A stretch of 64,000 nucleotides of DNA, from positions 491,205 through 555,204 of the forward strand of contig CP098402.1 of the NCBI GenBank assembly GCA_025916675.1, given 5' to 3'. This DNA comes from Phycisphaera sp. Lineage in GTDB: Bacteria > Planctomycetota > Phycisphaerae > Phycisphaerales > UBA1924. Shown here piece by piece: positions 1 to 64,000 of this stretch (the first letter of the stretch is position 1; every line of letters starts with the position of its first letter). The notes below the pieces were generated by a model. It ran no database searches, was not told the DNA's origin, and saw nothing but the letters and a program-made list of their open reading frames with translations. Position numbers and translations under genes: made by a program.

Positions 1-1221
1 CCTGGAAGTTCCACTGGGAGAGTGTGACTTCTCTGCTGCCCGGATTGCCGGCGATGACGTTCAATACAGCGCTCGGGCTGTGCCTGGGCGGTGTCTCGCT
101 GCTCTGCCTCAACATGCCGTACCGAAACTGCCGCCGGAGCACCTGGCCACGTCGCCTTGCGTTGGTTGCCGCGAGTCTCGCTGGTGTGCTCGCCTTGCTC
201 ACCATCACGGAGATGGTGGCGGGCGTGAACCTTGGCATCGACGAATTGTTTGCGATCGACACGATCTCTCGCGTACGAGACACCGGGCACCTGCCGGGGC
301 GCATGTCGCAGGCCACGGCTCTGGCGATGTTGCTGATGAGCGTGCCGCTTGCTCTCTGCTCAACTCGGAACTCGCGAGAGTCCATGAAGTGGCTCGCATC
401 CGCGTTCACGATGGGAACGATCGCGATCGGCTTCATGGCCGGGGCGTCATCGCTCATCGACGATGGGGCCCTCTGGAGCGTGCCGTTCTTCTCCACGATG
501 GCCTTGCACACTTCTTGGCTCTTCGTGCTGCTTGGAGCGTCCACGTTTATGACCCGAGTCACGCAATCGAATGCAGAGGTGGCCATTGCGCGCCGCCCGA
601 AGACCCGGGCCCGGCTCTGGCTTGCGGCCACCGTTGTCCTGGTGTTCGCCATTGGGATCGCGATGACGGCGTTGGTCTCCAAGCGGACCACTTCTCGAGA
701 GATCGAAACCGCCCAGATTCAGTTTGAGAGGCTCACGGATCGTGTCATCGTCGAAGCGGGCCGGCGTGTCTATCTTCCGGTGTATGGGTTGAAAGGCGCA
801 AGAGGCATGTACGCTGGCAGTGAACATGTCAGCCGCTTGGAGTTTCGCGATTATGTCAAGTCTCGAGATCTCGCCGAGGAGTTCCCCGGGACCATCGGGA
901 TGGGGTTCATCGAGCGTGTGCCCAAGGAAGAACTCGAGCAGTTCCTCGCACGCGAACGGGCTGATCATGCGCCGGAGTATCGCATCAAGACGGTTGGCGA
1001 GCACGACGTGCTCTACCCGATCAAGTTCATCGATCCGCTCGAGGACAACATGCTCGCGTGGGGATACGACGTGGGTTCGGAATCGAACCGTCGCAACGCC
1101 GTCGAGACGGCCATTTGGACGGGAGAGCCGACGCTCACCCATCGCATCACGCTGGTGCAGGACAAACTAGAGCAGCCCGGCGTTCGATGCAGGCGTCCAT
1201 TCTTCGTAGAGCACGATTGGG
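1..1221 (+). pseudogene. CHASE-domain sensor kinase, N-terminal part, partial and disrupted
   Basis: The frame is already open at the first bases, so the gene begins upstream of the window. The visible part has several hydrophobic membrane segments, then a periplasmic CHASE-type sensor region from about base 720. Recognisable stretches are the GMGFIERVP region, the FIDPLEDN region and a tract ending LVQDKLEQPGV. CHASE domains normally continue into a second membrane helix. Here the frame instead runs into unrelated residues and stops at 1310, while the expected helix resumes in another frame at 1222. Part of the CHASE domain therefore appears deleted. I infer a pseudogene; an assembly error is the alternative. 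Confidence 0.6.
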
Positions 1222-1905
1222 ATGCTATACGGCCTGGTCTTGAGTACTCTGACGGCGGGCTTCGTCTGGCTACTTGGGTGCGCCCGGGCGAATGCGTTGG
1301 CGCTGGTTGAGAGCAGGACCCGTGACCTGCAGGCCACGACCGAGGACCTCCGCAGGTCGAGCGATCTCATCGCAAAGCAGAACACGGATCTGAACGCGAT
1401 GGCCGAGCGAGCACATCGCGTCGTCGATGATGTGTCGCACGAGTTCCGAACTCCGCTGGCGGTGATCAAGGAATTTGCATCGATCATCAACGACGGGTTG
1501 GCAGGGCCTGTTTCCGGACAAGAGGGAGAGTATCTCAAGATCATGTCCGGTGCGGTCGTTGACCTAAACCACATGGTCGAAGATTTGCTCGATTCGAGTA
1601 AGCTGTGCGCTGGACGGTTGCGCGTGGAGCATCGGTCGTATACCGCGGAGACCATATTTGAGAACGGCCGCGCGGCCCTGGCACGCAAGGCCTCGTCCCG
1701 GTCAATCGTGATCGAAGAATACGTCGAGGAAGGCCTGCCGATGGTTTTTGCCGACGAAGAGAAAGTGCGCCGCGTCATTAGTAACCTGATGACCAACACC
1801 ATCAAGTTCTCGCCCGAGGGCAGCACGATCGTGCTCAGTGCCATCAGTTCAGACGTTCCCGGCGAAGTCAGGATTGGTGTGACCGACCGCGGGCCCGGGC
1901 TCTCG
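1222..1905 (+). pseudogene. Histidine kinase core (TM2, HisKA, partial HATPase), fragment
   Basis: This frame resumes the kinase broken upstream. It starts with a membrane helix (LYGLVLSTLTAGFVWLLG), then a coiled linker, a HisKA dimerisation domain with the phospho-acceptor His in VSHEFRTPL, and an ATPase domain with the N box (VISNLMTNTIKFS) and the first glycine box (DRGPGL). Immediately after that box the reading leaves the family. The second glycine box (GxGLGL) and the rest of the ATP lid are missing, so the product could not be a normal kinase. It has no obvious start of its own; the ATG at 1222 lies inside the membrane helix. Confidence 0.6.
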
Positions 1906-2186
1906 CTGGTGATGGGCCGACCGGCCTGGCCGCAGCCCAGGCCAGCCTCCCGGATGTCATCCTGCTCGACCTGCGGATGCCAGACATGGATGGGTTCGAG
2001 GTACTCCGCCGGCTCCGGGCTGAGGACAGCACGTCCGAGGTCCCGGTTATATTCCTGACAGCCAATATCCAGGATACGGTGAAGGAGCAGGCCAAGGCGG
2101 CGGGCGCTGTGGGCTTCCTTACGAAACCCTATGAGGCGAGCACGGTATTGGACGCCCTCGGCGCAGCGACGTCGGTGGCAGCATGA
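1906..2186 (+). pseudogene. Response-regulator receiver domain, N-terminally truncated
   Basis: From about base 1911 the frame encodes the second half of a CheY-like receiver. It shows the phospho-acceptor context VILLDLRMPDMDG, the switch region VIFLTAN and the conserved lysine in FLTKPYE. The first beta strand and the acidic pair (usually DDE) are absent, because the sequence joins straight onto the broken ATPase domain of the upstream kinase fragment. The ancestor was either a separate regulator or the C-terminal receiver of a hybrid kinase. Its stop (TGA, 2184-2186) overlaps an ATG at 2183, a possible start of the next regulator. Confidence 0.55.
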
Positions 2187-2206
2187 CACTCATTCAGGGT
2201 GAACCA

Positions 2207-2611
2207 ATGGCAATCACAGTTCCGAAGTCCATCCTGTTGGTTGACAATGACCGTGGTGTGCTGGCAGCACTAACTGCGCGCCTCGGTGGCATGGGATACC
2301 GGTGCGAGTCGGCGTGCTCGGGTGCGCAGGCTCTGAGCCTGTTCAAGTTGCACGGTGCGGATCTGATTATCAGCGATCTGAACATGCCGCAAGGTGATGG
2401 TGAGACACTCGCTGAGAACATCCGGAGGGTGTCCGATGTTCCGATGATCATCATCAGCGGGTTCAAGGACGCCCCCCGCAAGAAGCTGGTGGGCATCCCT
2501 GGTGTGCGTTTCCTGGAGAAGCCCTTCGAGGGCTCGGTTCTTGCGGAACTGGTCGGAGCCACCCTAGCCGAGCCCGTGGCCGAGCAGGGTGACGTCCGAC
2601 GTCCGGCCTAG
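2207..2611 (+). CDS. Single-domain response regulator (CheY-like)
   Basis: A stand-alone receiver of 134 residues. It has the ILLVDND acidic pocket, phospho-acceptor Asp in IISDLNMP, the serine of MIIISG and the lysine in FLEKPFEG, so it should be phosphorylatable. There is no output domain; the last 20 or so residues look unstructured. I chose ATG 2207, which has a GGGTGA-type ribosome site six bases upstream. An in-frame ATG at 2183 would overlap the stop of the decayed receiver (ATGA) and add eight residues. Its natural kinase partner may have been the broken upstream kinase, so its present input is unclear. Confidence 0.8.
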   Translation: MAITVPKSILLVDNDRGVLAALTARLGGMGYRCESACSGAQALSLFKLHGADLIISDLNMPQGDGETLAENIRRVSDVPMIIISGFKDAPRKKLVGIPGVRFLEKPFEGSVLAELVGATLAEPVAEQGDVRRPA

Positions 2612-2630
2612 CCCTGCCTAGATCAATCAA

Positions 2631-2703
2631 TAGCCCCGCCCGGATTCGAACCGGGGACCAAGCGATTATGAGTCGCGTGCTCTAACCGCTGAGCTACGGG
2701 GCT
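2631..2703 (-). tRNA. ileX: tRNA-Ile2 (anticodon CAT, lysidine type)
   Basis: The 73-base cloverleaf has a perfect 7-bp acceptor stem (AGCCCCG with CGGGGCT), a D-arm GCTCAG...GAGC, anticodon CAT at 2668-2670 on this strand, and a T-arm with GGTTCGAAT. The anticodon arm and variable loop (GCGACTCATAATCGC then TTGGTC) match the tRNA-Ile2 of other bacteria rather than a methionine tRNA, so the wobble C should be converted to lysidine. No CCA is encoded. A truncated copy of its 5' half lies 1.75 kb away. Confidence 0.93.
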
Positions 2704-2884
2704 AATTGCTGTTGGGACAATGATTTACACGAGATTGGCCCACAGCAAATCGCGTGCTCATGCACTACAAGTACAAAATAGGATAGGGCACCAGAGTGCC
2801 ATGATAACCGAGTTTCTATAGTCCAAATAGAACTTGAGGTAGGCTGTGACTGCGCTTGTCCCCGTTCCTGTACCAGCTTGAGGG
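2704..2884. other. Intergenic spacer between tRNA-Ile and IS element
   Basis: No gene is seen. The stretch is AT-richer than its surroundings and probably includes the left end of the IS3-family element, but I could not identify convincing terminal inverted repeats or a target duplication. Confidence 0.4.
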
Positions 2885-3715
2885 TTAGGGATCCTGCATC
2901 ATCCGGCCGGGTCCGCCTGGCCGGATGATGCAGGATCCCTTGGGGGCCAGGTTGCCCAAGGCGCTGTGTGGTCTATCTTGATTGTAATGCAGCCGCCAGC
3001 CTTCGATCTTCTCCCTGGCATCGTCGAGCGAAAGAAACCAGTTCTCGTTGAGGCATTCGGCGCGGATCCGCCCGTTGAAGGCCTCGATCAACCCGTTATC
3101 CGTGGGCTTTCCGGGCCTGCTGAAGTCAAGACGCACCCCATTCAGATACGCCCACTGGTCGAGCCGCTTGCTCGTAAACTCGCTCCCGTTGTCCACGCGG
3201 ATCTTCTGTGGCAGCGAGCCGCGCTCGGCTTTGATCCGATCGAGCACCCTCGCCACGTCGTCGCCGCGCAAGCCGCTGGCCACCTCGATCGCCAGACTCT
3301 CGCGTGTGAAGTCATCCACGATCGTCAGCAGCCGGAATCGGCGGCCATCGAAGAGCTGATCAGACATGAAGTCCATGCTCCAGCTCTCGTTGGTGTGAGT
3401 CGCCCTGGTCAACTCAGGTCGCGTCACGCTGCTGCGATGTCGACGCGGCTTGTGCCGACCAACGCAGAGGCCTTCTTCCCGGTACAGCCTGTAGATCCGC
3501 TTGCGGTTCACGAGCCAGCCCTCCCGGCGCAGCTTGATCCAGATTCGCTGATAGCCCCACGTGACATGCACGCCCGCGATTTCCTTGATTCGTGATCTCA
3601 GCACGGCCTGATGGTCCTTGACGCTCGCGTAGCGTTGCGTGGCCCGGGGATGGCAAACCACCTCGCACGCCCGGCGTTCGCTCACGCCGTACGCCGCCTG
3701 CGTCTTCTTCACCAT
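2885..3715 (-). CDS. IS3-family transposase orfB (DDE integrase core)
   Basis: The 276-residue product has the rve integrase fold. The catalytic triad is visible as the Asp in WSMDFMSD, the Asp in RVDNGSEF and the Glu in GLIEAFNGRIR, 35 residues later as expected. The N-terminal part (SERRACEVV, YGYQRI-like VTWGYQRIWIKL) is the usual HTH_21 region. It is normally made as a fusion with orfA by -1 frameshifting; the frame is open upstream of the ATG at 3715 as that requires. The last ~15 residues are unusual because they are encoded by a perfect inverted repeat. Confidence 0.9.
   Translation of the reverse strand: MVKKTQAAYGVSERRACEVVCHPRATQRYASVKDHQAVLRSRIKEIAGVHVTWGYQRIWIKLRREGWLVNRKRIYRLYREEGLCVGRHKPRRHRSSVTRPELTRATHTNESWSMDFMSDQLFDGRRFRLLTIVDDFTRESLAIEVASGLRGDDVARVLDRIKAERGSLPQKIRVDNGSEFTSKRLDQWAYLNGVRLDFSRPGKPTDNGLIEAFNGRIRAECLNENWFLSLDDAREKIEGWRLHYNQDRPHSALGNLAPKGSCIIRPGGPGRMMQDP
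2887..2940. repeat. Perfect 22-bp inverted repeat with 10-nt loop at 3' end of orfB
   Basis: Bases 2887-2908 are the exact reverse complement of 2919-2940, with a GC-rich 10-base loop. The structure covers the stop codon and last codons of the transposase. It could act as a terminator-like or translation-blocking hairpin, or be an IS end that reads into host sequence. No T-run follows on the minus strand. Confidence 0.7.
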
Positions 3716-3735
3716 CTCCCGGCGACGACCAGACC

Positions 3736-4002
3736 TCAGAGCTTTCCCTTGAGGGCGTCCTGCAAGATGTGTTTGTCGAGACTCAGATCAGCAACAAGCT
3801 GCTTGAGCTTGCGATTCTCACCCTCGAGCTGCTTCAGCCGACGCACCTCGGCTACGCCCATCCCGGCGTACTTCTTCTTCCACCGGTAGAACGTCTGTTC
3901 AGAATCACCCATCTTGCGGCAGATCTCTCGCACCGGCGTGCCGCCCTCGGCCTGCCTAAGCGCGAAGGCGATCTGCTCCTCGCTGAGTCTGCTCTTCTTC
4001 AT
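3736..4002 (-). CDS. IS3-family transposase orfA (HTH_Tnp_1)
   Basis: An 88-residue DNA-binding subunit. The N-terminal helix-turn-helix reads KKSRLSEEQIAFALRQAEGG then ISEQTFYRWKKKY-like DSEQTFYRWKKKYAG. A leucine-zipper-like coiled coil follows (LKQLEGENRKLKQLV), used for multimerisation. ATG 4002 was chosen because GGAGG sits eight bases upstream; an upstream ATG at 4017 would add five residues. It ends three bases past the slippery heptamer. Confidence 0.88.
   Translation of the reverse strand: MKKSRLSEEQIAFALRQAEGGTPVREICRKMGDSEQTFYRWKKKYAGMGVAEVRRLKQLEGENRKLKQLVADLSLDKHILQDALKGKL
3742..3748 (-). promoter_or_regulatory. Programmed -1 frameshift heptamer GGGAAAG
   Basis: In the orfA frame the sequence reads G-GGA-AAG, an exact X-XXY-YYZ slippery heptamer, three bases before the orfA TGA (3736-3738). 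Slipping back one base enters the open orfB frame, giving the OrfAB transposase typical of IS3 elements. Confidence 0.75.
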
Positions 4003-4055
4003 CGTCCTGACCTCCAAACAGAGGCCGGATTCTTGCGCGAAGCCTCACCCTACGG

Positions 4056-4274
4056 ATGGACCAGGAAACGGGTACGAGCGCAGATGCCTTCAACAACACC
4101 CCATTCTGGATCATCCAGGTCACCAGTGACATCTCAAGCGATCACAACGACACCCGCAACCCGGTACTCGCCAAACTCATCGACCAGATCTCACAACTCA
4201 ACGGGCTGTACCAGACTGAGGTGCAGGTGTGGATGCGCGTCGGACCGGCAGAGGACGCTACCCAAGCGCCTTGA
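4056..4274 (+). pseudogene. Truncated reading frame beside the IS (remnant, function unknown)
   Basis: A 72-codon frame contains a sensible protein-like stretch (TPFWIIQVTSDISSDHNDTRN, then a helix LAKLIDQISQLNGLY). It looks like the C-terminal end of a larger protein whose upstream part is missing at the IS border. I do not recognise the family. There is no good ribosome site at the ATG. I infer a gene cut by the insertion. Confidence 0.35.
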
Positions 4275-4454
4275 TCGCCCGGGCTATTACTCGGATCGTT
4301 GATCGGGCGGTGATCCATTCACTACTATATTCGTGGACTCCATTTGGATGGATGTAGGAATACAAAGGCCGATCGATCGACACGACCCCTTCGCGAAGAT
4401 CGGCCCTGGCAGAGCGCCGGGCTTTTTGGCATTGCGTTGTAGTGTTGCTCTTGG
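4275..4454. other. Spacer with no recognisable gene
   Basis: The bases between the remnant frame and the tRNA fragment contain only a 61-codon frame that runs into the tRNA fragment and has no family features. Nothing else is seen. Confidence 0.4.
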
Positions 4455-4491
4455 TTATGAGTCGCGTGTTTTAACCGCTGAGCTACGGGGC
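4455..4491 (-). pseudogene. Truncated copy of tRNA-Ile(CAT), residues 2-38
   Basis: These 37 bases match 2666-2702 at 35 positions, in the same orientation. They cover the acceptor 5' strand, D-arm and anticodon stem-loop, and break off in the anticodon loop. The T-arm and acceptor 3' strand are absent, so no tRNA can form. The two differences are both C to T on the plus strand, in the D-arm region. It marks the far border of the segment holding the IS element. Confidence 0.85.
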
Positions 4492-4707
4492 CGGGTCATA
4501 CACACTAACTTAGTTTAGGCCTGCGTCGATCGGCCGACCCGGCTACTTCTTGAAGCTGTCTCCGCTATTCGTGGCGTGATCGTAGCGCCGTCCGTGGTTT
4601 AGAATATCATTCGGGCTGTTGGGCAGCAAGTCGCCGCAGCGGTGCAGATCGCGGTTCGCACGCTCCGCCTAGCCTTATTCGGTTCCCATATGATGGGGGG
4701 TATTGGC

Positions 4708-5712
4708 ATGGCCAGTTTGTCCGGGGAATTCCGCGCAAGGCTCTGGTTGGTGGCTATTGCATTCATATCTGTAGGCAGTGCCTTTTTTGCCGGGTGTGTC
4801 GCCTCTGTGAAAGAAACCCACGACGGCGATTTCGCCGGCGATGGGCCTTACCTCATCGTGCTTGGGACGGCGCAAGATGCGGGCTCACCGCAGATGAACT
4901 CGCCTGCAGGGCACCCCGCTCGGGCCGACCCCACCCAGCGGAGGCTGGCGACCTCGTTGGGGATCGTGGATCCGAACACGGGGCGACGCTGGATCATCGA
5001 AGCCACGCCGGACTTACGGGAACAGGCTTGGGCACTCAGCCGGGCGCATCCCGAAGCGGAGGCGCCGATCCGGCTCGATGGCGTGTTCCTCACGCACGCG
5101 CACATGGGGCACTACACGGGCTTGATGTTCCTGGGGCACGAGTCGATGGGGGCTTCGGCGGTGCCGACCTACGTCGCTCCGCGCATGGCAGAATACCTCT
5201 CGACGAACGGGCCGTGGGACCAGCTCGTACGGTACAAAAACATTGAACTCCGCCGGCTCACCGTTGACGAACCGGTTGACCTTGGGATTGGGGTTACGGT
5301 GACGCCGTTCGCCGTTCCGCATCGGCAGGAGTACAGCGAGGTTCTTGGATTTCGTATCGACGGCCCCAGCCGTTCGGTGGTCTTCATTCCCGATATCGAC
5401 TCGTGGGAAGAGTGGGAGGGCATGGGCGTGCGGCTTCTCGATGTTCTCCGCGGTGTGGATCGTGCGTATCTCGACGCGACGTTTTATGACAACAACGAGA
5501 TCCCGGGCCGGGACATGAGCACGTTTCCGCATCCACGCATCACCGACACGATGCAGCGGCTTTCTCCGTTGCCTCACGACCAGCGGCAGAAAGTGCACTT
5601 CATCCACCTGAACCACACAAACCCGGCGCAGTGGGCGGATTCGCCGGCACGCGTTGGGATCGAGCGTCGTGGTTTCCGAGTCGCCAAACGCGGAGATGTG
5701 TTCGAGCTCTGA
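4708..5712 (+). CDS. PqqB-like metallo-beta-lactamase-fold lipoprotein
   Basis: A 334-residue secreted hydrolase-fold protein. The signal peptide ends in a lipobox (SAFFAGC), so it should be lipid-anchored outside the cytoplasm. The metal-binding motif reads THAHMGHYTGL, the PqqB variant in which the usual Asp of HxHxDH is Gly, and further conserved parts are PHRQEYSEVLGF and FIPDIDSWEEW. True PqqB is cytoplasmic and acts in PQQ synthesis; no other pqq gene is nearby, so the substrate is unknown. ATG 4708 is preferred, seven bases after GGGGGG; in-frame ATGs at 4690 and 4693 and a distant start at 4642 are alternatives. Confidence 0.75.
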   Translation: MASLSGEFRARLWLVAIAFISVGSAFFAGCVASVKETHDGDFAGDGPYLIVLGTAQDAGSPQMNSPAGHPARADPTQRRLATSLGIVDPNTGRRWIIEATPDLREQAWALSRAHPEAEAPIRLDGVFLTHAHMGHYTGLMFLGHESMGASAVPTYVAPRMAEYLSTNGPWDQLVRYKNIELRRLTVDEPVDLGIGVTVTPFAVPHRQEYSEVLGFRIDGPSRSVVFIPDIDSWEEWEGMGVRLLDVLRGVDRAYLDATFYDNNEIPGRDMSTFPHPRITDTMQRLSPLPHDQRQKVHFIHLNHTNPAQWADSPARVGIERRGFRVAKRGDVFEL

Positions 5713-5713
5713 A

Positions 5714-6205
5714 TCAGGCGAGTTGGGCAAGCAAGTCGTCGAGATCCATCGCGCTACCGATCTCGCGCGACTGGACCCAGCGGACGACCGGCGTGCCGCC
5801 ATCGTCCTTGCCAACGAGCACGGTGCCGCGGCTGGAGACGTTGAGGTCGGGCCAATAGAAGCCGTATGCCTTGCACACGGCCCGGTGCATGTCGGCCAGT
5901 AGGGTCTGCTTGAGGCCCATGCTCTCGGCCCAAGCCTTGTGGGTCCAGAAGCTGTCGCAGGAGACGCCCACGACCTGGACACCCTTGCTCTTCCAGTTGG
6001 AAATCTCGTCGTTCACGCACTTCATCTCGGCCGAGCAGACCGAGCTGAAGTCCATCGGGTAGAAGCAGATCGCCACGTCGCCGCTCTCGAGGGCGTCGCT
6101 GAGCGTCCACTCCTCGCGGTCCTGAGTCAGCAGGGTGAATCCGGGTGCGGGCTGGCCCTGCTCGATGGGTTGGTCTCGCGGGGGTAACTCGGTGGTCATG
6201 GCCAT
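5714..6205 (-). CDS. Peroxiredoxin (AhpC/TSA family)
   Basis: A 163-residue thiol peroxidase that would reduce peroxides in the cytoplasm. The thioredoxin-like fold shows FTLLTQDREEWTLSD, the peroxidatic Cys57 in FSSVCSAEMK, and the downstream VVGVSCDSFWTHKAW and LLADMHRAV tracts. Cys57 sits in FSSVCS rather than the commoner PVCT. Cys63 and Cys83 are present, but a 2-Cys mechanism cannot be read from sequence alone. ATG 6205 has AGGAG ten bases upstream. It is convergent with the lipoprotein gene (stops one base apart) and divergent from the PLP homeostasis gene. Confidence 0.88.
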   Translation of the reverse strand: MAMTTELPPRDQPIEQGQPAPGFTLLTQDREEWTLSDALESGDVAICFYPMDFSSVCSAEMKCVNDEISNWKSKGVQVVGVSCDSFWTHKAWAESMGLKQTLLADMHRAVCKAYGFYWPDLNVSSRGTVLVGKDDGGTPVVRWVQSREIGSAMDLDDLLAQLA

Positions 6206-6285
6206 GCGTTGAGAGCTCCTGAAAGGCTCGGAAAACCAGTAGTCGGGGCTTGCCCGTGCGTGTCCTTCGGGGCGTATGCTAGGGC

Positions 6286-7089
6286 ATGGCGATCGCAGGG
6301 CCGGCAATGTCCGAGGGCGACCTCCTCACCCGCTACACCGATGTGTGTGAGCGGGTCGAGCGTGCGGCCGCGAAGGCCGGACGCCGTAGCGAGCAGGTTC
6401 TGCTGGTGGCCGTGACCAAGTACGCCGAGCCAGACCAGATCCTCCAACTCGTGCAAGCCGGCCACCGGGATTTTGGTGAGAACCGCGTGCAACAATTGCT
6501 CCAGCGGGCCCCGATGCTCGACGAGCAAGTGTCGCGTATGCGATCGTTAGGGGCGGCCCTCGGGGGAGATCCGGCGTCCAAGCACGAGCCCATCCGCTGG
6601 CACATGATCGGCCAGCTCCAGCGGAACAAGGCCCGGCAGGTTGCCGACGCGAGCCGCCTGATCCACAGCGTGGACAGCCTGCGGGTGGCCGAGGAACTCC
6701 AGGAGGTCGGGCTCAAGCGTGACAAGCCGGTGGAGATCCTGCTCCAGATCAACTGTTCCGGCGAGGCCGGCAAGGCGGGGTGCCCGTCGCCCGCCCTGAT
6801 GCATGTCGTTGAGCAGATCCACTCGATGATCCACCTGCGCCTGCGTGGCCTAATGACCATGGCCCCGGACACGGGCAGCCCCGAGGACAGCCGCATCGTG
6901 TTCGGCCGTTGTCGCGAGCTGTTCGAGGAGGTCGTGAGCGAGGGCATGGTGAGCCGCGCGTTCAACATCCTGTCGATGGGCATGTCGGGCGACTTCGAGG
7001 TGGCAATCGAAGAAGGCGCGAACCTCGTGCGTGTCGGCAGCGCCATCTTTGGTGAACAGGATCACGCCGGCGGGGCCGAGCAGGGCTAA
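6286..7089 (+). CDS. yggS: Pyridoxal phosphate homeostasis protein (YggS/PLPBP family)
   Basis: A 267-residue TIM-barrel PLP-binding protein, slightly longer than the usual 230-240. PLP would attach to Lys45 in LLVAVTKYA; family landmarks FGENRVQQL, WHMIGQLQRNK, HSVDSLRVAEEL, LRGLMTMAP and LSMGMSGDFEVAIEEGANLVRVGSAIFG are all present. It buffers free PLP and affects amino-acid and vitamin B6 balance; it is not an enzyme as far as is known. An ATG at 6307 is a possible shorter start with AGGG upstream. Confidence 0.92.
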   Translation: MAIAGPAMSEGDLLTRYTDVCERVERAAAKAGRRSEQVLLVAVTKYAEPDQILQLVQAGHRDFGENRVQQLLQRAPMLDEQVSRMRSLGAALGGDPASKHEPIRWHMIGQLQRNKARQVADASRLIHSVDSLRVAEELQEVGLKRDKPVEILLQINCSGEAGKAGCPSPALMHVVEQIHSMIHLRLRGLMTMAPDTGSPEDSRIVFGRCRELFEEVVSEGMVSRAFNILSMGMSGDFEVAIEEGANLVRVGSAIFGEQDHAGGAEQG

Positions 7090-7112
7090 TCAGGAAATCG
7101 TGAGAACCGGAT

Positions 7113-7835
7113 CTACGCGAAGCCGGCGAGGCGTTGGCTGCGAGCGGCATCGACCTGACGCTGCAGGCTGTCGCCGGGGCACGCCGTATTTGCCAGTTCG
7201 CGGTGGGTGCTGATCCGCGAGGCCGGCACGCGGTAGCGGGCGCTCTCGCTGCGCACCAGGGCTTTCAGCGACGCCAACGCCTGGGGCGTCGGCCGCTCGT
7301 GCATAAAGTTGCCCATGAGCATGATGCCCAGGTTGTGCTCGTTCCAGTCTCGGACATGTGCCCCTTGGAGCTGGACCGGGCGCGCCGCCCAGACGGTGCC
7401 GGTCGGGTCGATGACATAGTGGTAGCCGATGTCGGCCCAACCATTGTCGGTATGGGCCCGGTGGATGTTGCTCAGCCGTTGGCGGGCCTGCCCCGCGGTG
7501 CTGAATCCCGCGGCGTCCATGGCGTCGTGGTGGATCGTGATGCGCTGGATGCGGCCCATGCGGTTCGCCAGGGCGAGCTTCGGCCGCTCACGTGTCCAAG
7601 CCGAGCGAGGCATGACGTGCGGCGCGTTGGCAGGGACTGGCAGGTCGATCGCTGCCGGCGTCCGGCCGGTCGTTGGGTAGGGATCGCTGCCAAACCGCCT
7701 TTGCGCCGGCCAAGCGGGCGCTGGCGGGCCGAGCGCGTAGCCGTTCCGTGACGAGGCGCAGCCGGCCAGCGTGAGCACGCCCATCGCGAACGTGCCCGTC
7801 AGGAACCGGCGCCTTGTTGGAGTATATTCCACCAT
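7113..7835 (-). CDS. Tat/lipoprotein N-acetylmuramoyl-L-alanine amidase (Amidase_2)
   Basis: The 240-residue product begins with a twin-arginine signal (TRRRFLTGTF) whose hydrophobic core ends in a lipobox (LTLAGC), so it is probably Tat-exported and lipidated. The catalytic domain is the zinc amidase/PGRP fold: ITIHHDAMD, IGYHYVIDPTGTVW, LGIMLMGNF and STHRELANTACPGD, giving two His and one Cys as zinc ligands. It would cleave the bond between muramic acid and L-Ala in peptidoglycan or its fragments. It is divergent from the DUF481 gene, with 151 bp between them. Confidence 0.87.
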   Translation of the reverse strand: MVEYTPTRRRFLTGTFAMGVLTLAGCASSRNGYALGPPAPAWPAQRRFGSDPYPTTGRTPAAIDLPVPANAPHVMPRSAWTRERPKLALANRMGRIQRITIHHDAMDAAGFSTAGQARQRLSNIHRAHTDNGWADIGYHYVIDPTGTVWAARPVQLQGAHVRDWNEHNLGIMLMGNFMHERPTPQALASLKALVRSESARYRVPASRISTHRELANTACPGDSLQRQVDAARSQRLAGFA

Positions 7836-7986
7836 GCTGAATCATCGGACAGACGCCAAATCCGGGTCGAGGATTGGGCTTCGACTCCCGGTAAAAGGGA
7901 TGGTAAACTCCCCGCTCGACCCGTGTCGGCCCAGTCATCGGTTCGTGGGGCCAGCCGACACGACAGCAAGAGAAGGAGAAGTCCCT

Positions 7987-8847
7987 ATGAGCGTTTCGAA
8001 CAAATCCCGTATTCTGGCGGGGGTGGCTGCTTTTTCGGTGGCCGCCGCTGCGTGGGGGTCAGACTTTGACCTCCCAACGCTGGAGTTCCCGTATCAGGAG
8101 TCGGATCCCGAAGCGGCTGGCGATGAGGGAGTGGCCGGCGTTGAAGATACATCCGGGCCGACCAGCTTTTGGGAGGGCTGGACGCGGACGGCCGAGTTCG
8201 GCCTGACCGGGTCGTCCGGCAACACCGAGAACCTCAACATCCGCGCCATCTTCGAGACCGAACGCGAGACCGACACGCTCCGCACGCTCTTCCGGGCCCG
8301 CTACCTCTACGGCGAGGACGAGGGCAGTGTCTCGGAGAACGAGGGCCGGGCCCGCGGCGAGAACGACTGGCTGTATCCCGGCGAGCGGTACTTCACGTTC
8401 GTGTTCGGCGTGTACGAGTACGACGAGTTCCAGGATTGGGAAACCCGGCTCCAGTTGTTCGGTGGCCTGGGCTACGAGTTCCTCAAGGAGCGTGCGTTGC
8501 TGGAGAACGGCCAGGACCGGGCTTCGCTCGCGGGTCGTATTGGTGCGGGCGTCACGCGCGAATTTGGTGGGACCGACGACACGTGGCACCCAGAAGGCGT
8601 TGTTGGCCTGGACTTCGTCTGGGAGATCAACGATCGCAACACGTTCGCGGCCGGCACCGAGGTCTTCCCGGCGCTGGACGATCTCGGCGAATTCCGTGCG
8701 GTGAGCTACATCTCGCACGATGTGCTACTGGCCGATACGGCCGATCTGCGACTCCGTGTGGGTGCCGAGCACGAGTACGACTCGGATCCTGGCGATGCGA
8801 AAGAGCACGACGTCAAGTATTTCTTGACGATTCTCGCGACGTTCTAG
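7987..8847 (+). CDS. DUF481-family outer-membrane beta-barrel protein
   Basis: A 286-residue protein with a signal peptide (hydrophobic run LAGVAAFSVAAAAWGS) and alternating beta strands rich in Tyr, Phe and Glu, such as WTRTAEFGLTGSSGNTENLN and the C-terminal strand KYFLTILATF ending in Phe. This is the DUF481/YdiY pattern of an outer-membrane barrel of unknown cargo. AAGGAGAAG sits just upstream of ATG 7987. The mechanosensitive channel follows after 30 bases in the same direction, so the two may be co-transcribed. Confidence 0.82.
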   Translation: MSVSNKSRILAGVAAFSVAAAAWGSDFDLPTLEFPYQESDPEAAGDEGVAGVEDTSGPTSFWEGWTRTAEFGLTGSSGNTENLNIRAIFETERETDTLRTLFRARYLYGEDEGSVSENEGRARGENDWLYPGERYFTFVFGVYEYDEFQDWETRLQLFGGLGYEFLKERALLENGQDRASLAGRIGAGVTREFGGTDDTWHPEGVVGLDFVWEINDRNTFAAGTEVFPALDDLGEFRAVSYISHDVLLADTADLRLRVGAEHEYDSDPGDAKEHDVKYFLTILATF

Positions 8848-8877
8848 TCACAGTCCGAAATTCTGTGGGAGAAGATT

Positions 8878-9813
8878 ATGTTCTTACAAGAAGATGGCGG
8901 TTCGTCCGCCGAGGGTTCTGAGCAGGCTGCCGAGGCTTCCAAGTTCCAGGATACCACCGGTCAACTTTGGGAGAAAATCAGCAGCGGCAACTTCGACCAG
9001 ATCACCCTGCCCGAGGTGTGGTCTATCGCGCAGCCCATCGTGGTGGCGATTGTTCTCATCATCGTCGTGTTGCTGGTCGCCGGCTGGGCCCGCAAGCTGA
9101 CGATCAAGGCGACCAGCAAGGCCCGGGTCGAGATCACGCTGGCCAAGTTCTTCGGGAATCTGGTCAAGTGGGCCATCATGATCATGGGGGCCGTCACGAT
9201 CCTCCAGACCTTCGGTGTCGAGGCGACGAGCTTCGCCGCGGTGGTTGCCGCCCTGGGCTTTGCCATCGGCATGGCGATGTCGGGCACGCTGGGCAATGTC
9301 GCCGCAGGCGTCATGCTGCTCATCTTCCGGCCCTACCGAGTGGGTGACGTCATCAACGTCAACGGTGTGACGGCCAAGGTCGAGGAGATCGAGCTCTTCA
9401 CAACTACGTTTGACACACCCGACAACCGCCGCATCATCATGCCCAACAGCGCGATCTTCGGCAATACGATCGAGAACGTCTCTCATCACACGACGCGACG
9501 CGCCGACGTCTCGGTGGGCACCGCGTACGAAGCCGATATCGATCAGGCGCGTGCGGCGTTGATGGCCGCGGCCAGCAACGTTGAAGGTCGGCTGCCCGAT
9601 CAGGATCCGGTGATCTACCTCAGCGAACTCGGCGGGTCATCCATCGACTGGTCCGTCCGTGTCTGGGTGAACGCCGCCGACTACTGGGCCGTCAAGGAGC
9701 GGCTCACGCGCGACGTGAAGTACGCGCTCGACAAGGCCGGCATCGGCATTCCCTACCCGCAGCGCGACATCCACGTGCCCAACGCGATCAAGGTCACCCT
9801 CGACAAGGGCTGA
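8878..9813 (+). CDS. Small-conductance mechanosensitive channel (MscS family)
   Basis: A 311-residue inner-membrane channel. After an acidic N-terminus there are three membrane helices; the third, pore-lining one carries the Ala/Gly pattern AALGFAIGMAMSGTLGNVAAG. The beta domain follows with FRPYRVGDVINVNG and IIMPNSAIFGNTIEN, and the alpha/beta C-terminal vestibule ends PYPQRDIHV. It would open on hypo-osmotic shock. GGGAGAAG precedes the ATG. It is convergent with asparagine synthase; no terminator hairpin is obvious between them. Confidence 0.93.
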   Translation: MFLQEDGGSSAEGSEQAAEASKFQDTTGQLWEKISSGNFDQITLPEVWSIAQPIVVAIVLIIVVLLVAGWARKLTIKATSKARVEITLAKFFGNLVKWAIMIMGAVTILQTFGVEATSFAAVVAALGFAIGMAMSGTLGNVAAGVMLLIFRPYRVGDVINVNGVTAKVEEIELFTTTFDTPDNRRIIMPNSAIFGNTIENVSHHTTRRADVSVGTAYEADIDQARAALMAAASNVEGRLPDQDPVIYLSELGGSSIDWSVRVWVNAADYWAVKERLTRDVKYALDKAGIGIPYPQRDIHVPNAIKVTLDKG

Positions 9814-9833
9814 GCCGGCTCGCCAACTCGGGA

Positions 9834-11882
9834 CTACTCCGATGGCTCGGCGGGTCGCAACCCGTCGAGCCATTCTGCCCATATGCTGAGCACCAGCAGC
9901 ATGTACAGCCGCTGCGAGTGGTCGCGCCCGTGCCAGGGGTTCAGTGACTTCTCGCCCGCGGCGTCGTGTTCGCGAAGCATCTGTCGCACGAAGTTCATGT
10001 TGATGCCGACGCCCGCACTCGCCAGCCCCGGGAACGGGTCGGCCGACTCGAGGTGGTCGTACAGCAGTTGACGCAGTCCGCCGTAGTCGTCGCGGAACCA
10101 CTGGCCGATGGGAATAGCGAAGCCTTGCTTCGGGCGGTCGACGATTGAGGCGGGGAGGTACTTGCGGGCGACTTGTTTGAGCAGGCCCTTGCGTTCGCCA
10201 TTGGGCATGAGCACGCCGAGCGGCGTCCGCAGCGCGGCTTCGACGAGTTCACGCGCGAGGAACGGAGCGCGGACTTCGAGGGCGACGGCCATGGAGGCGG
10301 TGTCGGTCTTGCGGAGGAGGTCGTCGGAGAGGTAGTACGCAAAGTCTCGTGTGAGCGGATCCTTGCCGCCGATGCTGCACGGCTGGTGGAGATTGAGAAC
10401 TGCGTCAGTGCCGAGCAACCGGCGAAGATCTGGAGTCTGGAAGATGGCTAACAACTCGTCGTAGCCGTTGTGCCGGGCAGCTTTGACGAGCCTTGCGATA
10501 TACGTGCCCTTGCCACCCGGGGAACGCTGGTCAATCAATCGGGTTGGCAGGTATCGTAAGATTTTTCGATGTCGCTTCAACACTGGCGCAATCTGATGGC
10601 GTCGATATCCCCCGAAGAGTTCATCTCCGCCATCGCCGCTCAAGGCAACTCGCACGTGCTCGCGCGCCGCTTGGCACAGCCAGTATGTAGGCAAGAGTGA
10701 GCTGTCACCGAGCGGTAAGCCGAGTTGATGGACCAGGCGTACGAGATCCTCCGCGGGATTTGGTTCGCAGTCCAATGTGGTGTGGAGCGTGCCAAGGGTG
10801 CGTGCGGTCTCAGCGGCCGCCTCGGATTCATCGATCGCTGGGTCCGGCATCCTGAGGGTGAATGTGCGCAAATCCTCGATTTGCTTATTTGCGATCGCGG
10901 CTAGCAATCCGGAGTCGATGCCCCCGGAAAGGAACACGCCGAGCGGGACATCCGCTTCCAGACGATCGGCAACTGATCGCTCGAGCATTTCTTGCGCCGC
11001 AAGGTGATGCGTGAGTGGATAGCCGAGACCCCCGCGCACAGGGCGGTTCCAGCGGCGGTCGCGTTCATCATCTGGGCGGCCTGATCCGGGCGTATCGGCA
11101 CCCTCGGAGGGCCCGTTTCCGTGAAGCCGACACACGCCCTGGAACGACTGGCTTGTGGTTGTGGGGCTGAGGTAGTGGAAGCCAAATGGGACCCAGGCGA
11201 AGAGGAATCGAATCGGTTCGGCAATGTCCGGATCGTGACGAGCGGTCCAGTGATCAATCGCCGAGGCGGAAGACGCATATATCACGATCCGTTGGCGGGG
11301 TTCGCGCGTGCGAAAGAGTGGTTTTTCACCCGACAGATCTCGTGCTGCGGCTAACTGGCCGGTAGCGCGATCCCATGCCAGGATTGCGTACATGCCGTCG
11401 ACGCGATCCTGCGTGAGCAGGCCCCACCTCCGCCACCCATGCACCAACACCTCCGTATCCGAGTGGTCCGTCTCGAACCACGCTCCCTGCTGGGTCAGCT
11501 CCGTCCGCAGCTCGTGCTGGTTATAGATGCAGCCGTTGAAGACCACAGCCACCAGGGGCTTGTCGGGGCACAGTTCGTGCGCGAGCTTCGGCTCTTCGCC
11601 CGGCTGGTAGGTCAGGTCGGCGCGCAGGCGCTCGCCATCGTGGACCATGGGCTGGTGGCCGCCCGCGTGGTCGAGGATGCTCAGGCGGCGGTGGACGAAC
11701 GCAACGTCGACCATGGTGCCGTCGGGGCGGGTCGCGCGATCTCGGAAGCGGCCCTGGCCGTCTGGGCCGCGGTGCCTGATACCCTCGTCGAGAACGTCGA
11801 GCCACGCCTCGGGGATGGCCTCGAGGGGGTGGGGTGCCTGCCCTGGCTCGTGGATTCGCAATACACCGGCGATGCCGCACAT
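9834..11882 (-). CDS. asnB: Asparagine synthase (glutamine-hydrolysing)
   Basis: A 682-residue two-domain enzyme making asparagine from aspartate, glutamine and ATP. The N-terminal Ntn amidotransferase starts MCGIAGVL with catalytic Cys2 and has GIRHRGPDGQG and FVHRRLSILD. The synthase domain has the ATP-pyrophosphatase loop LSGGIDSGLLAA and ALSGDGGDELFGGYRRH, and ends with RPKQGFAIP and the DVL-like helix region. A low-complexity insert (rich in Gly, Asp, Arg) around residues 245-285 makes it longer than E. coli AsnB. It follows a membrane-protein gene by 26 bp on the same strand and may share its transcript. Confidence 0.93.
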   Translation of the reverse strand: MCGIAGVLRIHEPGQAPHPLEAIPEAWLDVLDEGIRHRGPDGQGRFRDRATRPDGTMVDVAFVHRRLSILDHAGGHQPMVHDGERLRADLTYQPGEEPKLAHELCPDKPLVAVVFNGCIYNQHELRTELTQQGAWFETDHSDTEVLVHGWRRWGLLTQDRVDGMYAILAWDRATGQLAAARDLSGEKPLFRTREPRQRIVIYASSASAIDHWTARHDPDIAEPIRFLFAWVPFGFHYLSPTTTSQSFQGVCRLHGNGPSEGADTPGSGRPDDERDRRWNRPVRGGLGYPLTHHLAAQEMLERSVADRLEADVPLGVFLSGGIDSGLLAAIANKQIEDLRTFTLRMPDPAIDESEAAAETARTLGTLHTTLDCEPNPAEDLVRLVHQLGLPLGDSSLLPTYWLCQAAREHVRVALSGDGGDELFGGYRRHQIAPVLKRHRKILRYLPTRLIDQRSPGGKGTYIARLVKAARHNGYDELLAIFQTPDLRRLLGTDAVLNLHQPCSIGGKDPLTRDFAYYLSDDLLRKTDTASMAVALEVRAPFLARELVEAALRTPLGVLMPNGERKGLLKQVARKYLPASIVDRPKQGFAIPIGQWFRDDYGGLRQLLYDHLESADPFPGLASAGVGINMNFVRQMLREHDAAGEKSLNPWHGRDHSQRLYMLLVLSIWAEWLDGLRPAEPSE

Positions 11883-11908
11883 GGTGAGGGTTGTAGGCCC
11901 GTGCGGGG

Positions 11909-12520
11909 CTACACGGCTTCACGCTCGCGCGACGCGGGCTCCGTTGCGTCGGCGGGCTCGGGCATGGTCTTAGGCTCGACGGTGCCCGGCTCGGCCGTGC
12001 CCTTGGCCTCGTAGTGGTGATCGCCCTTGAACGTGCCCGTCCAGATGCCGCTGATGGTGTGCAGCGTGCGGGTAACGAGGATCGCGGTGGCGAAGCTGTA
12101 CACGAACGCCCACGATGCCGACACGCCCGCGTACTTCTGCAGGCTGTACATCATGCCGATCGACACGGCGGCGAACACCGGCACCAGGATCATCCGCTCG
12201 GCCTGAACGCGGCCGGCGTCCGCCAGGAAGTTCTTGCGGTGGGCGGGCAGTTCGGGTTTGGGGCCGGTGCCATGGACCAGCGACGGCTTCCAGTGGTTGG
12301 CGATCCAGTGCAGCCCGAAGTAGACGGCCACGTCGAAGATGGTGTCCAGGCCGTAGGCGATGAGGGTGATGAGGAACTTGTACTCGGCTCCGAGCCACCC
12401 AGAGATGAGCATGACCGGGAACTTGGCCAGCGCGATCGCGATGAAGCCCGCCAGCACGAGATTGAGATTGATATTGAGTAGTCGGCTTCGCTGATAGAAG
12501 CGCACGATCTGGCGGGGCAT
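11909..12520 (-). CDS. Multi-pass membrane protein, unknown function
   Basis: A 203-residue protein with four likely membrane helices: near residues 15-40 (LVLAGFIAIALAKFPVMLISGW), 45-65, 110-130 (ILVPVFAAVSIGMMYSL) and 135-160. It ends in a charged tail rich in Pro, Glu and Ala (EPADATEPASRERE). I do not recognise a family. ATG 12520 was chosen because homology-like hydrophobic content starts there; upstream in-frame codons to 12610 look non-coding. The gene is divergent from the hybrid kinase and precedes asparagine synthase. Confidence 0.7.
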   Translation of the reverse strand: MPRQIVRFYQRSRLLNINLNLVLAGFIAIALAKFPVMLISGWLGAEYKFLITLIAYGLDTIFDVAVYFGLHWIANHWKPSLVHGTGPKPELPAHRKNFLADAGRVQAERMILVPVFAAVSIGMMYSLQKYAGVSASWAFVYSFATAILVTRTLHTISGIWTGTFKGDHHYEAKGTAEPGTVEPKTMPEPADATEPASREREAV

Positions 12521-12680
12521 CGGCGGATGGTAGGGGGGCTTCCCGCCCGTGCCGCAGACCCGCTGCGTCGTGAGGCTTGCTCTGGGTGGTGCACGCGAAT
12601 CGGGCTGCACTGGCGGGACGGATCGGCCGATCCGATAGGTAGAACAGTGGCCGGGGTATTGATGTTATCGGGCCAATGCA

Positions 12681-15600
12681 ATGTTCTGGTGGAGCCCTCG
12701 AGCGGTGCAAACAGCAGAAGCCAAACCCGACACGAGACGCCGGTGGATCGTGCGCGTCCTCGTGCGTTCGGCGTTGGGGCTCGTGCTGGCGTTTGTCTTC
12801 GCGGTCTTGTTGATCGACCATCTCAGCAATCTGCATGGGCTCATGCTGGCGGCCGAGATCTGCTTTGTGATAGCTGTTGCGTGGCCACTCGTACAGGCGC
12901 TGCGCCGGCTGAAGAGCGAGGCGTCGACGCAGCGTCAGGACCTCGAATGGCTGGCCGACATCGCCCGCCGGACAACCAACGCCGTCATTGTCACCGACGT
13001 CCAACGTCGTGTGATCTGGGTCAATGATGCGTTCACGCGCATCTCGGGATACACCCTCGACGAGATGATCGGGCGTGTTCCGGGCCAAGTCCTATTCAGC
13101 CCGAACTCGGATCCGAGCACGCTCGACGACATGTTCGAGCAACTGTCGAATGATCGAGGGTTCCAGGGTGAGTTGCTCAACCGCGCCAAGGATGGAAGCG
13201 ATTACTGGGTGCTGCTCGACATGCAGCCGCGGCACAACGATGATGGTGCGCTGATCGGATTCATGGCCATCGAGAGCGATATCACCGAACGGAAGCTCAC
13301 TCAGATCGAACAAGAGCGGGTCATGGCCGAACTGGCGGGCTTCTTCGAGAGTTCGCTCGAACTGTTGTGCATCATCGATTTCCAGGGCCGGTACGTCAAG
13401 GCCAACGACGCTTGGGAGAACCTCCTCGGCATATCGTGCGACGAGCTTTGCTCCCGAGAGTTCAGGGAATTCGTCCACCCCGATGACATCAGCACTTCCG
13501 AAAGTCGCTTGGAGACGCTCTCGCAGGGTGGCTCGATCGCACCATTCCGCAATCGCTACCGAAGCCGTGACGGGTCGTGGCGAACGCTCGAGTGGCGGGC
13601 CAACCGTCGAGGCGGCTTCGTGTATGCGGCGGCTCGAGACGTGACCGAGCAGATCGAGATGGAGCGCGCGCTCCTCGAACAGGCCGAGCGCACCGAGATG
13701 GCGCTTGCTGGCGGCGATCTTGGAACCTGGGATTGGGAGATCAAGACGGGAAGGCTCAGCCTCGATGCGCGTTGGGCAGAAATGATCGGTGAGACGATCG
13801 AGACAGTCGGAAACACGACGGACGCGTGGTCGTCACGGGTCCATCCCGAAGACCTCCCGAATTGCCAATCGCGCCTGTGGGAGTATGTGAATAACGGAAT
13901 GCCGTATCAGGATGTGCGATTTCGGATGCGCCATCGCGATGGGAACTGGCGCTGGATTCGCGCGTCGGGCAAGGTTGTTGCTTGGGACGAGCACGACGAG
14001 CCGATTCGTATGGTGGGCACACACTCCGATGTCACGGACGTGGTGCTTGGTGAGGCGCTGCAGAATGAAACCAATCACCGCATGGAACTCGCCCTGGAAG
14101 CCGGCGGGATGGGCTTCTGGGATTGGGATCTGGATACGGGCGAGTTTGCGTGCGACGAGCGGTGGGCGGCCCTTCTCGGCGAGCAATCCTGTGATCTGAT
14201 ACCCGACGCGAGCACGCTACTGACGCGCGTGCATCCCGAAGATCTTGAGCTCCTCGAGTCTCAGATTCAAAGGCACGTTGAAGGGCAGCAGCCGTTCATT
14301 GGGGTCCAGTGTCGCATGCGACACAAAGATGGCACGTGGCGATGGACCCGTGTGTTTGGAAAGTCGACCGCGGATTCAATCAGCCAGGCCGGGAGCCGGT
14401 TGGTCGGGATCCAGATGGACGTGCACGAGCAGGTCGAGTCGCAGACGCAACTCGCCCGGCGTGAGACCGAATTGGCCAACACGGTCCGCTTGGCTGGAGT
14501 CGGGGGGTGGGATCTCGATCACCTTCGTGGTGTTCTGGTGTGGTCCGACCAGGTCAAGGCCATCCATGAAGTCGGAGCGGACTTTGAGCCGAGCCTGGAA
14601 TCGGCGATCCAGTTTTACGCGCCGGATGTGCGCGAGCAGGTGGGCCGATACGTGGAGCGGGCGATTCAGTTTGGTGAGGCATTTGATTTCGAGATGCCGT
14701 TTACCACGGCGAAGGGACGACACCGCTGGGTTCGATCGGTCGGCGAGCCGGTGTACGTCGAAGGCAAGATAGTGAGGGTGGCCGGAGCGTTCCAGGACAT
14801 TACCGACCAGCGTGCCCAGCGTGAGGCACTCGAAGAATCGAATCAGGCGCTCGAAGTGGCCCAGACGATATCGCGCATGGGCAGTTGGAGCTACGACGCT
14901 GCAACGCGCGAGGCGACGTGGTCAAAACACCTCTTCTACCTGTTCGACTTGCCATCCGATACGGGGGCGCCGACAAACGAACAAGTCTTGGCCCAGTATG
15001 TCGAGGAAGACTCCGCCCGTCTCGCTCAGGCCATCGAGATCGCACTCACCGAGGGTACCCCGTACGCTCTGACGCTCCAAAGGCGGCATGATCGCAACGG
15101 CGTGCGGTTTGTCACGGTCGAGGGTCGAGTGCGGCGCGACGAGAATGGTAACATTGGTGGACTCTTCGGAACGGCCCGGGACGTGACCGCCGAGGTGGAG
15201 AGAGAAGCCGAACTCCGCGAAGCGCGGCTGCGCGCTGAAGATGCGAGCCGGAGCAAGACCGAGTTCCTGGCCAACATGAGCCACGAGATTCGCACCCCGA
15301 TGACGGCCATCCTCGGCTACGCCGATTTGCTCGATGACGCGAACCTTACCGGCGAACAGCGATCGGAACACGTGGAAGTCATCAAACGCAACGGCGAGCA
15401 CTTGCTCACGATCATCAACGACATCCTGGATGTCTCGAAAATCGACGCGGGGCGCATGGTTGTCGAGCGGTTGCAGACCGCCCCGCACGAAGTCCTGCGA
15501 GACGTAGCCCGGCTGATGCGTGTCAAGGCCGATGCCAAGGGGCTCGATCTTGTATTAGATAGTCGCACAGACGTTCCAAAGGCAGTGCTGACGGATCCTA

Positions 15601-16445
15601 CACGCCTGCGTCAGATCCTTGTCAACCTGCTGGGCAATGCCATCAAGTTCACCGCGAGGGGCACCGTGTCGGTTTCGATGGGATACGAGCACGGGCCCGA
15701 GGGTGGCAGGCTTTCGTTCCGAGTGTGCGATACCGGCATTGGCATGACCAGCGAGCAACTCGAACACGTGTTCACCGCGTTTACGCAGGCGGACGCGTCG
15801 ATGACGCGCCGGTTTGGAGGTACCGGCCTGGGCTTGCGTATTAGCAAGCGACTCGCCAACATGCTCGGCGGCGACATCTCGGTCGAGAGCATCCCCGGTG
15901 AGGGCAGCGCGTTTACGCTTACGATCGAAGCGGGTCAGGTGATCGGTGCCGAGAGTGTGCCAGCCAGTTCGCTCTCACTGAGCCCCATCCGGAAGGCACG
16001 CGAGGCGGCCACGAGCAGGAACGGAGGCGAACCCCTTGCCGGTCTGCGCATCCTCTTGATGGAAGATGGCTTGGACAACCTGCGCCTGATCTGCACCCAT
16101 CTGCGCCGGGCCGGAGCCGACGTGACGACCGCAGCGGATGGGCGGCTAGGGTTGTCGTTGCTTACCGACGATGGAACGGTCGACGGCCCACTGCACGCTG
16201 CGATGCCTTTCGACGCCATCGTGACCGATATGCAGATGCCCAACCTTGACGGCTATACCGTCGTGAAGATGCTCCGCGAGCGGGGATGCCAACTGCCCAT
16301 TGTGGCGCTCACAGCACATTCGATGCCCGGCGACGAGGAACGCTGCCTCGAAGCCGGCTGCGACGCCTACGCGGCCAAACCGGTCAACAAGCATGAACTG
16401 ATCGAGGCGCTACTGGGCGCCAGGCAGCAGCGGCCCGCAGCGTGA
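12681..16445 (+). CDS. Hybrid sensor histidine kinase with six PAS domains and receiver
   Basis: A 1254-residue membrane kinase. Two membrane helices lie near residues 25-47 and 52-70. Six PAS/PAC units follow (about 90-195, 213-325, 335-460, 465-590, 595-715, 720-845); units 3-5 share WDWEI/WDWDL openings and the WRWIRA-type PAC strand. The HisKA phospho-acceptor is His868 in NMSHEIRTPM. The ATPase has NLLGNAIKFT, DTGIGM and GGTGLGL. A C-terminal receiver has Asp1183 in VTDMQMPNLDG and lysine in AAKPVNK. It is complete, with all catalytic motifs. Ligands are unknown; PAS3-6 resemble light/redox/energy PAS_3-type folds. No output regulator is adjacent. Confidence 0.92.
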   Translation: MFWWSPRAVQTAEAKPDTRRRWIVRVLVRSALGLVLAFVFAVLLIDHLSNLHGLMLAAEICFVIAVAWPLVQALRRLKSEASTQRQDLEWLADIARRTTNAVIVTDVQRRVIWVNDAFTRISGYTLDEMIGRVPGQVLFSPNSDPSTLDDMFEQLSNDRGFQGELLNRAKDGSDYWVLLDMQPRHNDDGALIGFMAIESDITERKLTQIEQERVMAELAGFFESSLELLCIIDFQGRYVKANDAWENLLGISCDELCSREFREFVHPDDISTSESRLETLSQGGSIAPFRNRYRSRDGSWRTLEWRANRRGGFVYAAARDVTEQIEMERALLEQAERTEMALAGGDLGTWDWEIKTGRLSLDARWAEMIGETIETVGNTTDAWSSRVHPEDLPNCQSRLWEYVNNGMPYQDVRFRMRHRDGNWRWIRASGKVVAWDEHDEPIRMVGTHSDVTDVVLGEALQNETNHRMELALEAGGMGFWDWDLDTGEFACDERWAALLGEQSCDLIPDASTLLTRVHPEDLELLESQIQRHVEGQQPFIGVQCRMRHKDGTWRWTRVFGKSTADSISQAGSRLVGIQMDVHEQVESQTQLARRETELANTVRLAGVGGWDLDHLRGVLVWSDQVKAIHEVGADFEPSLESAIQFYAPDVREQVGRYVERAIQFGEAFDFEMPFTTAKGRHRWVRSVGEPVYVEGKIVRVAGAFQDITDQRAQREALEESNQALEVAQTISRMGSWSYDAATREATWSKHLFYLFDLPSDTGAPTNEQVLAQYVEEDSARLAQAIEIALTEGTPYALTLQRRHDRNGVRFVTVEGRVRRDENGNIGGLFGTARDVTAEVEREAELREARLRAEDASRSKTEFLANMSHEIRTPMTAILGYADLLDDANLTGEQRSEHVEVIKRNGEHLLTIINDILDVSKIDAGRMVVERLQTAPHEVLRDVARLMRVKADAKGLDLVLDSRTDVPKAVLTDPTRLRQILVNLLGNAIKFTARGTVSVSMGYEHGPEGGRLSFRVCDTGIGMTSEQLEHVFTAFTQADASMTRRFGGTGLGLRISKRLANMLGGDISVESIPGEGSAFTLTIEAGQVIGAESVPASSLSLSPIRKAREAATSRNGGEPLAGLRILLMEDGLDNLRLICTHLRRAGADVTTAADGRLGLSLLTDDGTVDGPLHAAMPFDAIVTDMQMPNLDGYTVVKMLRERGCQLPIVALTAHSMPGDEERCLEAGCDAYAAKPVNKHELIEALLGARQQRPAA

Positions 16446-16457
16446 GCACCCGAGAGC

Positions 16458-16877
16458 CTACTCGACGGGTGTACAAATCGCGCCGTCGCGTGTGTACCGG
16501 GGCACGCTCTGGTCCAAAGCCTGGGACCAGTTCTCGATGCCACCCGCGATGGAGTGCGTTTGCTCAAAGCCACAGCCTCGCAATGCGAGCGCGGCCTTGA
16601 TCGAGCGCACGCCGTGGTGGCAGAGTGTGAGGATGGGGCGGCCATTGGCGGCGTCCTCGATGTCGTCCAGGTACTCGTTCAGTTCGTGGAGCGGCGCGTG
16701 GACTCCATCGCCGGTCGCCGGTAGCTTGGCAACGTCGAGTTCCTCTATAAGGCGGACGTCGACCAGGAGCGCCTCACCATTGGCCAACATCTGGGCGGCC
16801 GCTTTGGGGGAGATCTCGTAGTTGGGCTTGAAGGGGTAGCCCGCTGGCAACCCGTTCTCATCGAACGAACCGATCAT
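16458..16877 (-). CDS. Rhodanese-like domain protein
   Basis: A 139-residue single rhodanese domain. It has the LLVDVRLIEELDVAKLP strand, the active-site loop LCHHGVRS with the catalytic Cys, and GGIENWSQALD at the end. It would carry sulfur as a persulfide, cytoplasmic by lack of a signal. Its ATG overlaps the TGA of the upstream lipoprotein gene (ATGA at 16874-16877), indicating translational coupling. It is the last gene of a four-gene minus-strand operon. Confidence 0.88.
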   Translation of the reverse strand: MIGSFDENGLPAGYPFKPNYEISPKAAAQMLANGEALLVDVRLIEELDVAKLPATGDGVHAPLHELNEYLDDIEDAANGRPILTLCHHGVRSIKAALALRGCGFEQTHSIAGGIENWSQALDQSVPRYTRDGAICTPVE

Positions 16878-17470
16878 AACTCGCGAGCCTCGGCGGGGCG
16901 GGAGACCACCGTGCCGCCGACCGTGCCAACGGGCCGGCCCGTGATCGGGAGCCCGGTCTCCCACGCCTCTGGCGCACGGATGTATGTGGTGTCGGGCGAG
17001 GCGTCGAGCTTGTTGGGCGGCGTCTCGGTGAACATCCGTACCGGCATCATCACGAGGTCATAGACCTGCAGGAACGGCTCGTACGCCAGGCTCTTAAGCT
17101 GGTGGCTGTTGCCGCTGCCGTACTCGTGGGCCGAGAGCTCGCTGGGGAGCGTGCCGTCGTACCGCCAATCGCCCGTCGTGGGCAGGCGCGCCGGCGCGTA
17201 GTGGGGGGTATGCAGTGTCAGGTCGCTCGGTGCCAGCAACGCGATCGTTGCCCACCGGCTGCGATCGAGCACGTTCCCGTCACGGGTGCTGGTCGACGGC
17301 TGGGGCGCGGTGCGGTCGAGTTGCTGCTGGCCAGCCAGGGCCGGTAGGGTGACGACGCCGCCGATTGTGCCAAACTCCTCGGGGCTCTGCCGGGCGGCGA
17401 TGCAGCCCGAGAGTGTGGCCAACGCCAGGAGTGAGCAACAGGTCGCGATTATGGTGGGGGTTCTCGCCAT
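16874..17470 (-). CDS. Lipoprotein of unknown function
   Basis: A 198-residue protein with a signal peptide ending in the lipobox ATLSGC. The rest is proline- and threonine-rich without a domain I recognise; it includes DLVMMPVRMFTETPPNK, a pattern also seen in unnamed planctomycete lipoproteins. It begins 37 bp after recX and overlaps the rhodanese start by four bases, so it belongs to the same transcript. Confidence 0.72.
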   Translation of the reverse strand: MARTPTIIATCCSLLALATLSGCIAARQSPEEFGTIGGVVTLPALAGQQQLDRTAPQPSTSTRDGNVLDRSRWATIALLAPSDLTLHTPHYAPARLPTTGDWRYDGTLPSELSAHEYGSGNSHQLKSLAYEPFLQVYDLVMMPVRMFTETPPNKLDASPDTTYIRAPEAWETGLPITGRPVGTVGGTVVSRPAEAREL

Positions 17471-17507
17471 GTCCCATGCTATTCAGCTCGGGCAGGGCAT
17501 GAGACCA

Positions 17508-18158
17508 TCAGAACACCTCATCATCGGCAGTCCCGAGCACTTGCTCGATCGCCTCGGCGGCCGTCTCCGCGTCGAAGCCGCGTCGGGCCAGCACCCCGAA
17601 CATCCGCCGCCGCATGGCCTCGGGTGTGAGTGAGAGTGCCTGGAGCCGCTTGAGTTGGGCCCTGGCCGCGTCGACCGCCCGCTGGCCCTCGCCGGTGCTC
17701 GGCGCGTGGGCGTCCAGGGCTTCTTCCAGCATCTCCGCCCCCAGCTTGGCCCGTTCGAGGCGATCGCGGATGGCCTCACGCCCGTGGGGCTTGACCCCAC
17801 CCAACTGCTCGGCCAGGTCGTCGGCCAGCCGGGCATCGTCGACCGCGCCGCTCCGCACCAGAGCATCGACCGCCCGATCGACGGCTTCCTTTGGAAACCG
17901 CTTTCCGAGGCGCTCTCGAAGCTCCGCGCTCGATCGCGGGCGCACGCGCAGCAAACGCCCGGCGGCGATCCGTGCCCCTGCTTCAGCGAGAACCTGCCGT
18001 ACGCGCTCTTGTATGGCTGGCGTCCATGGATCGCCGCTCACGAGCTGGCCATCGACGACCGCCGCATCGTCGAGCGTGGCGTTCTTGTGGTCGGGGGTCA
18101 CCAGTTTCCAGCGATTCGGGCCTCTCGAAACAAGCGTGATGGTCTCGGGCTCTTCCAT
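17508..18158 (-). CDS. recX: Regulatory protein RecX
   Basis: A 216-residue, helix-rich protein matching RecX, which binds RecA filaments and limits strand exchange. Three RecX three-helix repeats are visible: RPRSSAELRERLGKRFPKEA, then GAVDDARLADDLAEQLG, and the C-terminal MRRRMFGVLARRGFDAETAAEAI. An N-terminal beta-type segment (TITLVSRGPNRWKLV) is common in longer RecX proteins. recA is not in the window. It lies 13 bp after the TPR gene. Confidence 0.88.
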   Translation of the reverse strand: MEEPETITLVSRGPNRWKLVTPDHKNATLDDAAVVDGQLVSGDPWTPAIQERVRQVLAEAGARIAAGRLLRVRPRSSAELRERLGKRFPKEAVDRAVDALVRSGAVDDARLADDLAEQLGGVKPHGREAIRDRLERAKLGAEMLEEALDAHAPSTGEGQRAVDAARAQLKRLQALSLTPEAMRRRMFGVLARRGFDAETAAEAIEQVLGTADDEVF

Positions 18159-18171
18159 GGGAGCACGCCTG

Positions 18172-18480
18172 TCAGGCTAACTGAGAGCGATACGCGTCCA
18201 ACTCGCTGCTGGCCTTCTCGTTGCCATCGGCCCGCGCGCGTGCCAAACCGGTGGTCAGAACCTCGACCGCCCTCTCCTCCTCGCCCTCGGCCTCGAGCGA
18301 GCGGGCCATGTGGAAGTACGCGTAGTGCTCGCTCGCGTCGGCCGTTATGCACCGCTCGTAGAAGCCAATGGCCTCCTCGTGCTTCCCGGCCTTGGCGTAT
18401 TCATGGCCCAGCGAGTACAGCACGAAGGTGTCCCCGGGCTCAGCGGCGAGCATCTTCTCGAGTTGGGCGATGCGGTCCAT
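18172..18480 (-). CDS. Small TPR-repeat protein
   Basis: A 102-residue protein made of about two and a half tetratricopeptide repeats (LYSLGHEYAKAGKHEEAIGFYERC, then YAYFHMARSLEAEGEEERAVEVL). TPRs mediate protein binding; no partner is evident. It is the first gene of the operon with recX, the lipoprotein and rhodanese, and is divergent from the acyl-CoA dehydrogenase gene. Confidence 0.85.
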   Translation of the reverse strand: MDRIAQLEKMLAAEPGDTFVLYSLGHEYAKAGKHEEAIGFYERCITADASEHYAYFHMARSLEAEGEEERAVEVLTTGLARARADGNEKASSELDAYRSQLA

Positions 18481-18582
18481 AGGAAGGTTCCAGATGCGGC
18501 TCGGCCGCGGCCAAGGTGGCGGCTAATGTTGCAACTTGGGGCACGGGCTCCGGCTGTTCGGGTTTCTGAAGGAGTGTACGCG

Positions 18583-19431
18583 ATGTCGATCGAGAAGGTT
18601 GGAGTGGTCGGGGCCGGGCAGATGGGCGGCGGCATCGCGCAGGTGGCCGCCGTGGCGGGGCTCAGCGTCGTGGTCTTCGACGCGTCGGCCGAGCAGGTCG
18701 ACAAATGCAAGGCCACCCATCAGAAGCTCCTGGCCCGGGCCGTCGAGAAGGGCCGCATGGAGCAGAAGGACGCCGACGCCGCCCTCGACCGCATCATGTA
18801 CGCCACCGAGATCCAGGGCCTGGCCGACCGGCAGATCGTCGTTGAGGCGGTCGTCGAGAGCGAGCAGGTCAAGAAGGACATCTTCGCCAAGCTCGACACC
18901 GTGACCGAGAAGGGCTGCATCCTGGCCAGCAACACCAGCAGCATCTCCATCACCGCCATCGCCGCCGCCACCAAGCGCCCCGAGAACGTCATCGGCATGC
19001 ACTTCTTCTATCCGGTGCCGGTGATGAAGCTGGTCGAGGTCATCAACGGCCTGGCCACGGTTCCGGTCGTCACGCAGGCCGTGCTCGATCTGGCCGAACG
19101 CATGGGCAAGACGGCCGTCCCCGCCAACGACCGCGCGGGCTTCGTCAGCAACCGCATCCTGATGCCCATGATCAACGAGGCGTTCTATACGTGGATGGAG
19201 GGCGTGGCCGAGCCCCAGCACATCGACGAGATCATGAAGCTGGGCATGAACCACCCCATGGGCCCGCTGCAGCTCGCCGACTTCATCGGCCTGGACACCT
19301 GCGCCCACATCATGAACGTGCTGGCCGACGGCCTGCACAGCGAGCGCTACCGCCCCTGCCCCAAGCTCGAGCAGCTCGTGACGGCGGGGCGGCTGGGCAA
19401 CAAGACCGGGCACGGGGTGTACAAGTACTAG
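18583..19431 (+). CDS. hbd: 3-hydroxybutyryl-CoA (3-hydroxyacyl-CoA) dehydrogenase
   Basis: A 282-residue cytoplasmic NAD(P)-dependent enzyme. The Rossmann motif is GVVGAGQMGGGIAQ at residues 7-20. The catalytic His lies in GMHFFYPVPVMKLVEVI with the preceding ILASNTSSISIT, and the C-terminal domain has NRAGFVSNRIL-like NDRAGFVSNRILMPM and NHPMGPLQLADFIGLD. The length and ending (GHGVYKY) match Hbd of butyrate/PHB metabolism rather than fused FadB. AAGGAG sits eight bases before ATG 18583. No thiolase or crotonase gene is nearby. Confidence 0.94.
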   Translation: MSIEKVGVVGAGQMGGGIAQVAAVAGLSVVVFDASAEQVDKCKATHQKLLARAVEKGRMEQKDADAALDRIMYATEIQGLADRQIVVEAVVESEQVKKDIFAKLDTVTEKGCILASNTSSISITAIAAATKRPENVIGMHFFYPVPVMKLVEVINGLATVPVVTQAVLDLAERMGKTAVPANDRAGFVSNRILMPMINEAFYTWMEGVAEPQHIDEIMKLGMNHPMGPLQLADFIGLDTCAHIMNVLADGLHSERYRPCPKLEQLVTAGRLGNKTGHGVYKY

Positions 19432-19484
19432 AACCGAGCCGCGGGCGCGAGCACGCGCACCGACGCCGGTACGCGGAGGGGCCC

Positions 19485-20318
19485 GTGGGACGGGAATTGA
19501 CCTATGCCGAGATGGCTAAGGACCTGGACCCCGAAGGCCCGATCCTCGACTATCTCTTGCTCGACATCGAGATCTTCGACACCACCATCGAGGGGTATCG
19601 CGCGTTCCTGCAAGCGATGCTCGACGCGCCGTACACCGCCGTCGAGCTGACCAACACGGAGGACCGGCCCCCGCTCGACGTTGCCGAAGCGATCCGCCGC
19701 ATCGAAGACCCCGACGCCGGCATGACCATCGAGATCGACATCGGCCCCACGCGCATCCGGGGCCATCTGCACAGCGCCGACTATATCGACATGGACTGCC
19801 CGCCGCAGGACATCAACGCCTCCAGCTTCGGCGACCTATGCGCCTTCATGCGGCGGGCCGGGCGCGCCACCGGCCGCAATGTGTACGCGACGGCCGAGCG
19901 CCGGCCCGAGCAGGCGTTCTTTGCCTACCTCGTCGATGACGACGGTTTCGTTCGCATCCGTCGGCCTGAGACGATGACGCCCCTCGCCAGCGAACTGGCC
20001 GGCGAGTTGCGAAGCATCCTCCGGCCGTTGCGGTCGGGTAAGGGGCCATGGCAGCCCGAGCTCGCCGCGGCCATCGACGCAAAGCTCGAAGCATGCGTGC
20101 CGCCGCTCAACGACCTGCGCTGGCACACCGAACTGACCCGTCAACAAGCGGACAATCTGTTGGCCTTGCAGTCCGACATGTGGCGATTGGGCAGCCCGGA
20201 CCGCACCGCTGCGTTCCACCTGCCGACATCGGTCACGTATGTCCGGCGGGCATTCGGGCTCAACGGCCGATCGACCGGGGCGGATCGCTGGCTCGACCAG
20301 GCCGATCGCAACGCGTAG
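19485..20318 (+). CDS. Hypothetical protein
   Basis: A 277-residue soluble, acidic protein with no signal peptide or membrane helix. I recognise no family. Visible segments are an N-terminal helix pair (GPILDYLLLDIEIFDTTIEG), a beta-rich centre (MTIEIDIGPTRIRGHLHSAD) and a C-terminal helical part. GTG 19485 was chosen because GGAGGGG lies five bases upstream; ATG 19512 is an alternative. The codon use (GC-rich third positions) fits a real gene. It is followed by a 21-bp repeat array. Confidence 0.65.
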   Translation: MGRELTYAEMAKDLDPEGPILDYLLLDIEIFDTTIEGYRAFLQAMLDAPYTAVELTNTEDRPPLDVAEAIRRIEDPDAGMTIEIDIGPTRIRGHLHSADYIDMDCPPQDINASSFGDLCAFMRRAGRATGRNVYATAERRPEQAFFAYLVDDDGFVRIRRPETMTPLASELAGELRSILRPLRSGKGPWQPELAAAIDAKLEACVPPLNDLRWHTELTRQQADNLLALQSDMWRLGSPDRTAAFHLPTSVTYVRRAFGLNGRSTGADRWLDQADRNA

Positions 20319-20403
20319 TTTCCTCGCCAGGCCGTTCGAACTCTCCGGGACGGCGGGCGCCGAGAAGACTCCCGCCGGTGCTGACAGAGTTCGAGGGGGT
20401 GCC

Positions 20404-20568
20404 GAGATGATTTCAGCGGGCACTGAGATCGTTTCAGCAGGCACCGAGTTGATTTCAGCGGCCACCGACATCGTTTCAGCGGGCACTGAGATCAATTCAG
20501 CAGGCACTGACATTGTTTCAGGGGGCACTGAGATCATTTCAGCGGGCACCGACATTGTTTCCGCGGCG
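20404..20568. repeat. 21-bp tandem array A (about 8 units)
   Basis: Seven full 21-bp units (starts 20404, 20425, 20446, 20467, 20488, 20509, 20530) and a partial eighth follow one another without spacers. The consensus core is GA(G/C)AT(C/G)(G/A)TTTCAGCGGGCAC. Units differ at three to six positions. Because 21 is a multiple of three, the array is open in frames on both strands, but no frame has a supported start or family. It lies between the hypothetical gene and mntR. Confidence 0.92.
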
Positions 20569-20672
20569 CAATTCCTGCGCTCCTGTCGGGTCTGATGGGC
20601 CTCCAGGGGCGTTCTGCCGAGCGTCCCCCGAACAGGCCCCCGAAGGGCCCGAGCCCGGGCCTACGTTCCGCC

Positions 20673-21116
20673 GTGCCCACACCCAAGCCCTCCAAGCCGA
20701 ACCCCACCCCCCCGCGCCGCGGCCACCAGCGCACCCGGCTCGACCACGCCAGCGAGACCGCCGAGGACTACGTCGAGGCCATCGCCGAGGTCGTCGAGCG
20801 GGTGGGCGCCTGCCGCGTGAAGGACCTGGCCGAGCGGTTCGGCGTCAGCCACGTCACGGTCGTGCGCACCGTCGGCCGGCTGGAAGAGGGCGGGCTGGTG
20901 ACGACCGAGCCCTACAAGCCCATCGAATTGACCGCCAAGGGCAAGAGACTGGCCAAGGCCTGCCGCGAGCGGCACGAGGTGGTCTATCGCTTCTTGATCG
21001 CCATCGGCGTGCCCGAAAAGGTCGCCGCGGTCGATAGCGAGGGGCTCGAGCACCACGTCAGCAAGGCGACGCTGGAACGCTTCCGGGCCATCGCCGAGGG
21101 CCGAGAGAGCCCCTGA
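20673..21116 (+). CDS. mntR: MntR/DtxR-family metal-dependent transcriptional repressor
   Basis: A 147-residue regulator resembling E. coli MntR. After a basic, proline-rich N-terminus it has a winged helix-turn-helix (VKDLAERFGVSHVTVVRTVGRL) and a dimerisation/metal domain. Likely Mn ligands are the Asp and Glu of AEDYVEAI, the His of RERHEVV, and Glu/Glu/His in DSEGLEHHV. It would repress the downstream uptake genes when manganese is plentiful; palindromic sites upstream of the porin and binding-protein genes fit. GTG 20673 is chosen; an ATG at 20595 would add 26 low-complexity residues just after the tandem array. Confidence 0.87.
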   Translation: MPTPKPSKPNPTPPRRGHQRTRLDHASETAEDYVEAIAEVVERVGACRVKDLAERFGVSHVTVVRTVGRLEEGGLVTTEPYKPIELTAKGKRLAKACRERHEVVYRFLIAIGVPEKVAAVDSEGLEHHVSKATLERFRAIAEGRESP

Positions 21117-21190
21117 GCGACCAATTTCTCGCTGACGAGCATTGATCGGTGGCACGTTCCGTATCTGGTGCACAGATGATGCAAAAAAAT

Positions 21191-21204
21191 GTAGCACAGG
21201 CTAC
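21191..21204 (+). promoter_or_regulatory. Putative MntR operator 1 (GTAGC-ACAG-GCTAC)
   Basis: A 5-4-5 palindrome that abuts the -35 box of the porin promoter. It is identical to operator 2, 26 bp further on (centre to centre). An MntR-family gene is immediately upstream. Assignment to MntR is inference from position and dyad symmetry. Confidence 0.7.
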
Positions 21205-21233
21205 TTGATGTAATTTGTAGCACAGGCTACATT
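21205..21233 (+). promoter_or_regulatory. Putative promoter of the porin/metal-uptake operon
   Basis: TTGATG (21205-21210) and TACATT (21228-21233) are separated by exactly 17 bp, each matching four of six sigma-70 consensus bases. Operator 1 touches the -35 box and operator 2 covers the spacer and -10 box, so repressor binding would block polymerase. Confidence 0.55.
21217..21230 (+). promoter_or_regulatory. Putative MntR operator 2 (GTAGC-ACAG-GCTAC)
   Basis: An exact second copy of the palindrome; here dyad symmetry extends one base each side (TGTAGC...GCTACA). It overlaps the predicted -10 box. Confidence 0.7.
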
Positions 21234-21276
21234 ATCCAGCGTGCCGGTGTTGGGCCGGCGACCCAGGAGAGCGGGC

Positions 21277-22545
21277 ATGGTGCGGCACGGTTGGTCAGGG
21301 CTTGCGGCGTTGATGGTGATAGCGGGGTGCAACCTTGCCGCCATGGCCTCGCAGGAGCAGGCCGGTGGTACCACACACGAGGTGGGCGAGCCTGGGCTGG
21401 GCCGGCAGGTTGACCAATTCCGAAAGGAGCTCGGTGGCCACGGCATCTCGCTGGGTGGTACCTACGTGGCCGAATTCAGCGGCGTCGTGGCCGGCGGTGT
21501 CCGTCGACGGTTCGATTTTCGCAACCTCCTCACGATCGACGCGGGCGTGGACCTCGAACAAGCCGTCGGGTGGTCGGGCGGGTCGGCGTTCTTGCAATAC
21601 CTGATGGTGAATCCCGAGGGTGGCATCGAGGGTGGTTCGAACGATGCCGGCGACATCCAGGCCTACTCGAACATCGAGAGCCGCCGCCATCTGGATGTGA
21701 TTTACGAGCTGTGGCTACAGCAGGAGTTACTGGACGACCGCCTGCGACTGAAGGCGGGCAAGGTCGACGCTAACGGTGAGTTCGCGTTTGTCGCCGTTGC
21801 GGTGGATTTCGCGAACTCGTCCGCCGGGTTCAGCCCGACGATCTTCGCGCTGCCGACGTATCCGGACCCGGCGACGGGCGTGAGCCTGTTCGCCACGGTG
21901 GTCGAAAGCGATCAACTGGACTTGGAACTCTCGTACGGCTTCTTTGACGGGGCCGCCGCAGCAGATGGCGTCGAGCCCGGCCGCCGCGGGCCATCGACAT
22001 TCTTCAACAATTCGCATTCGGACGACTACTTTCACATTGGGCAGGCCGCCGTCTCGTGGGAGGGCCGGGAGGGCAGTCGCTGGTGGAAAGCCGGGCGGGC
22101 AAGCCTCGGGGTATGGTTCCACGACGGCACGTTCGAGCGGTTCGACGGCGGCCGGGAGGTTGGCACGGGCGGCCTGTACGCGACCGCCGAGCAGAGGCTG
22201 TGGTCGTCCGGCGATCGCTCGGTGGACGTGTTCGGGCAGCTCGGCTGGGCCGATGACGCGGTTGCGGAGATCGATGGCCACGCCGCCCTGGGGATCGTGT
22301 GCGGCGGGTGTGTCCCGTCTCGGGAAGAAGACCGGATGGGCGTGTACGCCACCTTGGCCGTGCTGTCGGACGAGCCGGCTGCGGGCTTCGACGGCGACGA
22401 GCTGGCCATCGACGCGTACTACCGCTTCCAGCTCCCCGCGGCCGCCTTCGTGCAGCCCGAAGTCCAATACATCATCAACCCGGGCGGCGATCCTGCCCTG
22501 GAAAATGCCCTGGTCGTGGGCGTTCGGTTTGGGATCGAGTTCTGA
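21277..22545 (+). CDS. OprB-like outer-membrane porin of the metal-uptake locus
   Basis: A 422-residue exported barrel protein. The N-terminus is a signal sequence (LAALMVIAGC then NLAAMAS); the end, VVGVRFGIEF, is a typical terminal barrel strand with C-terminal Phe. Internal features such as LTIDAGVDLEQAVGWSGGSAFLQ, DRLRLKAGKVDAN, FVQPEVQYIINPGGDP match carbohydrate-selective porin OprB. Its position between mntR and the metal ABC genes, behind two palindromic operators, suggests it passes manganese or another divalent ion through the outer membrane. ATG 21277 has AGGAGA six bases upstream. Confidence 0.82.
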   Translation: MVRHGWSGLAALMVIAGCNLAAMASQEQAGGTTHEVGEPGLGRQVDQFRKELGGHGISLGGTYVAEFSGVVAGGVRRRFDFRNLLTIDAGVDLEQAVGWSGGSAFLQYLMVNPEGGIEGGSNDAGDIQAYSNIESRRHLDVIYELWLQQELLDDRLRLKAGKVDANGEFAFVAVAVDFANSSAGFSPTIFALPTYPDPATGVSLFATVVESDQLDLELSYGFFDGAAAADGVEPGRRGPSTFFNNSHSDDYFHIGQAAVSWEGREGSRWWKAGRASLGVWFHDGTFERFDGGREVGTGGLYATAEQRLWSSGDRSVDVFGQLGWADDAVAEIDGHAALGIVCGGCVPSREEDRMGVYATLAVLSDEPAAGFDGDELAIDAYYRFQLPAAAFVQPEVQYIINPGGDPALENALVVGVRFGIEF

Positions 22546-22557
22546 AGCTGATCAGTG

Positions 22558-22571
22558 GTAGCCGGCGCTAC
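22558..22571 (+). promoter_or_regulatory. Putative MntR operator 3 (GTAGC-CGGC-GCTAC)
   Basis: The same GTAGC-N4-GCTAC arms with a different 4-bp centre, 28 bp upstream of the metal-binding lipoprotein start. Arms are identical to operators 1 and 2 while the centre differs, as expected for a dyad-recognising protein. It suggests an internal regulated promoter. Confidence 0.6.
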
Positions 22572-22599
22572 AGTACCGGCCGATCGGAAGGGGTCTCAT

Positions 22600-23604
22600 A
22601 TGGCTTGCAAGATCTGGAACGTGTTCGTCGGAGGCGTGGTCACAGCGCTACTGCTGCTGCTGGGGTGCGGTGAGGATCCGCAAGCATCCCAAGGCGCCGC
22701 CGGCCAGCCCGCTGGCGCGACCGAATCACTGACGATCGTCGCGACCACCGGCATGATCGGCGACATCGTGCAGCGGGTGGTCGGCGAGCGTGGCGAGGTC
22801 CGGGTTCTCATGGGCGCGGGCGTCGACCCGCACTTGTACCAACCCACGCGCGACGACATGGGTGCGCTGCTGGGCGCCGACGTGGTCTACTACAACGGCC
22901 TGCTGCTGGAAGGCCGCATGACCGACGCCCTCGTGCGGGCCGCCCTGGGCGATCGCGGCGTGCATCCGGTGACCGAACTCATCGACGCGCAATACCTTGT
23001 GCAGCCCGAGGACCTGGAAGGCAAGGACGACCCGCACGTGTGGATGGACCCGACCGCCTGGTCCAAGGCCGTCGAGGTCGTTCGCGATCGCCTGATCGAC
23101 CGCGAACCGGCGTCCCGTGAGCTCTTCACCGAAAACGCCGATGCGGTGCTCGCCGAGATCGCCGAGTTGGACGCCTACTGCGAGGGCATCCTCCATAGCG
23201 TGCCCGAAGCCCAGCGTGTGCTCGTGACCGCCCACGACGCCTTCGGCTACTTTGGCCGCCGGTACGGGTACGAGGTGCTCGGTATCCAGGGCCTTTCCAC
23301 CGAGAGCGAGGCGGGCGTGCGTGACATCGAGCGGCTGGTCGACCTCCTCGTGGATCGCCAGATCAAGGCCGTGTTCGTCGAGTCGACCGTGTCGGAACGC
23401 AACATCAAGGCGCTCATCGCCGGGGCGAAGGCCCGGGGGCACGACGTAACCATCGGGGGCGAGCTCTTCAGCGACGCCATGGGCCCGGGCGGCACCTACG
23501 AGGGTACCTACGTCGGCATGATCGACCACAACGCCACGACCATCGCCCGGGCGCTGGGGGGCGAGGCCCCCGAGGGCGGCATGCAGGGAAAGCTCGGCCA
23601 GTGA
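22600..23604 (+). CDS. Metal ABC transporter substrate-binding lipoprotein (TroA/MntA-like)
   Basis: A 334-residue cluster A-I binding protein. The signal peptide ends in a lipobox (LLLLGC). Likely metal ligands are His in [10 protein letters not shown], His in [10 protein letters not shown], His in [10 protein letters not shown] and Asp in GELFSDAMG, the TroA set of three His and one Asp. ZnuA's His-rich loop is absent, which argues for Mn or mixed Mn/Zn. GGAAGGGG precedes ATG 22600. Its last four bases overlap the ATPase start (GTGA), so the operon is coupled. Confidence 0.9.
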
Positions 23605-24443
23605 CCCAGGTGCCGCACAGCGTGGTGCACACCGCCCGTCAGGATGTGAGCCTGGCCGAGCGGCCCGAGCACTCGGCCGACAGCCCGCTGTCGATCCATG
23701 CCATGACGGTGGCCTACCACCGCAAGCCCGTGCTGTGGGACGTGGACTATGACGCGCCGGCCAATGCGCTCGTAGCCATCGTCGGCCCCAATGGCGCGGG
23801 CAAGAGCACGCTCATCAAGGCGGCGCTGGGCCTGGTTCCCCGCGCGTCGGGCCTGGTCGAGTTCTGGGGCGAGCCCTACAAGCGCGTGCGCGATCGCGTG
23901 GCCTACGTGCCCCAGCGCGAGAGCGTCGACTGGACCTTCCCCGTTAGCGCGCTCGACGTGGTGTGCATGGGCCGATACCGCCGCGTCGGCTGGTTGAGAC
24001 CTGTCGGGCGCGGGCATAAGAGGGCGGCCCTCGAGTGCCTCGACCGCGTGGGCCTGGCCGACCTGGCAAACCGGCAGATCAGCCAGCTCTCGGGCGGCCA
24101 GCAGCAACGGGTGTTTCTGGCGCGGGCGCTCGCGCAAGAGGGCGACCTGTACGTCATGGATGAACCGTTCGCCGGCGTGGATGCGGCCACCGAACGCGCG
24201 ATCGTGGCGTTGTTGCGAGAGCTGCGCGAGGCCGGCAAGACCGCCATCGTCGTCCACCACGATTTGCAGACCGTGCCCGAGTACTTCGACCACGCCCTGC
24301 TGCTCAACATGCGCGTCGTTGCCGCCGGCCCGGTCGAGGATGTCTTCACCCGGGACAACCTGCACAAGACCTACGGCGGAAAGCTCACCCTGCTCAGCGA
24401 GGCCGCCGAGGCCGTGGCACGGTCGGGATTGAAGGTGCGCTAG
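23601..24443 (+). CDS. Metal ABC transporter ATP-binding protein
   Basis: A 280-residue ATPase that powers the Mn/Zn importer. Walker A is GPNGAGKST (residues 62-70), the Q loop [10 protein letters not shown], the signature LSGGQQQR near 163, Walker B LYVMDEPF with the catalytic Glu, and the switch His in VVHHDLQ. An N-terminal extension of about 25 residues precedes the ABC domain. It starts with GTG overlapping the previous stop, and its TAG directly abuts the GTG of the first permease. Confidence 0.93.
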
Positions 24444-25769
24444 GTGGCACTGGCCCGGCCCGAAACGCTGTCGATCGGCGAGGTCCTGGAAGTCCTGAGC
24501 TTCCATGGCGGGTACAACACCAACGCCGTGCTGGCCGGCTCGGCCATGCTCGGGCTTGCTGCGGGCGTGGTGGGGGTGTTCGCGCTGCTGCGCAGGCGTT
24601 CGCTGGTGGCCGACGCCATCGGGCACGCGACGCTGCCGGGCATCGTGATCGCGTTCCTCGTCGCGGCATCGATGGGTGCATCGGGCCGGTCGCTCCCCGT
24701 GCTGCTGCTCGGGGCGGCGGTCTCCGGGGTCCTGGCGGTGCTGTGCATCTTCGGCATTCTTCGTTATACGCGATTGCGCGAGGACGCGGCCATCGGCATC
24801 GTGCTTGGCGTGTTCTTCGGCGTGGGCGTGGTCTTGCTGAGCTACGTGCAGCGCCCCGAGAACGTCAGCGCCTCGCCCGCGGGCCTGCGCCACTTCATCT
24901 ATGGTCAGACCGCCGCCATGCGCGCCGGTGATGCGATGCTCATGGCCGGCATCGCCCTGAGCGCTGTCATCGTGACGGCGGTGCTCTTCAAAGAACTCGC
25001 GCTGGCCTGCTTCAACGATGACTACGCCCGGGTCGCCGGGTTCCCCGTGAGCGTGCTCGACGGGCTCATGCTCGGGCTGGTGGTGCTGGTCACCGTCGCG
25101 GGCCTCCAGGCCGTCGGGCTCATCCTCGTGATCGCGTTGCTCATCATCCCGCCCGTAGCGGCGCGACTGTGGACCGACCGGCTTCTCCCGCTCATGCTGA
25201 TCTCGGGGGGGTTGGGTGCCCTGAGCGGGTACATCGGTGCCGCGACGAGCGCCCTGCTGCCGCGCGCGCCCGCCGGGTCGGTCATCGTGCTCTGCGGCGG
25301 TGCGGTGTTCGTGGCAAGCCTGCTCTTCGCACCGCGGCATGGCGTTGTCGCGACCGCCTCACGTCGGGCCATCCAACGCCTGCGCATCGCCGGAGAGCAC
25401 CTGCTCGAGGCCGCGCACGAGCACGAAATTATGCGTAAGAGCGAAGGGGTCATCCCGACGCGCACGATCCGTGCGATGGAACGGCTGTGGGGCTGGCCCG
25501 TATGGCTCGGCCCGATGGTCATCGCCTCCCTGCGCCGACAGGGCTATCTCGAGCGCAACAGCGGGGGCTACGAACTCACAAGCACCGGCTCGGCCCGAGG
25601 CGCCCGCATCGCCCGGAATCACCGCCTGTGGGAGCAATACCTACAAACCTACGCCGATGTCGCGCCGGGCCACGTCGATTGGTCGGCCGACACTGTCGAG
25701 CACGTGCTGAGCCCAGAACTCGTGGCCGAACTCGAAGCCGCACTTAAGGCCAAGGGGGTGCGGACATGA
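24444..25769 (+). CDS. Metal ABC transporter permease with C-terminal DtxR-like domain
   Basis: A 441-residue ABC-3 family permease. About eight membrane helices occupy residues 25-300, with the family loop LVADAIGHATLPGIVIAF and FGVGVVLLSY. The C-terminal ~130 residues are soluble and resemble DtxR/MntR: a winged-helix-like segment (GWPVWLGPMVIASLRRQGYLE) and the metal-domain signature RIARNHRLWEQYLQTYADVAPGHVDWSADTVEHVL. Such fused permeases are known in Bacteroidota, Chlamydiae and Planctomycetota Mn/Zn systems. The tail may sense metal at the membrane. GTG start abuts the ATPase stop. Confidence 0.9.
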   Translation: MALARPETLSIGEVLEVLSFHGGYNTNAVLAGSAMLGLAAGVVGVFALLRRRSLVADAIGHATLPGIVIAFLVAASMGASGRSLPVLLLGAAVSGVLAVLCIFGILRYTRLREDAAIGIVLGVFFGVGVVLLSYVQRPENVSASPAGLRHFIYGQTAAMRAGDAMLMAGIALSAVIVTAVLFKELALACFNDDYARVAGFPVSVLDGLMLGLVVLVTVAGLQAVGLILVIALLIIPPVAARLWTDRLLPLMLISGGLGALSGYIGAATSALLPRAPAGSVIVLCGGAVFVASLLFAPRHGVVATASRRAIQRLRIAGEHLLEAAHEHEIMRKSEGVIPTRTIRAMERLWGWPVWLGPMVIASLRRQGYLERNSGGYELTSTGSARGARIARNHRLWEQYLQTYADVAPGHVDWSADTVEHVLSPELVAELEAALKAKGVRT

Positions 25770-27028
25770 CGCTGACTCCGAGCGGCGACCTCTTCCCCCT
25801 CCTGGCGGCGGTGCTGGCGGCGCTGTGCTGCGGGCTGCTTGGCAACTTCCTGGTGCTGCGTAAGCTGAGCCTGATGGGCGACGCCATGAGCCACAGCGTG
25901 CTGCCGGGCCTGGTCATCGCCTTCATGCTCACCGGGTCGCGCACGGCCCCGGTCATGTTCCTCGGCGCAACACTTGCCGGGGTCGCCACCGTCGTGCTGG
26001 TCGAACTCATCAAACGACTCGGCCGAGTCGAATCGGGCGCGGCGATGGGCGTCGTCTTCAGCGTGCTGTTCGCGCTGGGCGTGCTGCTCATTGAGCGGGC
26101 CGCACGCAACACCGACCTGGACGCCAACTGCGTGCTGCACGGCCAGCTCGAATCGCTGGTGTGGTGGGAAGGGCCGGCTTCGTGGGCGGGCGTCGTCGGT
26201 GGGGGCGTGCTGGGTGCCGCCCCGCCACAGATCTGGACCCTGGCCATCACGTGTGCGCTCACGATCGTGCTCGTGGTTGTGCTCTACAAAGAGCTTCGCC
26301 TGGCCGCGTTCGATCCCGCTCTGGCTACCGCCCAGGGCTTTAACGCCACGATCCTGCATTACATCCTGATGGTTTTCGTCGCCGGAGCGACGGTCGCCGC
26401 GTTCGAGGCGGTGGGCTCGATCCTGGTCATCGCCATGCTCATCGTGCCCGCAGCAACCGCGCGGCTGCTGACCGACAGGCTCGCTCCGCAGTTGCTCGTG
26501 AGCACGGGCGTGGCTATTGCGGCTGCCATTCTGGGGTACTCGGGATCGATCGCCGTTCCCCATGCGTTCGATCGGGATGAAGTGAATGCCGCCGGGTCGA
26601 TGGCCATCGTGCTGGGCTTGCTGCTGTCGATTGCGGTGATTTTCGGACCTCGGTACGGCGTTCTCGCGACCTCGATCCGTCGCCTGCGGATGGCCCGCCG
26701 GATCGCGCTCGACGACCTGCTCGGCCGCTTGTATCGCCAGGAAGAGGGCGAGGCGACGATCGTGCCCGCCCCCAAGCCCGTGCTCACGCGGGCGCGCCGT
26801 CGCGGGCTCGTGGTGGCCGATCGACTCGCACTCAGCGACGAAGGGCGTGCCCAAGCGGCGGCCCTCGTGCGCCGGCACCGGTTGTGGGAGGCCTACCTGG
26901 TCGACCGGGCAGGATTGGCCGCCGATCACGTCCACGCCGCCGCCGAGAGCCTGGAGCACCTGCCCGAGACGCTGCCCCCCGAAACGGGTGCCACAGACCC
27001 CCACGGCAAGCCAATCCCACCCATGTAA
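25766..27028 (+). CDS. Second metal ABC transporter permease with shorter DtxR-like tail
   Basis: A 420-residue ABC-3 permease paralogous to the previous one. It has eight or nine helices and the loop LSLMGDAMSHSVLPGLVIAFML. The C-terminus carries only the dimerisation/metal half of a DtxR-like domain (RRHRLWEAYLVDRAGLAADHVHAAAESLEHL); the winged helix is reduced. The two permeases probably pair in one importer. ATG 25766 overlaps the preceding stop (ATGA). It is the last gene of the uptake operon. Confidence 0.9.
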   Translation: MTLTPSGDLFPLLAAVLAALCCGLLGNFLVLRKLSLMGDAMSHSVLPGLVIAFMLTGSRTAPVMFLGATLAGVATVVLVELIKRLGRVESGAAMGVVFSVLFALGVLLIERAARNTDLDANCVLHGQLESLVWWEGPASWAGVVGGGVLGAAPPQIWTLAITCALTIVLVVVLYKELRLAAFDPALATAQGFNATILHYILMVFVAGATVAAFEAVGSILVIAMLIVPAATARLLTDRLAPQLLVSTGVAIAAAILGYSGSIAVPHAFDRDEVNAAGSMAIVLGLLLSIAVIFGPRYGVLATSIRRLRMARRIALDDLLGRLYRQEEGEATIVPAPKPVLTRARRRGLVVADRLALSDEGRAQAAALVRRHRLWEAYLVDRAGLAADHVHAAAESLEHLPETLPPETGATDPHGKPIPPM

Positions 27029-27143
27029 ATCGTGGCGGAAAATACGCTTGCAAGATCCAGATTTTCTGGGTAATGTCGAGTTAGCGCTCTGGCGCGAACA
27101 TCTCAAGGGTTGAGCAACAACGGGGTCCGTGGGGGGCGTTGCA

Positions 27144-28271
27144 ATGTTGCGTACGAACGGCGAAGGTATGCCGGTCGGCGGTGAGTCTGAAGTAAGAACG
27201 AGCGTGGCCATCGTGGGTGGCGGCCCGGCCGGTGCCGTTGCCGCGATGATCGTCCGCCAGCAGACGCCCGACCAGAGCGTCCTGATCATTGAGACGCCCA
27301 CCCGTGGCAAACCTGTGGCGGGCCGGACCCTATCGCGTGAGGGCGCGCAAGTCCTCCGCGAGATCGGAGTGGGCGAGGAGGCCAAGCAACCCGCGTCCGC
27401 CGAAGCGTTATTCGAGCGTGCCCGGGCCGTCGGCGCGATCATCTTGACCCACCTCGCGATAGGGCGTGCCGACACGTGCACAGATCACATCGAGCGGTTG
27501 CACTTGGATGATGGCCGTACGGTGGTCGCCGATTGGTACGTCGATGCCAGCGGCTCGGATCGGGTGCTGGTGCGGGCGGTGGGGGCGAGTGACGACCAAA
27601 CCACCGGCGAGAACTGGCTGTTGTGCGACGGACCTGCCGGAACGAGCGAGACCGCCCGGTTGGCGAACCCCTCGTTGGCTCTCACCATCGGCCACGATGC
27701 GGGCTGCACGCTCGCGGCACTTCACCGCGGTGAACACGACACGAGGTGGCTGCTGTGGAGCTATCACGAGTCGACACGCCGCAGGGTGAATGACCACGCG
27801 ATCGTCGATCGGTGCTCGCACGCCGGCGAACTCCAACTTGAGCTGCGACGCTACAACATCATCAAGCCCAATCTCGTTGGGGCAACGCGGGATTGGATCG
27901 CCGGATTCCGGGCTGGCGGGGTCGATCTCGTGCCATGCTACGTCCGTGATGGTCGGACGCTGCCCGTCGCGGGTGTGCACGAGAGATTATTCGAAGCCCT
28001 GAAGCACCACACCGTGATCGCGGACGTGCTGGGCGAGTTGGAGCGGGAGATCCATACGAGCGTCCCATCAAGCGAGTGGCCTGGGGCCATCTGGCGATAC
28101 GTCGCTCGGCTCGAGGCCATGCTCAGGGACGGCTGGCTCATCGGGCGGCTCGATCGCAGGCGTCCGATGCCAGCGTGGCCCGAGGATTCCCCGCCGCACG
28201 TTCGGGTTCTGGGCAGTGGTGATCGGACCAAACCAGCCGCCGTGGAGCCGTCCCAACGGGCCATAGGATGA
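27144..28271 (+). CDS. Shortened flavin-dependent halogenase-like paralogue
   Basis: A 375-residue protein with the FAD Rossmann motif VAIVGGGPAGAV and a second family landmark ADWYVDASGSDRVL. It aligns at both ends with the next gene: the C-terminal blocks FRAGG...DLVPCYVRDGRTLP and LRDGWLIGRLDRRRPMPAW correspond to blocks there. The middle has lost the GWxWxIP motif and the HVGES/active-site Lys region, so halogenation or normal oxidation is unlikely. It may be a decaying duplicate or a specialised non-enzymatic partner. ATG 27144, after GGGGGG, is preferred to GTG 27129. Confidence 0.65.
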   Translation: MLRTNGEGMPVGGESEVRTSVAIVGGGPAGAVAAMIVRQQTPDQSVLIIETPTRGKPVAGRTLSREGAQVLREIGVGEEAKQPASAEALFERARAVGAIILTHLAIGRADTCTDHIERLHLDDGRTVVADWYVDASGSDRVLVRAVGASDDQTTGENWLLCDGPAGTSETARLANPSLALTIGHDAGCTLAALHRGEHDTRWLLWSYHESTRRRVNDHAIVDRCSHAGELQLELRRYNIIKPNLVGATRDWIAGFRAGGVDLVPCYVRDGRTLPVAGVHERLFEALKHHTVIADVLGELEREIHTSVPSSEWPGAIWRYVARLEAMLRDGWLIGRLDRRRPMPAWPEDSPPHVRVLGSGDRTKPAAVEPSQRAIG

Positions 28272-28325
28272 CCGGCTGCCGATACTCCCTTCGGCGGTTT
28301 TGACTGTTGAGGAGAGGGGGCAGCC

Positions 28326-30116
28326 TTGGTTGCGAACGCGAACGGAACGGGTGGAGAAGGAAGCGAGATCGTGTGCGATGTCGCCATCGTCGGTGGCGGC
28401 CCATCGGGCAGCACGGTGGCCACGCTCTTGCGCAAGTACAACCCCGACCTGAGTGTGCTGGTGCTCGAAAAAGAGACCTTCCCCCGCGAGCACGTGGGTG
28501 AGAGCCAGCTCCCGGCCATCAGCCCGATCCTCAACGAGATGGGCGTGTGGGACAAGGTCGAGGCGGCCAACTTCCCCGTTAAGCTCGGCGCCAGCCTCAC
28601 CTGGGGCCGCGACGGCGAGCAGTGGGACTTCGACTTCTATCCCGTCGAGGAGTTCAAGGACGAGCCCCGGCCCGGCAAGTTCGAGGGCCAGCGTACGCGG
28701 ACGGCCTTCCAGGTCGAGCGTTCCATCTACGACACCATCCTGCTCGATCACACTGCTGAACTCGGCGCTGACGTTCGGCAGGCGACCCAGGTGCGCGAGG
28801 TGCTCAAGGACGGCGATCGCGTCGAAGGGCTCAAGCTCGACGACGGCTCGGTCGTCCGCGCGAGGCATTACGTCGACGCCAGCGGCACCCACGCGCTGCT
28901 CCGCCGCGCCATGGGCGTCGAGAGCGACGCGCCCAAGAGCCTGCGCAACGTCGCGTTCTGGAGCTACTGGGACAACGTGCAATGGGCCGTGGAGATCGGC
29001 GTGGGCGGCACCCGTGTGCAGGTGCGCAGCCTGCCCTATGGCTGGATCTGGTTCATCCCGCTGAGCCCCACGCGTGCCAGCGTCGGGCTCGTGTGCCCGG
29101 CCGATTACCACAAGACCACCGGCCTCTCGCCCGAAGAGATCTACCACAAGGCCCTCAAGGACCAGGAAGAGATCGCCGGCCTGATGAGTGACTCCGAGCA
29201 GACCGACAAGGTCTACGCCACCAAGGACTGGTCCCAGGTGGCCGACCGGGTGACTGGCGAGAACTGGTTCGTCTGCGGCGAGTCGGCGGGCTTTGCCGAC
29301 CCCATCCTGGCCGCCGGCATGACCCTGGCCCACGGCTCGGCCCGGGAGCTTGCGTACACCATCCTCGAGATGGAGCGCGGCGAGCTCGACAAGGGCTGGC
29401 TCAAGACCAGCTACGACGAGAAGACACGCAAGAACATCCGCCAGCACATCCGCTTCGCGCAATTCTGGTACGCCTCGAACGGCTGCTTCAAGGACCTCCA
29501 GGAGCACTGCCAGAACATCGCCGACGAGGCCGGGCTCACACTGACACCCCAGGAAGCCTGGCGATGGCTGGCCCAGGGCGGCTTCACCAACCAGACGCTC
29601 GACTCGGCCAACCTGGGCTCGTTCGACCTGGCCACGGCCAGGCAGATCGTGGGCAAGTTCGGCGACGAGGAAATCGACCTCGAAAAAGAGACCCTGAGCT
29701 TCATGAAGTACAACAAGCTCACCCTCGACCTGCGCGACGTGAAGGACGAGAAGGTGGCCGAGTATCGCGAGGGCCGCGTCGTGCCCGTGCAGTGCGTCGT
29801 GCGTAAGGGGAAGGTGCTGCCCAAGACCGGGCCCTACCCCGTGCTCGCGAGCATGCTCATGAAGAGCAACGACCCCAACCAGGTGTTCGGCTATCTCCAG
29901 CAGCAGATCCGCGGCTCGCAGCCGCCCGCCAAGGCCTCCCAGTTGATGAGCCAGCTCGTGCAGGCGATGGAGGTCATGGTCGTCGACGGCTGGGTGATCT
30001 GCGAGAACGATCCCAATCGGCCCGTGCCCAACTGGAGCCTCGGCAAGAACCGCCAGCTCCGCACGACCGCCGAGGGGCAAGAGGCGTACAACACCTCACG
30101 CGGCACCAAGACATGA
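28326..30116 (+). CDS. Flavin-dependent halogenase-like FAD oxidoreductase
   Basis: A 596-residue cytoplasmic flavoprotein. It has the FAD motif VAIVGGGPSGST, FPREHVGESQLPA, the candidate active-site Lys in FPVKLGASLTWG, GWIWFIPLSPTRASVGLV (the halogenase WxWxIP motif), and GESAGFADPILAAGM for FAD phosphate binding. This arrangement matches FADH2-dependent halogenases of the CmlS type, though many relatives have untested substrates. Start TTG 28326 follows GGAGAGGGGG by five bases; no better ATG is present. It lies 54 bp after its shortened paralogue and ends before a strong bidirectional terminator. Confidence 0.82.
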   Translation: MVANANGTGGEGSEIVCDVAIVGGGPSGSTVATLLRKYNPDLSVLVLEKETFPREHVGESQLPAISPILNEMGVWDKVEAANFPVKLGASLTWGRDGEQWDFDFYPVEEFKDEPRPGKFEGQRTRTAFQVERSIYDTILLDHTAELGADVRQATQVREVLKDGDRVEGLKLDDGSVVRARHYVDASGTHALLRRAMGVESDAPKSLRNVAFWSYWDNVQWAVEIGVGGTRVQVRSLPYGWIWFIPLSPTRASVGLVCPADYHKTTGLSPEEIYHKALKDQEEIAGLMSDSEQTDKVYATKDWSQVADRVTGENWFVCGESAGFADPILAAGMTLAHGSARELAYTILEMERGELDKGWLKTSYDEKTRKNIRQHIRFAQFWYASNGCFKDLQEHCQNIADEAGLTLTPQEAWRWLAQGGFTNQTLDSANLGSFDLATARQIVGKFGDEEIDLEKETLSFMKYNKLTLDLRDVKDEKVAEYREGRVVPVQCVVRKGKVLPKTGPYPVLASMLMKSNDPNQVFGYLQQQIRGSQPPAKASQLMSQLVQAMEVMVVDGWVICENDPNRPVPNWSLGKNRQLRTTAEGQEAYNTSRGTKT

Positions 30117-30136
30117 ACTCGATGGCGTGAATCACG

Positions 30137-30166
30137 AAAAACCCCGGGCGATCGCCCGGGGTTTTT
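30137..30166. terminator. Bidirectional rho-independent terminator
   Basis: A 30-bp perfect palindrome: A5, a GC-rich arm (CCCCGGGCG), then its complement and T5. It sits between the convergent halogenase-like and pckA genes and can serve both strands. Confidence 0.92.
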
Positions 30167-30188
30167 CATTGCTCTCATTGCAATACGA

Positions 30189-31793
30189 TCAGGCCTTCGG
30201 CCCACTGCCGCGCACCGCGTCGGTCATCTCATACTTGGTGTCGTTCTCTCGGAAGCGGCGGGCCAGGTCGCGGGCCTTCTCGTCGTAGGCCTTGCCGTCC
30301 TTCCAGGTGTTGCGCGGGTGCAGCACCTCTTGCGGCACGCCGGGCACCGCCGTGGGCATGTGCAGCCCGAGCACCTCGTGCTCGACGTACTGGGCCTTGG
30401 CCAGCTCGCCGCTCAGGATGGCCGACACCATCGCGCGGGTGTAGCCCAGCTTGAAGCGGCTGCCCACGCCGTATGGCCCACCGGTCCAGCCCGTGTTGAG
30501 CAGCCAGACGTTGGCGTTGTGCTTCTTGATGCGCTCGGCCAGCATGCCCGCGTACTCGGCGGGTGGACGGGGCATGAAGGGTGCCCCAAAGCACGCGCTG
30601 AAGTTGGGCTGCGGCTCGGTCACGCCCGCCTCGGTGCCCGCGAGCTTGCTGGTGTAGCCGTTGATGAAGTAGTACATCGCCTGCTCGGGCGTCAGCTTGC
30701 TCACCGGGGGCATCACGCCGAACGCGTCGGCCGTCAAGAAGATCACGTTGCGCGGATGCTGGCCGATGGAAGGGATGGCCGCCCCGGGGATGAAGTCCAC
30801 CGGGTACGTCACGCGGGTGTTCTCGGTGATCGACCCGTCGTCGTAATCGGGCTCGCGGGTCTCGTCGTCGATGACCACGTTCTCGAGCACGCTGCCGAAC
30901 TTGATGGCGTCCCAGATCTGCGGCTCGGTCTCCTTCGAGAGCTTGATGCACTTCGCGTAGCAACCACCCTCGAAGTTGAACACGCCCTTATCGCTCCAGC
31001 CGTGCTCATCGTCGCCGATGAGGGCTCGGTCCGGGTCGGCACTCAGCGTGGTCTTGCCCGTGCCGCTCAAGCCGAAGAACAGCGCCACGTTGCTCGGGTC
31101 GTCTGTGGCCACGTTGGCCGAGCAGTGCATGGGGAACACGCCAACTTCCGGCATGTCGAAGTTCATCGCGTAGAAGATGCTCTTCTTGATCTCGCCGGCG
31201 TATTCGGTGCCCAGGATGACCACCGTCTTGCGCTCGAGCGACTGGGCGATGATGATCGGGCCCTTGACGCCGAACTGCTCGGCCTCTTCGGCTGTCAGCT
31301 TGTGCTTCCCGGCGTTCAGGATGGTCCAGTCGTGCTTCCAGTCGGTCGAGCCGCTGGCAGCGCGGGTGCCCTGTCGGATGAACAGCGTGCTGGCGAAGAG
31401 GTTGTGCCAGGCCTGCTCGGTGACGACGCGCACGCCCAGGCGGTACGCCGGGTCGGCCCCGGCGAAGCCCTCGAAGCAGAAGACCTTGTCCTGGGCGTTC
31501 AGGTGGTCGGTGGCGATCCGCTCGGCCAACTCGAACTGCTCGGCAGTCATTGCTTGGTTGACTTTGCCCCAGTCGATCTTGTCGTGGATGGCGGGGGTGT
31601 CCTCGAGGTACTTGTCGGTCGGGCTGCGACCGGTCCGGTCCCCTGTCAAGCACACCATCGCGCCACCGGCGGCCAGGCGGCCCTCGCCGGCGGCCAGAGC
31701 CATCTCCACCAACCGCGCGGGCGGCAGGTTGCGGAGGGTGCGAGCGGCGGATAGGTCGAGGCTGGCGAGCGTCTGGCTTGTCTGGCTAGGCAT
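30189..31793 (-). CDS. pckA: Phosphoenolpyruvate carboxykinase (ATP)
   Basis: A 534-residue enzyme converting oxaloacetate and ATP to phosphoenolpyruvate in gluconeogenesis. Signatures are TGDRTGRSPTDKYL, the kinase-1a P-loop GLSGTGKTTLSADP, GDDEHGWSDKGVFNFEGGCYAK, and the C-terminal LLNTGWTGGPYG. The length matches bacterial PckA (about 540). ATG 31793 was chosen, with GGAGAAG upstream; an in-frame start at 31892 would add a non-homologous leader. It is followed by the shared terminator. Confidence 0.95.
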   Translation of the reverse strand: MPSQTSQTLASLDLSAARTLRNLPPARLVEMALAAGEGRLAAGGAMVCLTGDRTGRSPTDKYLEDTPAIHDKIDWGKVNQAMTAEQFELAERIATDHLNAQDKVFCFEGFAGADPAYRLGVRVVTEQAWHNLFASTLFIRQGTRAASGSTDWKHDWTILNAGKHKLTAEEAEQFGVKGPIIIAQSLERKTVVILGTEYAGEIKKSIFYAMNFDMPEVGVFPMHCSANVATDDPSNVALFFGLSGTGKTTLSADPDRALIGDDEHGWSDKGVFNFEGGCYAKCIKLSKETEPQIWDAIKFGSVLENVVIDDETREPDYDDGSITENTRVTYPVDFIPGAAIPSIGQHPRNVIFLTADAFGVMPPVSKLTPEQAMYYFINGYTSKLAGTEAGVTEPQPNFSACFGAPFMPRPPAEYAGMLAERIKKHNANVWLLNTGWTGGPYGVGSRFKLGYTRAMVSAILSGELAKAQYVEHEVLGLHMPTAVPGVPQEVLHPRNTWKDGKAYDEKARDLARRFRENDTKYEMTDAVRGSGPKA

Positions 31794-31968
31794 CGGCAAT
31801 GCTTCTCCGGCCCGCTTGCGCCCAGCAATCAGGCCATAAAATCGAGGTAATAGCGAGGGTAGGTCGCCACCCGTCGCCGGGCCACGCTGCACCGGCGCTT
31901 GCCCCCGCCCGAGAACGTGCTAGCGTTACCGCTCGGCGGGCCGCCCGGCACGGGTGAGCCCCAAAGAT

Positions 31969-32043
31969 GGTGGCTGTAGCTCAGTTGGTTAGAGCACCAG
32001 GTTGTGATCCTGGGGGTCGCGGGTTCGAGTCCCGTCAGTCACC
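31969..32043 (+). tRNA. tRNA-His (anticodon GTG)
   Basis: The cloverleaf has acceptor GTGGCTG/CAGTCAC (one G-U), anticodon stem CCAGG/CCTGG with loop TTGTGAT (anticodon 32004-32006), and T-loop GGTTCGAGTCC. The extra 5' G (31969) opposite discriminator C (32043) is the G-1 identity element of histidine tRNAs. No CCA is encoded. Confidence 0.95.
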
Positions 32044-32080
32044 CTTTCCCATCAATTTCGTACCACGTCGCCTTGTCGGA

Positions 32081-32947
32081 TCAGCCCCCCAAGGCTCGTT
32101 GCATTGCGCCCACCGCCTGCCGGCCATACCCGCCGCCGAACAGAACGGCGTGGACCAGAAGCGGGTAGATCCGGTACATCCCCTGGCGACGCTCGAAAAA
32201 GTCCGGCGCGATGGGTCGCAGCTCGTGGTACCGGTCAAAGAACGCCTTGCCCACACATCCGAACAAACCCATGAACGCCAGCTCGATCTCCCTGTCGGCG
32301 CAGTAGATCGCCGGGTCGATGAGACCCGTCACCCGGCCGCCCACGCTCAGCATGTTGCCCGACCACAGGTCGCCGTGGATGAGCGCGGGGCGTTCGCCCG
32401 GAGCCGTGAACCGATCGGGCTCCCGCTCCATGGCGTCCGCCAGTCGCCTCGCAGTTTCTAGACCGCCCCCCGGCAAGGCCCCGCGTTGCTCGGCCAACCC
32501 TGCGAAGTGCAGCACCCGATGGCGGCCGAAGAATCGTGCCCAGGAATCTTCCTGGCCGTTGGGCTGGGTGAGCGGCCCGATGAGTGTGTCCCGCTCGTAG
32601 CCGAAGGCCGGGCCTTCCAAGCCATGGAGCTCAGCCAGCAACTCGGCCAGGTGCCGCTGGGCTTGGGCATCGACACCCGTGGAGCCGGGCAGGCGTTCCA
32701 TCACCAACAGATCGGGGCTCGAGTGCCAAACGCCGGGCACGGGCAACACGTTCTTACGGCCAAGATCCGCGAGCATGCCCGATTCGATGGTGAGGTCGCT
32801 CGTGCCATCGCCGATCTTGGCAACGAATGGCCCCCGGCCCTCTGCCGTCCCACGCACGACGCGCGCGATACAACCGCCATGCATCTCGGCGAGGCCGTGA
32901 ACGGGTGTGCCCAATGCGTTCGAGATGGTCTGCGCGAGTTCGGCCAC
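32081..32947 (-). CDS. Fructosamine/ketosamine-3-kinase family protein
   Basis: A 288-residue aminoglycoside-phosphotransferase-fold kinase of the FN3K type. It shows the ATP-binding lysine in PFVAKIGDG, the catalytic loop PALIHGDLWSGN, and DPAIYCADREIELAFM with the metal-binding Asp. Family members phosphorylate ketosamines on glycated proteins or small molecules, leading to deglycation. It is cytoplasmic. It lies next to tRNA-His and 37 bp downstream of the broken PilZ-receiver gene, on the same strand. Confidence 0.87.
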   Translation of the reverse strand: MAELAQTISNALGTPVHGLAEMHGGCIARVVRGTAEGRGPFVAKIGDGTSDLTIESGMLADLGRKNVLPVPGVWHSSPDLLVMERLPGSTGVDAQAQRHLAELLAELHGLEGPAFGYERDTLIGPLTQPNGQEDSWARFFGRHRVLHFAGLAEQRGALPGGGLETARRLADAMEREPDRFTAPGERPALIHGDLWSGNMLSVGGRVTGLIDPAIYCADREIELAFMGLFGCVGKAFFDRYHELRPIAPDFFERRQGMYRIYPLLVHAVLFGGGYGRQAVGAMQRALGG

Positions 32948-32984
32948 GCCCGATTGTGGGCGCCGGGCTCCTCGGCGTCGAGCC

Positions 32985-34133
32985 TCAGGCCGCCCGGGCC
33001 AGCTTGCACAGGCTCGTCAGCGAGTTGAGCGCCTCTTCGGCGGTCTCGATCGAGCCGTCCTCGGCGTCCAAGATCGTGAGCACTTTTCCCGCCGCGTCGG
33101 CGACGTTGCCGTGGCCCAGCAGCGGCCCGGTACCGCGGATGCGGGCGCAGATATAGCGGAGGTTCTTCTCATCGCCCGACTGGGTACACGAAGCGATCTC
33201 TTCGGCGAACTTCTTGAGGTCCTGGGCGAAGAGATCCGCCAGGGCCTTGAGCGAGGGGTCGGTTTCCTGTTTGGGCTGGGGCGGGGGCAGGTCATCGCCG
33301 GCACCGCGGCCGAGCAGGATGAACTCGGCTAGTGCTCGCAAGAGTGCGTTCCGCTCGATGGGCTTGGGCACCAGCGCGCTCGCGCGAGACTCTCGGATCG
33401 TGGCTTTGGTCGCCTCCGAGGGGTCGCCAGCTATAGCGATCACCGGCACCGCGTGCCCGGCCGACCGCATACCCTGGATGCCCTCGGCCGCCGCGGCGGT
33501 GTCCATGTCGAAGTCGCACAGGACCACATCGAATGGTTCGGTGAACTGCGCCAAGACCTCGTCATACGCGGCCACGTGGACCATCTTGAGCGAGGTCTCC
33601 GACAGGTACACCTCGATCAGCTTGCGATCGATGTCGTTGGGCGTCACCAGCAGGATGCGGCCGTCGAGCTTGTCCGGATCGACGTTCTCGAGCGAGAAGT
33701 TGTTGCTGAGCGGGTCGAGCCGGATGAAGTCGTTGACGTCGACCTCTTGCGCGAAGCGCAACCCGACGTCGTGCACGCGGCCCGTGACGTGGCGGCACTA
33801 GACCACCTCGCCCTTGAGCCACTTCTCGCCCTCGCTTTTGTGGAGCATCTTGATGCGGCACTTGGTGCCTACGTGCATGTACGAGCTGTGGACCACGCTC
33901 ATGCCGCCGCGGGATAGGTTTCGGCACGCCACGCAGAAGTTGACGCTGCCGCCGCTTGGCTGGTACACCTCGACCTCGAGCGCGGGCTTGCGGAAGCTGA
34001 TGCGCGAGTGGCTGCGACGCGTGCTACCGCCGGCACTAGCCTCGTCCAGATCGTCCATGATCTGATCCAACTGCTCGGCCGAGAGGTTCAGCGTGTTGTT
34101 GCGGCCACTGGGGCCAGGCGCTCGGGTGCCCAT
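32985..34133 (-). pseudogene. PilZ-receiver-pseudoHpt protein interrupted by an in-frame TAG
   Basis: One frame encodes a PilZ domain, a receiver and an Hpt-like tail, with a single TAG at 33798-33800 inside the PilZ domain. Before it: RRSHSRISFR and NLSRGGM (c-di-GMP motifs RxxxR and N/DxSxxG) and KWLKGEVV. After it, in the same frame: CRHVTGRVHDVGLRFAQ, the expected end of a PilZ fold. The receiver has VVLCDFDMD and ALVPKPIE. The last ~90 residues resemble Hpt but the phospho-His position reads ICARIRGTG (Ala). ATG 34133 has GGGAGA upstream. Without readthrough, only part of a PilZ domain is made; GTG 33776 lacks a ribosome site. Confidence 0.75.
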
Positions 34134-34238
34134 TCCAATCTCCCGATGGTTCGGGAGTTCAATCGACCGAAAACCGCCACCGCTTGGGGCGAATTGGGCA
34201 CACACGGATCAGTGGGCTGATATCGGACTCCAGGAAGA

Positions 34239-37022
<2,784 letters not shown>

Positions 37023-37066
37023 TCAAGCCGGAATTCTGGGGCGGAATTGGGGCCTGTTTGACCACG

Positions 37067-37091
37067 AAAAAGCCCGGGCGAGCGCCCGGGC
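37067..37091 (-). terminator. Rho-independent terminator after the L,D-transpeptidase gene
   Basis: On the minus strand a 9-bp GC stem (GCCCGGGCG with its complement, 2-base loop) is followed by TTTTT. It is 24 bp beyond the stop of the transpeptidase gene. Confidence 0.9.
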
Positions 37092-37114
37092 CCCGTACGG
37101 CGAAGATTGACCTC

Positions 37115-38344
37115 TTATTCCACGATATGGACCTGGCTGATCTGCTCGGTCAGGAGTTCGTAGACCAAGGCCACGTCGTCGGGCAGCATCCGCACGCAGC
37201 CCATCGACATCGACTGGCCGATGCTCTCGGGCTCGACCGTGCCGTGGATGCCGTAGCCGCTGAAGGCCTCGGCCTGGCCAAGCCCCTCCAGGCCGATCCA
37301 ATGCTCGCCGATGGGGTTCTCCGGGTCGCTGGCGGAGAACTCCTCGCCCGTGCGCGGGTTGCGCCAGAATGGGTCGATGAGCTTGCTGTGCCGGCGGACG
37401 GTGAACGCGCCCACCGGCGTGCCGTCGAGCTCGCCCAGCCCGACGGGGAACGAGCGGACGTACACCCATTGGTCGATCTCTTCGGGCGGGCCGATGTACA
37501 CGTCCATGCGGTAGGCCGACTTGGTGACCACAGCGTTGAACGGCCCGCGGACGAGCTTCAGCGTCTGGCCCTCGAAGATGCCGCCGGGGTTGCTCAGGCG
37601 GTTGACGCGCTGGATGAGCCGCCACTCGGTGGCGACGCCCTCGTTTTGGGCGATGCGCGACAGCGAGTCACCACCCTGCACGGTGTATTTCGTCGAGAAC
37701 GGGTCGTTCGGATATACGCGCGGCGAAAAGATCAGGTCGGCGTTCAGCGCGGCCATCTGCTGGCGGATGCTGGCCCGATCGCTGGTGGTCGCCCGCTCGT
37801 GCATGAGGGCCTGGTTGTAGTGCTCGCGGGCGGCCACGGGTTCGTTGGCTTTCAATGCCTGCTCTGCACGCTCGACCAGCGTCGCCACCGCGGCGCTCGG
37901 GCGGGCGGGGCTGGTGAACACCGGGGTATCCTGGACCGGCGTGGCCAGCACGCCCGCCGGCGCATCACCGGGGGTTTGCTTGGCGGCCTGGTCCTGGCCC
38001 TCGGGTTGCTCGACGGTGCGGCTCTGGGGTTGCGGCTCGGTGTGTTGCGCCTGGGACGGAGTGCCAACCAGCCGGGCCGAGCCCGCTTCGGACCGGCCAG
38101 GGTCGATCGTCCGGCGAGGGCCGCGAGTCTGCGGCTGGGCTAGCGCGAGCCCGGCGGAGTCCGCGTCAGGGTTCGTGTTCTCGGGCGAGTCGCCGCCAGA
38201 ACTGAAGGCCCAGACCAGGCTGCCCGCGACGGCGATCACGAGAACGGCGGCCAGGATCTTCCGGCCTCCACCGCCGCCACCACGACGCCGGCGTCCGCGT
38301 GTGGCCCCGCCAAATCCGATCCCGCCTTGTGATGGCAGCGACAT
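37115..38344 (-). CDS. L,D-transpeptidase with LysM domain (YkuD family)
   Basis: A 409-residue envelope protein. A basic, Gly/Arg-rich N-terminus precedes one membrane anchor (KILAAVLVIAVAGSLVWAF). A long Pro/Gln/Glu-rich linker and a short TPR-like helix pair follow, then a LysM module (KYTVQGGDSLSRIAQNEGV) for peptidoglycan binding. The C-terminal YkuD domain has the catalytic set GYGIHGT and SMGCVRM, with Cys as nucleophile. It would make 3-3 cross-links or attach proteins to peptidoglycan. ATG 38344 has GGGAGGA upstream. Confidence 0.9.
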   Translation of the reverse strand: MSLPSQGGIGFGGATRGRRRRGGGGGGRKILAAVLVIAVAGSLVWAFSSGGDSPENTNPDADSAGLALAQPQTRGPRRTIDPGRSEAGSARLVGTPSQAQHTEPQPQSRTVEQPEGQDQAAKQTPGDAPAGVLATPVQDTPVFTSPARPSAAVATLVERAEQALKANEPVAAREHYNQALMHERATTSDRASIRQQMAALNADLIFSPRVYPNDPFSTKYTVQGGDSLSRIAQNEGVATEWRLIQRVNRLSNPGGIFEGQTLKLVRGPFNAVVTKSAYRMDVYIGPPEEIDQWVYVRSFPVGLGELDGTPVGAFTVRRHSKLIDPFWRNPRTGEEFSASDPENPIGEHWIGLEGLGQAEAFSGYGIHGTVEPESIGQSMSMGCVRMLPDDVALVYELLTEQISQVHIVE

Positions 38345-38418
38345 GCGTCCTCCCTGCGTGCTGCGTGGCCCGCTGGCCACAATTCCGTCCGAGTCCGATC
38401 CGTCGGATTCCGTTCAGG

Positions 38419-39087
38419 TTAGTCGGCTCCCGGCTCGCGGAGCTTGCCGAGCACCGAGGCGATGCGCGGGCCGTTGAATTCCAGCAGCCGCCGCTCGGTG
38501 GCGATGGCGTCGAGCCTCGCATCATGTGGCTCGGTGGGCACGCGCGGCACGAGTTGGGCCTCGAGCCCGTATCCAAGAGCCAGCCCCGTGCGGCGCGGGT
38601 CGGCCAACAGTCGATCGTAGAACCCGGCCCCGCGCCCGAGGCGGAAGCCCCGCAGGTCGAACGCCAGCGCCGGCACGAGGATCACGTCGATGGTCTCGAG
38701 CGCCATGCCCGGCGCGCTCGGTGCGGGCTCGGGCACGCCCAGATTCCCCTGGACCACGTCGGTCATCGCGTCGGTAATCTGCGCGGGCGTGATGGTCCGA
38801 GCGTCCCAGTCGACGCGCGGGCCGGCCACCTCGACGCCCGCCTCCAGCAGCCGCTCGATCAGCGTCCCGGTGCCCGCCTCGCCCGCCATCGACAGGTAGA
38901 CCATCACCCGGCGGGCCATCGCCATGGGCGGCCACGAGAGCGCACGCTCGGCCAATGCCTCGGCCTTGGCGCGCGATTGCTCTTTGGCCATCGTCTCCAT
39001 CGCGTGGCGGGCCGACGCGCGCAGGGCCGACTTCTCGCGAGCGAGTTCGCTCTTGGGTCCGGCCTCGGGTGTGTCGTCGTGGCGCAT
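38419..39087 (-). CDS. 5-formyltetrahydrofolate cyclo-ligase
   Basis: A 222-residue cytoplasmic enzyme converting 5-formyl-THF to 5,10-methenyl-THF with ATP. It has the N-terminal basic helix (ELAREKSALRASARHAM), VMVYLSMAGEAGT and the nucleotide/folate loop GFRLGRGAGFYDRLLA, the family signature. ATG 39087 is chosen after an AGGGGA tract; an in-frame GTG at 39141 would add 18 residues. The divergent-looking 336-bp stretch beyond it separates it from lepB on the same strand. Confidence 0.85.
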   Translation of the reverse strand: MRHDDTPEAGPKSELAREKSALRASARHAMETMAKEQSRAKAEALAERALSWPPMAMARRVMVYLSMAGEAGTGTLIERLLEAGVEVAGPRVDWDARTITPAQITDAMTDVVQGNLGVPEPAPSAPGMALETIDVILVPALAFDLRGFRLGRGAGFYDRLLADPRRTGLALGYGLEAQLVPRVPTEPHDARLDAIATERRLLEFNGPRIASVLGKLREPGAD

Positions 39088-39141
39088 GCGGCGGGAGGTC
39101 CCCTGCACGGGGGTGTGCGTCGGTGGTGCGATAAGGCTCAC

Positions 39142-39477
39142 ACCAAGCCTATCGGAACAGATCGGGGGGCGTCTGTAGCCAAGTTCGGTCGCCGGCAGAT
39201 CGCGACCGACAACCGACGGCCAACGCCCGCAAGCGACGGCACACGCGCGATAGACGACATTCTGGGATTCGGAAGGAAGACCCCCGGCAGGCTCCTCCGC
39301 CCGTCGGGGGTCGTGCCCTCTCGTCTCGAGCAGGTGAACTCGGGAAGAAAGGCTCTCTCCGCGGAGCGAACGGTAGCCGGGATCCTGGAGGCAAATCTGG
39401 AGAACCAGGCCGGATTGGTCAATTCTTCACATGCCCGGAAATGAGAATCTGATCGCAACCTAGCCGCAGGGCTGGGC
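39142..39477. other. Intergenic spacer between lepB and the cyclo-ligase gene
   Basis: No gene is supported. The stretch contains the lepB-side hairpin at 39279-39312 and presumably the cyclo-ligase promoter; nothing else is recognisable. Confidence 0.5.
39279..39312 (-). terminator. Candidate terminator hairpin downstream of lepB
   Basis: GACCCCCG and CGGGGGTC form an 8-bp stem around an 18-base loop. On the minus strand it is followed by a pyrimidine tract (TTCCTTCC), a weak rather than classical T-run. It is 166 bp after the lepB stop. Confidence 0.45.
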
Positions 39478-41181
39478 TTACCAGATAAATCGCAGCCGCC
39501 CGAATCCGGGGATCGGCACCGCGCCACGCCGCTCGACCGCCGGGAAGTACACGAAGAAGGCACGACCCAGCATCAACTCGCTCGGCACGATGCCCGCCGG
39601 GGCCCCCAGCGGTGACACCCAGGGGCTTGGCTCGCCGAGCAAGCGGCTGTCCTGGCTGCTGGCCGAGTTGTCGCCGCACACGAAGAACTGGCCCTGGTCC
39701 AGGATGGCCAGATCGAGGCTCGGGTGGCTGCCGCGGACCGGGAGCTGGCTGTCCCCGCGGGTGCTCTGGTAGTACAGGTCGCGGTCGAGGGCCAGGCGGT
39801 GGAGCTTCACCGGGCCCACGAGGGCGATGGCCGGCTTGGCCGAGCGATAGGTGTTCGGCGGCGGCACGATGGGGGCCCGGGCGTCCAGCGGCTGGCCGGT
39901 AGCCAGCTCCAAGCGTTCGATGGGGCCCCAGTCGTACGTCGCGTGGGCGACCTTCTTGCCGCCCACGAACAGCCACAGGGCCTGGTCGGCGTGCCAGAAC
40001 TCGACGTCGGTGACCTCGCCAGCGGGCGGCTGGTCGATGCCGGCCTCGGCCATCGTGGTCCAGCGATCCGTGTCGTCGGTCTCGATGGGCCGCGTCTCGA
40101 TGCGGGCTGTGCCGCCCGAGATGATGGCTCGGAAGGCGTGGGATCGGGTGTCGATGCGGACCGCCAGCCGTTCGAGGCTCTGGCCCACCGGCTCGACGCC
40201 CATGCGCACGCGGACGTCGCCCACGCCGAACGTGGCGGGCTGGTATGGCGTCAGCCGCTCGCCGCTTCGACGGTACCGCTCGTTGTAGGGGTAGTAGTCG
40301 ACGATGGGCCACGCCTGGGTGTCCCATTCCAGCCGGGTGAGGCCCGGCAGGGTGTGCTCGGGGGTCGTGCCGTCGAGGTTCTCCCAGCCGTTGAACGCCT
40401 GGCCCGAGGTCGAGACGGCTTTCCAGGGCGGGCTGTACCAGTTGTACCCGTCGCGGATGGGGTCGACCGGGGCCCGGGCCGTGTCGTGCACGGGCATCCA
40501 CACGGCCCGCTGGGCCTCCTCGGGCTTGCGGGCGATGGCCCAGCCGTCCATCGCCCAGGTGCCGCCGGGCTGGTCGAGGTCGGCTTCGGATGGGTTGGCA
40601 TCACCTTCTGGGAGCGGCCGGGTGAAGACGTCGCCATCCACGACGGCCCACTGCTCGCCGGGCAGGCCAGTCAGCCGCTTGATGTAGTTCACGGTGGGAT
40701 CGGTCGGGTTCTTGAACACCACCACGTCGAAGCGCTCGGGCTCGAAGATGATCGGCAGGTACTTGAGCACCAGGATGCGGTCGCCCGCGCGGAGCCGCTC
40801 GACCTCGGTGTCGATCTGGTACGCCGGGCTGCGCGCCGCGGCGACGCCGCTCTCGATCAGGGCCGGAGGGTTGCTGGCGGTCATCGGGTCGTGCACGGTG
40901 TAGCGGCTCTCGGCCCGCGTGCCATCGGTCCAGGGGCCCACCTGCCAGCGGGCCCCGGTCTGGTCGCTGACGACCTCGACGTGCTGGCCGAGGAGGGTGG
41001 GGGCCATCGAGCCGGTGGGGATGACGAAGGCCTCGATGACGAAGGCCCGGAACACGAACGCCATCGCGAAGGCGATGATGATGGAGCTGAAGGTCTCGCG
41101 GATGGAGAAGCGGCTTGAGTCCCGCCCCTGGGCGGGAGATTGGGTAGAGCCGGATGCGGGTTTGGCGGGGGTGTCGGCCAT
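39478..41181 (-). CDS. lepB: Signal peptidase I with large insertion
   Basis: A 567-residue inner-membrane peptidase that removes Sec signal peptides. One membrane helix (SIIIAFAMAFVFRAFVIEAF) leads into box B with nucleophile Ser58 (IPTGSMAPTL). The general base is Lys168 in NYIKRLTGLPGE, and box E is FVCGDNSASSQDSR near the end. Between Lys168 and box E lie about 300 extra residues, partly beta-rich, absent from ordinary SPase I (about 320 residues in E. coli). ATG 41181 was chosen since upstream codons lie in the repeat island. Confidence 0.92.
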   Translation of the reverse strand: MADTPAKPASGSTQSPAQGRDSSRFSIRETFSSIIIAFAMAFVFRAFVIEAFVIPTGSMAPTLLGQHVEVVSDQTGARWQVGPWTDGTRAESRYTVHDPMTASNPPALIESGVAAARSPAYQIDTEVERLRAGDRILVLKYLPIIFEPERFDVVVFKNPTDPTVNYIKRLTGLPGEQWAVVDGDVFTRPLPEGDANPSEADLDQPGGTWAMDGWAIARKPEEAQRAVWMPVHDTARAPVDPIRDGYNWYSPPWKAVSTSGQAFNGWENLDGTTPEHTLPGLTRLEWDTQAWPIVDYYPYNERYRRSGERLTPYQPATFGVGDVRVRMGVEPVGQSLERLAVRIDTRSHAFRAIISGGTARIETRPIETDDTDRWTTMAEAGIDQPPAGEVTDVEFWHADQALWLFVGGKKVAHATYDWGPIERLELATGQPLDARAPIVPPPNTYRSAKPAIALVGPVKLHRLALDRDLYYQSTRGDSQLPVRGSHPSLDLAILDQGQFFVCGDNSASSQDSRLLGEPSPWVSPLGAPAGIVPSELMLGRAFFVYFPAVERRGAVPIPGFGRLRFIW

Positions 41182-41266
41182 GGGCGGAGGGTAGGGGGCG
41201 GTGGCCACGGGCGGCTGCGGGTATTCGTGAGGGTGCTTCGCAGGCGTTCTTGGCGCTTGGCCGCTC

Positions 41267-41617
41267 GGCGGAGCCGAAGACGGCTGCGCCAGCGCTCGCC
41301 CAACGGGGGTGTTCTTGGGCGGTCGCTGCGCTCCCTTGCGGGCTACCGCCCGGGCCGCAGAAGCGGCCGCGCCGGGGCATGCGCCCTGCGCCCGAAGACG
41401 GGCTGGTGCGGATGCCCCGTCGCCCGGATGCCTTGTGTGTGATGGCGCGTTGGGCTCTTCACGCCGGAGCATCCGCCGAGCGAGTCTTCGAGCGAAAGCG
41501 CATGCGGGAGGCGCGGCCGCTTCTGCGGCCCGGCCGTCAGGCCGCAAGCGAACGAAGTGAGCGCCCTAGAGCAACCCAACAGAACGCAGCTCTGGCGCAG
41601 CCGTCTTCGGCTCCGCC
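41267..41617. repeat. REP-bounded repeat element, left copy (351 bp)
   Basis: The element is bounded by exact 25-bp inverted repeats (41267-41291 and 41593-41617). Each end itself folds: GGCG-g-AGCCG-aaga-CGGCT-g-CGCC. The interior is similar to the reverse complement of 42703-43052, for example TGTTCTTGGGCGGTCGCTGC and GCATCCGCCGAGCGAGTCTT. Frames through it encode only repetitive Ala/Arg/Glu-rich peptides. It has no transposase, so it looks like a non-autonomous (MITE-like) or REP-composite element. Confidence 0.82.
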
Positions 41618-41622
41618 AGAGC

Positions 41623-41718
41623 GTCGAGCGTGCAAGAACGGCCGAAAGCACGGCGTCGAGCGTACAAGAACGCTCGATAGCACGCCGTCGGACTTCCAAG
41701 AACCCCCGAGCACACCAC
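41623..41718. repeat. Three degenerate 32-bp tandem units
   Basis: Units start at 41623, 41655 and 41687 and share GTCG, a central CAAGAAC and a GCAC near the end. Units 1 and 2 are close; unit 3 is diverged. They directly follow the left repeat element. Confidence 0.6.
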
Positions 41719-41753
41719 AAAAAAGCGAGGGCCCCCGGCTCCACCGGACACCC
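41719..41753 (-). terminator. Rho-independent terminator of the small gene in the repeat island
   Basis: On the minus strand, two 10-base arms (with one mismatch and two G-T pairs) around loop TGGAG are followed by TCGC and T6. It starts 28 bp after the stop of the 231-residue gene. Confidence 0.65.
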
Positions 41754-41781
41754 CCGCCAGAACGCATCAATGCAAGGTGCC

Positions 41782-42477
41782 CTACGCCGCGTCGCTGGCC
41801 GTCCCTTGCGAGATCGCCAGTTGGTTCCCCTGCGTGCCCAGGCTGATGACCACGGTCGACGTCCAGCCGCTCACGCGGGTGTCGGTACCGGCCTTGCCCA
41901 CGCCCGCCGAGGGCCGCTTGGCCCGCACGCGGTAGCCGGCCTGGGGCGTGCCGGCGGCCACGCCGGTGTCCGACACCATGCGCGTGGCCACCGTGTCGAC
42001 GGCGACCCAGGTCACGCCGCTGTCGAGCGTGCGCTGGACCTCGTAGTAGGTCCCTAGCGCCAGGCTGCCCTCCCAGCGCACCTCGATGGCCCCCTGATTG
42101 CCCAGTTGCAGCGTCACATCGGTGGGCACCTGCGGGTCGGGGCTGGGCGTGGGGCTCGCGGGCGGCTCCAGGCCGGCGGCGGCGTACACGCCCGGGTCGC
42201 TCTCGGCCCGGGCGTAGGCCCGGATGGTCGCGATGAGGTTGGACGCGAAGCCGCGCATCTCGGTGATGGCCTCGTCGCGGGTGGTCAACGCGTTCTCGGC
42301 GGCCAGCAAGGCGGCCTGCTGGCTGGAATACGCATCACGTGCGGCCTGGGTAAGAACACTCGCGGCCGCGACTTGTTCAACAGACAAACCCACGGCGGTG
42401 GGGTCGGCTTCCCACAGGGGGATGCGCTCTTCGAGGTACTCGATGGGGGCGACGACGGGCGATTGCGGGATAGCCAT
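41782..42477 (-). CDS. Hypothetical protein with fibronectin-III-like C-terminus
   Basis: A 231-residue protein without signal peptide. The N-terminal half is helical (EYLEERIPLWEADPTAVG, then AARDAYSSQQAALLAAENAL). After a Pro-rich hinge (SPTPSPDPQVP) the C-terminal half is beta-rich and resembles a fibronectin type III fold (IEVRWEGSLALGTYYEVQR, VDTVATRMVSDTG). Similar short helix-plus-FN3 proteins occur in planctomycetes with unknown role. GGAG lies seven bases before ATG 42477. It is the only convincing gene between two inverted repeat elements and has its own terminator. Confidence 0.75.
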   Translation of the reverse strand: MAIPQSPVVAPIEYLEERIPLWEADPTAVGLSVEQVAAASVLTQAARDAYSSQQAALLAAENALTTRDEAITEMRGFASNLIATIRAYARAESDPGVYAAAGLEPPASPTPSPDPQVPTDVTLQLGNQGAIEVRWEGSLALGTYYEVQRTLDSGVTWVAVDTVATRMVSDTGVAAGTPQAGYRVRAKRPSAGVGKAGTDTRVSGWTSTVVISLGTQGNQLAISQGTASDAA

Positions 42478-42702
42478 TGGCGGCTCCGTTTCTTCTGTGG
42501 GTCCGCCCGCGTGGCCGCGTCCATGCGGCCGGGGTTCGTCCATGGACGGGCGCACCGATCTTGCTCTGGAAACGAATGTCGTCGCGGTGGCGGGGCGACT
42601 CCAGTCCGATTTGGCGGTCTTTGGAATTTTTTCTCCTGGGGCTTTCGATGGCCGTGGGCGCTCGGGTTGTGTCGATCGAGCGTTCTTGGCCTTCCGCCGC
42701 TC
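42478..42702. other. Spacer upstream of the island gene
   Basis: Presumed promoter region of the 231-residue gene (minus strand). It is AT-richer in places (a TTTTTTCTCC tract near 42628). No gene is seen. Confidence 0.4.
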
Positions 42703-43052
42703 GGCGGAGCCGAAGACGGCTGCGCCAGCGCTCGCGTCTGTTTGTTTGTTTGGAACGCTCGCGTTGCTCGCTTGCGGCCTAAGGGCCGGGCGGCAGAAGC
42801 GGCCGCGCCTCTCGCATGCGCTTTCGCTCGAAGACTCGCTCGGCGGATGCTTCGGCGTCAAGAGCCAATCGCGTGATCACGCCCAAGGCACTTTGCGACG
42901 GGACATCCGCACCAGCCGGTCTTCCGGCGCAGGGCGCATGTCCCGGCGCGGCGGCCCCCGGCCGCCCGGGCGGTAGCCCGCAAGGGAGCGCAGCGACCGC
43001 CCAAGAACAACCAGGTTGGCGCAGCGGAGGCGCAGCCGTCTTCGGCTCCGCC
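42703..43052. repeat. REP-bounded repeat element, right copy, inverted (350 bp)
   Basis: Bounded by the same palindromic ends (42703-42727 and 43029-43052, 24 of 25 bases). Its reverse complement follows the left copy along almost the whole length with scattered substitutions and a few small indels; I judge identity to be high by eye but have not computed it. Together the two copies form an inverted pair 1.09 kb apart around the 231-residue gene. Confidence 0.82.
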
Positions 43053-43185
43053 AGAGCGTCGAACGTTCGAGCACGGTCGTCAGCACAACCCGAACACCAG
43101 GAACGCCCGGGCGCCGCGGTCTTCGGCTCCGCCAGAGCGTCGAACGTTCGAGCACGGTCGTCAGCACAACCCGAACACCAGGAAC
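43038..43185. repeat. 67-bp direct repeat, two identical copies
   Basis: Bases 43038-43104 and 43119-43185 are identical and start at the same point inside a REP-like palindrome. The period is 81 bp. A further palindrome end lies at 43191-43215, so the block looks like local amplification of the right element's border. Confidence 0.88.
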
Positions 43186-43215
43186 CGCTCTGGCGCAGCC
43201 GTCTTCGGCTCCGCC
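43112..43215. repeat. Two further REP-like palindromes
   Basis: Partial copy at 43112-43133 (GCCGCGGTCTTCGGCTCCGCC) and a full 25-bp copy at 43191-43215. With the four element ends this gives six palindromes within 2 kb. None was noticed elsewhere in the window. Confidence 0.75.
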
Positions 43216-43347
43216 AGAGCGTCGACCGTGCAAGAAACCCCCAAGAGCACAACACGAACACCCGAAATCACCCGCCCACGCGAGGGCCCCCGCCAGAGCG
43301 GCCCGCGGCGCTCCCGCACCACGACTTGAACCCAATTCCATCAGGAA

Positions 43348-43599
43348 CTGCCCGCGAACCAAGGGCCTCTGGACGCGGCCAAGAGGCCTATAGACGCGAT
43401 CTTTGGGCCTATGGACGCGGTCTTTGGGCCTATTGACGCGATCCTTGGGCCTATGGATGTGATCTTTGGGCCTATTGACGCGGTCTTTGGGCCAACGGAT
43501 GCGATCCTTGGGCCTCCGGACGCCGCCAATAGGCCTCTGGACGCGAACTTTGGGCCTCTGGCCGCGGTCTTTGGGCCGTTGGGCGCGGCCGAACGGCCG
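43348..43599. repeat. 21-bp tandem array B (12 units)
   Basis: Twelve consecutive 21-bp units (43348 to 43599) with core GACGCG(A/G)TCTTTGGGCCT(A/C)T; the middle five are most alike and the ends degenerate. The sequence is unrelated to array A but has the same period and also keeps frames open on both strands. No start codon, ribosome site or domain supports translation. It lies between the REP island and a membrane-protein gene. Confidence 0.92.
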
Positions 43600-43655
43600 A
43601 TGATGGCGGGGCAAGAGACCCAGGGCCACGATCGGCGCCGCTTCTACACTCGCCC

Positions 43656-44126
43656 GTGGGGAGCCTCGCCCTCATCCTGGCCGTGCTGGCGATCGCCGTC
43701 GGAGCGGCGGCCGAGTTCGCGTCGCGGCGGCACCCGCTGGTGCTGACCGGGCTGGTCCTCAACGGCCTGGCGATGGTGTCGGTGGCGACGCTGTGGGTGA
43801 TGCGGCGGAACGGGGCTTCGCCCGTGGGCCAGCTCAACAGCGCGGACGGCCGGGACTGGTGGTCGGTGTGGTTCCACCTGTGGCCCGTGTTCGCGCTCGG
43901 CCTTTTGGCGTGCTTCCAGATCGCGCTCGTCGTGCTATTCGCCACGATCGTCGTGCTCGTGCGGACGCGGCGACACGCCGAGGGCACGCCCACCCCGCGG
44001 CTGCTCCTGGAGCGCCGTGGCCCGGTGCGTGTGGCGGCGGTGGCGATGCTCGCCCACGCCTTGCTCACGCTCGCGCAGGTGTGCGCGGCAGCGTGGTGGG
44101 TGGGCTCGAACTTCCCCGATGCCTGA
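43656..44126 (+). CDS. Small membrane protein, unknown function
   Basis: A 156-residue protein with four predicted membrane helices (about residues 2-20, 26-48, 72-102 and 125-148) and one basic cytoplasmic loop (VRTRRHAEGTPTPR). No family is recognised. The start is GTG 43656, directly after the tandem array region; no strong ribosome site is visible, so the start is uncertain. It is convergent with ricT. Confidence 0.6.
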   Translation: MGSLALILAVLAIAVGAAAEFASRRHPLVLTGLVLNGLAMVSVATLWVMRRNGASPVGQLNSADGRDWWSVWFHLWPVFALGLLACFQIALVVLFATIVVLVRTRRHAEGTPTPRLLLERRGPVRVAAVAMLAHALLTLAQVCAAAWWVGSNFPDA

Positions 44127-44180
44127 GGCCGGACGCGTGTTCGCGTTCGACCCGCGTACTCCGGGCGTTGGTCCGCGTGC

Positions 44181-45563
44181 TCACGCACGCGGCTCGGACG
44201 GAGGCCCGCCTTGCCCGCCGTCATCCCCGCCGGTCTTCTTCCGCCGGCGCTTGCGGCGCTTCTTTTTGCGGGGGGCGGAATCGCCCTGGCCATCGTTGGT
44301 GCGCGGCCGCTCGGCCTTGGGGCCGTCGGTCGGCGCGGTGCCGGTGGGGGTGGTGGGGGTCGTGCCGTCGGCGGAGCGTTTCTTCTTCTTGCGACGCTTC
44401 TTCTTGCGGGTCGGGGCCCCGGTGGTCGCGTCGGTTGAGGTGCCGCCCTCGGCCGGCTTGGCGTCGCGCCTCGGCTTGGTGGGCCTGGGCCGGGTGCGCG
44501 GCGGCGGTGGGGGCGCGATGACCTTGGCCGCGGGATCGGGCGCGTCGGCGGGGTCGATGAGGTCCTCGAGCGGGATGGCGACCTCGCGGCCGTCGAAGTC
44601 GAGCTTGACCAGCACGAGCTGGGTGAGGATCTGGGTGTCCAGCACGATGCCGGTGCCCTCGGTAGTGCCCACCGGTGTCTTGCGGTGGGGCAATCGTGCG
44701 GCCAGTTCCCGGTAGCTCTCGTCCTCGTAGCGCAGGCAGCACATCAGTCGGCCGCAGCGGCCCGAGATCTTGAGCGGGTCGAGCGTCGCCTTCTGCTGCT
44801 TGGCGGCGCGCATGGGGACGGGCTTGAGAACCTTTAAGAAGTTCGTGCAGCAGCAATGCTGCCCGCATCGCTCGTAGTCGGCGGTCAGGCGTGCCTCGTC
44901 GCGCGCGCCCACGGGGCGGACCTCGACGCGGGTGCCATCGGGCGCTTCGGTCTGGAGCGCATCGCGGAGCATCCCGGCTTGCAGGCGCGGGTCTGGCCCG
45001 CGCTGGGGGCCGCCCTTGTGCTGCTGGCCGGGCGGCATGCCTTCGCCCCCTTCGGCGAGGTAGTAGTACGCCAGCGTCTCGCCGCCGAGGACGCCCTCGG
45101 CCTGCACGATGCGGATGCCCACGCCGATCTCGTCGGCGATGGTGCGGGCGCGGAGCTTGAGCTCGTGGGCCGACTGCTCGAGCGCGGCCTGGGCGTCCAT
45201 GTCTTCGGGCGTTGCGATGCGGAGGATGCGGCCCTTGTCGTAGAAGGGGTAGTCGCGGCCGCCCGAGTGGTCGATGTACTCGAGCATCTCCTTGCGGCTG
45301 ATGCTCTTGCCGCAGCCGCTGTTGGGGCAGGTGCTGGTGAGCATCTCGCCCACTTCGGTGCCCCGGAACGTGCGCGCAACGAGCTTGCTGCCGCAGCCGG
45401 GCGTGACGTCGAGCGTGTAGCGGAACTCGCCGATGAGCTTCATCGCGCCGAAGCGGCAGACGACCGTCTTGGGCGCGGTGAGCTTCTCCCGCGCGATGCG
45501 GTCCTGCTCGTCGGTGTACTCGGCGAGGTCTTGCTCGAACTGTGGCAGCGGGACGATGGGCAT
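44181..45563 (-). CDS. ricT: RicT/YaaT-like PSP1-domain protein with basic tail
   Basis: A 460-residue protein. The N-terminal part has a cysteine-rich region (STCPNSGCGKSIS), and the PSP1 core carries the cluster CGQHCCCTNFLKVLKP and the hallmark LKISGRCGRLMCCLRYE. In Bacillus, RicT (YaaT) works with RicA and RicF as an Fe-S complex in RNA processing. Here the last ~130 residues are a Pro/Thr/Lys/Arg tail with two basic clusters (TRKKKRRKKKKRS and RKKKRRKRRRKK), suggesting RNA or ribosome binding. It follows three small exported-protein genes on the same strand. Confidence 0.88.
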   Translation of the reverse strand: MPIVPLPQFEQDLAEYTDEQDRIAREKLTAPKTVVCRFGAMKLIGEFRYTLDVTPGCGSKLVARTFRGTEVGEMLTSTCPNSGCGKSISRKEMLEYIDHSGGRDYPFYDKGRILRIATPEDMDAQAALEQSAHELKLRARTIADEIGVGIRIVQAEGVLGGETLAYYYLAEGGEGMPPGQQHKGGPQRGPDPRLQAGMLRDALQTEAPDGTRVEVRPVGARDEARLTADYERCGQHCCCTNFLKVLKPVPMRAAKQQKATLDPLKISGRCGRLMCCLRYEDESYRELAARLPHRKTPVGTTEGTGIVLDTQILTQLVLVKLDFDGREVAIPLEDLIDPADAPDPAAKVIAPPPPPRTRPRPTKPRRDAKPAEGGTSTDATTGAPTRKKKRRKKKKRSADGTTPTTPTGTAPTDGPKAERPRTNDGQGDSAPRKKKRRKRRRKKTGGDDGGQGGPPSEPRA

Positions 45564-45632
45564 GAATGTTCCGAGGGCTCCGATTGCGGAAGAGCGAGTG
45601 TGCGGCGGGACGCCGCTACGGAGCGCTCAAGA

Positions 45633-46001
45633 CTATCGCCCACCACCGCCTGCGGCCGCCTTGGCCTGGGCGAAGACCTGGGCGAGGTCCTCGCTGCGCT
45701 GCAGCGTCAGCGTGCGGCCGTTCTCGGCGCGGTAGACCATGAGTTGCTCGGCCCGCTGGTCGAGCACGTAGAGCAGCTCTTCGCTGGAGCTCTGGCCCTG
45801 GGTGGTCATGGCCGAGTAGGCACCGCCCACGACGGCCATCTCGGCGAACGCGGCGGCGGGTGAGACGGGTGACGATTCACCCGAGCGGCCCGCCTGCACG
45901 AGCACGAGGCCCAGCAGCACGAGGGCGCTGGCCAGCAGCGGGATGGTGCCGCGGCGGGTGCTGGTGTCGCTGGTGGGGGGGTTGGTGTGCGCGGAGTTCA
46001 T
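45633..46001 (-). CDS. Small membrane-anchored protein, unknown function
   Basis: A 122-residue protein with one N-terminal membrane segment (IPLLASALVLLGLVLVQAG) and a short exported domain (ELLYVLDQRAEQLMVYRAENGRTLTLQRSEDLAQVFAQA) ending in a Gly run. Its ATG overlaps the TGA of the preceding gene (45998-46001), so the two are coupled. The LDQRAEQLMVYR stretch is common in unnamed planctomycete proteins. Function unknown. Confidence 0.72.
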   Translation of the reverse strand: MNSAHTNPPTSDTSTRRGTIPLLASALVLLGLVLVQAGRSGESSPVSPAAAFAEMAVVGGAYSAMTTQGQSSSEELLYVLDQRAEQLMVYRAENGRTLTLQRSEDLAQVFAQAKAAAGGGGR

Positions 46002-46342
46002 CGTCCACCCCCGGTCTGGCCCTGGGCGTCGAGCCTCAGGTTGCGATAGCCGACGCCCTCGAAGGACGTGCTCGACTGGTTCCACTTGAGCGTGACCATC
46101 TCCTGGTTGGAGGTATCGATGATGTGGACGGCGCTGCTGGGCGAGCCGGTCATCTGCCCGCCGAGGACCATGTACTCGCCGCGCGGGCGCTGGGCCTGCT
46201 GGGCGGTGGCGCTGGGGGCCAGCGTGATGGTGCCCAGCGCCAGCAGCAGGGCGGCGTTCAGGGCGACCAAGGCCACGCGCGGGTCGGCCAGCGCTGTTTT
46301 GCGCTGGGCCTTGCGCGTGGGGGTTGGTGTCGTCGTACTCAT
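45998..46342 (-). CDS. Small exported protein, unknown function
   Basis: A 114-residue protein: basic N-terminus, hydrophobic signal (VALVALNAALLLALGTI), likely cleaved after ATAQQA, then a small beta domain (GEYMVLGGQMTGSPSSAVHIIDTSNQEMVTLKW). The last part is related in style to its downstream partner, which it overlaps by four bases. Both may form a cell-surface pair. No family recognised. Confidence 0.7.
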   Translation of the reverse strand: MSTTTPTPTRKAQRKTALADPRVALVALNAALLLALGTITLAPSATAQQAQRPRGEYMVLGGQMTGSPSSAVHIIDTSNQEMVTLKWNQSSTSFEGVGYRNLRLDAQGQTGGGR

Positions 46343-46419
46343 GATGATGCTCCGGGGGTTCGGGGCCCAATCCTTCGGGGCCGGTCCAGTTCGGGGCGGG
46401 GTGCGTGGCGCTCGGCTGG

Positions 46420-46698
46420 TTAGTCCTGGTGGCCGCGTTTAGCGGGGATCACCGTGGCGGCCACGATGCTGATGACCACCACGCCGGCGACCAGGAAGTT
46501 CTTGATGACCGGCGGCTTGTTGGGCTGCTGGGGTCGCGGCGGGGTGACCCGCTGCTGCTGCGTCGCGCCGGCGGCCTGGGCCGAGGCATCGGCGGGCAAA
46601 GCCAGCATCAGCGATCCGGCCAGGACGGCGGAGGCCAGGCCGGTGCGGAGGCCAGTTCTCAGGCGAGTGCGGAGAAGGTTGGGTTGCGATCGGGTCAT
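46420..46698 (-). CDS. Small exported protein with C-terminal membrane helix
   Basis: A 92-residue protein with a signal peptide (LASAVLAGSLMLALPADASAQA), a Gln/Pro-rich linker and a C-terminal membrane helix (NFLVAGVVVISIVAATVIP) followed by basic residues. It is an apparent small anchored envelope protein. CGGAG lies about ten bases before ATG 46698; an upstream ATG at 46725 would add nine residues. It heads the gene group leading to ricT. Confidence 0.65.
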   Translation of the reverse strand: MTRSQPNLLRTRLRTGLRTGLASAVLAGSLMLALPADASAQAAGATQQQRVTPPRPQQPNKPPVIKNFLVAGVVVISIVAATVIPAKRGHQD

Positions 46699-46787
46699 CT
46701 TGGCGGCTCCGTTTGGTCTGTCCATGGAGGCTGTACCGCGGCACGGCCTCGGGCGTTGCAGAGTGTACGGGGGGAGAGGGGGCGGGG

Positions 46788-47222
46788 ATGCTGGAGCACA
46801 TAGCATCTGCCATGAGGATCAAGCTGCTGTTTTGCGTCATTGTCGGGGTGGGCCTGGCCCTCTTCACCGGCTGCGTGTCAGATCCCGAGCGTGCCGATGG
46901 AGCACGCCAAGCGGACCCGCAGTCGCTCGTCGGGAGGTGGCGTGTGGACCTTCGCCCGACCCCGGATGCCGAGGCTTATTACCAGAGCTTCGTGGTTGAT
47001 TCCGTTGAGGAACGGACGTTCACTGGCACGTTCTATGGATCGCCGATCTCCGAAGCCCGCCTGAACGCCGATTGGGGCGACGTGGCGTTCTCCTTTGTCA
47101 CCTCGGATGGGTCGGGGCCCTACCTCCACTCGGGCATCCTTCGAGGCGGTGTGCTCGAGGGCATGTCAAACTCGACCGGCCGCGGGTTCTTGTCTATCTG
47201 GAGGGCTGAGCGTGAGGAGTGA
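46788..47222 (+). CDS. Lipoprotein of unknown function
   Basis: A 144-residue protein with a signal peptide ending in the lipobox LALFTGC. The mature part is a small beta-rich domain (LVGRWRVDLRPTPDAEAYYQ, RTFTGTFYGSPISEARL, GGVLEGMSNSTGRGFLSIW), similar in style to lipocalin-like stress lipoproteins but without a firm family. ATG 46788 follows a GGGAGAGGGGGCGGGG tract; ATG 46812 is an alternative. It is convergent with the GNAT gene (stops 7 bp apart). Confidence 0.68.
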   Translation: MLEHIASAMRIKLLFCVIVGVGLALFTGCVSDPERADGARQADPQSLVGRWRVDLRPTPDAEAYYQSFVVDSVEERTFTGTFYGSPISEARLNADWGDVAFSFVTSDGSGPYLHSGILRGGVLEGMSNSTGRGFLSIWRAEREE

Positions 47223-47229
47223 TCTGCCG

Positions 47230-47841
47230 CTAGGCCAATCGCCTGTCGAGCCCATCGCGCACGCCCGGCCACTCGTGGGCAATGACGCTGTAGAACACCG
47301 AATGCCGGTTTGAGCCATCGGGCATGATAACCAGGTTGCGAAGCGTGCCTTCATAGACGGCCCCGAGCTTGGCCATCGCGCGCTGGGAGGGCGTGTTGCG
47401 GTGGTGGGTCTTCAGGCATACGCGAAGGGCCGGTCCGCCGGTGTGGCGTGCACAGGGCGCGAAGATCGGTTGCTCGAACGCGTGCGCCAGCAGCAGGCGT
47501 TTCATCTCGGGGTTGGTGCGTGTGCCGCGGTGGGCCGGGGCGATGAAGGTCCATCCGATCTCCAGCGTCCGGTGCTCGGGGCGGATGTCGAGGTAGCTGG
47601 TCATGCCGACGACTTCGTTCGTGGCGACGAGACGCAGGGTGAGGGGCTCGACGCTGGTGTCGTCGATGAGGAGTTGGAGGTACCGCTCCATGCCTGATCG
47701 ATCGAACGGCGTTGGTAAACGCGTAAACCAGCGGAATGTCTCGGGTGATGTCGCGGCTGCCAGCAAGCCCGCGGCGTCTTCCAGTGATGTCGGGTCGAGG
47801 CGGACGGTGGGGCCGATCAGGGGTTGATCGACAAGAGGCAC
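47230..47841 (-). CDS. GNAT-family N-acetyltransferase (RimJ/RimL-like)
   Basis: A 203-residue acetyl-CoA-dependent transferase. It shows the N-terminal VRLDPTSLEDAAGLLAA, the core strand VVGMTSYLDIRPEHRTLEIGWTF and an AHRGT...NPEMKRLLLAHAFEQ acetyl-CoA helix. Between that helix and the next strand about ten unusual residues (IFAPCARHTGG) are inserted. The substrate could be a protein N-terminus or a small molecule. It starts three bases after the AIM24-like gene and is probably co-transcribed. Confidence 0.82.
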   Translation of the reverse strand: MPLVDQPLIGPTVRLDPTSLEDAAGLLAAATSPETFRWFTRLPTPFDRSGMERYLQLLIDDTSVEPLTLRLVATNEVVGMTSYLDIRPEHRTLEIGWTFIAPAHRGTRTNPEMKRLLLAHAFEQPIFAPCARHTGGPALRVCLKTHHRNTPSQRAMAKLGAVYEGTLRNLVIMPDGSNRHSVFYSVIAHEWPGVRDGLDRRLA

Positions 47842-47844
47842 AGC

Positions 47845-48648
47845 TCAACTCCCCCCGATCAGGTCTCCAATCCCACCCAGGACCGAGCCCTCGCCCTGCC
47901 GCTTCCCGCCCTCGCTTGGCGCCGCGGAGATAATGCGGTCGGCCAGGCGGCTGAACGGCAGCGTTTGCAACCACACCGTGCCCGGGCCGGTCAGGCTCGC
48001 GTAGAAGAGGCCCTCTCCCCCGAAGATCTTGTTCTTGATGCCCTTGACGAATTCGATCTGGTAGTCGACGCTGGTGTCGAGGGCGACCAGGCAGCCCGTG
48101 TCGACGCGGAGCTTCTCGCCCGGGGCCAGTTCTTTGACCAACGTGGTCCCGCCCGCGTGCAGGAAAGCTTGGCCCTTGCCGGCGTCGCTGCTCAGGCGCT
48201 GCATGATGAAGCCCTCGCCGCCGAAGAAGCCCACGCCCAGGCGCTTCTGGAAGGCGATGTCGACGGTGACGCCGCGGGCGGCGCACAGGAAGGCGTCCTT
48301 CTGGCAGATCAGCGTGCCGCCGTGTTCGCCGAGTTCGATCGGGACCACATGCCCCGGATACGGCGCGGCGAACGCGCAGTCACGCCGGACGCTCCCATGA
48401 TTATGGAAGTATGTGATGAAGAAGCTCTCGCCCGTGATCGTGCGCTTGCCGGCCTCAAAGAGCTTTCCTAAGAGCCCGCCGCCCTCCTTCATCGAGAGCT
48501 GGGTGGCCATCTCGATGTCGGGTTCGAGGTACATCATCGCCCCCGCCTCGGCCACCATCGCCTCGTCGGGGTCGAGGGTGATGATGACCGCCTGCATGTC
48601 GTCGCCGATGATGCGGTAGTCGATCTCGTCCACGTGGTTGCTGCGCAT
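47845..48648 (-). CDS. AIM24/TIGR00266-family protein
   Basis: A 267-residue soluble beta-helix-like protein. Family marks are the N-terminal DYRIIGDDMQAVIITLDPDE, AEAGAMMYL, the FGGEGFIMQRLS strand with HAGGT, and IKNKIFGGEGLFYASLTGPGTVWLQ near the end. Bacterial members have no firm function; the eukaryotic relative AIM24 is mitochondrial. A hairpin in the leader may cover its ribosome site. The acetyltransferase gene follows directly. Confidence 0.88.
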   Translation of the reverse strand: MRSNHVDEIDYRIIGDDMQAVIITLDPDEAMVAEAGAMMYLEPDIEMATQLSMKEGGGLLGKLFEAGKRTITGESFFITYFHNHGSVRRDCAFAAPYPGHVVPIELGEHGGTLICQKDAFLCAARGVTVDIAFQKRLGVGFFGGEGFIMQRLSSDAGKGQAFLHAGGTTLVKELAPGEKLRVDTGCLVALDTSVDYQIEFVKGIKNKIFGGEGLFYASLTGPGTVWLQTLPFSRLADRIISAAPSEGGKRQGEGSVLGGIGDLIGGS

Positions 48649-48653
48649 AGGGG

Positions 48654-48678
48654 TCCTCCAATCGGGTTGTTCGGAGGA
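48654..48678 (-). promoter_or_regulatory. Leader hairpin sequestering the ribosome site of the AIM24-like gene
   Basis: On the minus strand TCCTCC (48673-48678) can pair with GGAGGA (48654-48659), the only ribosome binding site of the downstream gene, across a 13-base loop. It may modulate translation; a chance match is possible. Confidence 0.3.
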
Positions 48679-48705
48679 TATCCACGCGAGTTTCTGTCGG
48701 TCGGC

Positions 48706-50442
48706 TTATGGGCAGCCGAGATTGAACGCGTTGATATAGGTGAGGAAGTCGAAGACGGTGAGGCTGCCATCGCCGTCGAAATCGGCCTCGCTGCTGCCGG
48801 CTGCGAAGAGGTTCTGGAACTCGACGAAGTCGAAGACGGTGAGTTCACCATCGCCGTCGAGGTCGGCCAGGCACCCGCCCTCGCGGCCGTAGATGACGTA
48901 CGAGCGACCCGGAGCGGCGCCGTCGGTACCGACCATGATGTCATCGCGTCCATCACCGTTGACATCGCCGATGAGTGCGACGGATTGGCCGCTTTCGTCG
49001 CCAGGAGTCGTACCATTGATCGTGAAGCCGTTCGGGCCGGCCAGGGATGAAAGGTCGAGCGAGGCGGGCAGGCCGGCCACACTGCCAAAGACGACATAGG
49101 TCTGCCCGGCGCGGAAGCGCCCCATGGGGTCGCCGCCCGGCGCACCGATGAGCAGGTCGGCAAGGCCGTCGCCGTTGAGGTCGCCCGCCGGCGAGACCGA
49201 GGATCCGCTCCAGTCGGCACCCGAGACGCCCTTGATCGTCGAGCCCGACGAGGTATCGAGGTTTATCGAGGCGGGGTAGCCACCAATTTGGCTGTGCACC
49301 ACGTACGTCTGGCCGGCGAAGGATCGACCATCCGGGAAGGCGTAGCGGGCGCCGATGAGCAGATCGCGGACGCCGTCGTTGTTCAGGTCGCCCGCCAGCG
49401 CGACGCTGTGGCCGGTCTGGCCGCTGGTCGCCGAACTGCTCATGCGGAAGCCGTTCGAGCCGTCCAATGAAGTCAGTGGGAAGTCGAGCGGGAATCCGGC
49501 GGCGTTTCCGAAGACGACGTAGGCATGGCCGCTGCGGCCGGCCCGGCTGGCGCCGATGAGCAGGTCGTCTACGCCATCGCTGTTGAAATCGCCTGCCGAT
49601 GCGACGGACCAGCCGCTGGAGTCGTCCATCTCGATACCGTTGATGCGAAAGCCCGTGGTGGCGTCGAGGGTGGCCATGTCGAGGACGGCGGGGAAGCCGG
49701 TGGTATCACCGTAGATGACGTACGTCTTGCCGGTGCCGAAACCGGCACCGCCGTACGGCCAACCGGGCGCGCCGAACGCCAGATCGTCGACCCCGTCGCC
49801 GTTGAGGTCGCCGGCCGATCCGGCGAACCAACCAAGGTTGGTACGAACCTCGCCGTACACGGTGAAGCCGTTGGTGCCGTCCAAGTTGGTGACGTCCAGG
49901 TCGGCAGCAAAACCGGCATCGCGTCCAAATACCACGAACGACTGGCCGGCCTGGGGGCGGCCCAAGGGCCAGCCATAGGCGGCGCTGACAACGACGTCGT
50001 CGATGCCATCGCCGTTGATATCGCCGGCGTGGGCGATGGCCTGGGTGTTCTGGGATCGAAGCTGGTCGGGGAAGCCGGTCAAGCGGAAGCCGTCGGTCCC
50101 GTCGAGCGCGTCCAGATCGACGGTGGCGGGGAAGTTGCTGTCGCGGCCAAAAACGATCGCACAATAGCTGCGGCCGGCGACGGCAAAGTCGGGCATGCCG
50201 TCGCTGTTCATGTCGCCGACGGGGGCCACCGAGAAGCCCGATCTACCGGCACCCGCGCCGGTGAGCACGAAGCCGATGCCGCCGTCCAAGTCGGCGAGTT
50301 CGAGCACGGCCGGGAAGGGCTCTTCCAGCGGTCCTTGGGCCAGGGTCTGGCCGGTGGCCAAGGCCAACCCTGCGGCGGCCACGAGGGCCTGTGTGGTGTG
50401 CGTGGTCGGGCTGATTCGGGTTCTGAGCGTGCTGTAGGGCAT
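48706..50442 (-). CDS. Secreted FG-GAP beta-propeller protein with GC-type dockerin end
   Basis: A 578-residue exported protein. After a signal peptide (LVAAAGLALATGQTLAQ) come about seven integrin-alpha/FG-GAP repeats, each with a calcium loop such as GDMNSDGMPDFAVAG or GDLNGDGVDDLAFGAP, and the motif YVVFG/YVIYG. The last 50 residues hold two EF-hand-like dockerin repeats (DLDGDGELTVFDFVEFQN and DFDGDGSLTVFDFLTYIN) ending LGCP. Such ends are called GC-type dockerin domains and are thought to anchor or sort proteins. GGAGG lies upstream of ATG 50442. Confidence 0.88.
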   Translation of the reverse strand: MPYSTLRTRISPTTHTTQALVAAAGLALATGQTLAQGPLEEPFPAVLELADLDGGIGFVLTGAGAGRSGFSVAPVGDMNSDGMPDFAVAGRSYCAIVFGRDSNFPATVDLDALDGTDGFRLTGFPDQLRSQNTQAIAHAGDINGDGIDDVVVSAAYGWPLGRPQAGQSFVVFGRDAGFAADLDVTNLDGTNGFTVYGEVRTNLGWFAGSAGDLNGDGVDDLAFGAPGWPYGGAGFGTGKTYVIYGDTTGFPAVLDMATLDATTGFRINGIEMDDSSGWSVASAGDFNSDGVDDLLIGASRAGRSGHAYVVFGNAAGFPLDFPLTSLDGSNGFRMSSSATSGQTGHSVALAGDLNNDGVRDLLIGARYAFPDGRSFAGQTYVVHSQIGGYPASINLDTSSGSTIKGVSGADWSGSSVSPAGDLNGDGLADLLIGAPGGDPMGRFRAGQTYVVFGSVAGLPASLDLSSLAGPNGFTINGTTPGDESGQSVALIGDVNGDGRDDIMVGTDGAAPGRSYVIYGREGGCLADLDGDGELTVFDFVEFQNLFAAGSSEADFDGDGSLTVFDFLTYINAFNLGCP

Positions 50443-50463
50443 ATTGGGCCTCCTTCTCTGCAC

Positions 50464-50492
50464 ACCATACCACGAACCAGCATGCGGACCAA
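50464..50492 (-). promoter_or_regulatory. Promoter of the 578-residue dockerin protein gene
   Basis: TTGGTC (50487-50492) and TATGGT (50464-50469) are 17 bp apart on the minus strand, inside a block nearly repeated upstream of the next gene: AATTGCTTTGG, then 15 bp, then GTGGTATGGTG. The -10 box ends 21 bp before the ATG. Confidence 0.6.
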
Positions 50493-50508
50493 AGCAATTT
50501 TTGGACTC

Positions 50509-52395
50509 TTATGGGCACCCCGCGTCGAACGCGTTCTGGAAGGCCAGGAAGTCGAAGATGGTGAGCTCGCCGTCGCCGTCGAAGTCGGCGATGGGATCGC
50601 CGGCGTCGAAGGCGTTCTGGAACGCGAGGAAGTCGAAGATGGTCAGCAGGCCGTCGCCGTCGAGATCGGCGGCGCACGCCACGCCGCGGCCATAGACAAT
50701 GTACGCGGCGCCGGTGAAGTCGAATGGTGAGACCGCGACGCCCGGTGCGCCCACGACCATGTCGACGCGCCCATCGCCGTTGATGTCTCCGCCTCCGCCC
50801 ACACCCGTTCGCAGCCTGTGCCCCGTGCCGGGGGCGTCGAAGTATGCCCCTTCGCCAACTGCGGCCAGGTCGTCGGGCTCGAGCTGTGCGTCGAATGGGC
50901 CCATCGTCGCCACGTCTCGGCCCAGCAGCAAGAACGCGTCGCTGACCCCGGGCATTGCGATGAGTAGGTCGTCCACGCCATCGCCGGTGACATCACCAGC
51001 GCCGCCGAGCGACTGCCCGGCCATCGCATTAACCGCCAGGCCCGCCAGCACGAAGCCGTCGGCTCCGTCGAGCTCATCCAGCGCGACCGAGGCCCCAAAT
51101 GGCGAACTCGCCGGACGGCCGAACACCACGTACGTTCGCCCGTGGTCTTTGCCCGGGAACGAGTAGGACCCGTAGCGGGTGTGCGAAGCGCCGGGAGCCC
51201 CGAGCGCGAGGTCGTCCATGCCGTCGCCGTTGAGGTCGCCCGCGCCGGCCACCGCCCCGCCCAGGCGGGCGTCGATGTTGTCGATGTTCAGAGCGAATCC
51301 CTCCGTCCCGTCCAGCCCGGCCAGGGGGATTTCGGCGGGGAATGGATCGCCCGCGTCGCGGCCAAACAGCACGTAGGCCCGCCCACCATACACCGTGTAG
51401 CAGTAGCCGTACCCGCCGTAGCAGTACTGCTGGCTGTTGGCTTGCGAGGCGCCGATCACCACGTCGGCGAATCCGTCGCCGTTGATGTCGCCCGCGCCGG
51501 CGACCGAGCGCCCGGCCTCGTTAAACCAGTCCTCGCCCAGTACCTTGAATCCCTCGCCGGGCGCGAGCGCATCGAGCGCCACTTCGGCGGGGAAGCCGCC
51601 CGAGCGGCCAAAGAGCACGTACACCGCGCCCAGGCCCCCAACCGGCGGATCGCCGATGTCGTCGGGCGCGCCAAGCGCGAGATCGTCCACGCCGTCACCG
51701 TTGATGTCTCCCACCCCTGCAATGCTGGTGCCAGCCTGGGCGCAGTGCGTGCCACCGCTGATCGGCTGGCACACGTCGGTGATGCGGAAGCCATCGGTCC
51801 CATCCATGTCTTCGATCACGACCCGGGCAGGGAAGGGTGAGCCCCCGCCGGCCACGTCGCGGCCGAAGATGACCACCGCGCCGCCCGTGCCCGACGACGA
51901 GTATTGCGGCGCACCGCTGTCGCCCAGCACGAGGTCGTCAATCCCATCGCCATTGACGTCGCCCGCGGCCGCCACGGCATAGCCCATCGGCCGATCCGGG
52001 TCGGCCGAGCCGACGCGGAAGCCGTCGCCGCCGTCAAGGGCGTCAAGGTCGATTTCCGCGGGCAGGCCGCCAGCTCGCCCGAACACCACATAGGCCTCGC
52101 CGCCCACCCGGAACCGGCGATAGCCGTCGCTGGCCAGGGCCCCGATGACCACGTCGGCCAGCCCGTCGCCGTTGAGGTCGCCGGCGATGGCGGCCGAGAA
52201 GCCCAACTTCTCGAATTCCCCCAGCCCCATCGCGGCCGCCCCCAGCGTGCCGTCGCCGCCACCGGCGGGTTCGAGGGTTCCCAGGTCGATCCGGGCGGGG
52301 AAGGGCTCGGCGAGCGGATCGTCCTGTGCGAGCGCGTGGCCCACGACGGCCAGCAAGGCGAGGGCGGCGACGGGGCGGATGGTCGAGTGCGGCAT
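50509..52395 (-). CDS. Secreted FG-GAP beta-propeller protein with GC-type dockerin end
   Basis: A 628-residue paralogue of the preceding entry. The signal peptide is VAALALLAVVGHALAQ. The FG-GAP blades have calcium loops such as GDLNGDGLADVVIGA, GDVNGDGIDDLVLGD and GDINGDGRVDMVVGA. The C-terminus has two dockerin-like units (DLDGDGLLTIFDFLAFQN and DFDGDGELTIFDFLAFQN) ending DAGCP. AGGAG precedes ATG 52395. It carries the same promoter block as the downstream paralogue and ends just before that gene's promoter. Confidence 0.88.
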   Translation of the reverse strand: MPHSTIRPVAALALLAVVGHALAQDDPLAEPFPARIDLGTLEPAGGGDGTLGAAAMGLGEFEKLGFSAAIAGDLNGDGLADVVIGALASDGYRRFRVGGEAYVVFGRAGGLPAEIDLDALDGGDGFRVGSADPDRPMGYAVAAAGDVNGDGIDDLVLGDSGAPQYSSSGTGGAVVIFGRDVAGGGSPFPARVVIEDMDGTDGFRITDVCQPISGGTHCAQAGTSIAGVGDINGDGVDDLALGAPDDIGDPPVGGLGAVYVLFGRSGGFPAEVALDALAPGEGFKVLGEDWFNEAGRSVAGAGDINGDGFADVVIGASQANSQQYCYGGYGYCYTVYGGRAYVLFGRDAGDPFPAEIPLAGLDGTEGFALNIDNIDARLGGAVAGAGDLNGDGMDDLALGAPGASHTRYGSYSFPGKDHGRTYVVFGRPASSPFGASVALDELDGADGFVLAGLAVNAMAGQSLGGAGDVTGDGVDDLLIAMPGVSDAFLLLGRDVATMGPFDAQLEPDDLAAVGEGAYFDAPGTGHRLRTGVGGGGDINGDGRVDMVVGAPGVAVSPFDFTGAAYIVYGRGVACAADLDGDGLLTIFDFLAFQNAFDAGDPIADFDGDGELTIFDFLAFQNAFDAGCP

Positions 52396-52415
52396 GGCGG
52401 GCTCCTCTTTGGCCC

Positions 52416-52444
52416 ACCATACCACAATCCGGCCGGATTTCCAA
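52416..52444 (-). promoter_or_regulatory. Promoter of the 628-residue dockerin protein gene
   Basis: TTGGAA (52439-52444) and TATGGT (52416-52421), 17 bp apart, within AATTGCCTTGG-N15-GTGGTATGGTG. It matches the promoter block of the neighbouring dockerin gene at both boxes and in spacing. Confidence 0.6.
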
Positions 52445-52460
52445 GGCAATTTCCGGGCTG

Positions 52461-54812
52461 CTATGGGCACCCGGCGTCGAAGGCGTTCTGGAAAGCAAGA
52501 AAATCGAAGATCGTCAGGCTGCCATCACCATCGAAATCGGCTCGGGCGTCACCGTCCTGGAAGAGGTTCTGGTAGGCTAGCGCGTCGAAGATGGTCAGCG
52601 TGCCATCGCCGTCGATGTCCACCGGGCAGCCGCACGCGGGGTTGGCGAAGGTGATGCGCATCTGCCCCGGACCGCGGTGTGGGCCGCCGATGGTCGCCAG
52701 GTCGTCCAGGCCATCGCCGTTCAGATCGGCCAGGGCCATGCGCCGGAAGGGTGTGCCAACATCGATCGTTGGGCCGGGGTTGAGCCACCCATCTCCATCC
52801 TGGACGAACACACGGGCCTCGAACAACCCGAGGACCACCAGATCGGTGCTGCCGTCGCGATCGAAGTCGGCCGCGATCAGGTCGCTTGGGAGTCGGCCGA
52901 TGGCGAGCGACGTCTGAAAGCTCAGCACCCCCGTTCGGTCGTTCTCGTAGATCGAGACGAAGTCCACTTCACCGTCGCGATACTCGAACGCGACCGCAAG
53001 ATCCGGCCAGCCGTCGCCGTTGAAGTCGCCCGTCACGGCGTCGACGGGCGACTCGAACTCGACGAGCACCTCGCCTGGCTCGAATGCGCCGCCCGGCACG
53101 CCGCGCGATAGCGTGACCACATCACCGGCCGACGACACCACGGCGGCGTCGATGGCGCCGTCGCGATCGAAGTCCGCGTACGCGAAGGTTCTGCCGCTAC
53201 GAGCCGCCTCGAAGAAACTCGCCGGCTCGAAGGTCGCGTCGCCACGGTTAAGCAGGACGCCCAGGGCGTCGCTGCCGCCAGTGGCGAACAGCAGGTCCAG
53301 ATCGCCATCGGCGTCCAGGTCGACCAGCGCCATGTCGTCGGGCCCCCCGCCCGGGCGCCATCGGCTCGCCAGCTCGAACGCGCCTCGGCCGTCGCCGAGC
53401 AGGACGGTCAGGTCGTTCTCGCGGAGCCCCGCCACGATGAGGTCGATCGTGCCATCGCCGTCCAGGTCGCCCGCCGAGACCGGCCCGGGAGCCTCAGTGA
53501 GCACGAAGTCCGTGCGCTCGTACGACGGGCCATCACCCTCGTTGATCAGCACGCCGAGCGTGCCGTCGTACACGTTCGTGATCGCCAGGTCGTCGTCGCC
53601 ATCCCCGTCGAAGTCGGCCGCCGCGATGCCGCCCGTGCCCACGTGGCCGATGGCGACCTGCTCGCCGAACCGGCCGCCGCCCTTCCCGCGCAGCACGCGG
53701 GCGTAGCTGGGCTCGTCGCTCTTGGCCGTCACCAGATCGGTCCGGCCGTCGTTATCGATGTCGGCCGCCACGATCCCGGAGTTTCGGTAGCCCGCCGCCG
53801 AGGCCACCGCCGGCCCGAAGCCACCCTCGCCATCGCCGGGCAGCACGAACACGCGGCTGCCGTCGTAGTCGCGTAGCACCAGGTCGAGCGTGCCATCGTC
53901 GGTCACGTCGGCCGCGGGCCCGATCGCTCCGGGCACGCCCGGGTCGATGACGCACGATTCGGAAAACGATCCCCTGCCGTCGTTGACCAGCCAGCGGACG
54001 GGCTCGGTCTCGCGCCCCTGCACGAGCAGGTCGGCATCGCCGTCACGATCGAAGTCGCCGCCGACCAGGAATCCCGCCAAGTCTGGCGCCGGCCACGACT
54101 CCGGCGCGCCAAACACGCCGCCGCCAGCGTTGCGGAGCACCAGCACCAGATCGTTGCGACCATCGGGGAACGCGAGATCCACATCGCCGTCGCCGTCCAG
54201 GTCGGCCGCGACGATGTCGTCGCGCACCTGGCCGATCGCCACGAGCGTGCGGGCCCGCACCAGCCTGCCCGTGCCATCGTTGAGCAGCAGCACGACCTCG
54301 TCGTCGAACACCGTCGTCGTCACGGCGTCGGTGTCGCCGTCGCCATCGAGGTCGGCTAGCGCGAGCGAGATCGGGCCATCGCCCACCAGCACCATCGCGT
54401 GCTCGGCGAACACGCCCGCGCCGTTGTTGATGTACACCACCACGCCGTCACCGCGCTGGTCGGCCACGACAAGGTCCATGTCGCCATCGCCGTCCATGTC
54501 GGAGGCTTCGACGCGATACGGGAAGCCATGGCCGGCCAGGGCCTGGCGGAAGGGGAACCGCCCCGTGCCGTCGTTGAGGGAGACCACGACCTCGTTGCCG
54601 TACCCGTCGGCGGCCGCCAGGTCAGGATGGCCGTCGCCGTTGAAGTCGGCGCTGGCGATGTCGAACACCTCCCCGCTGGCCGGCAGGATCTCATCGGTGA
54701 TGAACAGTTCCCGCGGGTCGCACACCTGCCCGCGGGCCGCTCCCACCGTGGCGAGCAGTGCCATCGCGCCCATGCACGCCGACCGCCCCTGTTGTCGAGT
54801 GCCTGGCCCCAT
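52461..54812 (-). CDS. Secreted VCBS/FG-GAP propeller protein with GC-type dockerin end
   Basis: A 783-residue exported protein with signal region MGAMALLATVGAARGQ. About twelve VCBS/FG-GAP repeats follow; loops read ADFNGDGHPDLAAAD, SDMDGDGDMDLVVAD, ADFDGDGDDDLAITN. The end has CPVDIDGDGTLTIFDALAYQN and DFDGDGSLTIFDFLAFQN, closing DAGCP. It resembles large secreted propellers that bind calcium and polymers. AAAGGAG precedes ATG 54812. It does not share the promoter block of its two paralogues. Confidence 0.87.
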   Translation of the reverse strand: MGPGTRQQGRSACMGAMALLATVGAARGQVCDPRELFITDEILPASGEVFDIASADFNGDGHPDLAAADGYGNEVVVSLNDGTGRFPFRQALAGHGFPYRVEASDMDGDGDMDLVVADQRGDGVVVYINNGAGVFAEHAMVLVGDGPISLALADLDGDGDTDAVTTTVFDDEVVLLLNDGTGRLVRARTLVAIGQVRDDIVAADLDGDGDVDLAFPDGRNDLVLVLRNAGGGVFGAPESWPAPDLAGFLVGGDFDRDGDADLLVQGRETEPVRWLVNDGRGSFSESCVIDPGVPGAIGPAADVTDDGTLDLVLRDYDGSRVFVLPGDGEGGFGPAVASAAGYRNSGIVAADIDNDGRTDLVTAKSDEPSYARVLRGKGGGRFGEQVAIGHVGTGGIAAADFDGDGDDDLAITNVYDGTLGVLINEGDGPSYERTDFVLTEAPGPVSAGDLDGDGTIDLIVAGLRENDLTVLLGDGRGAFELASRWRPGGGPDDMALVDLDADGDLDLLFATGGSDALGVLLNRGDATFEPASFFEAARSGRTFAYADFDRDGAIDAAVVSSAGDVVTLSRGVPGGAFEPGEVLVEFESPVDAVTGDFNGDGWPDLAVAFEYRDGEVDFVSIYENDRTGVLSFQTSLAIGRLPSDLIAADFDRDGSTDLVVLGLFEARVFVQDGDGWLNPGPTIDVGTPFRRMALADLNGDGLDDLATIGGPHRGPGQMRITFANPACGCPVDIDGDGTLTIFDALAYQNLFQDGDARADFDGDGSLTIFDFLAFQNAFDAGCP

Positions 54813-54961
54813 GTTCGTCTCCTTTGATCGTGGCGGGCACCGATCGACACCCGCTGGCTTCGGTATCGGGGTTTGGCTAGCCGCCGTCGTAGTTTTGCGG
54901 TCCGGCCGCAGCGGCCAGGCGATCGAAACACGCTCTCAACGCGGCACGAGCGCCCGGTTGT

Positions 54962-55522
54962 TCATGAAGAACCAACACCCGCGCTCGCACGGCCCATCAA
55001 CGGCCCGCTCACCCGCTCAAAGTCCTCCTTGCCCAGGCACACCGTGCGCCACCGCGCGCTTCGTACTCTCATTTGGGCGGCGTATGCCTCCACGTCGATG
55101 GCGCGCAGGGCGTACCAGCGGTCCTTGAAGATCCAGGCGTCCTCGAACAGCGGGCTGGGTGTGGTGGGCGGCTCGCCCGCGCACTCATACACAAACACGA
55201 AGCAGGCGGTGTAGTCGTGGCCGAACATGGACCGCCAGCGGCGGAGGCTGTCGACGTCGTCGTCGGTCACCCAGTTCTCAAGCCGCGTCGAGCCCACGGG
55301 CAGGCGGCGGCCCTTGAGTTCGACCAACAGATTGGGCGTGCCGTAGAGGACGTAGTCGAAGGCCTTCAGCGTCTTGCTGCGGCCGGCCTGGATCGTCGCG
55401 AGCGGTGCCTGTTCGCCGGGCAAAACCGCCCGGCGGGCCTCGTCGACGGCGACGTAGGGCACGCCACGCTCGGCCAGCATGCTGGTAAACGCCCGCTCGT
55501 AGTGGATCTGGCGGCGGCCCAT
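54962..55522 (-). CDS. HYExAFE-family protein
   Basis: A 186-residue cytoplasmic protein beginning MGRRQIHYERAFT, the HYExAFE signature of a planctomycete family (here the final E is T). The core DYVLYGTPNLLVELKGRR, with preceding Asp and an ExK, resembles the catalytic strand pair of PD-(D/E)XK nucleases; that likeness is my inference. The C-terminal half has aromatic and basic residues (DAWIFKDRWYALRAIDVEAY). It is divergent from the metallophosphoesterase gene. Confidence 0.82.
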   Translation of the reverse strand: MGRRQIHYERAFTSMLAERGVPYVAVDEARRAVLPGEQAPLATIQAGRSKTLKAFDYVLYGTPNLLVELKGRRLPVGSTRLENWVTDDDVDSLRRWRSMFGHDYTACFVFVYECAGEPPTTPSPLFEDAWIFKDRWYALRAIDVEAYAAQMRVRSARWRTVCLGKEDFERVSGPLMGRASAGVGSS

Positions 55523-55705
55523 GAGGCTGGATGATAGCGGTGTGTTCGGGGTGGCGAACGGTGGCTGCCGGCCGAGTGTTCAGGCCGTGTCAGCCGGGCG
55601 TCAAGTGTGCGTTCAAGCCGCAGAGAACAGCGGATACGGGCCGTGCGCGGTGGTAGGCTCGGACCGCTGCCGAACCCGCTCCCCGCTATCCGGAGTCGCC
55701 CTGCC

Positions 55706-57793
55706 ATGAGCCATGCCAGTCCTCTGATTGTTTTGCTGCTCGCGTTGCTCGCGTGCGATGCAACTGGTGCTTCCAGCGGCCACATCGCCCGACAAGGCGA
55801 ACGCGAGCCAGGGTACGAGGCGAAGGACGAGACGCCCTTCCTCTTCCACGACCGGCACGTGCACACGCACAACCGCCCGCACGCCACCGTCGCGCCCGAT
55901 GGCACGCGTTTCTTCACGACGCGCGACTCGGCGGTCACGCTGCCCTTGCCGGGCGAGGACGACGCGTTCGTGTTCGCGGTCTTCGGCGATCGCACGGGCG
56001 GGCCCGACCTGGGCATCAATGTGCTGGCCGACGCGGTGCGTGATGTGAACCTCATCGAGCCCGACCTGGTCATGACCGTGGGCGACATGATCGACGGCTA
56101 CAACCAGAGCGCCCAGTGGATGACCGAGATGGGCGAGTTCAAGGCCGTCATGGGCGAGCTGCTGTGCCCCTGGTTCCCGGTCGCGGGCAACCACGACATT
56201 TACTGGCGGGGTGAAGGCAAGCCCGAGGGCGAGCACGAAGATAGCTACGAGATGCACTTCGGCCCGCTGTGGTACAGCTTCACGCACAAGGACAGCCACT
56301 TCATCATCCTGTACACCGACGAGAGCAACCCGGAGACCGGCGAGAAGAACTTCAACAAGCCAGCCAGCCAGGCGATGAGCCCCGAGCAGAAGGGGTTCTT
56401 GGCCGACGCGTTGGAGCGTGGCAAGGACGCGACGCACCAGTTCGTGTTCGTGCACCACCCGCGATGGCTGGGGCGCAACTACGGCAGCGACTGGAACGAC
56501 AACGTGCACCCGATGCTGGTCGAGGCCGGCAACGTGCGGGCCGTCTTCGCGGGCCACATCCACCGCATGCGGCACGATTTTGGTCCGAACGGCAACGACG
56601 GCATCGAGTACGTTACGCTGGCCACCGTCGGCGGCCACCAGAACGGCCAGGTTCCCGACGCCGGCTGGCTGCACCAGTACCACCTGATCACCGTGCGTCC
56701 CCAGCAGATCGCCATGACGGCCTACCCCGTCGGTGCCGCGATGAACGTGCGCGAGATCACCGGGGAGACGGCCGACATGCTGGCCCGCCAGGCCCGCAGC
56801 GCGGCCCAGATCGACGGCGTTGTTGGCTTCGATGCGACCGGGAGCGCTCGCGGCGAGGTCGCCCTGACCATCGAGAACACGACCGACCGGCCCCTGGACC
56901 TCGCCGTCACACCGGCCTCGGGCGACAACCGTTGGCTCGTGCGGCCCGATCACGTCCACGCGATCTTGCAGCCGGGGGAAATGAAAGAAGTCGCGTTCCT
57001 GATCGGTCGCCCGTCGAACACTGCCGACGACTACCTCGATCGGTTGAGCCTCGCGGTCGACGCCGACTACCTGGGCCAGACCGCTCGCTACGCCTTGCCC
57101 ACGCAGGAGGTCGAGGTGCCGGTCGACCTCGCGAGCCTGATGGGGAGCGAGCCCGCGGCGGTGAACATGGCCCTGGACTTCGACGGCGTCGACGATGCCA
57201 TCCTCGTGCCCAGCCACGCCGCGAGCGTGGCCCAGGGGCCGTTCACGTTGGAGTGCTGGTTCAACGCACGCAGCTTCTCGGGCCGCCGGGGGTTGGTCAC
57301 CAAGACGCAGAGCAGCGAGTACGGCTTCTTCGTGAGCAACGGGGTGCTGGGCTTCAGCAACCACCTGGGCGGCGGCTACCGGAACAATCGGGTCCTGGAC
57401 GCGATCGAGACCGACACCTGGCACCACGTCGCGGCGGTCTACGACGGCAACGCCACCCGCGTGTACCTCGATGGCGAATTAGTCTCCACCGAGGGCGTCG
57501 ATCCCGCGTGGGACCGCAGAACCAACGGCCTGCCGCTGATCATCGGGGCCGACCCCGACGGCTCGGGCAACCCCATGAGCTTCTTCGAGGGCCAGATCGA
57601 CGAGGTCCGCCTGTCCAACACCGCACGCTACCGCGGGGAGCGGTTCAGCCCGCAGCGACGCCTCGGGGCCGACGCCGCCACCGTGGTCCTGTACACCTTC
57701 GACCGCTCCCTTGGCCCCTACGTCCTGGATGGCTCGGGCAATGGCCACCACGCCAGGCGTGTCGGCTCGCCCAAGGCCGTCGACGCCCGGTAA
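55706..57793 (+). CDS. Secreted metallophosphoesterase with LamG-like domain
   Basis: A 695-residue exported protein with a signal ending in LLALLAC (possible lipobox). The calcineurin-like phosphoesterase domain has FGDRTGG, VGDMIDGY, GNHDIYW, FVFVHHPRW and FAGHIHRM, giving the two-metal site. A beta-rich middle follows (residues ~370-470). The C-terminal third is a LamG/concanavalin-like domain (MALDFDGVDDAILVPSH, HHVAAVYDGNATRVYLDG, GQIDEVRLSNTARY). It probably acts on phosphate esters at the cell surface, with LamG for carbohydrate binding. ATG 55706 gives the signal peptide. Confidence 0.88.
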   Translation: MSHASPLIVLLLALLACDATGASSGHIARQGEREPGYEAKDETPFLFHDRHVHTHNRPHATVAPDGTRFFTTRDSAVTLPLPGEDDAFVFAVFGDRTGGPDLGINVLADAVRDVNLIEPDLVMTVGDMIDGYNQSAQWMTEMGEFKAVMGELLCPWFPVAGNHDIYWRGEGKPEGEHEDSYEMHFGPLWYSFTHKDSHFIILYTDESNPETGEKNFNKPASQAMSPEQKGFLADALERGKDATHQFVFVHHPRWLGRNYGSDWNDNVHPMLVEAGNVRAVFAGHIHRMRHDFGPNGNDGIEYVTLATVGGHQNGQVPDAGWLHQYHLITVRPQQIAMTAYPVGAAMNVREITGETADMLARQARSAAQIDGVVGFDATGSARGEVALTIENTTDRPLDLAVTPASGDNRWLVRPDHVHAILQPGEMKEVAFLIGRPSNTADDYLDRLSLAVDADYLGQTARYALPTQEVEVPVDLASLMGSEPAAVNMALDFDGVDDAILVPSHAASVAQGPFTLECWFNARSFSGRRGLVTKTQSSEYGFFVSNGVLGFSNHLGGGYRNNRVLDAIETDTWHHVAAVYDGNATRVYLDGELVSTEGVDPAWDRRTNGLPLIIGADPDGSGNPMSFFEGQIDEVRLSNTARYRGERFSPQRRLGADAATVVLYTFDRSLGPYVLDGSGNGHHARRVGSPKAVDAR

Positions 57794-57876
57794 TCGCCCC
57801 AAGGGCCGAGCGGGACACCCCCAAGAACCGCCTGGGGAATAAGGCCGGGCCCACGCGACTCCATATCATACTAACC

Positions 57877-59238
57877 ATGGCTGAAGTGCTGACCGATCCC
57901 CTGGCCCGCCTGGCGCTCGTCCGCGAGTTGCTCGAGGATGTCAGCCGCGCTGAAGAACCCGGGCAGATCCAGCTCGCCTTCCGCCGCATGTGGCAGCTCT
58001 ACCCGGTTGACCTGTACGTCTCGGCCTCGGTCCGCGGGCTGGCCGAGGGCCAGTACAAGGTCACGCGGATCATCGACACCCAGGAGGTTGCCGACGCCCC
58101 GGATGATGGCAAGAACATCTACGAGCGGTTCGATCCCTGGAAGAACTGGAAGGCGCTCCCGGTGCATGGCGGCGGCTTGCTGGGCGAGATCATGGATGCT
58201 GGCGAGCCGGCGGTGGTCCGGATCGACGGCGTGAAGGACGACCCCGCGCTGGGCGATGCCGCCGCGGGCATGAAGGCGGTGCTGGCGACACCGATCTTCG
58301 ATCGCGGTCGACCGCTCAACTGGGCCTTCCAGTTCGTTCGTGATGCCGAGGCGTTCAACGAGGAAGCGCTCGAATTGTTCGTGATGGTGGCAAACCTCAG
58401 CGGCACGGCGACACGCAACCTCGTGGCCGTGCGTGAGGCCGAGCAGGCGACCAGCCGGCTGCGCGGGCAGTTCGAGGAAGTCGCCCGCGTTCAGCAGAGC
58501 CTGCTGCCTCGCTCGCTGCCGGATATTCCCGGGCTCTCGCTGGCAACGAGCTACCTCACCAGTGACCAGGCGGGCGGGGACTACTACGACTTCTTCCCAT
58601 TCGAGGACGGCCGCTGGGGCATCCTCATCGCCGATGTGGCCGGCCACGGGGCCGCGGCGGCCACGGTGATGGCCATGCTCCACGCGATCCTGCACGCTTA
58701 CGAGGGCAGCGGCATCCATCCGCACCTCGTGCTCGAGCACGCCAACAGCCGCCTCGTCGCCGCCGGGCTCGAGGGCGCGTTCACCACGGCCTTCCTGGGC
58801 GTGTACGACCCCGCGACGGGCGAGTTCCAGTTCAGCCGGGCCGGGCATAACCCGCCGCGATGGAAGCGGGGCGCCTCGGGCGAGGTGCTCTCGATCGAGG
58901 AGGCGGGCAGCCTGCCGCTGGGTGTGTTCGAGCCACTGGGTGCGACCAGCGCATCGATCAGGCTCGAGCCGGGCGACACCATCGTGCTTTATACCGATGG
59001 CATCACCGAATCGTTCAACCAGAAGCGTGAGATGTTCGGCGTGAACGGCCTGGACGAGGCGCTCGAAGGTTGCTCGGGTCAGCCGGCCTGCGTGGTCGAT
59101 TCGGTCCACGGCGCACTCTACGAGCACACGAACTCACGCACGCGAGACGACGATCAGACCATCGTCGCCCTGCGCTACGCTGGCGTCCCCCAGGACCAGG
59201 ATGCCACGTTCAGCACCGCCGCCGGCGTCCTGGCATGA
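57877..59238 (+). CDS. SpoIIE/RsbU-type PP2C serine phosphatase
   Basis: A 453-residue cytoplasmic regulator. The N-terminal ~190 residues look like a GAF-type sensor (AVLATPIFDRGRPLNWAFQF, EALELFVMVANLSGTATRN). A coiled linker (FEEVARVQQSLLPRSLPDIPG) leads to the SpoIIE phosphatase domain with DQAGGDYYDFF, IADVAGHGAAAA, FSRAGHNPP and VLYTDGITES, all metal-binding Asp and Gly motifs present. It would dephosphorylate an anti-sigma-factor antagonist. Its stop overlaps the next start (ATGA). Confidence 0.92.
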   Translation: MAEVLTDPLARLALVRELLEDVSRAEEPGQIQLAFRRMWQLYPVDLYVSASVRGLAEGQYKVTRIIDTQEVADAPDDGKNIYERFDPWKNWKALPVHGGGLLGEIMDAGEPAVVRIDGVKDDPALGDAAAGMKAVLATPIFDRGRPLNWAFQFVRDAEAFNEEALELFVMVANLSGTATRNLVAVREAEQATSRLRGQFEEVARVQQSLLPRSLPDIPGLSLATSYLTSDQAGGDYYDFFPFEDGRWGILIADVAGHGAAAATVMAMLHAILHAYEGSGIHPHLVLEHANSRLVAAGLEGAFTTAFLGVYDPATGEFQFSRAGHNPPRWKRGASGEVLSIEEAGSLPLGVFEPLGATSASIRLEPGDTIVLYTDGITESFNQKREMFGVNGLDEALEGCSGQPACVVDSVHGALYEHTNSRTRDDDQTIVALRYAGVPQDQDATFSTAAGVLA

Positions 59239-59726
59239 ACCCGGCCGGGCGAGACTGGTTCGAGCGGTCGCCGTTCGGGCCATCCGATGCACGAGGCAAC
59301 TCGACAACCGAGAGTGGCTTGCGGTTCAACTGCACGATGTGCGGAAATTGCTGCACCGGCGTGCCAGGCACGGTGATGCTCGACGCGAGCGAGCGAGCAG
59401 CGCTGGCCCGGCACCTCGGCGTGAGCGAAGCCGAATTCATTGCGCAATACACCAAGCCGATCGATGGCGGCATCTCGCTGGACGAACGCCTGACCGCGTT
59501 CGGGTGGGACTGCGTGTTCCTCGATCGCACGACCGTGCCCGGCAAGGCCGTCTGCGGTGTGTACCGAGCCCGACCCAAGCAGTGCCGCACCTGGCCCTTC
59601 TGGAAGCGCAACCTGACCGATGAGCGTGCGTGGGATCGGGCGAGCGCCACGTGCCCCGGCATGAACACCGGAACGCTCACGCCCCCCCGCACCGTGCGCT
59701 TGACGCGTGACGCGAGCCCCATCTGA
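59235..59726 (+). CDS. YkgJ-type cysteine-cluster protein 1
   Basis: A 163-residue protein with the cluster FNCTMCGNCCTGVPG, then AVCGVYRARPKQCRTWPFW and a late Cys in ATCPGM. This is the CxxCxxCC...C...C pattern of YkgJ/UPF0153 proteins, thought to bind zinc or an iron-sulfur cluster. ATG 59235 overlaps the phosphatase stop and its TGA overlaps the next ATG (TGATG), so three genes are tightly coupled. Role unknown. Confidence 0.85.
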   Translation: MNPAGRDWFERSPFGPSDARGNSTTESGLRFNCTMCGNCCTGVPGTVMLDASERAALARHLGVSEAEFIAQYTKPIDGGISLDERLTAFGWDCVFLDRTTVPGKAVCGVYRARPKQCRTWPFWKRNLTDERAWDRASATCPGMNTGTLTPPRTVRLTRDASPI

Positions 59727-60256
59727 TGCCGGCGTTCGATGTCGAGGATGTCGCCCAGGCCCGGCGTTGGCTTGATGCGGTGCGAGAGCCCGAGGTCGGC
59801 CAGCGGCTGGACGCGATCTACGCCATGATCGCCGACCAGGTGGCCGCCCGTGCCCCGGCGTGCGCGGCATCGGGCCGCTGCTGCAATTTCGAATCCTACG
59901 GTCACCGTCTATATGTCACCGGGCTCGAAGCCGCGTGGTGCGTGCGCCAGCTCGCGCCCGAACATCCCAGCCTGACGCCCGACACCGTTGTCGACGCGCT
60001 CGAGCGGGGCGGGTGCCCGTTCCAGGACGGCACGCTGTGCGGCGTACACACCATCAAGCCCGTGGGGTGTCGCACGTACTTCTGCGATCCGACATCCCAG
60101 GAGTGGCAAGAAGGCCTAACCGAGCGCGCGCACGCCATGGTGAAAGCTCTGCACCTCACGGCGGGCGTACCGTACCGATACATGGAGTGGAGGGCGATGC
60201 TGTCGTTGCTCGCCGAAGTTCTTCTTATTGATCCTGAGACTCAATTACAAACGTGA
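59726..60256 (+). CDS. YkgJ-type cysteine-cluster protein 2
   Basis: A 176-residue paralogous cysteine-cluster protein with ACAASGRCCNFESYGH, GGCPFQDGTLCGVH and KPVGCRTYFCDP. The spacing of the first Cys pair differs from protein 1 (CxxxxxCC). The N-terminus is helical (DAIYAMIADQVAARAP) and the C-terminus is a helical tail. Its 3' end overlaps the convergent dtd gene by 32 bp. Function unknown. Confidence 0.83.
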   Translation: MPAFDVEDVAQARRWLDAVREPEVGQRLDAIYAMIADQVAARAPACAASGRCCNFESYGHRLYVTGLEAAWCVRQLAPEHPSLTPDTVVDALERGGCPFQDGTLCGVHTIKPVGCRTYFCDPTSQEWQEGLTERAHAMVKALHLTAGVPYRYMEWRAMLSLLAEVLLIDPETQLQT

Positions 60257-60680
60257 CCGGCCCGTCATTGCAAAGACGCACGTGCATCTCCGATCCAAAA
60301 ACGCCGGTCTCAACGTTGATGCCCTTCCCTGAAAATTTCTCCACAAACTCCTTAAACATGCCACTCGCCGCATCGGACGGCATGGCCGTATCGAAGCTGG
60401 GTCGAAGGCCCTTGCCGATGTCGCATCCCACGGTGAAGTTTGGCACGAGAAGGATTCTTGCATCGGGAACTTCCAGCACAGAGAGATTCATCTTGTCTTG
60501 CGTATCCGGGAACACTCGCAACCGTAAGAGCTTGTTGGCCATCCAATCCAATGTGGAATCGGTATCGCCGCGTTGCAAGCCAACCAAGGCCAGTAGGCCG
60601 TGGCCGATTTGTCCGCTAACATCGCCCTCTCGTGGGAGGATGACACTGGCTTCGGCTACACGTTGGATGACAACTCGCAT
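60225..60680 (-). CDS. dtd: D-aminoacyl-tRNA deacylase (Dtd)
   Basis: A 151-residue enzyme that removes D-amino acids from tRNA. The start MRVVIQRVAEASV, GLLALVGLQRGDT, NKLLRLRVFPD and the C-terminal gatekeeping loop NDGPVTFVIES are typical. The usual catalytic motif SQFTL is here PNFTVG: the catalytic Thr remains but Ser-Gln is replaced. It is convergent with, and overlaps, the second cysteine-cluster gene and is divergent from the amine-oxidase-fold gene. Confidence 0.9.
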   Translation of the reverse strand: MRVVIQRVAEASVILPREGDVSGQIGHGLLALVGLQRGDTDSTLDWMANKLLRLRVFPDTQDKMNLSVLEVPDARILLVPNFTVGCDIGKGLRPSFDTAMPSDAASGMFKEFVEKFSGKGINVETGVFGSEMHVRLCNDGPVTFVIESQDQ

Positions 60681-60712
60681 CTCCCGGCTCTCCCTTTCGC
60701 TCCGAGGCGGGC

Positions 60713-62008
60713 ATGGACACTGACACGGTCATTATTGGAGGCGGCCTGGCTGGCTTGAACTGCGCGCGCAGATTGCATGCGGCCGGCCGCTCGTTCATCC
60801 TCTTGGAAGCCGCGGACCGGCTCGGTGGTCGGGTCCGCACCGAAACTATCTCGACATCGGAAGGCGATTACCTCGTTGATTGCGGCTTCCAGGTGCTGCT
60901 CACGGCGTATCCCAACGCGGCCGAAGCGTTCGATTACGATGCGCTCGACCTGAAGTGCTTCTATCCCGGCGCGATGGTGTTCCACGACGGGCAAATGCAT
61001 CGCGTCGCCGATCCCCGCCGACGGCCCGGCGACGCGCTCCGCGGCTTTCGAACGCCCATCGCGACCACGCGCGATAAGCTGCGCCTGGCCGAAATGTCCT
61101 TGCGCGTGCTCGCGGGGCCGGTCGAGAATCTCTGGGCCCGGCCCGATCGGTCCGCGATCGACGCGTTGCGCGAGGAGGGCTTCGCGAGCACGACCATCGA
61201 TCGCTTCTTCCGACCGTTCTTTGGCGGGGTGTTCTTCGATCCGGACCTCGAGACCTCCAGTCGCATGCTCGAGTTTACCTATCGCATGTTCGCACAAGGT
61301 CGTACGTGCGTTCCGGCCCGTGGCATGGCCGCGCTGCCCGCGCAGATCGCCCGTCGATTGCCAGCAGATTCAGTGCAGGTGGATTCTCGCGTTGATCGTC
61401 TGGAACGCACCAGCAATGGCTGGACAGTCCAAACCACAGATCGTTCGGTGAGCGCGACGAACATCGTCGTGGCGGTCGAAGGCGGTACCGCACGCACACT
61501 GATGTCGCCGCACGCGACTGTTGACGCCAAGCCGGTGCGTTGGCGACAGACGGCGACTATCGCCTACGCCTGCGACAAACCTCCCACCGAAGAAGCCATC
61601 CTGGTGCTGGACGGCCAGGGTGAAGGCCCGATCAATCACCTGGCTTCCATGAGCGTCGCTTCGCCCGCGTACGCACCCAAGGGCAAGCACCTGGTGTACG
61701 CGAACGTGATCGATCCCACCATGCTCGCCGCCGCGATGGATGACGAGGTGCTCGACGACGTCGCGCGTCCCCAACTCCGCCGGTGGTTTGGCGAGCAGGT
61801 CGATGGCTGGCGTGCGATCAATGTCGATCGCATCGATCACGCCCTGCCGGACCAGAGCCCACCCTGGCTGAGTACGCCCCAGCGGCCGGTCGAGATGGGT
61901 GGCGGGCTCTTCGCCTGTGGTGATTGGCTGGACAATGCCTCGATCGATGGCGCCCTGGCGAGTGGTTCTCGGTGCGCTCAGGCCGTGCTCGACCGCACGC
62001 CCGCCTGA
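60713..62008 (+). CDS. FAD-dependent amine-oxidase-fold oxidoreductase
   Basis: A 431-residue flavoprotein of the protoporphyrinogen-oxidase/phytoene-desaturase superfamily. FAD motifs are TVIIGGGLAGLNCARRL, EAADRLGGRVRT with DCGFQVLLTAYP, and the C-terminal GLFACGDWLDNASIDGALASG. The middle has RFFRPFFGGVFFDPDLETSSRM, typical of an uncharacterised subgroup widespread in bacteria. The substrate (amine, carotenoid or porphyrin-like) is not readable. ATG 60713 lies 32 bp from the divergent dtd start. Confidence 0.85.
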   Translation: MDTDTVIIGGGLAGLNCARRLHAAGRSFILLEAADRLGGRVRTETISTSEGDYLVDCGFQVLLTAYPNAAEAFDYDALDLKCFYPGAMVFHDGQMHRVADPRRRPGDALRGFRTPIATTRDKLRLAEMSLRVLAGPVENLWARPDRSAIDALREEGFASTTIDRFFRPFFGGVFFDPDLETSSRMLEFTYRMFAQGRTCVPARGMAALPAQIARRLPADSVQVDSRVDRLERTSNGWTVQTTDRSVSATNIVVAVEGGTARTLMSPHATVDAKPVRWRQTATIAYACDKPPTEEAILVLDGQGEGPINHLASMSVASPAYAPKGKHLVYANVIDPTMLAAAMDDEVLDDVARPQLRRWFGEQVDGWRAINVDRIDHALPDQSPPWLSTPQRPVEMGGGLFACGDWLDNASIDGALASGSRCAQAVLDRTPA

Positions 62009-62052
62009 CACGCTCTTGGCACGGGCCATACGCTGGGGCATTGGAGATGCCC

Positions 62053-64000
62053 ATGCGTGTTGCCGCTGCTATTGCCGTTGCCATCCTTCTGCTTCTCGTC
62101 TCGCCCTCGCCGGCCCAGACGGTCGTCGAACTCGTCGAAGACGCCGATTCGCTGGTCATCCGCGAGATGCTCGCCGTCGATCGCCTCTCTCGCGGTGGGC
62201 GCAGCCTGATCGTGACCGATCCGGTCGAAGCCAGCATCGTCCGAGGCACGTGGGGTACGCCGGTCGAGGACGAAGTGGTGACAGCCGCGGACGGGCGGAC
62301 CGCGACCTGGAAGCCGATCTCCGCCAACGATGACGGCGTCTTCAATGATCGCGCACTCGCCGGCGGCTACGCCCACGTGATCGTCCGGTCGCCGGTCCGC
62401 CGCATCGTGATGCTCCATGCCCGCGGCCATCGGCACGTGAGTATCAATGGCGAACGCCGAGGCGGCGACGTGTACAACCTCGGCATCACGGTGCTCCCCA
62501 TCGAATTGATCGAGGGCGACAACGAGTTGTTGTTCAGGGGCGGGCGCGGGCGGCTGCGCATCGAGCTGCGCGAGCCCAAGGCGGAGTTGTTCTGGCTCGA
62601 TCGCGACGTGACCAGGCCCGACGTTGTCGAAGGTGGCGAATATGTCGCAGCTTCGCCTCTGGTGAACGCTACCACCGAGCAACTGATTGGCGTGCAGGGT
62701 GTGTGGGACGGCGGCCGCTTGACCACCCAGGTCGTCCCCGGGCTGGGGGGGATCGCGCCCCTTGGCGTCCGCAAGCTGCCTGTGCACATGGCTCTCCCAG
62801 CAACTTTGGAAACCGATGAGGTCGCCGTCGAGTTGGGTGCCCTCTCAGGAATGACACAGGCCCAGACATCCGTGTCGCTGCGGATGCGAGAAAGGCATAA
62901 CAAGCACAGCCGCACCTTCATCAGCGACATCGACGGCAGCGTGCAGTACTACGCCGTCACGCCGCCCACCGAAGGAAAGAGGGTCGAAGGTCTGATCCTC
63001 ACCTTGCACGGCGCGAGCGTCGAGGCGCGCAATCAGGCCAATGCGTATGGCCACAAGGATGGCACGATCATCGTTGCGCCCACCAACCGCCGCCCCTTCG
63101 GCTTCGACTGGGAAGACTGGGGCCGCATCGACGCGATGGAAGTACTCGACCATGCCTCGGATGCGTATGGCCACAACAACCCGCAGCGCACCTGGCTCAC
63201 CGGCCACTCCATGGGCGGTCATGGCACGTGGCAGGTGGGCGCCCACTTTGCCCCAAAGTTCGCCGCCATCGGTCCCAGTGCCGGCTGGCGAGACTTCTGG
63301 AGCTACGGCGGCGCGGGCGACTTCGACGAAAGCGACCCCATCGGCCAGATCCTCAACACCGCCAACAACGCCAGCCGCACGCTGCTGCTCGAAGAGAACT
63401 ACAAGGACCTGGGCGTCTACATCCTCCACGGCGACGCCGACAACAATGTGCCCGTGTCCCAGGCCCGTTTCATGCGAGAACGGCTGGCGAAGTTCCACCC
63501 CAACTTTGCCTACTACGAACAACCCGGGGCCGGGCACTGGTGGGGCAACCAGTGCGTCGACTGGCCGCCGATGATGGAGTTCTTCGAGGATCGCAGCATC
63601 GACATGACGCCGGCGAGCGAGACCTTCATCACTATCAATCCCGCCATCAGCAGCGAGGGGCGGCTGTTTACGATCCATCGGCAGGCGAAGGCGATGACGC
63701 CGACGCAGGTCGAGCTCGTGCGGGACACCAACAAGAACACGATGGTGGTGACGACGGAGAACGTGCTCGCGATGGTCATCGAGCCCCGAGCATGGAGCGA
63801 TTTCAAGGTCGAGCCCGCCACGCTCACCGTCGACGGGCAGACGTTTGATGTCCCCCTCCACCGCGATGAAACCGGAACCACTCGCCTCCAACGTGCAAGC
63901 GTCGACCAGCCGTGGGAAGGAACTGGCAGGTTCGACCTTGCCCTCAAGGGCGCCCACCGCGCCGGACCCTTCAAGCACGCCTTCAACAACCACATGGCCT
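62053..64000 (+). CDS. Secreted alpha/beta hydrolase (prolyl oligopeptidase-like), partial at window end
   Basis: The frame is open from ATG 62053 to the last base, 649 codons, so the C-terminus lies outside. GGAG is six bases upstream. A signal peptide (AAAIAVAILLLLVSPSPAQ) indicates export. After a beta-rich N-terminal region come hydrolase marks: oxyanion region LILTLHGASVEARNQ, nucleophile GHSMGGHGTWQ, acid HGDADNNVP and His in GAGHWWGNQ. It resembles PHB-depolymerase/S9-type esterases. Following sequence (ETFITINPAISSEGRLFT) is a beta domain. Substrate unknown. Confidence 0.85.
   Translation, partial: MRVAAAIAVAILLLLVSPSPAQTVVELVEDADSLVIREMLAVDRLSRGGRSLIVTDPVEASIVRGTWGTPVEDEVVTAADGRTATWKPISANDDGVFNDRALAGGYAHVIVRSPVRRIVMLHARGHRHVSINGERRGGDVYNLGITVLPIELIEGDNELLFRGGRGRLRIELREPKAELFWLDRDVTRPDVVEGGEYVAASPLVNATTEQLIGVQGVWDGGRLTTQVVPGLGGIAPLGVRKLPVHMALPATLETDEVAVELGALSGMTQAQTSVSLRMRERHNKHSRTFISDIDGSVQYYAVTPPTEGKRVEGLILTLHGASVEARNQANAYGHKDGTIIVAPTNRRPFGFDWEDWGRIDAMEVLDHASDAYGHNNPQRTWLTGHSMGGHGTWQVGAHFAPKFAAIGPSAGWRDFWSYGGAGDFDESDPIGQILNTANNASRTLLLEENYKDLGVYILHGDADNNVPVSQARFMRERLAKFHPNFAYYEQPGAGHWWGNQCVDWPPMMEFFEDRSIDMTPASETFITINPAISSEGRLFTIHRQAKAMTPTQVELVRDTNKNTMVVTTENVLAMVIEPRAWSDFKVEPATLTVDGQTFDVPLHRDETGTTRLQRASVDQPWEGTGRFDLALKGAHRAGPFKHAFNNHMA

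Follow-up and report, generated by a model that had tools for sequence, protein, structure and literature searches.

The two elements that flank a small gene in the window (the whole 64,000-nucleotide stretch of DNA analyzed here) are two members of a dispersed repeat family that stand around one gene by chance, and they are not a transposon. We think it probable that they belong to a family of non-coding, intergenic palindromic repeats, seen so far in one genus and comparable to a very large BIME, whose hairpins act mainly as DNA that drives homogenization and exchange. The elements lie mostly behind genes, and strongly prefer the 3' ends of one FN3-like gene family.

The element and its copies

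The initial annotation had described two related elements of about 350 bp, lying in opposite orientation around a small gene, and this description is borne out (Table 1). Copies 1 and 2 are complementary at 90% over 41267-41358 and 42961-43052, at 92% over 41363-41423 and 42895-42955, and at 88% over 41429-41563 and 42756-42890. The 25-bp sequence said to bound each element does fold as the hairpin described, but homology continues past it: longer pairwise matches between copies commonly span ~410-490 bp, which is the size of an element with its outer flanks, against ~350 bp between the end hairpins. A 22-nt end sequence is present in the window without mismatch at 41269, 41594(-), 42705, 43029(-) and 43192(-), and with two mismatches at 43110(-), where 100 shuffles lead us to expect none.

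Table 1. Coordinates of the elements and associated features (window positions, except for the element places, which are given as positions in the genome G000)
Feature	Position	Strand	Remark
Element copy 1	41267-41617	+	B arm left, A arm right; between FN3-like gene and signal-peptidase gene
Element copy 2	42703-43052	-	A arm left, B arm right; inverted relative to copy 1
End hairpin, copy 1 left	41267-41290	+	Genome 532471-532494; IUPAC pattern match
End hairpin, copy 1 right	41594-41617	-	IUPAC pattern match
End hairpin, copy 2 left	42703-42726	+	IUPAC pattern match
End hairpin, copy 2 right	43029-43052	-	IUPAC pattern match
Extra end hairpin	43110-43133	-	1 mismatch to IUPAC pattern
Extra end hairpin	43192-43215	-	IUPAC pattern match
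81-bp tandem repeat (end hairpin and outer flank), 2.5 copies	43029-43229		Beside copy 2
32-bp tandem repeat of outer flank, 2.8 copies	41621-41709		Beside copy 1
Enclosed gene, 231 aa, helical N-terminal and FN3-like C-terminal part	41782-42477	-	
Degenerate 21-bp tandem array	43354-43602		Upstream of enclosed FN3-like gene, beyond copy 2
Signal peptidase gene (Pfam Peptidase_S26)	39478-41181	-	Adjoins copy 1; start codon picked by eye
Element places 1-8	133225, 354365, 532471, 533907, 776350, 1038502, 1234074, 1399825		G000 coordinates
Element places 9-16	1461330, 1476576, 1557780, 1816873, 1842685, 2085124, 2157883, 2190436		G000 coordinates
Element places 17-22	2484419, 2600232, 3525676, 3602679, 3611104, 3617393		G000 coordinates; the last spans the contig start

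The window pair is not special. Copy 1 was used as the query of a DNA search (E<=0.001) of the window's own genome, G000, a single contig of 3,617,591 bp. It gave at least 56 matches, with 40 of 60 candidates scored, so that weak copies may be missing; both strands were counted, because most copies match in the reverse sense too. These matches group into at least 22 places of the 3.62-Mb genome that hold a full or partial element, two of which (2085124 and 3602679) extend scarcely beyond the end itself. The IUPAC pattern of the end hairpin has 37 matches in G000 at no more than one mismatch (32 of them exact), all within the 22 listed places, and two more with three mismatches, against none for the reversed pattern. 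Counting the copies and aligning their ends, as had been proposed initially, thus yields numerous copies with constant ends within this genome, where neither a lack of other copies nor inconstant ends was found. The contig itself begins and ends inside one element copy (1-169 and 3617393-3617591), perhaps an assembly break at a strong hairpin.

Both end hairpins are retained in 12 copies, and each of these 12 combines one A arm with one B arm in inverted order, so that the element is a heterodimer with a polarity. Each arm is a chain of at least four small hairpins. The core is typically CGCATGCGC..TCGAAGACTCG..GGCGGATGCTTCGG in A arms, and GGGACATGCGCCCTGCGCC..GAAGAC..GGCTGGTGCGGATGCCCCG, or a short form, in B arms. 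Six of the 37 hairpin arms (534396, 534314, 2158292, 2085129, 3611193 and 3602733), which are fragments or tandem extras, were excluded before typing. By eye, five of the 37 end hairpins have a broken pair, and one of these, 2600232, is among the four arms omitted from the covariation count given below.

Relatives of the element are present in at least four of the six congeners (G023, G083, G137 and G142), that is, in at least five of the seven genus members once G000 is included. In a sample of 150 genomes of the family, with four candidates scored per genome, a depth at which weak relatives may be missed, at least five have a match, all in the window's genus, and none was found outside it. 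Phage and plasmid sequences gave no match, nor did viral contigs searched with one exact pattern, and a phage or plasmid origin was set aside.

FN3-like genes, 21-bp arrays and the ndk-csrA site

The enclosed gene belongs to a set of about 41 FN3-like paralogues in G000, and such genes number from 2 to 56 per genome in the genus; 40 were analyzed here, the weak hit 419602 being left out and 1556834 being partial. FN3 domains of known structure are matched by the C-terminal half (3mpc, E 5.5e-9). No convincing family for these proteins was found in Pfam (best E 5e-4, in 1 of 14 members) or in NCBIfam, where PQLLE is hit by 5 of 14 members with a best E of 1.2e-4 and the window protein scores 14 bits for a cut-off of 80. 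When the structure of the protein alone is predicted, the mean pLDDT is 51, and only the N-terminal helices (~residues 10-80) are confident. In PHROGs, the FN3 half of 3 of 14 members weakly matches a family of phage major tail proteins (best E 1.4e-5). All 40 proteins end in Ala or Gly, 30 of them in -AA and eight in -AG, which looks like a C-terminal degradation tag.

The element is located behind at least one ORF at 18 of the 21 places scanned (ORF filter), whereas copy 2 of the window lies on the 5' side of both its neighbors and two other places are unclear. Nine of the 22 listed places are directly 3' of an FN3-family gene, for a chance expectation of ~0.05 by length (binomial 6e-19 by length, or 6e-12 assuming 3000 genes); this calculation treats the places as independent, which the nine are not, because several of the element-bearing genes are closely related. 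In eight of the nine cases, the outer hairpin begins 115-164 bp past the stop codon, and a truncated arm is found 136 bp past that of FN3 gene 353566. On a tree of 39 FN3 proteins, the nine bearing genes need at least five changes, also when well supported branches alone are used, for a shuffled mean of 8.2, and 2 of 500 shuffles are as low as five. The association between element and FN3 gene is therefore clustered, but was gained or lost repeatedly. That a palindrome of some kind follows every FN3 gene was considered and rejected, since the inverted-repeat score stands out in only 10 of 40 cases, one of which (2033591) is an unrelated palindrome. Other strong palindromes were noticed behind some FN3 genes of genomes in which no element was found with four candidates scored per genome, at L081 in G109 (134-239 bp into the 3' region) and at L183 in G285.

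Upstream of the FN3 genes, at ~50-1,170 bp, lie degenerate non-coding arrays with a 21-bp period, equal to two helical turns, and a motif that varies by locus. They precede 22 of the 40 genes in G000, 15 of 24 loci in other genus members and 14 of 19 loci outside the genus, the loci beyond G000 being those supplied by the search. Downstream of FN3 genes the corresponding counts are 2 of 40, 1 of 21 and 3 of 17, and 13 of 300 control stretches hold such an array. A coding function is unsupported: one array out of 49 shows a codon-phase bias at p<0.05, and any given frame of the six is open in 63-76% of arrays. A second array of the window (20402-20566), which has no FN3 gene, precedes an iron-dependent-repressor-like gene (20595-21116). 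In its repeat and right edge it is similar to the array in front of the FN3 gene at genome position 1816054. A similar motif occurs at L194:3955, before an ORF that by eye resembles MreB.

Element, FN3 gene and array come together between ndk and csrA. The ndk block (identified by Pfam NDK) and the csrA block (Pfam support in G000, tblastn support in G023, G142 and G127) are spaced by ~58 bp in G023, 107 bp in G142 and 144 bp in G127, whereas an insert of 3.2 kb separates them in G000 and one of 2.9 kb in G083. Both inserts run in the order element, FN3 gene, 21-bp array and divergent gene. The divergent gene has two terminal DGDG..FDFL motifs; in G000 it has FG-GAP repeats, and in G083 it matches nothing in Pfam. 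The 1.5 kb that follow ndk in G137 and G109 yielded neither csrA nor an FN3 gene nor an element. The FN3 genes of the two inserts are not orthologues of each other: the best G000 match of the G083 gene (79% over 963 bp) is an FN3 gene lying 15 kb from this site, and similarity jumps between two G000 FN3 loci at the element, which in G083 is a single arm starting shortly past the stop codon. A 15-kb deletion between two direct elements was considered as the source of the G083 arrangement, and dropped because the gene by the second element lies ~12.5 kb from the FN3 gene in G083, in unchanged orientation. Behind the gene at 1474817-1476463, the orthologous FN3 gene is present in G142 without an element, and in five species neither of the two occurs within 1.5 kb. 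A gene end of the type DGDG..FDFL.FQN is found within 7 kb upstream of the FN3 genes of G000 (L264-L303) on the divergent strand in 10 of 40 cases and on the other strand in five, the control giving six in 395 kb.

The module is thus present or absent at one and the same site, and its movement as one unit is a candidate explanation. The element would be the 3' part of a mobile module composed of the palindrome, the FN3-like gene, the 21-bp array and sometimes a divergent secreted-type gene, with the palindrome as the recombination or integration site. The two ndk-csrA inserts, with the same order and different cargo, point to such a module, as do the short gap of the three other species, the range of FN3 gene numbers in the genus, and the arrays upstream of FN3 loci outside it. 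However, 31 of the 40 FN3 genes of G000 have no element directly behind them, and 13 of the 22 listed element places do not directly follow an FN3 gene. Outside the genus, FN3 genes with arrays occur in genomes that yielded no element with four candidates scored per genome. Moreover, among 26 FN3 loci of sister species, eight share the neighborhood of their best G000 match, two are in another G000 neighborhood, and the rest have no long flank match. As an account of the element, this scenario appears rather unlikely. Tentatively, and with a little more confidence, the palindrome might be the 3' recombination end of an undescribed mobile module of this bacterial class, of fixed order and differing cargo, such modules replacing one another at one site.

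Probable exchange between copies and conserved pairing

Two pairs of copies differ in patches. A 256-bp core is identical in copies 1476576 and 2600232, which are 84% alike on either side of it, and ~260 bp (core, one arm and flank) are shared with one difference by copies 1234074 and 3525676, which have diverged on the other side. Between species, the end hairpins have followed their own paths: at the loci inspected, G142, G023, G083 and G137 have end-hairpin stems of their own, on the same hairpin plan as G000, and the exact G000 pattern is matched 32 times in G000, twice in G142 and not at all in the other five genus genomes. The constancy of ends between copies holds, then, within G000 and not across species, where the letters differ though the plan is kept. 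Taken together, the sharing of cores inside diverged arms and the species-specific end hairpins indicate concerted evolution, and we infer gene conversion or template switching behind it from the patchiness of two pairs of copies.

The question is then which base pairing is conserved. Covariation was counted on 27 of the 31 usable arms, over 24 base pairs in four small hairpins. Paired cells amount to 98.6%, versus 90.9% in shuffles, and 38 cells show double-sided changes, versus 10.0 in shuffles and 0-9 in controls with slid partners, which are 30-51% paired; the shuffles leave the relatedness of the arms in place. Six of the 24 pairs have changed on both sides. The signal lies in the double-changed cells, the share of paired cells, the covariation score and the slid controls, while two of five measures are weak, the double-changed pairs and the pair types being not clearly above shuffles (96/500 and 232/500 as high). 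As to the long palindrome, the outer arms of one element are 0.773 identical, versus 0.789 (sd 0.007) for randomly paired A and B arms, with a one-sided p=0.0094 (20,000 permutations, the direction being picked after arm typing). Since the stems covary and an element's own arms are less alike than random ones, it is the small hairpins that are kept, and not a long perfect palindrome. The whole element does fold as a single long hairpin (z -12.6 for the + strand as DNA, -15.4 for the - strand as RNA), but this pairing is not the conserved feature. Selection acts against long perfect palindromes, and the lower likeness of arms within one element fits this.

If the hairpins act as DNA, as we think probable, their single-stranded or cruciform state would favor recombination between copies, together with gene conversion and template switching. 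These processes would homogenize the element within a species, swap cores between diverged arms and allow adjoining gene modules to be exchanged at the 3' ends of genes, where this does little damage. Long palindromes, if perfect, would be eliminated, leaving imperfect A/B heterodimers as survivors. Any effect on transcription, such as a barrier to read-through, would be secondary.

Compensatory changes in stems can also be read as selection for RNA structure. The element would then be part of a read-through transcript, its hairpins stabilizing 3' ends or insulating neighboring, often convergent, genes. The strong fold, the covarying stems and the position behind genes agree with this, although covariation does not tell RNA from DNA. 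According to PMC8794818, template switching can produce perfect stems and compensatory changes by mutation, with no need for selection on RNA; the abstract of that paper deals with RNA genes, unlike the dispersed repeat described here. Neighbors are clearly convergent at 7 of the 21 places scanned (1461330 and 2190436 turn convergent once the true FN3 strand replaces a misreading by the ORF filter, and 2157883 is doubtful), so that clear convergence is lacking at half of them or more. Furthermore, the arm that faces the FN3 gene is variable (A in three and B in five of eight full arms), a terminator-like hairpin with a T-run, seen by eye, precedes the element in most of the nine FN3 cases, and a search of Rfam matched no known RNA family to the element. 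We consider a structured RNA or transcription barrier distinctly improbable as the main role of the element, and retain a role of the hairpins as DNA.

Possible mobilization and relation to known repeats

A third scenario is that of a REP or MITE family moved in trans by a transposase of the RAYT/IS200 or DDE type encoded elsewhere. Dispersed copies with constant inverted ends are what such a process would leave, and Y1_Tnp, the RAYT/IS200-type domain, is present in two of the seven genus genomes (two genes in G000, one in G137), such that past mobilization by an enzyme of this kind may have occurred. However, no Y1_Tnp was found in G023, G083 and G142, all of which bear elements, the three Y1_Tnp genes have no significant match to the element within 1.5 kb, and no other listed copy is more than 88% identical to copy 1. 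No partner transposon sharing the element ends was seen, the transposase search being for Y1_Tnp only. At the copy 2 site in G137 the spacer is too diverged to align, and intergenic flanks between species are likewise too diverged for an empty site or a target duplication to be read. The remote RAYT/IS200-type transposase suggested initially is thus unsupported, and we judge mobilization in trans very unlikely.

The inverted pair as a composite unit carrying the enclosed gene can be set aside, as eight other FN3 genes have a 3' copy and no close 5' copy, three (1232863, 1556834 and 1844508) have an element on the 5' side only, ~570, 620 and 1,470 bp away, and for the G137 orthologue of the enclosed gene the 3' copy alone was found. 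A different composite idea has gained support, namely that one element, an FN3-like gene and the upstream array form the ndk-csrA insert of two species. Among the three readings offered in the initial annotation, a REP/BIME-like palindromic family therefore fits best, while the link to a Y1_Tnp transposase and the composite of two copies find no support.

In a literature search of titles and abstract openings, the elements, the 21-bp array and the FN3-like gene family were not found described. The closest relatives in kind are REPs and BIMEs, which are palindromic, extragenic, present in many copies, mostly downstream of genes and arranged as inverted dimers (PMC3733652), single REPs measuring 20-40 bp and carrying at one end an unpaired tag, GTAG or CGTC. 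According to the same source, inverted REP dimers prefer heterodimers in most families, in agreement with the A/B arms found here, and CGTC repeats appear without a dedicated transposase (PMC3733652). The element is likewise extragenic, palindromic, present in many copies in G000, mostly downstream of genes and heterodimeric, and like the CGTC repeats it has no linked transposase, Y1_Tnp having been searched. In contrast to REPs, its unit is ~350-490 bp, with at least four different hairpins per arm and an A/B polarity; its end hairpin carries no GTAG, GACG/CGTC adjoins 13 of 15 B ends but 5 of 16 A ends (counted by eye), and, unlike GTAG-type REPs, it flanks no RAYT-type gene. We do not file it as a REP, because its size and tag differ and the link to RAYT is lacking, and in our judgement it is a new, BIME-like kind of palindromic intergenic repeat.

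Two other kinds of element invite comparison. With MITEs it shares its short size, non-coding content, dispersal, inverted ends and lack of an internal transposase; unlike MITEs, its internal hairpins covary and its cores are exchanged in patches. A partner transposon with the same ends was not seen in the search for Y1_Tnp, and no target duplication could be read from the diverged flanks. An integron gene cassette consists of a gene and a hairpin-forming attC site at its 3' side. The FN3 gene followed by a hairpin-forming element recalls this arrangement, but FN3 genes are dispersed and not collected in a single cassette array.

The comparison of arms within and between elements separates the forces that act on small hairpins from those that act on the long palindrome. 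The family also links palindromic repeats of the dispersed type to the gain and loss of genes at one defined site, for which relatives without the insert are available, and it draws attention to an FN3-like gene family that is unnamed, very multi-copy and accompanied by a 21-bp DNA array. The wider module that includes this array is the more original lead, at modest probability; if modules do move as units, they would constitute a testable accessory-gene system.
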